From IMG/VR virus record IMGVR_UViG_3300028388_003792, positions 1 through 26,412 of that record: DNA of 26,412 bases; one strand, written 5' to 3'. How positions within the stretch are numbered: position 1 is the first letter of the stretch; each line of letters starts with the position of its first letter. The stretch comes from a virus. The notes under the pieces are model-generated. The model did no database searches, was not told the DNA's origin, and saw only the letters and a program-made list of their open reading frames with translations. The translations under genes and the position numbers were made by a program. Shown here piece after piece: positions 1-26,412 of the stretch.

Positions 1-219
1 CTCATCGCTGTCTTCATATTCAAAATCGCCAGTAGGTACCTCGTCAGCAAACTCAACTGCTTTTTTGTAGTGAATACTTTCTACTGCCTTTGTTTCTGGC
101 TTAGGCAAGTCATCATCTTTTTGACAAGCCTGTGCCGCTATAAGAAGTGCAGCCGTAATAATTCCGTAAAATACTCCTTTGTAATTCATTTCTTGTTTCA
201 TTTTATAATTAGTTTTCAT
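1..219 (-). CDS. putative lipoprotein, C-terminus beyond the left edge
   Basis: The frame is open from an ATG at 219 to the window edge, giving 73 visible residues. After a short charged N-terminus there is a hydrophobic segment (about residues 18-31) ending in L-I-A-A-Q-A-C-Q, which resembles a lipobox with Cys32 as the acylated residue. An acidic linker (QKDDDLPKPE) follows, as is common in Bacteroidetes lipoproteins. Two later in-frame ATGs (residues 7 and 11) would give a more usual signal length, so the start is uncertain. The first ATG is preferred because the repeated 15-nt element at 221-235 ends one base upstream of it. Role unknown; it may act in the envelope of the infected cell. 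Confidence 0.6.
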   Translation of the reverse strand, partial: MKTNYKMKQEMNYKGVFYGIITAALLIAAQACQKDDDLPKPETKAVESIHYKKAVEFADEVPTGDFEYEDSDE

Positions 220-220
220 G

Positions 221-418
221 TTATTTCTGTTTTAGTGTTTTAGGCTCACCACAATCTTTGCAAGTACGAACAAATACAAAATAATTTCCTTCATTATATA
301 ATTTACATGACTCAATCGTGTTGTCGGGCTTTTTATATTTACTTGGATAAAAATATGTCCTTTCTACTGTTTTTTCTTCTTGACAAAAATCACATATTGC
401 CATTTCACTCTCTCCCAT
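221..418 (-). CDS. small zinc-ribbon-like protein
   Basis: A 65-residue protein with two CxxC pairs: C-D-F-C at residues 9-12 and C-K-D-C near residues 53-56, about 40 residues apart. This is the layout of a treble-clef or zinc-ribbon fold. The ATG at 418 lies one base downstream of the 15-nt element at 420-434, which supports this start. The stop codon TAA (221-223) lies within the next copy of the element, so its last residues K-Q-K are encoded by the element itself. No function is recognised; similar phage mini-proteins are often nucleic-acid or protein binders. Confidence 0.65.
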   Translation of the reverse strand: MGESEMAICDFCQEEKTVERTYFYPSKYKKPDNTIESCKLYNEGNYFVFVRTCKDCGEPKTLKQK

Positions 419-430
419 CTTATTTCTGTT

Positions 431-562
431 TTAGTTTTTCTTTTGTAAATGGTATATATATAAGCCAAAGAAAAATACCGCACATAAAAACAGAAAATAC
501 ATCAACATTCCTGTAAAGTGTTCAAACCCTACCCAATTAGCAAATTCATTCATTGTTTTCAT
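431..562 (-). CDS. single-span membrane micro-protein (43 aa)
   Basis: Translating from ATG 562 gives 43 residues: a soluble N-terminus (MKTMNEFANWVGFEH), one hydrophobic helix of about 20 residues rich in Phe and Leu (roughly 19-38), and a short basic end (HLQKKN). The start lies one base after the 15-nt element at 564-578, and the stop overlaps the next copy of the element at 420-434. This shared spacing with its neighbours is the main evidence that it is a real gene. Function unknown. Confidence 0.6.
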   Translation of the reverse strand: MKTMNEFANWVGFEHFTGMLMYFLFLCAVFFFGLYIYHLQKKN

Positions 563-563
563 C

Positions 564-959
564 TTATTCCTGTTTTAGTAGTTCTGGGTTTTCGTGGATG
601 TTGCTTATTATCTCAATCTTTGGGCCTTTGCTGTGATAGAAATGAGAAATATCTATTGGAAATATGTCTGGGTGGGTCATGCAAAAACCTCCCTCTATAA
701 ACTCTACTGACATTTTATCTGGAACATACTGAGTTCCTTGTACAATATCCCCCTCATAAATCTCTTTACCGTTCTTGTCTTTTAGTCCGGTGTTTTCACC
801 TACTGTTTTGGGATCAACTTCTGACCATTTCTCAATATTGATATACTCATCGTTCAATTCAACTATTCCACTGACAATAGCGGTGGGCTTGCCTTGAATC
901 AAACTACCGTACACCCATTGGCCGTTGTGTAGTCCTCTAAACTTTGTTTCTCTTTTCAC
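564..959 (-). CDS. YopX-family protein
   Basis: A 131-residue protein with the YopX layout: an N-terminal K-F-R-G and N-G-Q-W-V-Y-G-S-L-I segment, a central E-V-D-P-K-T-V-G motif running into T-G-L-K-D-K-N-G-K-E-I-Y-E-G-D-I-V, and a C-terminal I-S-N-I-H-E-N-P-E-L-L. These three blocks are characteristic of the family, which is widespread in phages and prophages of Firmicutes and Bacteroidetes and has no firmly known function. The start is GTG at 959, placed one base after the 15-nt element at 961-975. Length is typical of the family. Confidence 0.9.
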   Translation of the reverse strand: MKRETKFRGLHNGQWVYGSLIQGKPTAIVSGIVELNDEYINIEKWSEVDPKTVGENTGLKDKNGKEIYEGDIVQGTQYVPDKMSVEFIEGGFCMTHPDIFPIDISHFYHSKGPKIEIISNIHENPELLKQE

Positions 960-979
960 CTTATTTCTGTTTTAATTAT

Positions 980-1192
980 TTAATCTGAAGCATCACCACC
1001 ATCAACTTTAACTCTTTGAACATTTGGTCCATCATTACTATTATTTTTAAGTACATTATTAATCAATGCAATTATATTACTTAAAATAAATGCATAGAAT
1101 GAATTTTCTACTGTACTATACATTAAAAGTATAATACCAGTAAGAAAAGCTACCAATGATACTCCAAATAATACTTTTTTAATTTTTTCCAT
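980..1192 (-). CDS. two-span membrane protein with DGGDA tail
   Basis: A 70-residue protein with two hydrophobic stretches (about residues 8-25 and 30-47), then a polar stretch and the C-terminus V-K-V-D-G-G-D-A-S-D. The tail closely matches the end of the structural-region protein at 25408-25983 (I-K-L-D-G-G-D-A-T-R-D), although the rest of the two proteins is unrelated. Size and topology would fit a small holin-like or envelope protein, but no family is recognised. The gene lies 5 bp downstream of the 1198-1488 gene. Confidence 0.6.
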   Translation of the reverse strand: MEKIKKVLFGVSLVAFLTGIILLMYSTVENSFYAFILSNIIALINNVLKNNSNDGPNVQRVKVDGGDASD

Positions 1193-1197
1193 AATAT

Positions 1198-1488
1198 TTA
1201 CTTTTTTAATGATTCATTTAATTCTTTAATATCTCTAATAACTACTTCTTCCCAGAATTTTATATTATCTTCAACACCTTGTAGTATCAAATCATATAAT
1301 TTATTATTAAGATCTTTATCTGAAGATATACCTCCAATAGCTATTCTTGATATATCTACTTCTTTATTACCACCATAATATAAATCTAAAGTTACGCCAG
1401 TATATTGAAATCCTTTTGGATAATCTTTTTTTAACTTAGCTTTAATATTTTTATATTTAGTTAGTTGTATTGCTGATTTTACCATCAT
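1198..1488 (-). CDS. hypothetical protein
   Basis: A 96-residue soluble protein with a basic N-terminal helix (QLTKYKNIKAKLKKDYPKG), a central beta-type segment (GVTLDLYYGGNKEVDISRIAIGG) and an amphipathic C-terminal helix. No motif or family is recognised. Two adjacent ATGs (1488 and 1485) are possible starts. It is the first gene downstream of the tmRNA and probably part of the same minus-strand transcript. Confidence 0.6.
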   Translation of the reverse strand: MMVKSAIQLTKYKNIKAKLKKDYPKGFQYTGVTLDLYYGGNKEVDISRIAIGGISSDKDLNNKLYDLILQGVEDNIKFWEEVVIRDIKELNESLKK

Positions 1489-1512
1489 AATATTTATATT
1501 TTGATAAATTAG

Positions 1513-1870
1513 TGGAGCAGAGGGGAGTCGAACCCCTGTCCATACATATTACATATTAATTATTTATACAGCTTATAGGGCCAACATAGTGTTGGGCGGT
1601 CCACCACTTATTTTAATCTAAATAAGAAATCTTACCTAATTCGTGGCTTAGGCTGCCATTAGCAACTCCGGTTGGGAGTTGTTATTTACAGGCGAAAGCC
1701 CGTCAAAATCTGCAGTTTCAACATTATCATTGAGAATGTTATGTACTACGGACATATTTGCGTTAATCTGCTTATTGTCTCCAATTATTAGATTCACCTT
1801 AGTTTTAACGTGTTATCTCTCACGGCTGATAATTAATATTTCGTATACATGTCAAATCCAGAACTGCCCC
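1513..1870 (-). ncRNA. ssrA: tmRNA (transfer-messenger RNA)
   Basis: The RNA is read on the minus strand from 1870 to 1513 (358 nt). The 5' end GGGGCAG pairs with CTGCTCC at the 3' end to form a 7-bp acceptor stem with G3.U70, the alanine identity pair, and discriminator A. The 3' part holds a perfect T arm (AGGGG-TTCGACT-CCCCT), and the 5' part has the typical TTCTGGATTTGAC start. CCA is not encoded. Between lie hairpins expected for pseudoknots, for example CCAACA/TGTTGG and CCTAA/TTAGG. A tag frame ends M-A-A-stop (TAA at 1650-1648); plausible resume codons are GCA at 1761 (37 codons) or GGA at 1782 (44 codons). tmRNA with SmpB would rescue stalled ribosomes and tag nascent chains for degradation. 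The gene lies between a tRNA and small protein genes in one orientation, so it is probably cut from a longer transcript. Confidence 0.93.
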
Positions 1871-1885
1871 AAATTTTAAATTTAG

Positions 1886-1960
1886 TAGCCCCGGCCGGAC
1901 TCGAACCGGCAGCGGTACAGATTTTAAGTCTGATGTGTCTTCCAGTTCCACCACGGGGCT
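1886..1960 (-). tRNA. tRNA-Leu(UAA)
   Basis: Read on the minus strand: a 7-bp acceptor stem (AGCCCCG/CGGGGCT), a leucine-type D arm (TGGTGGAACTGGAAGACAC), an anticodon loop CTTAAAA with anticodon TAA, and a T arm GCCGG-TTCGAGT-CCGGC with discriminator A. CCA is not encoded. It decodes UUA, a frequent codon in this AT-rich phage. Oddities are a variable region of only about 6 nt where bacterial tRNA-Leu normally has a long class II arm, and a U.U mismatch at the base of the anticodon stem (27-43). It lies 16 bp from the tmRNA. Confidence 0.9.
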
Positions 1961-1974
1961 ATTGTACCAATTAT

Positions 1975-2181
1975 TTATAAATTGTTATCTAAAATATTAT
2001 TAATACATATTCCAGTAATAAATAATGCTATAATAATAATTAGTTCAGTCAAATATAATTTTTCAAAAAAATATTGATATCCATCAATCCATATAGCAGC
2101 TATAATAGTAAAAATAAATAATATTATACTTATTATAAATATATTTGTAATAAATATTAATGCTTTATTTAAATTTTCCAT
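1975..2181 (-). CDS. two-span membrane protein
   Basis: A 68-residue, very Ile/Leu-rich protein with two predicted transmembrane helices (about residues 8-31 and 43-62) joined by a short loop containing W-I-D-G-Y-Q-Y. The ATG at 2181 lies just downstream of the stop of the 2183-2728 gene, implying translational coupling. It is immediately upstream of the tRNA. No family recognised. Confidence 0.55.
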   Translation of the reverse strand: MENLNKALIFITNIFIISIILFIFTIIAAIWIDGYQYFFEKLYLTELIIIIALFITGICINNILDNNL

Positions 2182-2182
2182 T

Positions 2183-2728
2183 TTATTTCCAATTTATTTG
2201 TACTGTTGACATAACAGAAGTATCATGGTAATGTTTTATTTCAACATCAAGCATAGTCCAATCAATATTTAATTTATTAATTAAACTATTTGTAAAATCA
2301 TGTATCATTTTAGTTCCTGTCTTTCTTCTAGATGCAGTAAACATAAATGTCTTATGATATTTTCTTAGTTGTACATTTTTGTATTTATAAACTTGTTCTT
2401 TAAATAAATACTCTATTACATTACCAGTTGTGATCAAAGTAGACATTAAATCAATATCCATAAACCTTTCAATTCGTGCAGCAGCAATATTATTATATAT
2501 TAACTTAATGTTATTCGTTTCTAAATGCTTAAAACGATTTATAACATCTTTGTCATTATCATAACAATATGCTTTAGCAATTCCTTTTGTGTTTAATATT
2601 GTTTTAATATCATTTATATGTTTATCAAAACTAGAACCAACAAGACATACAACATTACCTCTTACTTTAGATTTATTGTAAAAATAAGATTGTATATTTC
2701 TTTTAGTATTATTATTATAAGTTTTCAT
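2183..2728 (-). CDS. hypothetical protein, possible Rossmann-like fold
   Basis: A 181-residue protein, one of the larger ones in the left arm. The first third alternates beta strands and helices: N-V-V-C-L-V-G-S-S-F, then A-Y-C-Y-D-N-D-K-D-V, then I-K-L-I-Y-N-N-I. Glycine after strand 1 and an acidic residue at the end of strand 2 are reminiscent of nucleotide- or SAM-binding Rossmann folds such as methyltransferases, but no catalytic motif can be seen. The basic R-R-K-T-G-T-K segment near residue 134 may bind nucleic acid. The ATG overlaps the upstream stop as ATGA. The function is not assigned. Confidence 0.65.
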   Translation of the reverse strand: MKTYNNNTKRNIQSYFYNKSKVRGNVVCLVGSSFDKHINDIKTILNTKGIAKAYCYDNDKDVINRFKHLETNNIKLIYNNIAAARIERFMDIDLMSTLITTGNVIEYLFKEQVYKYKNVQLRKYHKTFMFTASRRKTGTKMIHDFTNSLINKLNIDWTMLDVEIKHYHDTSVMSTVQINWK

Positions 2729-2835
2729 ATTGCTTCAACTATATAATACACTACTGTAGCTGCAAGAGCTGTTACACTCAATACAGCTACAGCAAGTATT
2801 ACTGCATGTAATTTATTAAATTCTTTGTCAGACAT
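2725..2835 (-). CDS. single-span membrane micro-protein (36 aa)
   Basis: ATG at 2835 gives 36 residues: a polar N-terminus (MSDKEFNKLHA) followed by one Ala/Val-rich transmembrane helix to near the end (VVYYIVEAI). Its TGA overlaps the ATG of the next gene (ATGA), and its start lies inside the end of the 2828-2932 gene. This tight overlap pattern is the main support. Function unknown. Confidence 0.5.
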   Translation of the reverse strand: MSDKEFNKLHAVILAVAVLSVTALAATVVYYIVEAI

Positions 2836-2932
2836 AATGTCCTGATTTAATAAGGGCCATAATAAATAATAATATCATTATACCCCAAAACACACCAGCT
2901 TTTAAGGCTGTTAATTTTTGATACTTTTTCAT
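2828..2932 (-). CDS. single-span membrane micro-protein (34 aa)
   Basis: ATG at 2932 gives 34 residues: basic N-terminus (MKKYQKLTALKAG), one hydrophobic helix containing W-G-I-M-I-L-L-F-I-M-A-L, and a short polar end. It overlaps the upstream stop as ATGA and the downstream start by 8 nt. Positive-inside charge suggests the N-terminus is cytoplasmic. Function unknown. Confidence 0.5.
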   Translation of the reverse strand: MKKYQKLTALKAGVFWGIMILLFIMALIKSGHYV

Positions 2933-3219
2933 TTGTTTACTTCAAAAAATTTAGCACGTCTGTCATGTTGCATGTCTACAAGATGTTTTAAAATATTACG
3001 TGCAGTACTACCACGTTGTTTCTTACATTTGTTAATAAAGAACTCATTAAGATGTACTCGTTGTGTTCTTGTATTGAGTTTGTATCTTTCTTTGTTATTA
3101 GTCATACTATGTAGAGTACGTGACTGTTTAACAAATGATACAATAATTGGCTCATCATTTGCAAGAGAATGATTGATAATTTTGCAAATTGTTTCTTGTT
3201 TTGATTTACTTAAGTTCAT
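2929..3219 (-). CDS. basic hypothetical protein
   Basis: A 96-residue strongly basic protein (many Lys, Arg and His) without hydrophobic segments. It is predicted to be mainly helical, with R-T-Q-R-V-H-L-N-E-F-F-I-N-K-C-K-K-Q-R in its second half. The charge suggests nucleic-acid binding, but no helix-turn-helix or zinc motif is evident. It heads a run of overlapping membrane micro-protein genes (its stop overlaps the next ATG). Confidence 0.6.
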   Translation of the reverse strand: MNLSKSKQETICKIINHSLANDEPIIVSFVKQSRTLHSMTNNKERYKLNTRTQRVHLNEFFINKCKKQRGSTARNILKHLVDMQHDRRAKFFEVNK

Positions 3220-3226
3220 GATGGTG

Positions 3227-3403
3227 TTAATTTGTAAAGATTAATAATACAATTGCCATTGCTATGCAAAAAGCTTGATACACGTAATAACCCGTAGGAT
3301 TATTAAATAAACTTATCTTACTACGATATAAATAAGATAAGTATCCTTCTAGAAGAAAATATATTCCAAAACCAAGTATTGGTATGTATAGTAAATTCTT
3401 CAT
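3227..3403 (-). CDS. two-span membrane protein (58 aa)
   Basis: The start chosen is ATG at 3403, overlapping the upstream gene's stop as ATGA; a longer frame from TTG at 3427 is less likely. The 58 residues form two hydrophobic helices (about 4-21 and 40-57) separated by a loop with L-Y-R-S-K-I-S-L-F-N-N-P. No known family. Confidence 0.55.
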   Translation of the reverse strand: MKNLLYIPILGFGIYFLLEGYLSYLYRSKISLFNNPTGYYVYQAFCIAMAIVLLIFTN

Positions 3404-3558
3404 TTTGTTAAAAAATATATAATCCAAATTGTTATACTAATAGCAATTGCTAATGTATGAGCAAAAGATATTCTTACATCTTTATTGTATAGCTTTACAT
3501 AATATACAATATATATTAGTATTACAACAAATAGATTTGTTACTAAAGCACTTTGCAT
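3400..3558 (-). CDS. two-span membrane protein (52 aa)
   Basis: ATG at 3558 gives 52 residues with two hydrophobic helices (about 3-21 and 33-49) around a charged loop (VKLYNKDVR). It overlaps the upstream gene by 16 nt and the downstream ATG as ATGA. Topology resembles its neighbour at 3227-3403, but the sequences are not clearly related. Function unknown. Confidence 0.5.
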   Translation of the reverse strand: MQSALVTNLFVVILIYIVYYVKLYNKDVRISFAHTLAIAISITIWIIYFLTK

Positions 3559-3830
3559 CTTTTTAATAGTTTAATATCCTCCTGCGTTGCTTTACGCCAA
3601 AGAGTCTTGTTATTTTTCTTATATTGACAGTATATGGTCATTCCATTATAGCGTTTCTTATAAGAGATTAAACCTGTTAGGTCTGATTCCTTTATAGGCT
3701 TTTTAAAATCCTTATACGTGTCATTTATGGACCTCTCAGCTAGACTATCTAAGTATCTAGCCCACCCAAATAACAATAGAAACATTCCTAATGCTATAAA
3801 TAGTGGTCCAAGTATTGCTTCATTTTCCAT
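3543..3830 (-). CDS. membrane-anchored small protein (95 aa)
   Basis: An N-terminal transmembrane helix (about residues 6-25, ILGPLFIALGMFLLLFGWA) is followed by a cytoplasmic or periplasmic domain of about 65 residues with many Lys and Tyr (S-Y-K-K-R-Y-N-G-M-T-I-Y-C-Q-Y-K-K-N-N-K). It is the first gene after the terminator at 3841-3869, so a promoter for it must lie in or before that hairpin, or transcription must read through. No family recognised. Confidence 0.6.
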   Translation of the reverse strand: MENEAILGPLFIALGMFLLLFGWARYLDSLAERSINDTYKDFKKPIKESDLTGLISYKKRYNGMTIYCQYKKNNKTLWRKATQEDIKLLKRCKVL

Positions 3831-3840
3831 AATTATGATT

Positions 3841-3869
3841 AAAAAAAGGGGAGATTTCTCCCCCCTTTA
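3841..3869 (-). terminator. intrinsic terminator (minus strand)
   Basis: Read on the minus strand this is a GGGG-rich stem (AAAGGGGGGAG / CTCCCCTTT with a short AAAT loop) followed directly by a run of seven T. It lies 18 bp after the stop of the 3887-4093 gene and just before the start of the 3543-3830 gene, so it splits the left-arm array into transcription units or attenuates it. Confidence 0.8.
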
Positions 3870-3886
3870 ACCAACTCAACACCAAG

Positions 3887-4093
3887 CTACATTTCTGCAG
3901 CCATCTTTTCTAATTTTATCTGAGCTTTACGAGCTAAATAAAATACAAGCACCATAAGGACACATTTAAATGAAATATCTATCCATTTTGTATCAAACAT
4001 AGTTAAACTAAATAGATTAACCATTGTAACACAAAAGGTTATATACAATAATAATGTTCCTATTATTAATGTAACATAATACCGAAATTTCAT
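3887..4093 (-). CDS. two-span membrane protein (68 aa)
   Basis: Two hydrophobic helices (about residues 6-27 and 40-56) are followed by a basic amphipathic C-terminus (RKAQIKLEKMAAEM). Its ATG overlaps the stop of the 4090-4314 gene, and a strong terminator follows it. This is the shape of small phage membrane proteins, but there is no recognisable holin signature. Confidence 0.55.
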   Translation of the reverse strand: MKFRYYVTLIIGTLLLYITFCVTMVNLFSLTMFDTKWIDISFKCVLMVLVFYLARKAQIKLEKMAAEM

Positions 4094-4314
4094 GCAAACT
4101 TGTAATTATGCTTACGCATCTTACGTGCTTGTTTATTCTTTTTACGCCTTTTAGCTACTTTGTTTTTAAACTCAGTAGTGTAATTAGGTTTGAAAGAATA
4201 CTCTGTAACTTTCTTGACAGGTATTGCCTGACGAGTAGTTGTACGCTCTATTTTAGTATTACCAAATAGACTACGTGCAAAATGTAAGATCTGATAAAAT
4301 ATGTTTTTTTTCAT
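4090..4314 (-). CDS. highly basic small protein (74 aa)
   Basis: A 74-residue protein whose C-terminal third is almost all Lys/Arg (VAKRRKKNKQARKMRKHN). It has no hydrophobic segment beyond a short N-terminal amphipathic helix (IFYQILHFARSLF). The charge suggests RNA or DNA binding or membrane-surface attachment. Overlaps the next gene by 4 nt. Confidence 0.55.
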   Translation of the reverse strand: MKKNIFYQILHFARSLFGNTKIERTTTRQAIPVKKVTEYSFKPNYTTEFKNKVAKRRKKNKQARKMRKHNYKFA

Positions 4315-4319
4315 GGTTA

Positions 4320-4640
4320 TTAAATTAAAAATGATATGTCAAATTCTTGTGTATCTATATAGACAATATTATCAATAGGTAGATAAACTCTTGTACCTCT
4401 ATTAAAGATTTGAGAAGATTTGATATGATTATTTCTTTTTTCATAAGAATAACTACTAGTTCCTCTAAGATGTGTATTTTTAGTTAGTTCACAACATACA
4501 ATATCTGTTCTTCTATTCCATCTTAGGCTTGGATCATCTATAAATCCTTTTACTCTTAATACAACATTGGATGGAAAAATTACATTGAAATATTGTTTTT
4601 GTCTCCCATCCAATGTTACAATATCTCCTATTTTAATCAT
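4320..4640 (-). CDS. hypothetical beta-rich protein
   Basis: A 106-residue protein starting MIKIGDIVTLDGRQK, an opening typical of small SH3-like or KOW-like barrels. It continues with alternating strands (VVLRVKGFI, TDIVCCELTK) and ends V-Y-L-P-I-D-N-I-V-Y-I-D-T-Q-E-F. It overlaps the upstream coiled-coil gene by 8 nt. It might be a small nucleic-acid or protein-binding adaptor, but no family can be named. Confidence 0.55.
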   Translation of the reverse strand: MIKIGDIVTLDGRQKQYFNVIFPSNVVLRVKGFIDDPSLRWNRRTDIVCCELTKNTHLRGTSSYSYEKRNNHIKSSQIFNRGTRVYLPIDNIVYIDTQEFDISFLI

Positions 4641-5079
4641 CTGTAAAAAGATCAGCTATTTTTTCCATGTCTCTTTGAAGTTTATCTTTTTCAGAAAGAT
4701 GTGATTCAAGAAGAGTTTTAGCTTTATTAAGACGATCAAGCTGGTCTTTATGTGAAATGATGACAACTCGTGCCTCAATGTCTTCAAGCCATGCTTTAGG
4801 TGATGCACCATCAATTTTTGCAGGGTATTTCTTTAAATTTGTACCAATTTTATTGGCAGCATTAGTATAATACTCTGCACGTAACATTACAGATGCAGCA
4901 GCACGTGTAAGTTTTGAGACAGAATTAATGTCTTTAATCTTACCATAACCCTGCAATTGTTTGTCAGCAGTATTAGGTGTGTCATTAATATTCTTTTTGA
5001 TTGCTTTGATTTGTTCATTAATCTTTTCAATCATTTTAGGAATATTGTTTTGTTCGGGTGTTGTTACTTCTTTTGTCAT
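4633..5079 (-). CDS. helical coiled-coil protein
   Basis: A 148-residue, mainly helical protein. A coiled-coil at about residues 14-35 (MIEKINEQIKAIKKNIND) and a second at about 112-142 (LDRLNKAKTLLESHLSEKDK) flank a central helical region with LTRAAASVMLRAEYYTNAANK. It is the largest gene between 2.8 and 6 kb. Such proteins occur in the early arms of crAss-like phages, but I do not recognise a named family. Confidence 0.6.
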   Translation of the reverse strand: MTKEVTTPEQNNIPKMIEKINEQIKAIKKNINDTPNTADKQLQGYGKIKDINSVSKLTRAAASVMLRAEYYTNAANKIGTNLKKYPAKIDGASPKAWLEDIEARVVIISHKDQLDRLNKAKTLLESHLSEKDKLQRDMEKIADLFTDD

Positions 5080-5084
5080 TTTGT

Positions 5085-5327
5085 TTAAATTATAAAGTGA
5101 TTATCAAATGGGTTAACATGTTTATAGTTTGTATAATAATTATGAGAAACTCTTAGTACAAACTGATTAAAAGTTATAGGATACCTATAAACATTTTTTG
5201 TACTTCCATACATTACACGTTTTTCATGATCTATTTCTTTAATTGTTGTTATATGACCATTATAATTAATGAAAGTATCTCCTTCAGCACATTGTGCTAA
5301 TAATTTTTTAGCTCTAGCTTTCTTCAT
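5085..5327 (-). CDS. hypothetical protein (80 aa)
   Basis: An 80-residue basic protein with a helical N-terminus (MKKARAKKLLAQCAEGD) then strands (TFINYNGHITTIKEID) and a Tyr/Asn-rich end. The ATG at 5327 is chosen; a GTG at 5333 would add two residues. Both lie inside the end of the 5314-5487 gene, so translation is probably coupled. Function unknown. Confidence 0.55.
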   Translation of the reverse strand: MKKARAKKLLAQCAEGDTFINYNGHITTIKEIDHEKRVMYGSTKNVYRYPITFNQFVLRVSHNYYTNYKHVNPFDNHFII

Positions 5328-5487
5328 CTCCACAATGTTTATATACTACCCATGATGCAATTAACATTATTGGTAAACATAAGGAATTTACAGTTATTAA
5401 AGCATCTGGAGGTGCTTCAGTATTTAAAAATACATTTAATATAACAAAAAATACCCAAATTATTGCTATTATTTTTAATTGTTTCAT
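5314..5487 (-). CDS. two-span membrane protein (57 aa)
   Basis: ATG at 5487 gives 57 residues with two hydrophobic helices (about 4-21 and 32-49) separated by LNTEAPPDALITVNS, then a short tail with K-H-C-G-D-E-E-S. It overlaps the downstream gene's start by about 14 nt. Its position in the overlapping array supports it. Function unknown. Confidence 0.5.
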   Translation of the reverse strand: MKQLKIIAIIWVFFVILNVFLNTEAPPDALITVNSLCLPIMLIASWVVYKHCGDEES

Positions 5488-5490
5488 TGT

Positions 5491-5607
5491 TTACTTGTTA
5501 TGTTCATTTCTTGTTAGTCTGATAATAAAACTGACAATGATGAAAAGTACAATTACAAAGAATACATCATTTATAGTATTCTCTGTAAAAGAATATAATC
5601 CATTCAT
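5491..5607 (-). CDS. single-span membrane micro-protein (38 aa)
   Basis: ATG at 5607 overlaps the upstream stop as ATGA. The 38 residues have a polar N-terminus (MNGLYSFTENTIND), one Ile/Val/Phe-rich helix (about 15-30) and a basic end (RLTRNEHNK). Function unknown. Confidence 0.5.
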   Translation of the reverse strand: MNGLYSFTENTINDVFFVIVLFIIVSFIIRLTRNEHNK

Positions 5608-5876
5608 TCTATGAAGATTTTATTAAGATCAGTATTAGTTTCTACAATATCATCACCATGAATTGTGTCAATGATAAGGATAGGATCAGCAATTGTTTTA
5701 AGCTCTTTTTTAAGCTTTTTTAAAACAACTAAAAGTTCATAGAGTGTATAACACTCAATCTCTTTTGTTACTTTAGTAGGTACAAATGCTTCAGGAGAGA
5801 ATTGTTCTGTTGTATTGTATTCTACTTTAATTGCGTATAAAAAATCTTTTGCGTATAAAATATTTTTATCTTTCAT
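5604..5876 (-). CDS. hypothetical protein (90 aa)
   Basis: A 90-residue soluble protein. An N-terminal strand-rich half (FLYAIKVEYNTTEQF) is followed by a helix (LYELLVVLKKLKKELKTI), then P-I-L-I-I-D-T-I-H-G-D-D-I-V. This alternation suggests a compact alpha/beta domain. Its stop overlaps the next ATG. No family recognised. Confidence 0.6.
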   Translation of the reverse strand: MKDKNILYAKDFLYAIKVEYNTTEQFSPEAFVPTKVTKEIECYTLYELLVVLKKLKKELKTIADPILIIDTIHGDDIVETNTDLNKIFIE

Positions 5877-5886
5877 GGTAGATTAT

Positions 5887-5964
5887 TTAAATAAGAATGA
5901 ACTCATTATAATTAACATCAATTGTTTCGTCTCGGTCGTATAGTTTTATTGTTTCTTGGTCCAT
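5887..5964 (-). CDS. possible 25-aa peptide
   Basis: ATG at 5964 gives a 25-residue acidic peptide (D-R-D-E-T-I-D-V-N-Y-N-E core) with a stop 11 bp before the 5604-5876 gene. The frame overlaps the end of 5946-6038. At this length only position and orientation support it. Confidence 0.3.
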   Translation of the reverse strand: MDQETIKLYDRDETIDVNYNEFILI

Positions 5965-6038
5965 TGTATTTTATTGTTTAATAAGATTATTGATAAACTG
6001 ATAAGAAAGTCTTGGTATTCTAAGTCGATTTTATTCAT
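5946..6038 (-). CDS. possible 30-aa peptide
   Basis: ATG at 6038 gives a 30-residue peptide with an acidic N-terminus, a short hydrophobic stretch (FLISLSIILL) and a polar end. It is the first frame after the terminator at 6061-6117, so it would lead the next minus-strand transcript. Support is positional only. Confidence 0.35.
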   Translation of the reverse strand: MNKIDLEYQDFLISLSIILLNNKIQWTKKQ

Positions 6039-6060
6039 GATTTTATATATGTATTGTAAA

Positions 6061-6117
6061 AAAAAAAGAGTAGGCATACTACGGGTGTAACTTATGGCTT
6101 ACGGCCTCCTACTCTTC
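6061..6117 (-). terminator. terminator / large stem-loop (minus strand)
   Basis: AAGAGTAGG and CCTACTCTT form a perfect 9-bp stem enclosing about 33 nt. On the minus strand the stem is followed by a run of nine T. It sits 34 bp after the stop of the 6151-6426 gene. The loop is long for a simple terminator and contains smaller self-complementary pieces (GGCCGTAAGCC), so it may also be a processed RNA end. Confidence 0.75.
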
Positions 6118-6150
6118 CAAAGTGAAAGCTCCATCTACATAGAACTAACA

Positions 6151-6426
6151 TTAGTCATCAGTAACTATTCCATTGTTCCAAATTTCTTCCCCATCCGCTT
6201 CAAAAGCCTCGATGGTAGACCTCCACCCATTCATTGAAAGAGGCATCATTGCAGAAGTTTCCATAAGAGTTTCTACTCTAAGGTCATCAGGATTATTTAC
6301 ATTACTCCACAACCAATTAGAATCATTAATAACCCCTTCTGTAAGGGCTTTTCGCACCTTTACTGCTTCTGCAGCATCATTAATATGTATCCGCTCCCAA
6401 ACGGTTAATTTAAAGTCTATGAACAT
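6151..6426 (-). CDS. hypothetical acidic protein (91 aa)
   Basis: A 91-residue acidic protein (FEADGEEIWNNGIVTDD at the end) with several Trp residues, including S-N-W-L-W-S-N-V-N-N-P-D-D. It starts with a strand (MFIDFKLTVWERIHI) followed by a helix. It is flanked by terminators at 6448-6473 and 6061-6117, making it a stand-alone transcription unit. No family recognised. Confidence 0.6.
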   Translation of the reverse strand: MFIDFKLTVWERIHINDAAEAVKVRKALTEGVINDSNWLWSNVNNPDDLRVETLMETSAMMPLSMNGWRSTIEAFEADGEEIWNNGIVTDD

Positions 6427-6447
6427 AGTGTTTTTATTAAGTTAAAT

Positions 6448-6473
6448 AAAATTTAGGAGCCCTCACTAGCTCC
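6448..6473 (-). terminator. intrinsic terminator (minus strand)
   Basis: GGAGC / GCTCC (arms 6456-6460 and 6469-6473) form a 5-bp stem with an 8-nt loop. On the minus strand the stem is followed by TAAATTTTATTT. It lies 5 bp after the stop of the 43-codon frame at 6479-6610, which supports that frame as a real gene. Confidence 0.55.
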
Positions 6474-6478
6474 AAGGT

Positions 6479-6610
6479 CTAGTCCTGCAGGTAACTGAAA
6501 CCTTCTATGATTACAAATGAGTGAGCATTCGGACACCTGGCATATCGTTGTGCACATGATAGTAAGCCCTCATTATTGCAATAGTCTGTGTGTCTTGAAC
6601 TAAAGCTCAT
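6479..6610 (-). CDS. mini-protein with CCCH-like zinc-finger spacing
   Basis: ATG at 6610 gives 43 residues. Cys11, Cys19, Cys26 and His30 have the spacing C-x7-C-x6-C-x3-H, close to CCCH zinc fingers (C-x8-C-x5-C-x3-H, with variation). Upstream is ACGGGAA, and directly downstream is a terminator-like hairpin. Short length and overlap with a weak plus-strand promoter-like sequence keep confidence moderate. If real, RNA binding would be the first guess. Confidence 0.4.
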   Translation of the reverse strand: MSFSSRHTDYCNNEGLLSCAQRYARCPNAHSFVIIEGFSYLQD

Positions 6611-6685
6611 TTCCCGTATATTTAATGTGCGATTTGGGAATTGTAGCACATTTTAATGTTTATTAACTAGTGGAAAACATATAAA

Positions 6686-6737
6686 ACCATACCAAGGACT
6701 GCATATATATATCATTTACGGTTGTCCTTGGGTTTTA
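6686..6737. terminator. bidirectional terminator-like stem-loop
   Basis: CCAAGGAC (6692-6699) and GTCCTTGG (6724-6731) form a perfect 8-bp stem. The left side is preceded by AAAACC, giving GGTTTT after the stem on the minus strand, and the right side is followed by GTTTTAATT on the plus strand. On the minus strand it lies about 56 bp after the end of the 6788-7066 lipoprotein gene. A second small palindrome (TTAGTA/TACTAA) at about 6758-6775 lies between the two. Confidence 0.65.
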
Positions 6738-6787
6738 ATTATCCGATAAATGATAAATTAGTAAATGATTACTAATATTCACTCTTT

Positions 6788-7066
6788 TCAGCGAGTATTG
6801 TGATGTATCAAATTATTGCAATTCTCATGATGTGTAATAGCTTTACCTGATGATCCATGATAAAGTATGTATTCACAATTATCAATCCTAATGTGTATTA
6901 CTGTATTATTAAAAGATAATTCAACTGATGAAATAACTTGAATAGAGCTATTAACAGGTAGTACTGTAGTTGTTTGAACATCTTCATTAGGATTGTAATG
7001 TCTTTCACCACATGATGTAAATGCAAACATTATTGTAAATACAATTGGCAGAATAAACTGTTTCAT
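6788..7066 (-). CDS. small lipoprotein
   Basis: The start is ATG at 7066, giving MKQFILPIVFTIMFAFTSCGERHY: a classic short lipoprotein signal with lipobox F-T-S-C-G and Cys19 as the lipidated residue. A longer in-frame start at 7168 would bury this signal and run through a strong inverted repeat, so it is rejected. The mature part (about 74 residues) is beta-rich and His-rich near the end (ITHHENCNNLIHHNTR). Possible roles are envelope modification or superinfection exclusion, but there is no direct evidence. A terminator follows at 6686-6737. Confidence 0.75.
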   Translation of the reverse strand: MKQFILPIVFTIMFAFTSCGERHYNPNEDVQTTTVLPVNSSIQVISSVELSFNNTVIHIRIDNCEYILYHGSSGKAITHHENCNNLIHHNTR

Positions 7067-7093
7067 TATTGGTGTATTTTGTTTGTTAAAAAA

Positions 7094-7175
7094 AATAATT
7101 GTGTAAGGACTCCAACCTATGTTTATCCTATGAGATCTTACGAGTTCAATGATAACACTTTTTAACACAATTATT
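7094..7175 (-). other. structured leader: 82-nt stem-loop
   Basis: AATAATTGTGT (7094-7104) and ACACAATTATT (7165-7175) form a perfect 11-bp stem. Inside, GTTTATC and GATAAC make a further stem. It occupies the space directly upstream of the lipoprotein gene (ATG 7066) and on the minus strand is followed by a T-rich tract (ATTTTTTTT). It may be an attenuator or a structured 5' leader. Its length resembles a tRNA, but no cloverleaf can be drawn. Confidence 0.55.
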
Positions 7176-7215
7176 TATTTATAGAATCTGCTATTAAAAA
7201 TAAAATAGCAAACAT

Positions 7216-7289
7216 AACATTTAATCACAATCATCTATGCCGATCTGAGTATGTGCTCCAGCATAAATTATAGATTGTGGTTAAGTGTT
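7216..7289 (-). other. long branched hairpin at the 3' end of the 7281-7499 gene
   Basis: Arms 7216-7232 and 7273-7289 pair at 15 of 17 positions. Inside, an 8-bp stem (ATTTATGC / GCATAGAT with one G.U) and a GAG/CTC tip extend it, so almost the whole 74 nt folds into one rod. It starts at the stop codon of the 7281-7499 gene. No U-run follows immediately, though a second AT-rich hairpin (GCTATT/AATAGC) lies just beyond. It could be a 3'-end stabiliser, processing site or small RNA. Confidence 0.6.
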
Positions 7290-7499
7290 ATTCAAAGCAA
7301 TAGACTTAAATCTATAATAACGATAGATGTAAACTCTTTTTGCTTTGTCTACAGTCTTTTTATTATAAGGCTTACCATCAAGGTAAACTTTACGATTAGA
7401 AAGGCTGGTAACAACTACAACCTTGTTACCAAGTTGTAGAATATCTCCGATGCTGCATTTATTAACTGATCCAGCATTTACAAGTACTTTAAGATACAT
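7281..7499 (-). CDS. hypothetical small beta-rich protein
   Basis: ATG at 7499 gives 72 residues (MYLKVLVNAGSVNKCSIGDI...). The sequence G-D-I-L-Q-L-G-N-K-V-V-V-V-T-S-L followed by K-V-Y-L-D-G-K-P-Y looks like a small barrel (SH3/KOW-like). The longer frame up to 7583 includes the hairpin 7533-7583 and low-complexity sequence and is not favoured. The C-terminal half is basic and Tyr-rich (RVYIYRYYRFKS), compatible with nucleic-acid binding. Single-gene unit with structured RNA on both sides. Confidence 0.6.
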   Translation of the reverse strand: MYLKVLVNAGSVNKCSIGDILQLGNKVVVVTSLSNRKVYLDGKPYNKKTVDKAKRVYIYRYYRFKSIALNNT

Positions 7500-7532
7500 A
7501 ATAGCTATGAATTTATGACGATTGGTGAAATG

Positions 7533-7583
7533 TTGGTTAGTAAAAAAAGGGAAAAGAGTGGATGGATGGATAATACCAACCAA
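7533..7583 (-). other. leader hairpin upstream of the 7281-7499 gene
   Basis: TTGGTTAGTA (7533-7542) and TACCAACCAA (7574-7583) form a 10-bp stem with one G.U. The loop holds a run of seven A, GGGAAAAG and three GGAT repeats. It lies 34 bp upstream of the likely ATG at 7499. Just beyond it are three short AACAAGTA-like direct repeats (about 7585-7606). Confidence 0.45.
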
Positions 7584-7630
7584 GTAATAACAAGTAACAA
7601 CAAGTATTAACTCAATTCCCTTTTAAGCAC

Positions 7631-7656
7631 GCTAGTTTCAGTGTATTAAAGCTAGC
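7631..7656. other. short inverted repeat
   Basis: GCTAGTTT (7631-7638) and AAAGCTAGC (7648-7656) form an 8-bp stem with one G.U and a 9-nt loop. No T-run follows on either strand. It lies in the 224-bp gap between the 7281-7499 and 7724-8098 genes, and could be an operator or RNA element. Confidence 0.35.
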
Positions 7657-7684
7657 CTGATTACAGCTGATTAGTGACATAGCA

Positions 7685-7711
7685 ACTTAAGAAGGAGCGC
7701 TACTGCGCCCC
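7685..7711 (-). terminator. intrinsic terminator (minus strand)
   Basis: Read on the minus strand, GGGGCGC-AGTA-GCGCTCC is a GC-rich 7-bp stem with a tetraloop (7694-7711), followed by TTCTTAAG. It lies 12 bp after the stop of the 7724-8098 gene. Confidence 0.7.
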
Positions 7712-7723
7712 TCCCCCTTGCCT

Positions 7724-8098
7724 CTATGCCTCTGCGGCAACTGGCTTGTCAGCTACCTTGGCTGATGCCTCAGTGCTGCCCTCACCAGGGAGCTGCAACT
7801 CCCAGCGGTGAGATACCTCACGCTCCTCTCCAGCATCGTTGGTCCACGTGTAAGGATCACACTCTACACGGACAACCTGACCTGGGATGACATCACCAAC
7901 CATACCTTCAGCCTCCTCCAGAGTGAGGTCTGGAGAGGGTACACTGGCACTTGGTGGCCTACGCATATACACGTTGCCACTTGCACTACGTACCAGCTGA
8001 GCCGTAGCTCCTTCATTCTCTACAATGAGTGCAACGAATGTAGAGCCATCGGTGTTGTTGGTGCGTTCTGCTGCACCAGTAATAAGAACATTTTGCAT
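7724..8098 (-). CDS. conserved-looking early protein, unusually GC-rich gene
   Basis: A 124-residue protein, first gene of the minus arm. It has an N-terminal beta segment (NVLITGAAERTNNTDGSTFVALIVENEG), a Pro/Ser-rich middle (RRPPSASVPSPD), an acidic patch (LTLEEAEGM), then V-I-P-G-Q-V-V-R-V-E-C and W-E-L-Q-L-P-G, ending in a flexible Ala-rich tail. The beta-strand pattern and disordered tail could suit a small OB-fold, single-strand-binding-type protein, but this is a guess. Its codons are distinctly richer in G/C at third positions than those of its neighbours, as in the capsid gene, which may mean high expression or separate origin. It has its own terminator and a structured leader. Confidence 0.7.
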   Translation of the reverse strand: MQNVLITGAAERTNNTDGSTFVALIVENEGATAQLVRSASGNVYMRRPPSASVPSPDLTLEEAEGMVGDVIPGQVVRVECDPYTWTNDAGEEREVSHRWELQLPGEGSTEASAKVADKPVAAEA

Positions 8099-8130
8099 AA
8101 CTAAGAATTTTAAAATTAAACATTGGGTTC

Positions 8131-8254
8131 AAGACTATGAAAGAGTGCGGTGTGAACTTAAGATTTATTCATCCAGCCGCATTCTCCATAGAGCATATCC
8201 CATAATTTTCATACGGGGATAGCCAAAACTATGAAAGAGTGGGGGGTGATCTTT
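8131..8254. promoter_or_regulatory. structured divergent regulatory region with a repeated 14-mer
   Basis: ACTATGAAAGAGTG occurs twice (8134-8147 and 8228-8241) in the 309-bp gap between the divergent arms. The first copy pairs with CCGCATTCTCCATAG (8177-8191) to form a long imperfect hairpin (5 bp plus 9 bp). A further hairpin TATCCC/GGGATA lies at 8196-8221. On the minus strand this would be the leader of the 7724-8098 gene. The rest of the gap (8255-8368) is an A/T-rich block with runs of A and T and no clear gene. The region is the likely control centre for the left arm and may include its promoter. Confidence 0.5.
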
Positions 8255-8368
8255 TAGATTATACCACACAATCGTCCATAATAAATTTTTAAAATTTTAC
8301 CAAAAAAAATTTTTTCAAACAAAATAGCTATAGAGAATATTAAGTTTAACAAAGTTTTAACATAAATA

Positions 8369-8401
8369 ACTTGACTTTGCTATTTTTATTTTGTATATTT
8401 G
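8369..8401 (+). promoter_or_regulatory. Bacteroidetes-type promoter P1
   Basis: ACTTG (8369-8373), a 20-nt spacer, then TATATTTG (8394-8401). This fits the Bacteroidetes primary-sigma consensus (TTTG at -33 and TAnnTTTG at -7). The ATG of the first right-arm gene begins only 6 nt after the -7 box, so the transcript would be leaderless or nearly so. Confidence 0.8.
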
Positions 8402-8407
8402 TATCGT

Positions 8408-8548
8408 ATGAATAAAAACTCTATAGTTATTAAAGAAGTATACTGTAAAGATTGTAATTGTCCTAGAGAAGAAATAATTATTACTTGTCCTAAGACAGGA
8501 ATACAAGAAACAGCAACATTTGTAACAAATTGCAAAAAATACGACTAA
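8408..8548 (+). CDS. Cys-rich mini-protein (46 aa), first gene of the right arm
   Basis: ATG at 8408 gives 46 residues with five Cys: C-K-D-C-N-C near residues 13-18, C-P near 27 and N-C-K near 42. Pairs of this kind suggest a small zinc knuckle, here with strands between (EEIIITC and TATFVTNC). It starts immediately after promoter P1 and ends 19 bp before the next gene. As the first gene transcribed rightward it might be regulatory, but no family is recognised. Confidence 0.6.
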   Translation: MNKNSIVIKEVYCKDCNCPREEIIITCPKTGIQETATFVTNCKKYD

Positions 8549-8567
8549 TATATAAAAACACATAATT

Positions 8568-8771
8568 ATGGAATTTTTATCTAATCCTTTCTTCATTGTA
8601 CTTGTAGCTGCTGTAGCATTTGCTGTAGGCTACTTGGTAAAACGAAACAACCCTTATATTAAGGGAGTGGATGATTTTATTGATAAAGTAGATGAAGGAG
8701 CAGAAGAAGACATTCAGAAAGCAATTAAGAAACTTCAGAAGAAACTTAAAGAGCTTGAAGAAAATGTGTAA
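8568..8771 (+). CDS. membrane-anchored coiled-coil protein (67 aa)
   Basis: An N-terminal hydrophobic helix (about residues 6-24, FFIVLVAAVAFAVGYLV) is followed by a basic K-R-N-N and then a charged amphipathic helix with heptad character (IQKAIKKLQKKLKELEEN). This anchor-plus-coiled-coil layout is seen in small phage envelope proteins. It is second in the short P1 transcript. A 14-codon Cys-rich frame starts inside its last codons (see findings). Confidence 0.65.
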   Translation: MEFLSNPFFIVLVAAVAFAVGYLVKRNNPYIKGVDDFIDKVDEGAEEDIQKAIKKLQKKLKELEENV

Positions 8772-8808
8772 TGAATGTTCATGTGCTGGAACAGGCATCT
8801 GTAAATGA

Positions 8809-9078
8809 AGTCCTCAAATAGAGGCATTAAGAAAGCTCAACCTAAAGCTAACGGTTAAAAATACGGATAGGGCATAGGTGGCTTAGGGTACTAGAACTGG
8901 TAGTCCCTTTATAACATATAATCCTTTGATGAGATGAGTGGAGAGTGTAAGGGCACTCAGTGAAGCCATCGAGGTTAAATGCACTGTCAAAGGCAAAGTT
9001 ATAAAATAATGTACCAAATTCCTACGGGACAGAGGGATTTTTGTATCCTGTAGTGATATAGTTCTCATGTTATAATAT
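8809..9078 (+). ncRNA. candidate structured non-coding RNA
   Basis: About 270 nt without a credible gene, between the 8568-8771 gene and a strong terminator on the P1 transcript. Visible hairpins in order: CCTC/GAGG (8812-8824), AACC/GGTT (8839-8856), GGG-t-ACTA/TAGTCCC (8886-8907), CCTTTGA/TCAAAGG (8923-8929 with 8987-8993) enclosing GAGTG/CACTC (8943-8958), and CTACGGGA/TCCTGTAG (9022-9029 with 9046-9053). The loop GAACTGG and spacers such as TTAAAAATACGG are unpaired. It is more G/C-rich than the flanking DNA. I find no match to tRNA, tmRNA, RNase P, SRP or 6S hallmarks. It may be a 3' UTR-derived small RNA. Confidence 0.55.
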
Positions 9079-9117
9079 AAAGGTTAATAATTATTTATTT
9101 AATTATTGGCCTTTTCT
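9079..9117 (+). terminator. strong intrinsic terminator
   Basis: AAAGGTTAATAATTA (9079-9093) and TAATTATTGGCCTTT (9100-9114) pair over 15 bp (two G.U) with a 6-nt loop, running straight into TTTTC. It ends the P1 transcript before promoter P2. Confidence 0.85.
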
Positions 9118-9163
9118 TTGCCTTATTGTTAAAATGTTAAAAAAAAGTTAAAGTTTAAGATTT

Positions 9164-9196
9164 ACTTGACTTTTGTGTTTTTTTGTTGTATATTTG
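9164..9196 (+). promoter_or_regulatory. Bacteroidetes-type promoter P2
   Basis: ACTTG (9164-9168), 20-nt spacer, TATATTTG (9189-9196), the same as P1 in boxes and spacing. Only 4 nt separate the -7 box from the ATG at 9201, so the start of transcription should fall at or within the start codon. Confidence 0.82.
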
Positions 9197-9200
9197 TAAT

Positions 9201-9452
9201 ATGAAAAAAATACAGTCTATAAAACAATATGCATTAGCCCTAATAGAAGAAGGGAAAGATAAAGAAGAAGTAGCCTCTGAACTTTATAGTGTATTTGGAC
9301 ATCTGATGATGGGTTACTCAAATGAACTATATGGAATTAAAACTACAGATGACGGAATCGCAATTAGTTATTGGAATATGAATTCTAAACTAAAAGTAAG
9401 TGTTTCTTTAGATGTTAAAGGTAATATAACAGAAGAATCAAGTTATGATTAA
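9201..9452 (+). CDS. hypothetical protein (83 aa)
   Basis: The start is ATG at 9201, directly after promoter P2; an earlier in-frame ATG at 9183 would overlap the promoter. An N-terminal helical segment (IKQYALALIEEGKDKEEVASELY) precedes a beta-rich half (IKTTDDGIAISYWNMNSKLKVSVSLDV). It is the first gene of the long P2 operon and overlaps the next by 8 nt. No family recognised. Confidence 0.65.
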   Translation: MKKIQSIKQYALALIEEGKDKEEVASELYSVFGHLMMGYSNELYGIKTTDDGIAISYWNMNSKLKVSVSLDVKGNITEESSYD

Positions 9453-9801
9453 TAAAGCATTAGAAAAGTTCGCATGGTTTATAATTATAGTATGGACCGT
9501 TTTTGCATCAGTAAATACAGTTTTTTTCTTTAAAGAAAGGTATAAAGATTTAAACCAGATAACAGATAACTTTATTTCTATAGAAGATAAAGGTTATATT
9601 GAAATTGAAAGATATTCTATTGGAGAATTATATGATAGTAACTTTCTTCCAAGAAAACTAGATAGTATTTATCAGCTAGATAAAGATCATTATTATATAT
9701 TGCGTGTTAGGATGGTAAAGGATGGTGTTATTACAGATTATGTTAAATTTAATAGAATAGAAAAAAATAATAAAGGTAATGATAGCAGGACAAGTATTTG
9801 A
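9445..9801 (+). CDS. membrane-anchored hypothetical protein (118 aa)
   Basis: One N-terminal transmembrane helix (about residues 9-28, FAWFIIIVWTVFASVNTVFF) is followed by a soluble domain of about 85 residues with acidic and aromatic residues (IEIERYSIGELYDSNFLP) and strands near the end. It overlaps its neighbours on both sides. Function unknown. Confidence 0.65.
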   Translation: MINKALEKFAWFIIIVWTVFASVNTVFFFKERYKDLNQITDNFISIEDKGYIEIERYSIGELYDSNFLPRKLDSIYQLDKDHYYILRVRMVKDGVITDYVKFNRIEKNNKGNDSRTSI

Positions 9802-10099
9802 AGATAATAATTTTACAGAATTTCGTGAAAGTACGGAATACCATCCAACTAACTACGAAAAACGAACGGACTATTTGAGCGTAGCGAAAGTTGGAAAAGC
9901 AGAATATTTAGTGGTAGCTGAGTATTATGAAGATGGAAAACTAAAAATTAAAGATTACTGGAATGATCCTTTATATTATCCAGAATACTATTTCTTTGGG
10001 AACGTTACTACTGAAGAGGAATTTATAAAGGCATTAGAGGATACAAGATTTGAAACATTCCATGTAGTAGACTTAAATAAGCTATATGAATACAAATAA
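9779..10099 (+). CDS. hypothetical acidic Tyr-rich protein (106 aa)
   Basis: The protein is acidic and rich in Tyr (LVVAEYYEDGKLKIKDYW, then PLYYPEYYFFG), with alternating strands and a C-terminal helix (EEEFIKALEDTRFE). The start AAAGGTAATG is one of the few with a purine-rich leader. It overlaps the previous gene by 23 nt and the next by 14 nt. No family recognised. Confidence 0.65.
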   Translation: MIAGQVFEDNNFTEFRESTEYHPTNYEKRTDYLSVAKVGKAEYLVVAEYYEDGKLKIKDYWNDPLYYPEYYFFGNVTTEEEFIKALEDTRFETFHVVDLNKLYEYK

Positions 10100-10367
10100 A
10101 TCAAATTGGGTATTTCAAAAGTACCTTACAATACGGCAAGACCTTACAAATAATTTTAAAGAAATATTTAATAGGCAACATTATTATACGCATAAATATA
10201 GGGGTGATTTAAATACAGATATTAACGTGGGAATTGATGTCACTCCAAATAAAAATAAATTGGTTCAAATATTTGTCAGAAAGGATGGATATTGGATCAG
10301 AGACCGAATAGAGTTTAATGATAGGGAGATTATTGAACATGATATAAAACATAATTTCTATGATTAA
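10086..10367 (+). CDS. hypothetical protein (93 aa)
   Basis: Mixed alpha/beta protein with a helical N-terminus (WVFQKYLTIRQDLTNNFKEIF) and a strand pair K-L-V-Q-I-F-V-R-K-D-G-Y-W-I-R-D-R-I-E-F. The last motif resembles K-R-D-D-G-W-W-I-F-L-T-V in the 11374-11559 gene, so the two may be distant paralogues. Overlaps both neighbours. Confidence 0.6.
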   Translation: MNTNKSNWVFQKYLTIRQDLTNNFKEIFNRQHYYTHKYRGDLNTDINVGIDVTPNKNKLVQIFVRKDGYWIRDRIEFNDREIIEHDIKHNFYD

Positions 10368-10707
10368 GCGAATTGAAAGAATACTTGAAGAAGCATATTA
10401 TATGAAAAATCAAGATACTCTTGAACTTGATATTACTCAAGACTCATATAGCAATGCTTTGGCAGTAGAAGGATTAAAACAAGATGTACTTCTAGATGGA
10501 CTAGAATACATGGTAGATGATATTATTACAATTAAACAAGGATTTCCAGACGGAAAAACAACTACAGTAAAAGCAACAGTAGATGCAGTAGTGATGGACG
10601 GTAAGGATTTCCGTGAACTACAAAAATTATTAAATGGGCTTTATGAAATCTGGATACAGGAAAAGTATCCGCAAAAAAAAGAAAAAGCTGACCAAGGAGC
10701 ATCTTGA
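10360..10707 (+). CDS. hypothetical protein (115 aa)
   Basis: An N-terminal helix (IKRIERILEEAYYMK) precedes strand-rich D-T-L-E-L-D-I-T-Q-D-S-Y, a central segment with Q-G-F-P-D-G-K-T-T-T-V-K-A-T-V-D, and a C-terminal helix ending in a basic Lys-rich tail. It overlaps the next frame considerably. No family recognised. Confidence 0.6.
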   Translation: MIKRIERILEEAYYMKNQDTLELDITQDSYSNALAVEGLKQDVLLDGLEYMVDDIITIKQGFPDGKTTTVKATVDAVVMDGKDFRELQKLLNGLYEIWIQEKYPQKKEKADQGAS

Positions 10708-10903
10708 GCAGTATAATATGATATTACAGCAGCTAGAAGAAACTGCTATTAAATTATATGCAGATTATCCAGAAGAAGAATATACGGAAGAATTTGTAGA
10801 AGAAAAAGGGAAAGAATATATGGGGAGAGATTTAGATAATATTGAAAAACTTGTAATACTTAGTAAACTCCAGAATGAAAAAGAACAAGTGCGAGAAGTG
10901 TAA
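10634..10903 (+). CDS. hypothetical helical protein (start uncertain)
   Basis: The frame from ATG 10634 encodes 89 residues, but it overlaps the previous gene by 74 nt. Other in-frame starts are ATG 10643 and ATG 10718, the latter giving 61 residues with AAGGAG about 20 nt upstream. The basic KKKKKL region followed by helix (TKEHLEQYNMILQQLEETAIKLY) and acidic stretch reads as one coherent helical protein, which favours an early start. Confidence 0.5.
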   Translation: MGFMKSGYRKSIRKKKKKLTKEHLEQYNMILQQLEETAIKLYADYPEEEYTEEFVEEKGKEYMGRDLDNIEKLVILSKLQNEKEQVREV

Positions 10904-10988
10904 AAAAGAATCCACAACTCTTATAATTACTAAAATAGGAATTTTTTGTGGACCATGTTATTATAAAGAAATAGGAAAAAGTGTCTAA
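10875..10988 (+). CDS. zinc-ribbon mini-protein (37 aa)
   Basis: ATG at 10875 gives 37 residues with two CxxC pairs: C-E-K-C (residues 6-9) and C-G-P-C (25-28). The 15 residues between include a beta strand (TLIITKIGIF). This is the minimal zinc-ribbon form. It overlaps the end of the previous gene by 29 nt and is followed by an overlapping GTG-start frame. Confidence 0.6.
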   Translation: MKKNKCEKCKKESTTLIITKIGIFCGPCYYKEIGKSV

Positions 10989-11112
10989 AATACATATTAA
11001 AGATTTAATAAAAGAAGTTGGAGTAAGAAAAGCTTTTATTCTTTTCCCAAAAAAAACTTGCAATTATTCTAAAATTCCTTTTGAAAAAATGATAAAGAAA
11101 TGTATAAATTAA
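10981..11112 (+). CDS. small basic protein (43 aa), GTG start
   Basis: GTG at 10981 lies inside the last codons of the zinc-ribbon gene (an 8-nt overlap, GTGTCTAA), and the stop overlaps the ATG of the next gene. The 43 residues are basic (VGVRKAFILFPKKTCNYSK, then KMIKKCIN). The overlap pattern fits the operon. Support is otherwise limited. Confidence 0.45.
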   Translation: MSKIHIKDLIKEVGVRKAFILFPKKTCNYSKIPFEKMIKKCIN

Positions 11113-11390
11113 AAGATATATTTGATAGTAAAAATATCAAATCCTTTATAGAAGGAAATTCAAGATATTTTTGGGATAAGTGGATGGGCTCTCCTGCTCA
11201 TATAAAAGAACAGGTTAAATATAGATTGAGTAAATGTGAAAATGATTGTCTACCTAATAACGCTTGCATACAATGTGGGTGTCCTCCTAGAAAGAAAGCT
11301 TTTGCAACTCGATCATGCAATCCAGATAGGTTTCCTAATTTAATGAATAACGAACAGTGGAAACAGTTTAAACGTGAAAACAAAATATAA
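11100..11390 (+). CDS. Cys-rich phage protein (96 aa)
   Basis: Residues about 45-73 hold a six-Cys cluster: C-E-N-D-C-L, then N-A-C-I-Q-C-G-C-P, then R-S-C-N-P-D-R-F-P. An aromatic helical N-terminus (YFWDKWMGSPAHIKEQVKYRLS) precedes it. This arrangement, ending in C-N-x-x-R-F-P, recurs in small proteins of gut Bacteroidetes phages and probably binds zinc. Its role is unknown. Overlaps both neighbours. Confidence 0.7.
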   Translation: MYKLKDIFDSKNIKSFIEGNSRYFWDKWMGSPAHIKEQVKYRLSKCENDCLPNNACIQCGCPPRKKAFATRSCNPDRFPNLMNNEQWKQFKRENKI

Positions 11391-11559
11391 AACATGTCGG
11401 CCTAATATCGTAGAAGCATTAGATGAAATAGACAGGTTCCTTGAAAAGATGGAAATGTTTATGGAGCAACATCAGAATTATGCTTATGAAATAAACATAT
11501 GTAAAAGAGACGATGGTTGGTGGATATTTTTAACAGTAAATAAAGATGAAGAAGAATGA
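11374..11559 (+). CDS. hypothetical protein (61 aa)
   Basis: A 61-residue protein: an acidic helix (IVEALDEIDRFLEKMEMFMEQ) then a strand hairpin (EINICKRDDGWWIFLTVNKD). The strand motif resembles the 10086-10367 protein. Overlaps the previous gene by 17 nt and the next by 14 nt. Confidence 0.55.
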   Translation: MKTKYKTCRPNIVEALDEIDRFLEKMEMFMEQHQNYAYEINICKRDDGWWIFLTVNKDEEE

Positions 11560-11728
11560 ATATGACAACCTCCCGGTATCTGCATGTAAATGGTGCAACA
11601 GTCTCTACTTAATAGTAGACCCAGAAGGAAATGACGTCTGTGGAAGATGTCACTCAAAGAATGAAATTATTATCTTTGATACTATAGAAGATTGGGAAGA
11701 AAGAAATAGAATAGATGAGTCAGTATGA
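11546..11728 (+). CDS. zinc-ribbon protein (60 aa)
   Basis: Two CxxC knuckles, C-K-W-C (residues 14-17) and C-G-R-C (32-35), with a short strand between (LYLIVDPEGNDV). This is the classic zinc-ribbon form, as in TFIIB/TFIIS-like and many phage proteins. The C-terminus is acidic (EDWEERNRIDES). Overlaps the next ATG by 4 nt. Confidence 0.7.
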   Translation: MKKNEYDNLPVSACKWCNSLYLIVDPEGNDVCGRCHSKNEIIIFDTIEDWEERNRIDESV

Positions 11729-12099
11729 AGAATGTAAAACAGGCAAATATAAATGTAACATTGAAACAATTATACAGACAATGGTTACAGATTACGAAAG
11801 CCTTTCATGGACTCACTAAACAGCAACAAAGTATTTTAGCGTTGTTTTTATATTATCATTATAAATATAAACAACAAATTACAAATGAAAAGATACTTTG
11901 GAGAACAGTATTTGATTATGATACTAAGCTAAAGATTAAAGAAGAATTAGGGATTAGTGATCCAGTATTGCAGAATAACTTGACTAAGTTTAGAAAAAAG
12001 GGAGTAATACAAAAAGGAAGGATAGTTGGAACATATATTCCAGCATTAGAAAAAGGGAGTAAAAATTTTAAAGTGATATTTAACTTTAATATCATATGA
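11725..12099 (+). CDS. putative winged-helix protein
   Basis: A 124-residue basic protein. Helices L-T-K-Q-Q-Q-S-I-L-A-L-F-L-Y-Y-H-Y and E-E-L-G-I-S-D-P-V-L-Q-N-N-L-T-K-F-R-K-K-G-V-I-Q read as a helix-turn-helix with recognition helix, followed by a strand pair (GRIVGTYIPALEKG, FKVIFNFNI) as the wing. A wHTH gene at this place, ahead of the virion genes, would suit control of late transcription. The fold is inferred from pattern only. Confidence 0.55.
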   Translation: MKNVKQANINVTLKQLYRQWLQITKAFHGLTKQQQSILALFLYYHYKYKQQITNEKILWRTVFDYDTKLKIKEELGISDPVLQNNLTKFRKKGVIQKGRIVGTYIPALEKGSKNFKVIFNFNII

Positions 12100-12368
12100 A
12101 TAAAGAGATAAAAAAGTTAATACATGATATAGGATTAAAATATGGTATTCCAGATGAAGAAGTAAAAAATATCGTATTTTCACCTTATCAGTTCGCAAAT
12201 GAAAAATTAAAAGAAGCAAATGAAAAAATAAATAAAGCAAATACTCCGCAGGATGTAGAAGATTTAAAAAAAGTATTTTTATTTAAATCATTATGTAAAT
12301 TATACATCTGTAATTATAGAATGAAAAATTTAATTAAAAAAAGGAAGAATAATGTTAGAAGGAATTGA
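12096..12368 (+). CDS. conserved-looking helical protein (90 aa)
   Basis: A 90-residue helical, Lys-rich protein opening with K-K-L-I-H-D-I-G-L-K-Y-G-I-P-D-E-E-V and S-P-Y-Q-F-A-N-E-K-L, a pattern I associate with small proteins encoded just before the terminase region in crAss-like phages. The C-terminus is strongly basic (LIKKRKNNVRRN). Overlaps both neighbours. Function unknown. Confidence 0.6.
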   Translation: MNKEIKKLIHDIGLKYGIPDEEVKNIVFSPYQFANEKLKEANEKINKANTPQDVEDLKKVFLFKSLCKLYICNYRMKNLIKKRKNNVRRN

Positions 12369-12720
12369 AAATCTAAGTAAAGAAAGGGTAGAGAAAGTTA
12401 TTGAAAACTTTCCATATAAACCTCGTCACACACGACTTATTGTAACAGCAAACACAACAGAACTTGATCCAGATGAGCCGGATCTTAGTCAACTTGACTT
12501 TGATGAATGGCAGTACGTAGTAGCCGTAGGTTCACATATTACAGATATTAAACCTGGAGATAAAGTGTGTTTGGATTTGGAAAAGATGCTGGTAGAGATT
12601 CCAGTAGGAGATAATTCAGAAGAAAGAGTTAAGCGTCTTAAAATTAATCCCGTCGAATATGACGGAAGGTACTATGCTCTTATCTTTGATAGTTACGTTT
12701 CACTAGTATACGATGCATAA
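12352..12720 (+). CDS. GroES-like co-chaperonin
   Basis: A 122-residue protein. After a helical N-terminal extension come H-T-R-L-I-V-T-A-N and T-T-E-L-D-P-D-E-P-D, like the first GroES strand and mobile loop. Then come Y-V-V-A-V-G-S-H-I-T-D-I-K-P-G-D-K-V-C-L-D, matching the GroES block V-x-A-V-G-x-G ... V-K-x-G-D-x-V, and a final strand Y-A-L-I-F-D-S-Y-V-S-L-V comparable to the GroES end (S-x-D-I-L-A-I-V). Somewhat longer than GroES (about 97 residues) because of the N-terminus. T4 gp31 is a known phage GroES. Together with the GroEL-like gene at 13689 in the same operon this suggests a working pair. The match is by pattern. Confidence 0.65.
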   Translation: MLEGIENLSKERVEKVIENFPYKPRHTRLIVTANTTELDPDEPDLSQLDFDEWQYVVAVGSHITDIKPGDKVCLDLEKMLVEIPVGDNSEERVKRLKINPVEYDGRYYALIFDSYVSLVYDA

Positions 12721-12898
12721 AGGGATATATTTTGCAGTAACGATTCCTGATCGAACAGAAAGTATGTTAGGAATATCTTTTATTCCAACAGAACATGTGA
12801 GAGCTTTTAATGAACAAACAGGAGAAGAAACAGAGGTTGAAGGAGCGACAATTTTTTCAATCGGATTAATTATATTAAGAATTGATATTATATTTTAA
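12713..12898 (+). CDS. hypothetical protein (61 aa)
   Basis: A 61-residue beta-rich protein (GIYFAVTIPDRTESMLGISFIP) with an acidic loop (NEQTGEETEVEGA) and a hydrophobic end (IFSIGLIILRIDIIF). It starts inside the last codons of the GroES-like gene (8-nt overlap), so translation is coupled. It could be a partner of that protein. No family recognised. Confidence 0.55.
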   Translation: MHKGIYFAVTIPDRTESMLGISFIPTEHVRAFNEQTGEETEVEGATIFSIGLIILRIDIIF

Positions 12899-12910
12899 AA
12901 ACAGAAAATT

Positions 12911-13123
12911 ATGTTAGAACAAGCATTGAGTAATTTGAAGAAAGTCATTGATACAGCAGTGGCTAGGGGTGGAGTGTTTGCTTCAGGCGATGAAGCTTCA
13001 GCAGCAACAACTTCACTACAGATTGTAGAACAAGTCCTTAAACAGAGGGAAGAAGCACTTGAAAAATGTCAAGAGCAACAAAAACAATCTAATGAAGCGG
13101 TAAAAGAAGCACCTGCTGAGTAA
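12911..13123 (+). CDS. helical hypothetical protein (70 aa)
   Basis: A 70-residue helical protein: Ala-rich N-terminal helices (LSNLKKVIDTAVARGGVF) then a coiled-coil (LKQREEALEKCQEQQKQ) and an acidic end. The start is preceded by AAAACAGAAAATT, similar to the 15-nt start element used on the minus strand at the left edge. The stop overlaps the next start (TAATG). Confidence 0.6.
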   Translation: MLEQALSNLKKVIDTAVARGGVFASGDEASAATTSLQIVEQVLKQREEALEKCQEQQKQSNEAVKEAPAE

Positions 13124-13689
13124 TGAAGCTATTTGAAATGACAAATTGGGATTTGCAAGTCTCGGAAGAAGTCTGGGGCTTGCAACCCTTTTCTAAAATC
13201 CTTAAGAGGGATAAATCAAAAGGAAAAGAAAAAGCTAATAAAGAGGTTCTCTTTGTTTACTATTTTTGTGATGTAAAGTCCCCATATGTCATTATTACAG
13301 ATATAGAAAAAAGAACTGAAAATATTAAAAATGATGTAGGTTTACCTGCTAAATGGAAAATGGATAAAGTTATTGAAGAAGCTATTGAGCTCTATGAAAG
13401 ATCATCTGAGTCAGTAATTCAAAAGCTTTATAAGCAATCTTTACAAGCAGCATCAGACGTAGGGGACTATCTTGCAAACTCAAAAGAGATATTAGCAGAA
13501 AGAGATGATAGAGGTAAACCTGTAGTTGACATATCTAAGATCACAACAGCATTAGGTAAAGTGCCTAAGCTTATGGAAGATCTGTCAAAAGCATATAAAC
13601 AAGTAATTAAAGAACAAGAGGACCTTGAAGGGAAGAAGAAAGGTTCTAGATCGTTTAACACCTTTGAACAAGGATTAACAATAGATTAA
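13123..13689 (+). CDS. possible terminase small subunit
   Basis: A 188-residue protein. The N-terminal part has strands (VLFVYYFCDVKSPYVIITD). A helical body follows (IEEAIELYERSSESVIQKLY, then LANSKEILAERD), and the end contains I-T-T-A-L-G-K-V-P-K-L-M-E-D-L-S-K-A-Y-K and R-S-F-N-T-F-E-Q-G-L. Proteins like this lie shortly before the large terminase in crAss-like genomes and have been regarded as small-terminase candidates. No clear DNA-binding helix-turn-helix can be read, so the role rests on position. TAATG junctions on both sides. Confidence 0.5.
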   Translation: MKLFEMTNWDLQVSEEVWGLQPFSKILKRDKSKGKEKANKEVLFVYYFCDVKSPYVIITDIEKRTENIKNDVGLPAKWKMDKVIEEAIELYERSSESVIQKLYKQSLQAASDVGDYLANSKEILAERDDRGKPVVDISKITTALGKVPKLMEDLSKAYKQVIKEQEDLEGKKKGSRSFNTFEQGLTID

Positions 13690-15065
13690 TGGAAATATAT
13701 AGTGGGAGAGAAAAAATATTAGAGGCTATTAATAAATTAGCCGATACAGTAGAACTTACAATGGGTCCTGAAGGAGCAACCGTAGGTATAGCAGATTTTC
13801 ATGGAAATGCAAAAGTAACTAAAGATGGAGTATCTGTTGCAAATGAAATTGAGTTTAAAGACCCTGTAGAAAACTTTGCAGCTAAACTCCTTAAGCAGGC
13901 TGCACAAAATACTGTTAGAGAAGCAGGAGATGGAACTACTACTTCTATTGTGCTTGCACGAGAAATGATTATGGAAGGCTATGAATCAGAGTTGTCACTT
14001 CGAGAACTTAAATCAGAGTTAGAAAAGCTTGAAAATATTGTAATAGAAGAAATTTTTAAAAGAGCTAAACCTGTAGAAAATCTGCATGATGTAGCACTTA
14101 TCTCATGCAATGGTGACAAAGATATGGCTGATGTTATTGTGGAAGCTTATGATCACTCAGATATAGTAAAACTTGAAGAAGCTATTATTGATAAGGATCA
14201 TGTAGAAGTTATAAATGGTATGCGTCTGAAAGGAAGTTATTTTGATCCAGCCTTTGTAAATAATATAAAAAAGTCAGCAATTGACTATCAGAAATGTAAG
14301 TTTATTATCGTAAAAGGTCATCTTAACGATATTAATCAAATTAAAACTACTCTTACAGGTACACAAGAAATGCCTATTATTATCATGGCAGATCACTTTC
14401 ACAGTGAACCTCTTGGTATACTTAAAGAGAATCACAACAGGGGTAACCTTGCGGTAGGTCTAATTAAAACACCTGGAATGGGTGGTCATAGGACTAATCT
14501 TGTAGGAGATATTATTAAATGGACTAAAGCTTCTAAGCAAGCTGAAAATGTATATCTTACAGAACTTGATAGTATTTTTGTAGATAAAGAAAATATTACT
14601 TTTGGAAAAGAAGATGGATCAGTAGATTATCTGGAAGACTTGGTAGAATCATATGATGAAAATGATGCTACACATAGGCTTCTCCAAGAACGCATTGCTG
14701 CTCTTAGTGGTAAAATGTCTATCATTACTGTTGGTGGTAAATCTGAGGCAGAAAGAAGTGAAAGGAAAGACAGGATGGAAGATGCTGTTCTTGCTGTAAG
14801 ATCAGCTAAAGAAGAAGGGGTTATTCCCGGAGGAGGTGTACCTCTTGCCGAAATAGCTAAAAAATATGAAGATAAAAACTTCTTTGCTATCTCTTTAGAA
14901 GAACCTCATGAAAGAATTAAGGAGACTACAGAGAATCTTGAAATTACAGATGCTATTGTAGACCCCGCTAAAGTTACAAGATGTGCCGTACAAAATGCTA
15001 TCTCTGTAACTAAAGTTGTACTCAGCATGGGAGCTGTAGTACTAAACCCTAGACTATGGAGTTAA
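13689..15065 (+). CDS. GroEL-like chaperonin
   Basis: A 458-residue group I chaperonin homologue, a ring-forming ATPase that folds proteins in a closed chamber. Matches to GroEL in order: L-T-M-G-P-E-G-A-T-V (residues 23-32), T-K-D-G-V-S-V (44-50, Asp52 of GroEL), G-D-G-T-T-T (80-85, Asp87), V-I-N-G-M-R-L-K-G-S-Y-F-D-P at the apical boundary (174-187), M-E-D-A-V-L-A-V-R-S-A-K-E-E-G-V (363-378, Asp398), P-G-G-G-V (380-384) and D-P-A-K-V-T-R (425-431). All ATPase aspartates are present, so it should be active. It is about 90 residues shorter than GroEL: it ends after the last equatorial helices without the Gly-Met tail, and the apical domain is trimmed. It overlaps the terminase gene by 10 nt. 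A GroES-like gene lies 1 kb upstream. Confidence 0.88.
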   Translation: MEIYSGREKILEAINKLADTVELTMGPEGATVGIADFHGNAKVTKDGVSVANEIEFKDPVENFAAKLLKQAAQNTVREAGDGTTTSIVLAREMIMEGYESELSLRELKSELEKLENIVIEEIFKRAKPVENLHDVALISCNGDKDMADVIVEAYDHSDIVKLEEAIIDKDHVEVINGMRLKGSYFDPAFVNNIKKSAIDYQKCKFIIVKGHLNDINQIKTTLTGTQEMPIIIMADHFHSEPLGILKENHNRGNLAVGLIKTPGMGGHRTNLVGDIIKWTKASKQAENVYLTELDSIFVDKENITFGKEDGSVDYLEDLVESYDENDATHRLLQERIAALSGKMSIITVGGKSEAERSERKDRMEDAVLAVRSAKEEGVIPGGGVPLAEIAKKYEDKNFFAISLEEPHERIKETTENLEITDAIVDPAKVTRCAVQNAISVTKVVLSMGAVVLNPRLWS

Positions 15066-17326
15066 AAATGAATGATTTACAAACCCCTCTTACGGAGGAT
15101 ATAAAGAAAGAATTACCTAAAGAGGTATGGGATGATATTTTAGAATACGTCTCTTCCGTTAAGATGATTCAAAATCTTATATCTCCTGAGAGGGGTTATA
15201 TTACGGATCGCCCCGTAATGACTTATATAAACGATGATGGAGAAGAAGTAGAATATGAAGATGGACGAAGAGAGATAGATATCACAAATCCTCATCGTCT
15301 GGAAAACATGGATTACTTCCGTGAGAGAGCAATATTTTATGAAAAAAATGGAAGGTACACTAATCTTATCCCAAATGGTAATCCTCAATCTGAATATGCA
15401 CAGTTTTGGAAAAATGAGCTTAAACGATGGAAGTATGGAATGGTAAGAGAAGATGGGGAGTGGATTCCTGGTCTTCTCTATTTTTATTGGAATTATACAC
15501 AGATAGCAATTACCAAGCAGGATAAGAAACAGAAACGTAAATCAGATAGGATTCGTTCATTTCCTAAACCTTGGCTTGGTGACTATCTTTTTTATCATTA
15601 TGTAGAGCAAGCACAAAATAGAGGGCAACACTGTAAATTGCTTAAAACAAGGGGTATTGGTTTCTCCTTTAAGTGTGCTGCATGGAGTCCTTGTAATATG
15701 TATACAAAACCTGGGTCTCAGAACCCTAACTTTCATCTTGCGTCTGAGAAGACATTTTTATCAGGAGATAAAGGTATATGGGGTAAAGTACTAGATAACT
15801 TAGATTGGATTGCTAACACTACACCATTTCCTCGTATGCGTCTTATGGATAAGAAGCAAGCAATGGAAATACAGTTAGGATATGAAGATGAGTATGGGGT
15901 CCGTAGGGGACTGCTTTCTTCTTGCTTTGGTATATCAATGAAAGATAATCCAGATAAGGCTAGGGGTATTCGTGGTCCTTATATTCATTATGAAGAAGAT
16001 GGACTTTTTCCTAATCTTGAAAAAGCTTGGAACGTTAATAGGAAAGCAGTGGAAGATGGTGGAGTTGCTTCAGGAACTATGTTTGCTGGAGGTACTGGAG
16101 GTGTTGAAGGTGCATCATTTGAAGGATCAGAAAAACTTTTTTATTCTCCGGGTGCTTATGGTATATATGGTATACCTAATGTATTTGATAAAAATACTGA
16201 TGGAGAGACACGAGTTGGTTTCTTCTGGGGAGCATATATGAACCGTAACCTTTGTTATAATGAACAAGGGGAGCCTGATGTAATTAAAGCTCTCATAGAG
16301 ATATGTCTTTCTAGACACAAGGTGAAATATTCTTCTAGTGATGCTAATGCTATTACACAGAAAAAAGCAGAAGAACCTATCACTCCTCAGGAAGCTATTA
16401 TGCGTACAGAAGGAACTGTATTCCCTGTTGCAGACCTTAAGGAGCATCTTGAAAATATAATGGTTAAAAAAGAATCATTTCTTGCACATCATTACGTGGG
16501 AGACCTAGTATATAATTCTAGAGGAGATGTAGAATGGAGACTTACAACACATAAGAATCCTATAAGAGCTTATGATTTTGTAGGAGATAGAAGTGGTGCT
16601 GTAGAGATATTTGAAATGCCAAAGAAAAATGGGCAAGGGCAAATACGTTGGGGTAGGTACATAGCTGGTATTGACCCTATTGATGCAGATGAAGGGCCGT
16701 CTTTATTTTCTATACTTGTGATGGATACTATGACAGATCGTATAGTAGCTGAATATACTGGACGTCCTCGCAGAGCTAGAGATGCTTATGAAACATGTCT
16801 TAAGCTTGTAAAATTCTATAATGCAGAAGCAAACTACGAGAGTAACCTTAAAGGACTCTTTTCTTATTTTGATGAGCGTAATGCACTTCATTACTTAGCG
16901 GATACTCCTCAGATTTTAAAAGATATGGAGTTTATTAAAGCTACAAATCTTTATGGTAATAGAGCAAAAGGTACACATCTTAATCAGTATATTAGTAAGT
17001 TTGGAAGACAGCTGCAAGCAGATTGGATGCTCCAAGAAGCTTATGGAGTATCAGAAGAAGAGAAAGGTAAGCTTAACTTACACACGCTTCGTAGCCTTGC
17101 TCTTATAGAAGAATACATTAAATGGAATGCAGATGGTAACTTTGACCGTGTATCTGCAGGAATTATGTTATTTATATTAAGAGAAGACAGATATAAAAGG
17201 ATTGAAGCAATTAAGACAAATAAGTACAAAAATATGAAGTCTTTGTCAAATGATCCTTTTTTTAAGAAAAATTACAAAGGTAATGTACCTGAGCAAAGAA
17301 ATGTGTTTGAAGAACATGGAGAATAG
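15056..17326 (+). CDS. terL: large terminase subunit (TerL)
   Basis: A 756-residue DNA-packaging motor protein: an N-terminal ATPase that drives DNA into the prohead and a C-terminal RNase H-like nuclease that cuts it. The Walker A region (about residues 197-206) reads K-T-R-G-I-G-F-S-F-K, a deviant form of the kind seen in crAss-like TerL, without the usual G-K-S/T. Walker B is Y-I-H-Y-E-E (309-314). The nuclease domain begins at Y-I-A-G-I-D-P-I-D-A-D-E-G (535-547), whose Asp540 would bind metal. The start is ATG 15056, overlapping the chaperonin gene, or ATG 15068. Stop TAG. Followed by a hairpin and promoter P3. Confidence 0.92.
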   Translation: MELKMNDLQTPLTEDIKKELPKEVWDDILEYVSSVKMIQNLISPERGYITDRPVMTYINDDGEEVEYEDGRREIDITNPHRLENMDYFRERAIFYEKNGRYTNLIPNGNPQSEYAQFWKNELKRWKYGMVREDGEWIPGLLYFYWNYTQIAITKQDKKQKRKSDRIRSFPKPWLGDYLFYHYVEQAQNRGQHCKLLKTRGIGFSFKCAAWSPCNMYTKPGSQNPNFHLASEKTFLSGDKGIWGKVLDNLDWIANTTPFPRMRLMDKKQAMEIQLGYEDEYGVRRGLLSSCFGISMKDNPDKARGIRGPYIHYEEDGLFPNLEKAWNVNRKAVEDGGVASGTMFAGGTGGVEGASFEGSEKLFYSPGAYGIYGIPNVFDKNTDGETRVGFFWGAYMNRNLCYNEQGEPDVIKALIEICLSRHKVKYSSSDANAITQKKAEEPITPQEAIMRTEGTVFPVADLKEHLENIMVKKESFLAHHYVGDLVYNSRGDVEWRLTTHKNPIRAYDFVGDRSGAVEIFEMPKKNGQGQIRWGRYIAGIDPIDADEGPSLFSILVMDTMTDRIVAEYTGRPRRARDAYETCLKLVKFYNAEANYESNLKGLFSYFDERNALHYLADTPQILKDMEFIKATNLYGNRAKGTHLNQYISKFGRQLQADWMLQEAYGVSEEEKGKLNLHTLRSLALIEEYIKWNADGNFDRVSAGIMLFILREDRYKRIEAIKTNKYKNMKSLSNDPFFKKNYKGNVPEQRNVFEEHGE

Positions 17327-17342
17327 CTATGGTTCCCTTTTT
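17312..17342 (+). terminator. hairpin with T-tract at the end of terL
   Basis: GAACAT (17312-17317) pairs with AT-g-GTTC (17329-17335) around the terL stop codon, followed by CCTTTTT. It lies just before promoter P3. The stem is short (6 bp with a bulge), so it may be a weak terminator. The string ATAGCTATGGTT at its 3' side recurs after the portal gene. Confidence 0.4.
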
Positions 17343-17361
17343 GTAAAATACTTTAACATTT

Positions 17362-17394
17362 ACTTGATTTTATAGACTAATTTTCGTATATTTA
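17362..17394 (+). promoter_or_regulatory. Bacteroidetes-type promoter P3 (portal)
   Basis: ACTTG (17362-17366), 20-nt spacer, TATATTTA (17387-17394), ahead of the portal ATG at 17402. The last base of the -7 box is A instead of G. Only 7 nt separate box and ATG, again implying a very short or absent leader. Confidence 0.75.
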
Positions 17395-17401
17395 ACCGAT
17401 T

Positions 17402-19780
17402 ATGGCAAGAACAAACATACAATCTTTACCGCCTCAGCGTCTTTCTTACGCACGAAAGACTAAAAAATGGAGAAAGAGTAATGTCGATTATGCAGACAGA
17501 CATTCTTTTTACCACAATGAATTTGTGCGTAAAAGTTTAAGAAATAGGGTTATTAATTATAACCTATATAACGGTGTGGTAGATGTAAGAGATATCAATA
17601 GGGTTATTAATCCTACTAAACTTGATGCTACATTTGTTCCAGATAATATTCCTCATCATCCAATCCTAGTTCCTAAAATTGATTTACTTGTAGGAGAAGA
17701 AATTAAAAGAAGGTTTGATTGGAGGGTAGTAGTATCTAATGCAGATGCTATTTCAGCTAAAGAAGAAGAAAAAAAGAAAGTACTTTTCCAACGTATTTCT
17801 GAAGCTCTTCAAGCTAATTATGCGGAAGAAGAATTGGAACAGAAGTTTACAGAGCTAGAAGAATATATGACATATTCTTGGCAGGACTTACATGAGAAGA
17901 TGGCAAATCAAATTTTACGCCATTATTGGGAAGAACAAGAATTTGCTACTATATTTAATCATGGTTTTAAAGATGCCTTGATTGCAGGAGAAGAAATTTA
18001 TCAAGTAGAAATTGTATTAGATGAGCCAGTTCTAACGAAGCTTAACCCGCTTAAAGTACATACAGTACGGGCAGGTAACTCAGATAGGATTGAAGACTCA
18101 TCTTTAATTATTATAGAGGATCACTGGTCTCCGGGCAAAATTGTTGATTATTTCCATAATGAACTTAAGCCTAAGGATATTGATCATATTTTAGAGTATT
18201 CTACTACTGATCGTGCTGGAGCATATGTAGATGATAATAATCATGTACTTCTCCGAGATGGTCTTGACGAAGTAGGAGATGCTACTACTCATACTCTTGA
18301 TAGTGTATTTGATTTTGCTGAAGTAAATGGTCATTACTTTTCTAATGACTATACAGATGAGAACGGTAATATTAGGGTTCTTCGTGTATACTGGAAATCA
18401 TTGAAAAAAATGAAGAAGGTTAAGTACTACGATGAATTTGGTGAAATAGAATACAAGATACGTACAGAAGAATATGTAGAAGATGAATCAAGAGGAGAAG
18501 AGAGTGAGATCATCTGGGTCAATGAATGGTGGGAAGGAACCAAAATTGGGAAAGATATTTATATTAATATGCGCCCTCGTCCTGTTCAATATAATAAGAT
18601 TAATAATCCTTCATATTGTCACCCCGGAATTCTTGGGCAAATTTACAATACTAATCAGGGAAAAGCTGTTTCTCTTGTAGATAGATGTAAAAATTATCAA
18701 TATCTATACGATGTAATTTGGGATAGGCTTAATAAAGCTATTGCAACTAACTACGGAAAGATAATGGAAATGGATCTTTCTAAAATCCCAGAAGGATGGG
18801 AAATTGAGAAATGGTTGCACTATGCACTTGTAAATAAGATTGCAGTCGTAGATGCCTTTAAGGAAGGTAATAAAGGGGCTGCTACAGGTAAACTTGCTGG
18901 TGCTATGAACACTATGGGTGGTCGTAGTATTGACATGGAAACAGGTAATTATATTCAAGCACACATGCAGCTTCTTGAGTTTATCAAACTTGAGATGTCT
19001 GAAATTGCTGGTGTAACTAAGCAACGTGAAGGGGCTATTCATCAAAATGAAACAGCATCAGGTATTGAAAGGTCTGTTAACCAATCAGCTCTTATTACAG
19101 AATATTGGTTTCATACACATGAAAGAACTAAACTTCGTGTAATGGAAGCTTTCCTTGAAACAGCTAAAATTGCTCTTAAAGGAAAAAATAAGAAAGTGCA
19201 ATACATATTGGATGATCAAACTATCCAAGTACTTAATATTGATGGAATGGAATTTGCATCAGCAGATTATGGTATTGTATGCACATCTTCATCTAAATCA
19301 GTAGAACTTGAACAAACATTAAAGCAATATGCTCAGGCATTCTTGCAAAATGGTGGAGGTCTTTCTACTATCATGGATATCTACTTTAGTCCAAGTCTAC
19401 AAGATATGCGTCATAAGCTTGAGAAAGCAGAGCGACGTATTGAGCAACAACAGCAGCAAGCTTCTCAAGAGGCTAATAAACTCGCAAGAGAACAAGCTGC
19501 ACAACAGGCTGCTTTGGAAGAATCCAAGCTTATGCTTGAAGATATGTTGAATCAAAGAGATAATGATACTAAGCGATATATTGCAGAACTTCAAAAGGTA
19601 GACTTTGAAGGTGATGGTATTGAGGAAGCTAAACTTGAGTTAGACATCCAGAAACAAAAGGATGAAAAAATGATTAAGATGAAAGAGCTCCAAGATAAGA
19701 TGGAAATGCATGAAGATAAAATACGTACAGAAGAAAAGAAAATTCAAGCACAAAAGAGTAAACCTAGCACTACAAAATAG
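17402..19780 (+). CDS. portal protein
   Basis: A 792-residue portal, the ring through which DNA enters and leaves the head. The N-terminal half contains W-R-K-S-N-V-D-Y-A-D, L-Y-N-G and I-P-H-H-P-I-L-V-P-K-I-D-L-L-V-G-E-E-I-K-R-R, a block typical of crAss-like portals that leads into the clip and stem. The middle has conserved-looking K-L-N-P-L-K-V-H-T and I-A-G-V-T-K-Q-R-E-G-A-I. The last ~130 residues form a long coiled-coil rich in Gln, Glu and Lys (RIEQQQQQASQEANKLAREQ), the barrel-like extension. Position after TerL and before the capsid gene, and length, fit the family. The start follows promoter P3 directly. Confidence 0.92.
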   Translation: MARTNIQSLPPQRLSYARKTKKWRKSNVDYADRHSFYHNEFVRKSLRNRVINYNLYNGVVDVRDINRVINPTKLDATFVPDNIPHHPILVPKIDLLVGEEIKRRFDWRVVVSNADAISAKEEEKKKVLFQRISEALQANYAEEELEQKFTELEEYMTYSWQDLHEKMANQILRHYWEEQEFATIFNHGFKDALIAGEEIYQVEIVLDEPVLTKLNPLKVHTVRAGNSDRIEDSSLIIIEDHWSPGKIVDYFHNELKPKDIDHILEYSTTDRAGAYVDDNNHVLLRDGLDEVGDATTHTLDSVFDFAEVNGHYFSNDYTDENGNIRVLRVYWKSLKKMKKVKYYDEFGEIEYKIRTEEYVEDESRGEESEIIWVNEWWEGTKIGKDIYINMRPRPVQYNKINNPSYCHPGILGQIYNTNQGKAVSLVDRCKNYQYLYDVIWDRLNKAIATNYGKIMEMDLSKIPEGWEIEKWLHYALVNKIAVVDAFKEGNKGAATGKLAGAMNTMGGRSIDMETGNYIQAHMQLLEFIKLEMSEIAGVTKQREGAIHQNETASGIERSVNQSALITEYWFHTHERTKLRVMEAFLETAKIALKGKNKKVQYILDDQTIQVLNIDGMEFASADYGIVCTSSSKSVELEQTLKQYAQAFLQNGGGLSTIMDIYFSPSLQDMRHKLEKAERRIEQQQQQASQEANKLAREQAAQQAALEESKLMLEDMLNQRDNDTKRYIAELQKVDFEGDGIEEAKLELDIQKQKDEKMIKMKELQDKMEMHEDKIRTEEKKIQAQKSKPSTTK

Positions 19781-19788
19781 CTATGGTT
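19761..19788 (+). other. hairpin at the end of the portal gene
   Basis: AACCTAGC (19761-19768) pairs with GCTA-t-GGTT (19780-19788) over 8 bp with one bulged T, enclosing the portal stop codon. No T-run follows. It shares ATAGCTATGGTT with the hairpin after terL. It may protect or process the mRNA end. Confidence 0.4.
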
Positions 19789-19815
19789 ACCAAAAGTTAA
19801 ATAAAGTTAATAATT

Positions 19816-19848
19816 ACTTGCTTTTTATAACATTTTTTATTATATTTG
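19816..19848 (+). promoter_or_regulatory. Bacteroidetes-type promoter P4
   Basis: ACTTG (19816-19820), 20-nt spacer, TATATTTG (19841-19848). Unlike the other three there is room for a short leader (about 21 nt) with GGGAG before the ATG at 19870. It would drive the acidic coiled-coil and capsid genes. Confidence 0.8.
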
Positions 19849-19869
19849 CAAGTACATAAATGGGAGATT

Positions 19870-20169
19870 ATGGCAGAACAAGAAGAAAATTTAGAAATGG
19901 GTCTCTTTGCAGACGAAGCTTTAGACTTAGACCTCAACTTTATGCCAGAGATGGAAGAAGAAGTAGAGACGGGAGAAGAGCAAGGTCAAGAAGAAGAGAT
20001 TCAAGAAAAAGAAACAGAGACTAAAGAATCTACGGATGATAAGCCAGAGGTTCTTAAAGAGTTTCTGGAAGAAGAAAAAGAAAGGATGATAAGCCAGAGG
20101 TTCTTAAAGAGTTTCTGGAAGAAGAAAAAGAAACTGAATCCAGTGAGGACGAAAGTTCGGAGAAAGTAG
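19870..20169 (+). CDS. acidic head-assembly (scaffold-like) protein, N-terminal part before a frame break
   Basis: The start is ATG at 19870 with GGGAG 5 nt upstream. About 70 residues are extremely acidic (M-P-E-M-E-E-E-V-E-T-G-E-E-Q-G-Q-E), as in scaffolding proteins and similar pre-capsid genes. The frame then enters an exact 50-bp tandem duplication (20034-20133). Because 50 is not a multiple of three, the second copy is read in the wrong frame and the protein ends with about 27 basic, unrelated residues at a stop at 20167-20169. Removing one copy would join this frame to the one continuing to 21095, giving a protein of roughly 390 residues. Role inferred from place (between portal and capsid) and composition. 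Confidence 0.6.
   Translation: MAEQEENLEMGLFADEALDLDLNFMPEMEEEVETGEEQGQEEEIQEKETETKESTDDKPEVLKEFLEEEKERMISQRFLKSFWKKKKKLNPVRTKVRRK
20034..20133 (+). repeat. exact 50-bp tandem duplication
   Basis: GGATGATAAGCCAGAGGTTC begins at 20034 and again at 20084; the two 50-bp units (20034-20083, 20084-20133) are identical. The duplication shifts the reading frame of the gene by one base (50 = 16 codons + 2). Confidence 0.95.
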
Positions 20170-21095
20170 CTGGTCAAGAAGAAGGTAAACCTGAGGAGGG
20201 GAGCGATGATGACTCTCCCACCTTATATTCTTCCTTTGCCAGCGTCCTTGCCGAGCAGGGACTTCTCCCCTCTCAGGACCTTCAAAATAAAGAAATTAAG
20301 TCTATTGATGATGTAGCTTCACTTCTTAAAGAAGAAATTACATCTCAAGCAAAGGCTACAATTATAGAGAAAATTGGCGAAGAGGGATATGAGGCGTTAG
20401 AAAAGGGAGTCACGCTTCAGGAATATCAACAATATAATCAAGCAACACAAACTCTTGATAGTATCACAGAGGACGTGTTAAAAGAAGATGTTGAACTTGC
20501 AAAAAATATTATCCTAGAAGATTATATGGCGCAAGGAATTTCTGAAAGTAAAGCTAAGAGGCTTCTTGGAAAAACTATTGATCTTGGTGAAGACATCATT
20601 TATGAAGATGCTGTCGAATCATTAAATTCACTAAAAGAGTTGCAACAAAAGCAACTTGAAGAGTTAGCCAAGCAAAGAGAACAAGAAGCTGTTCAGCGTC
20701 AAAAACAACAAGAACAAATAGATAATGATCTGAAGAATGCCATTTACAAGCGAGAAGAGTTTGTTGAAGGTATTAAAGCAGATAAAGCGATTCAAGATCG
20801 AGTCTACAACAGCATTACTAAGGTTGTAGGAAAATCCCCAGACGGAGTACCTGAGAATAAGCTCATGCGTCATCGTCGAGAAAACCCAATTGAGTTTGAT
20901 ACAAAATTGTATTATCTCTATGAAGTAACAAACGGGTTTGAAGATTTTTCTAAGTTTATCAAAAAATCAGAGAGTAGTGCAGCTCAAAAACTCACAGAGC
21001 AATTACGTAAGACTCGATTCGACACATCTGGGGCTCCTTCCTATACGCAAGATAAAGAAAGCTATGGAGGATTCGGAGATGAATTGAATCTTTAA
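20085..21095 (+). CDS. scaffold-like protein, C-terminal part after the frame break
   Basis: This frame is open from within the duplication to the TAA at 21093-21095, but has no ATG near its start (first usable start GTG at 20475). It continues the acidic region (EEEKETESSEDESSEK), then has helices (IDDVASLLKEEITSQAKATIIEKIGEEGYEAL), a long Gln/Glu-rich coiled-coil around 20640-20730, and a conserved-looking end (RENPIEFDTKLYYLYEVTNG, then G-G-F-G-D-E-L-N-L). It is most probably the main body of the gene that starts at 19870. In crAss-like genomes the gene between portal and capsid is thought to act in head assembly. Confidence 0.65.
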   Translation, partial: DDKPEVLKEFLEEEKETESSEDESSEKVAGQEEGKPEEGSDDDSPTLYSSFASVLAEQGLLPSQDLQNKEIKSIDDVASLLKEEITSQAKATIIEKIGEEGYEALEKGVTLQEYQQYNQATQTLDSITEDVLKEDVELAKNIILEDYMAQGISESKAKRLLGKTIDLGEDIIYEDAVESLNSLKELQQKQLEELAKQREQEAVQRQKQQEQIDNDLKNAIYKREEFVEGIKADKAIQDRVYNSITKVVGKSPDGVPENKLMRHRRENPIEFDTKLYYLYEVTNGFEDFSKFIKKSESSAAQKLTEQLRKTRFDTSGAPSYTQDKESYGGFGDELNL

Positions 21096-21124
21096 TAACG
21101 TAAATAATTAAAATTATATAAATT

Positions 21125-22636
21125 ATGAGTTTAGGTAAGTTTGTAATGACCAAGGGTAAGTCCTGGTCAGGATTAACATTGAAGAACCACCTTGGTTCTA
21201 TCTTTGGACTCCGGCCTCAGTTGGCTTCTAAACTTACTACTGTACTATTGCAAAACTCTGGAATGAAGAACTTAGACACTACTCTATCGAAGTTCCCAGA
21301 GAAGGTGTTGGAAACATCCGACGATTTTGTGTGGAAAGTAGTAGGTAGTGATGAACGTAGCATCCCTCTTGTGGAAGCTCGTTATGCTGGGTCTGTAGTC
21401 GCAGGAGGTGACACAGGTGTAGGTGCCGGAAGGGCACGAATTCTTCTTGTTTTCCCAGAAAAGTATTTCTCACGTGTACATGTAATTGCTGGTATTCACC
21501 CGGACGATTATCAATTCCGATTGGTAGAAGAGCCGTATGAAGAAGGTGGTAACTATGTATATGAAGCAGAAGTATGGGGTGGACAAGAAACACTCGATGG
21601 TGTACCAGGATCAGAATTGGTAGCTGGTAACCGTTTTAGTATTGAAGCTTCTTACGTTGAAGATGAATTGTCCAACAAAGGTTCGGACATTCAATTCACT
21701 TCTCCGTACCTCATGAGGAATAGCATCTCTACTATGCGATTTGAGCACAAGGTTTCTGGTGCAATGATTGATGTTAAAGTAGAGCCTGTTTATTTCGCAG
21801 GTATTGAGACACGTGATTCTAACAGCGGAAAAGTACACAAGTCTGTGACTTGGATGCAAGAAGTATATTGGCAGTTTGAAAGGGCTGTATCACGAGTGAA
21901 AGCACGTACTCTCATGTTTGGTAAAACCAACCGTGATGAGAAAGGACGATTCCTTAACAAAGGCGAATCTAACATTGAAATTAAAGCTGGTTCTGGAGTA
22001 CGAGAGCAGATGGAAGTTAGTAATACAACTTCGTATAACCGCTTCTCCATCCGACTCTTGGAGGATTTACTCTATGAACTTTCAGAAGGCAAATTGGATT
22101 TTGGTGAGCGTAAATTCTTGCTCCGTACTGGTGAGCGAGGTGCTGCACAATTCCACCGAGCAGTAACTCAAGAAATTTCAGGTTGGACTAGTCTCGGATT
22201 TGATAACACAGGTAAGAATGCTCTTATGGATGTAAGCTCTCCGCTTCATTCCAATGCATTCTCTGCAGGATTCCAGTTTACAGAATGGAAGGCCCCTAAC
22301 AACGTTCACGTAATGTTGGAGGTTGATCCAATGTATGATGACAGGGTACGTAACAAAATTTTCCACCCAGACGGTGGGGTAGCAGAAAGCTATCGTTATG
22401 ATATTCTTTACATTGGTTCTATGGAAGAGCCGAATATCCAGAAAATTATGGTCCGTGGCCATGAAGAAATTCGAGGATATAAAGGTGGTATCCGTGATCC
22501 ATTTAGTGGACGACGAGGAGGAGTAATGCAACACATGGAGGATTCCGCCATCATGTCAGCAATGTGCTGGTCTGGTGCAATGGTTAAAGATCCTTCTAGG
22601 ACTGCAACTCTTAAACCCTCACTTCTTGCCGCATAA
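21125..22636 (+). CDS. major capsid protein
   Basis: A 503-residue protein of the crAss-like HK97-fold capsid type. Features: N-terminal G-K-F-V-M-T-K-G-K-S-W-S-G-L-T-L-K-N, F-P-E-K-V-L-E-T-S-D-D-F-V-W-K-V-V-G-S-D-E-R-S-I-P-L-V-E-A-R (cut here by its strand-rich folds), then a long beta-rich body and W-S-G-A-M-V-K-D-P-S-R-T near the end. Position after portal and scaffold-like gene, length and codon use (more G/C-ending codons than neighbours, as for a highly expressed gene) all agree. It forms the icosahedral shell. Hairpin 22663-22682 follows. Confidence 0.93.
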   Translation: MSLGKFVMTKGKSWSGLTLKNHLGSIFGLRPQLASKLTTVLLQNSGMKNLDTTLSKFPEKVLETSDDFVWKVVGSDERSIPLVEARYAGSVVAGGDTGVGAGRARILLVFPEKYFSRVHVIAGIHPDDYQFRLVEEPYEEGGNYVYEAEVWGGQETLDGVPGSELVAGNRFSIEASYVEDELSNKGSDIQFTSPYLMRNSISTMRFEHKVSGAMIDVKVEPVYFAGIETRDSNSGKVHKSVTWMQEVYWQFERAVSRVKARTLMFGKTNRDEKGRFLNKGESNIEIKAGSGVREQMEVSNTTSYNRFSIRLLEDLLYELSEGKLDFGERKFLLRTGERGAAQFHRAVTQEISGWTSLGFDNTGKNALMDVSSPLHSNAFSAGFQFTEWKAPNNVHVMLEVDPMYDDRVRNKIFHPDGGVAESYRYDILYIGSMEEPNIQKIMVRGHEEIRGYKGGIRDPFSGRRGGVMQHMEDSAIMSAMCWSGAMVKDPSRTATLKPSLLAA

Positions 22637-22662
22637 GTAAGATAAAAAAACAATATAGTGGA

Positions 22663-22682
22663 TGGGGGCAGCAATGCCCCCA
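22663..22682 (+). terminator. GC-rich hairpin after the capsid gene
   Basis: TGGGGGC (22663-22669) and GCCCCCA (22676-22682) form a perfect 7-bp stem with a 6-nt loop. The following bases are ATTCACATT, with no T-run. It is therefore more likely an mRNA-stabilising or partial-termination element that sets capsid mRNA above downstream mRNA than a full terminator. Confidence 0.55.
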
Positions 22683-22709
22683 ATTCACATTAACATAAAA
22701 TAAGGGAGT

Positions 22710-23576
22710 ATGGAAACAAAGGAAGAAACAAAAAAAAGTACATTTAGCCTACCTAATGAAGTTGTAACTGTTAAATTTATTCCTCGTAAAAAAGGAATGG
22801 CATCAGAAGTCCAAGATAATCATGTTATCGCAGGAGGTATGATGGATAGAGCAGTTAAACGATTCTTTGCGCCACTTAAGCGTACAGGAGGTATTGCTAA
22901 TGTTTTAACAAATGAAGAAAAAGATTATCTAGAAAGTGTAACAGGACAGAATCTTTCTGTCTATGGTGATTTCTGGACAACCTTTTCTGTGCGTTTGTAT
23001 AAATCAGATACTCGTAATAAGTTTGATTTGTCTGACCCTATGGGTTATATTTCAATTAAACTTCTAGAGGCTTGTGAGGATGATATTGCACCTAACTGGG
23101 CATCTCGTAATCACAGAACTTCTTATCAATTTGCAATCACTCGTGATAGTGAAATTACTAATGAGAAGAAGAAAAGTCTTGATGTTAAGAAAGAAGCCTT
23201 TAAAGCATATGGACGTATTGAGCATGATCGCTTGCAACTCCTTATGGTACTTAAACTTCTTACAAACAAGCCAATTAGTAATGAATCTGATATTGAATGG
23301 ATTCAAGGACAATTGGAAGAGTATCTTGACAGACAACCGTCAGAGTTTATTAAGATTGTAAACAATCCTTCATTTGAAACTATGGCTCTAATCCAACGAG
23401 GTATTGAAGCCAAAGTTATTTCTAAAAAAGGTAATAAGTATATTACTGTAGATGGTCTTGAACTTGCTGAACCAGGAGAAGCTCCTGTGTATCAGAATGT
23501 ACTAAAATTCCTTGAGAATGATAAGAACCAAGACATTCGCAGTCTTATTGAAGCCAAAATAGATAGCGCAGACTAA
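22710..23576 (+). CDS. virion structural protein (unassigned)
   Basis: A 288-residue protein directly after the capsid gene. Visible blocks are V-V-T-V-K-F-I-P-R-K-K-G, G-G-M-M-D-R-A-V-K-R-F-F-A-P-L, a tyrosine/phenylalanine segment Y-G-D-F-W-T-T-F-S-V-R-L-Y, and a helical C-terminal half with D-P-M-G-Y-I-S-I-K-L-L-E-A. The AAATAAGGGAG leader gives a good ribosome site. Genes at this place in crAss-like phages encode virion proteins of unclear role. Its stop overlaps the next ATG (TAATG). Confidence 0.65.
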   Translation: METKEETKKSTFSLPNEVVTVKFIPRKKGMASEVQDNHVIAGGMMDRAVKRFFAPLKRTGGIANVLTNEEKDYLESVTGQNLSVYGDFWTTFSVRLYKSDTRNKFDLSDPMGYISIKLLEACEDDIAPNWASRNHRTSYQFAITRDSEITNEKKKSLDVKKEAFKAYGRIEHDRLQLLMVLKLLTNKPISNESDIEWIQGQLEEYLDRQPSEFIKIVNNPSFETMALIQRGIEAKVISKKGNKYITVDGLELAEPGEAPVYQNVLKFLENDKNQDIRSLIEAKIDSAD

Positions 23577-24319
23577 TGACAACTACTGAGTTTAACGATA
23601 GATTTGAGATTCTTTTTAATAAAACTGCGAGCAATGGTGCTCCACCTTTAGATTTATATGAGAAATCAGTATATCTAACGAAAGCTCAGTTGCAACTAGT
23701 TAAGAATTATTTTGATCCTTTATCTAACAGAAAAGGTAAAGGTTTTGAGAAATCAGAAAAAAGACGTAGAGATTTATCAGAATTGGTAAGACCTTATCGC
23801 ACTACACTAAAAATTAATAGTGAATCAGGTCTAGATGATAACTCTCAGTTTTTTCGTATTCCTAGTAATACATTTATGATAATTCAGGAGAAAGCAAAAG
23901 TATCTTCTTCTGATCAATGTGTAAATGGAAAATATATTAAAGTAGTTCCTAGAACACATGATGAATATTTGATTCAAATAGATAATCCATTTAAAAAACC
24001 TAATGATGAGGTTATTTGGAGATTTGATTTCTATTCACAATCTGGTTCTACTAAAAACGTAGAGTTAATTTCTCCTTATAGAATTGATGAATACGTTAAC
24101 AGATATATTATATATCCTGAACCAATAGTTCTAACTGATCTATTATCTGCGTTTCCTAATGAAACTCTAACAATTGACGGAGTATCACAGGAACAAACAT
24201 GTAAATTAAATCAAGAAATTCATCCAGAAATTCTAGATAGAGCTGTTGAGCTAGCTCTGGCAGATTATAAACCCGAAAATTTGCAAGTAAAAGCTCAGAT
24301 GAATTTAAGAAATGAATAA
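23576..24319 (+). CDS. virion protein, possible neck/ring component
   Basis: A 247-residue protein starting M-T-T-T-E-F-N-D-R-F-E-I-L-F-N, with L-D-L-Y-E-K-S-V-Y-L-T-K-A-Q-L-Q-L-V-K-N-Y and a basic G-F-E-K-S-E-K-R-R-R. Strands follow (FRIPSNTFMIIQEKAKV, then KYIKVVPRTHDEYLIQ), and it ends with E-I-H-P-E-I-L-D-R-A-V-E-L-A. The last block is common in phage head-completion or neck-ring proteins, and the gene is where crAss-like phages encode such parts. Translationally coupled to the preceding gene. Confidence 0.65.
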   Translation: MTTTEFNDRFEILFNKTASNGAPPLDLYEKSVYLTKAQLQLVKNYFDPLSNRKGKGFEKSEKRRRDLSELVRPYRTTLKINSESGLDDNSQFFRIPSNTFMIIQEKAKVSSSDQCVNGKYIKVVPRTHDEYLIQIDNPFKKPNDEVIWRFDFYSQSGSTKNVELISPYRIDEYVNRYIIYPEPIVLTDLLSAFPNETLTIDGVSQEQTCKLNQEIHPEILDRAVELALADYKPENLQVKAQMNLRNE

Positions 24320-24344
24320 ATTATTAATTAAAAATTAAATTAAA

Positions 24345-25328
24345 ATGAGTGTATTTGGACCCAATCAAAGGGAAGAAGTAATCATTGGTAATGCCGTAGC
24401 TGCAGAGACTACTCTTGCTACTTTTATCAGTTCTGCTTCAGACCAAGAAATTAAGATTTTGTCCGCTGATGGTACAGCACCTGCTACAGGTGAAGACTTT
24501 AGGGTTTATCAAAAGACTGCCAGTGGATACGAATTCTCAGACATTGTAAAGGCTGATAAAGTAGAAAAAGTAACACTTGCTACTTATTCAGCAGAAGTAC
24601 AAAAGTCTGTAACAGCGACAGTAGATAGCGCAACAGCTAATACAACCTATGTATTGGAAGTTCGCCTTCAAAATGATGGAGGAAGCCTTTCTCCTGAAAA
24701 CTTCGCAGTAGTATCTGGTTACTATGTAACTGGAGCAACCGCAGGAACTGTAACAGCTATTCGAGATGGCTTGCTTGAATCTTTGAATCATAACCTCTCC
24801 CGACGAGGTGGTTCTGAGGTAACAGCAACTGCAAACTCAACCGATTCAATTGATATCGATGGTGTTGCTCAAACTGTAGTTCCCGGAAAAGATATCGCAA
24901 TGCAGATTGTATTTGATGTATATGGTAAATCTTTCAGCAACACTGCTGCTCGTGATCTTAACACAGAAGAAATTTCTGTTGTTGTAAATAACGAGAACTC
25001 AGCTGGTGTTGGAACTGGAAAATATGCTGTAAACCTTGAATGGTTCTGCAAAGGATATGGTAATGAAGTATACAGGGAAGTTTCTTATCCTGCTAACTTC
25101 GACACTACTTATTATGCTTCTGCAGATGGAGTATACAATGTGATTCATATTAAATATTATGATGATCGTCAATCTCCTACAGTAGAAAAGCAAAAGAAAG
25201 TACTTACCATTTTGGTAGACAAAGGAACAGATACCCTTGGCAATAACGCAAGTACTAATGGTGTACTTGATGATCTCCAAACTATTCTTGGAGCAGCCAA
25301 TGTTCCTGCTGACCTTGCTATTGCGTAA
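24345..25328 (+). CDS. major virion protein, capsid-decoration or tube type (unassigned)
   Basis: A 327-residue, strongly beta-rich protein with high Ala, Thr, Val and Ser. Blocks include V-L-E-V-R-L-Q-N-D-G-G, F-A-V-V-S-G-Y-Y-V-T, and a central domain with A-M-Q-I-V-F-D-V-Y-G-K-S-F. The C-terminus contains V-E-K-Q-K-K-V-L-T-I-L-V-D-K-G. The codon choice, clear start spacer (TTAAAATG) and terminator right after it suggest an abundant virion protein such as an auxiliary capsid or sheath/tube component. A precise role cannot be assigned from sequence alone. Confidence 0.6.
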   Translation: MSVFGPNQREEVIIGNAVAAETTLATFISSASDQEIKILSADGTAPATGEDFRVYQKTASGYEFSDIVKADKVEKVTLATYSAEVQKSVTATVDSATANTTYVLEVRLQNDGGSLSPENFAVVSGYYVTGATAGTVTAIRDGLLESLNHNLSRRGGSEVTATANSTDSIDIDGVAQTVVPGKDIAMQIVFDVYGKSFSNTAARDLNTEEISVVVNNENSAGVGTGKYAVNLEWFCKGYGNEVYREVSYPANFDTTYYASADGVYNVIHIKYYDDRQSPTVEKQKKVLTILVDKGTDTLGNNASTNGVLDDLQTILGAANVPADLAIA

Positions 25329-25358
25329 GGAGTAATAAAATAGAAACAACAATATATA

Positions 25359-25394
25359 GGGAGCTAGAGGCTATTTTGGCTTCAGCTCCCTTTT
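25359..25394 (+). terminator. intrinsic terminator
   Basis: GGGAGCT (25359-25365) and AGCTCCC (25384-25390) form the stem, with an inner GAGGC/GCTTC helix, followed by TTTTAATTT. It separates the 24345-25328 gene from the 25408-25983 gene, so the latter needs read-through or its own promoter. Confidence 0.82.
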
Positions 25395-25407
25395 AATTTA
25401 TAAGACA

Positions 25408-25983
25408 ATGCAAATATCAAGTTTTACAATTAATGATGACAAAACGGAAATGGATGTTATCATTTCTGACGCAGCTGATCTAAAAAGCCTCAGATTTTGG
25501 ACAGATGCTACATATAAAAACTTTGCACAAGCTATTGATCTATCAGATAAACTTACAGGAGCTGTTACTGAAAATATTACAATTACTCTAGCTGATATTG
25601 ATAAAGAATATTTCGATGGAATATACTTTTTAGAAGCAGAAGATACTGACGAAGTATCAATTGAAATTACTCAGGAATTGACTAAATATGATGAATGCAT
25701 TGCAAATAGGGTTAAATATATTTCAACATGTAACGAGTGTTTGGCTGAGGAAGACACTGATTTACTTAACGCATATGCATTGCTCAGAGGTATTGAAAAG
25801 GCGTTATCTGCTAGGTTTATAGATCAAATTCTATACTTTAAGAAAACGCTAGATAAATATTGCAAATCTGATTGCGTTACTTGTGGTAAGTATAGCAACG
25901 TTGAAACTAATGTCTCTGAAGATATCATTGGTTCTGCAACTCTTAGAATCAAACTTGATGGAGGGGATGCAACACGAGATTAA
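25408..25983 (+). CDS. hypothetical virion-region protein with Cys pairs and DGGDA tail
   Basis: A 191-residue protein. The N-terminal ~95 residues are beta-rich (MQISSFTINDDKTEMDVIIS), followed by a helical region with S-T-C-N-E-C-L (near 110-116) and K-Y-C-K-S-D-C-V-T-C-G-K (near 151-162), a possible metal site. The C-terminus is I-K-L-D-G-G-D-A-T-R-D, like that of the 980-1192 protein. A protein of this pattern recurs in the virion block of crAss-like phages. Its stop overlaps the next ATG (TAATG). Confidence 0.65.
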   Translation: MQISSFTINDDKTEMDVIISDAADLKSLRFWTDATYKNFAQAIDLSDKLTGAVTENITITLADIDKEYFDGIYFLEAEDTDEVSIEITQELTKYDECIANRVKYISTCNECLAEEDTDLLNAYALLRGIEKALSARFIDQILYFKKTLDKYCKSDCVTCGKYSNVETNVSEDIIGSATLRIKLDGGDATRD

Positions 25984-26081
25984 TGAAAGCAAAAGCTAAG
26001 GTTAAAGATAATAGTAAGTTAAAGAAGTTAAATAAGATCACTATCAAAATTGATGGTGGTAGGGCTAAAAAGAAGAAGTAA
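25983..26081 (+). CDS. basic mini-protein (32 aa)
   Basis: ATG at 25983 overlaps the upstream stop (TAATG), and the TAA overlaps the next ATG in the same way. The 32 residues are mostly Lys with I-T-I-K-I-D-G-G-R-A-K-K-K-K at the end, echoing the tail of the preceding protein. Junction style strongly suggests it is translated. It may be a small virion-linked or DNA-binding peptide. Confidence 0.55.
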   Translation: MKAKAKVKDNSKLKKLNKITIKIDGGRAKKKK

Positions 26082-26412
26082 TGGCTGTTGATTTTATCAT
26101 TGAAACTATACAGGTTAGAAGAGATTCTACCGCTGATTGGCAATCTGTAAATCCCGTATTACTTTTAGGAGAACCAGGATATGAATTAGAAACTGGTCGT
26201 CTTAAAATAGGAGATGGGGTCACTGCTTGGAATGATCTTTCCTATATAGGAGATGAGACTTCATCCACACTTTCTTCTTTGGCCGATGTAACTGATGCTA
26301 CTCCTACTATAGGTAATGTACTAGTAGGAGATGGCACAGAGTGGTCTGCAAGACAATTGGTTTTGGCAGACCTTTCTGATTATAGTGCTGGTCAAATTCA
26401 AGCTGATCTAGA
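26081..26412 (+). CDS. fibre protein (N-terminus; runs off the right edge)
   Basis: The first 110 residues are visible. Residues about 10-50 (Q-V-R-R-D-S-T-A-D-W, then L-L-G-E-P-G-Y-E-L-E-T-G-R-L-K-I-G-D-G-V-T-A-W-N-D-L-S-Y-I in the same stretch) match the small N-terminal module found in many phage fibre and receptor-binding proteins, of the major-tropism-determinant type. After it comes a repetitive Thr/Ser/Asp-rich shaft (LADVTDATPTIGNVLVGDG). In crAss-like phages such proteins are head or tail fibres. The stop lies beyond the window. Confidence 0.8.
   Translation, partial: MAVDFIIETIQVRRDSTADWQSVNPVLLLGEPGYELETGRLKIGDGVTAWNDLSYIGDETSSTLSSLADVTDATPTIGNVLVGDGTEWSARQLVLADLSDYSAGQIQADL

Follow-up and report, generated by a model that had tools for sequence, protein, structure and literature searches.

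A GroEL-like chaperonin and a diverged Cpn10 upstream of the terminase gene in a crAss-like phage lineage with a hypervariable GroEL segment

The window analyzed here, a 26.4 kb (26,412 nucleotides) virus fragment from IMG/VR, carries a crassvirus major capsid protein, a P22-like portal and a crAss-type terminase, and all features described below lie on the plus strand. Two open reading frames (11725–12099 and 12096–12368) correspond, by order and size only, to the crAss001 gene for a 'VpsT-like regulator' and that for 'protein HU', which in crAss001 come before Cpn10. In the window the two ORFs are followed by the gene of a Cpn10 (GroES-like) co-chaperonin of 122 residues (12352–12720), two small ORFs with no assigned function (12713–12898, 61 residues, and 12911–13123, 70 residues), a gene for a conserved 188-residue protein of PHROG 16390 (13123–13689), which is by position only a candidate small terminase subunit, and, immediately 3' of it, the gene of a group I chaperonin (GroEL/Cpn60) of 458 residues (13689–15065). 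The terminase large subunit gene (terL, 15056–17326) begins with an ATG at 15056 and the groEL stop codon ends at 15065, so that the overlap of the two genes pointed out in a preliminary description of this DNA is real and amounts to 10 nt (15056–15065). The same description placed the end of the operon at the terminase, which is wrong, as the same-strand block runs past it through the portal gene (17402–19780) and the major capsid protein gene (21125–22636) up to the end of the window. The capsid protein, a likely client of the chaperonin, is identified as that of a member of the Crassvirales by its match to PF23898 (8e-169).

Every library searched places the product of 13689–15065 among the group I chaperonins (Pfam Cpn60_TCP1, 2e-32; PHROG 5725 'chaperonin groEL', 1e-95; TIGR02348, 1e-72). 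Its AlphaFold model (pLDDT 89) shows the three-domain fold, and among the PDB matches listed all 50 are GroEL or Hsp60; the two checks that the preliminary description had proposed for this protein, profile search and structure prediction, thus both give the Cpn60 family. The three ATPase aspartates and the nucleotide-binding motif that it had singled out are all in place, as equivalents of D52, D87 and D398 and as the ATP-site motif GDGTTT (GroEL residues 80–85, 13926–13943), and D495 is retained as well. The three aspartates are present in all 57 GroELs of the clade and GDGTTT is intact in 56 of them; an intein interrupts groEL of L001/L002 at the GDGTTT site. Sequence and model together predict a group I chaperonin with an intact catalytic site. 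The N479/A480 nucleotide contacts are missing. In the apical groove Y199, F204, L237 and L259 of E. coli GroEL are kept and four residues are changed (Y203A, L234K, V263K and V264E), the last three placing charges at positions that in E. coli bind substrate and GroES.

The 122-residue product taken alone matched no Cpn10 model in Pfam (gathering score included), PHROGs, NCBIfam or the PDB sequences, and its best single-sequence matches, chorismate mutase and DUF6618, are chance hits. Its preliminary description as GroES-like, staked on a Cpn10 fold for 12352–12720, is nevertheless upheld by the family profile and by the fold predicted with AlphaFold and Foldseek. Pfam Cpn10 is reached by six of the 56 family members (best 5e-6), and a family profile built without L110 finds, at 3e-8 in a search of 15,742 ORFs, the L110 ORF that abuts groEL and is itself a Pfam Cpn10 at 1.4e-20. 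The top 20 matches outside the family, among them GroES genes of unrelated phages, include 14 that abut groEL, against 355 of 15,639 ORFs overall (hypergeometric 3e-19), and several of the remaining six likewise read as GroES. The hhalign figure backing the identity is 93%. In the AlphaFold model, made with 56 sequences (pLDDT 86), a predicted beta-barrel is seen, and the values fall below 50 at residues 42–46, exactly where the flexible mobile loop is expected; this loop (around residues 33–52, 12448–12507) is predicted between the first two strands, as in GroES. With this model Foldseek placed GroES/Cpn10 chains at all of ranks 1–29 (probability 1.00) and T4 gp31 at rank 32; for the Cpn10 fold the TM-score is about 0.5 by query length and 0.6 by target length. 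The GroES-like domain of alcohol dehydrogenases was rejected as an identity, since it ranks below the 29 Cpn10 chains and the neighborhood is a chaperonin one. By similarity and position, 12352–12720 is orthologous to the 'putative 10kDa chaperonin' of crAss001 (gp15), cr111_1, cr116_1 and others. Because of this orthology, the Pfam matches of its relatives, the family profile, the modeled mobile loop and the Foldseek ranking, the protein is assigned as a true, strongly diverged Cpn10, as far as sequence and predicted structure go. The hydrophobic triplet of the mobile loop, LVL or LIL in many relatives, is a weak P-D-L in the window.

The GroEL query by itself retrieved no relatives from IMG/VR and these were therefore gathered with terminase and GroEL alignments; the nearest ones reach about 75% in the terminase and 51% in GroEL. 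The survey covered 52 non-redundant terminase loci whose upstream sequence reached 6 kb or more; both genes were found in 38, Cpn10 only in 12 and GroEL only in two. Cpn10 is thus present in 38 of the 40 GroEL loci with enough upstream sequence, and its absence from relatives that keep the chaperonin, which the preliminary description had named as evidence against the pair, was not seen. In the two GroEL-only loci (L191 and L204) a 101-residue ORF, GroES-like by eye and recognized neither by Pfam nor by the family profile, abuts groEL. Cpn10 was present in each of the 20 long contigs examined and in each of 14 named phage genomes, complete or nearly so, of which only four contain GroEL (phi14:2, cr108_1, cr111_1 and Dulem virus 41). 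Cpn10 without GroEL is therefore the state of most complete Crassvirales genomes checked, and in these it could act on the host GroEL. The groEL gene lies 2.5–3.3 kb upstream of terL in phi14:2, cr108_1 and cr111_1; almost every member of the window clade has it between the 188-residue gene and terL. Cpn10 is a broad trait, and GroEL a narrower one, found in a subset and at a different place in the window lineage.

Neither gene is new as such in crAss-like phages. In public records, 'putative 10kDa chaperonin' is the name that Cpn10 bears in crAss001 and in many Steigviridae, GroEL is annotated in phi14:2, cr108_1 and cr111_1, and annotated GroES-GroEL pairs exist in Cellulophaga phi38:1, Calle_1 (Pervagoviridae) and Flavobacterium elemoA. 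A 2017 ISME J study reportedly had viral chaperonins as its subject. Chaperonins go unmentioned in the main texts about crAss001 and about the genome diversity of crAss-like phages, and in the searchable literature, outside which most subscription papers lie, the crAss-like pair is not discussed beyond one remark on GroEL/GroES genes close to phage DNA polymerases (PMC11348598). In treating the pair as no known core trait, the preliminary description accordingly overestimated its novelty, the genes being already annotated, and was right about the placement of groEL against terL. Particular to the window lineage are this placement, directly before and overlapping terL, and a hypervariable GroEL segment, whose swapping in a crAss-like lineage seems to be unreported.

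Comparison with named systems delimits these features further. Cellulophaga phage phi14:2 (Steigviridae) is likewise crAss-like and has GroEL and an (unannotated) Cpn10 homolog upstream of terL, but in it groEL precedes Cpn10, some 3.3 kb upstream of terL, whereas that of the window comes after Cpn10 and overlaps terL, and the two GroELs are only about 32% identical. In crAss001, gp15 occupies the same position as the window Cpn10, after an HU-like gene and before terL, and GroEL is absent. The pairs of phi38:1/Calle_1 and elemoA are also phage-borne, but their records bear no Crassvirales assignment and an ordinary-length Cpn10 lies beside groEL. With E. coli GroEL/GroES the window pair has in common the folds (predicted here), the catalytic aspartates and the mobile loop; it differs in a GroEL whose C-terminal equatorial part is shorter by about 40 residues, whose helix D end is shortened and which has no GGM tail, and in a lid from which the GroES roof hairpin is absent (about nine residues missing). 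T4 gp31, on which the T4 capsid protein gp23 depends, also has no roof loops, leaving a wider dome opening (PMC6318259), but works with the host GroEL, whereas the window phage encodes its own. The chaperonins of phages EL and OBP have been studied biochemically, and their ring-ring interface is remodeled, as it is in the window GroEL; in EL helix 462–471 is replaced; allele swapping is not described in the available portions of the two reports (PMC7185714 and PMC5934643).

The hypervariable segment was delimited in an alignment of the 57 clade GroELs as the equivalent of E. coli residues 420–487, and in the window it corresponds to 37 residues (14838–14948, around E. coli 417–490), among the shortest seen. 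In 33 close pairs, defined by at least 85% identity over GroEL residues 10–415 (range 85–98%), identity in the segment was below 35% in 26 and at least 84% in seven, with no intermediates, and of the 27 pairs having any 40-residue stretch below 60%, 26 had the trough at the segment. The DNA identity profiles of five pairs showed a single sharp drop, inside groEL, with flanking DNA mostly above 85% identical and up to 99%. Thus L053 and L088 are 99% identical in both the Cpn10 gene and terL; within groEL they share 93% before the segment, 69% in it (excluding gaps) and 97% beyond it. The L088 segment in turn resembles that of L189 (81%) on GroELs that are 73% identical, and L063 and L174 have a common segment (88%) on 71% backbones. 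In 171 bacterial GroEL pairs of the same similarity the segment minimum was 54% and the median 74%; bacterial GroEL too has few parts more variable than this region, although to a milder degree, and in other phage GroELs found by the same search identity dips there less strongly. A proline and flanking hydrophobic residues are retained across the segment alleles, which suggests that this element keeps a fold. Because the divergence is all-or-nothing, the flanks are conserved and alleles are common to different lineages, the alignments point firmly to replacement by recombination between lineages and not to drift. The swaps are seen among the clade relatives and not for the window itself, whose nearest GroEL is only 51% identical and which displays just the reduced segment.

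In E. coli GroEL the segment contains most of the ring-ring contacts, namely E434, R452, E461, S463 and V464, the last four of which are changed in the single-ring mutant, and K105 and A109, located where helix D ends, supply the second half of the contact. All seven are gapped or changed in the window GroEL, which therefore has none of the residues of the staggered double-ring contact, and they are absent or changed throughout the clade. As this part is rebuilt and repeatedly replaced across the clade, single rings or a lineage-specific ring pairing are to be expected from the sequences rather than the E. coli double ring. It is a possible, if tentative, view that the segment acts as an exchangeable identity tag, many incompatible alleles being kept by frequency-dependent selection, through which rings would avoid mixing with or poisoning by those of the host or of a co-infecting phage, or would evade binding of this surface by a host factor.

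Other origins of the variation were weighed against selection on the ring contacts. A diversity-generating retroelement is argued against by the 18 long contigs, in which no reverse transcriptase and no second segment copy or in-genome donor was found except for one weak match (E 0.03) in one contig. The variability of the segment could be a side effect of homing endonucleases that cut close to groEL, co-conversion then spreading divergent segments with no selection on the ring contacts. GIY-YIG-type ORFs do stand beside groEL in L027, L045, L053, L058, L093 and L094, the intein of L001/L002 lies within the gene, and T-even phages provide known cases of both co-conversion and marker exclusion (PMC2988022). 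Most replacements, however, have no such gene beside groEL (L071/L175/L077 and L176/L189/L182), their boundaries always fall at the same structural element, the replaced alleles keep the hydrophobic pattern, and neither close bacterial GroELs nor those of Vibrio phage isolates show segment swapping. As a full account homing is thus rather doubtful, and the GIY-YIG-type genes may promote exchange in some members. Drift in a segment left unconstrained in single-ring chaperonins would agree with the clade-wide change of the ring-ring residues and with the variability of the region in bacteria, but point mutation cannot yield identities of either at most 35% or at least 84% between nearly unchanged flanks, as replacement can, and the hydrophobic core pattern is retained; we regard it as unlikely. 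That the differences arose in metagenome assembly is very improbable: although all clade members are metagenome contigs and no isolate of the clade was found, the swaps recur at one position and always in frame in no fewer than five separate lineages, and the same alleles reappear in separate contigs (L053/L054, L182/L184 and L035/L036/L037). Ring identity, host-factor escape and homing-driven conversion are all candidate reasons for the diversification.

Taken together, the two genes probably give the phage a group I chaperonin cage of its own, with a lid, for its virion proteins, the partnership and the clients being inferred. GroEL-like subunits would form an ATP-driven ring that a Cpn10-like heptamer caps through its mobile loop, and inside this cage virion proteins would fold during morphogenesis, independently of the host GroEL/GroES; the likeliest among them are the capsid or portal proteins, whose genes follow just downstream. 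The charged apical residues, the weak loop triplet and the missing N479/A480 contacts count against a cage with its own lid. An arrangement in which Cpn10 caps the host GroEL in the manner of gp31, the phage GroEL working separately and lid-less, would explain why Cpn10 is so much more widespread than GroEL and why relatives that lack GroEL still have loop triplets such as GGLII or GGIII; a precedent is the chaperonin of phage EL, which has no co-chaperonin (PMC5934643 and PMC7185714). The loop is nonetheless also kept in the GroEL-bearing clade (DGxLVLSDN), where both genes stay within 1–2 kb of each other in one same-strand block, and such a division of labor has a low probability in our estimate.

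A phage-encoded cage working with its own lid would mean that a crAss-like lineage carries the complete folding machine, beyond a mere lid for the cage of the host. The segment indicates that phages can vary a single defined surface of an otherwise conserved cellular machine, its alleles offer a natural library for the role of the ring-ring contact in chaperonins, and this surface is a new candidate site of phage-host or phage-phage conflict.

The GroEL encoded at two related phage loci (L001:9067-11562 and L002:2889-5384) is an 831-aa protein bearing an intein, which contains a LAGLIDADG domain and interrupts the GDGTTT motif of the ATP site at its midpoint (GDG^TTT). A literature search for a GroEL intein returned no paper. 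Homing-endonuclease-like ORFs (L058:7498-7998, of the GIY-YIG type; L094:9411-9974, NUMOD3-like; L093:6997-7644 and L053:4665-5225) occur in some relatives as insertions that lie just upstream of groEL or close to that side of it, and near-identical relatives are devoid of them.

A milder dip at the ring-ring segment, the part of GroEL equivalent to E. coli residues 420-487 that is hypervariable and exchanged in the clade of the window, was also seen in the GroEL of L116, L122, L131, L137, L165 and similar loci, which are other phage contigs whose fetched stretch carries no crAss-type terminase.

A 101-aa ORF that abuts groEL in L191 (7098-7400) resembles GroES by eye, but matched neither Pfam nor the profile of the Cpn10 family to which the window protein belongs. 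Directly upstream of groEL/terL, the window encodes a conserved 188-aa protein (13123-13689; PHROG 16390, of unknown function), whose position makes it a candidate small terminase subunit. Between the 188-aa gene and groEL, locus L176 holds a 46-aa ORF (817-957) with a DnaJ-type zinc-finger pattern (CxxCxGxG). As for the terminase itself, the ORF of cr111_1 (L005:13113-16412) spans approximately 1100 aa, as against approximately 750 aa in its relatives, a difference that hints at inserted sequence, for example an intein.
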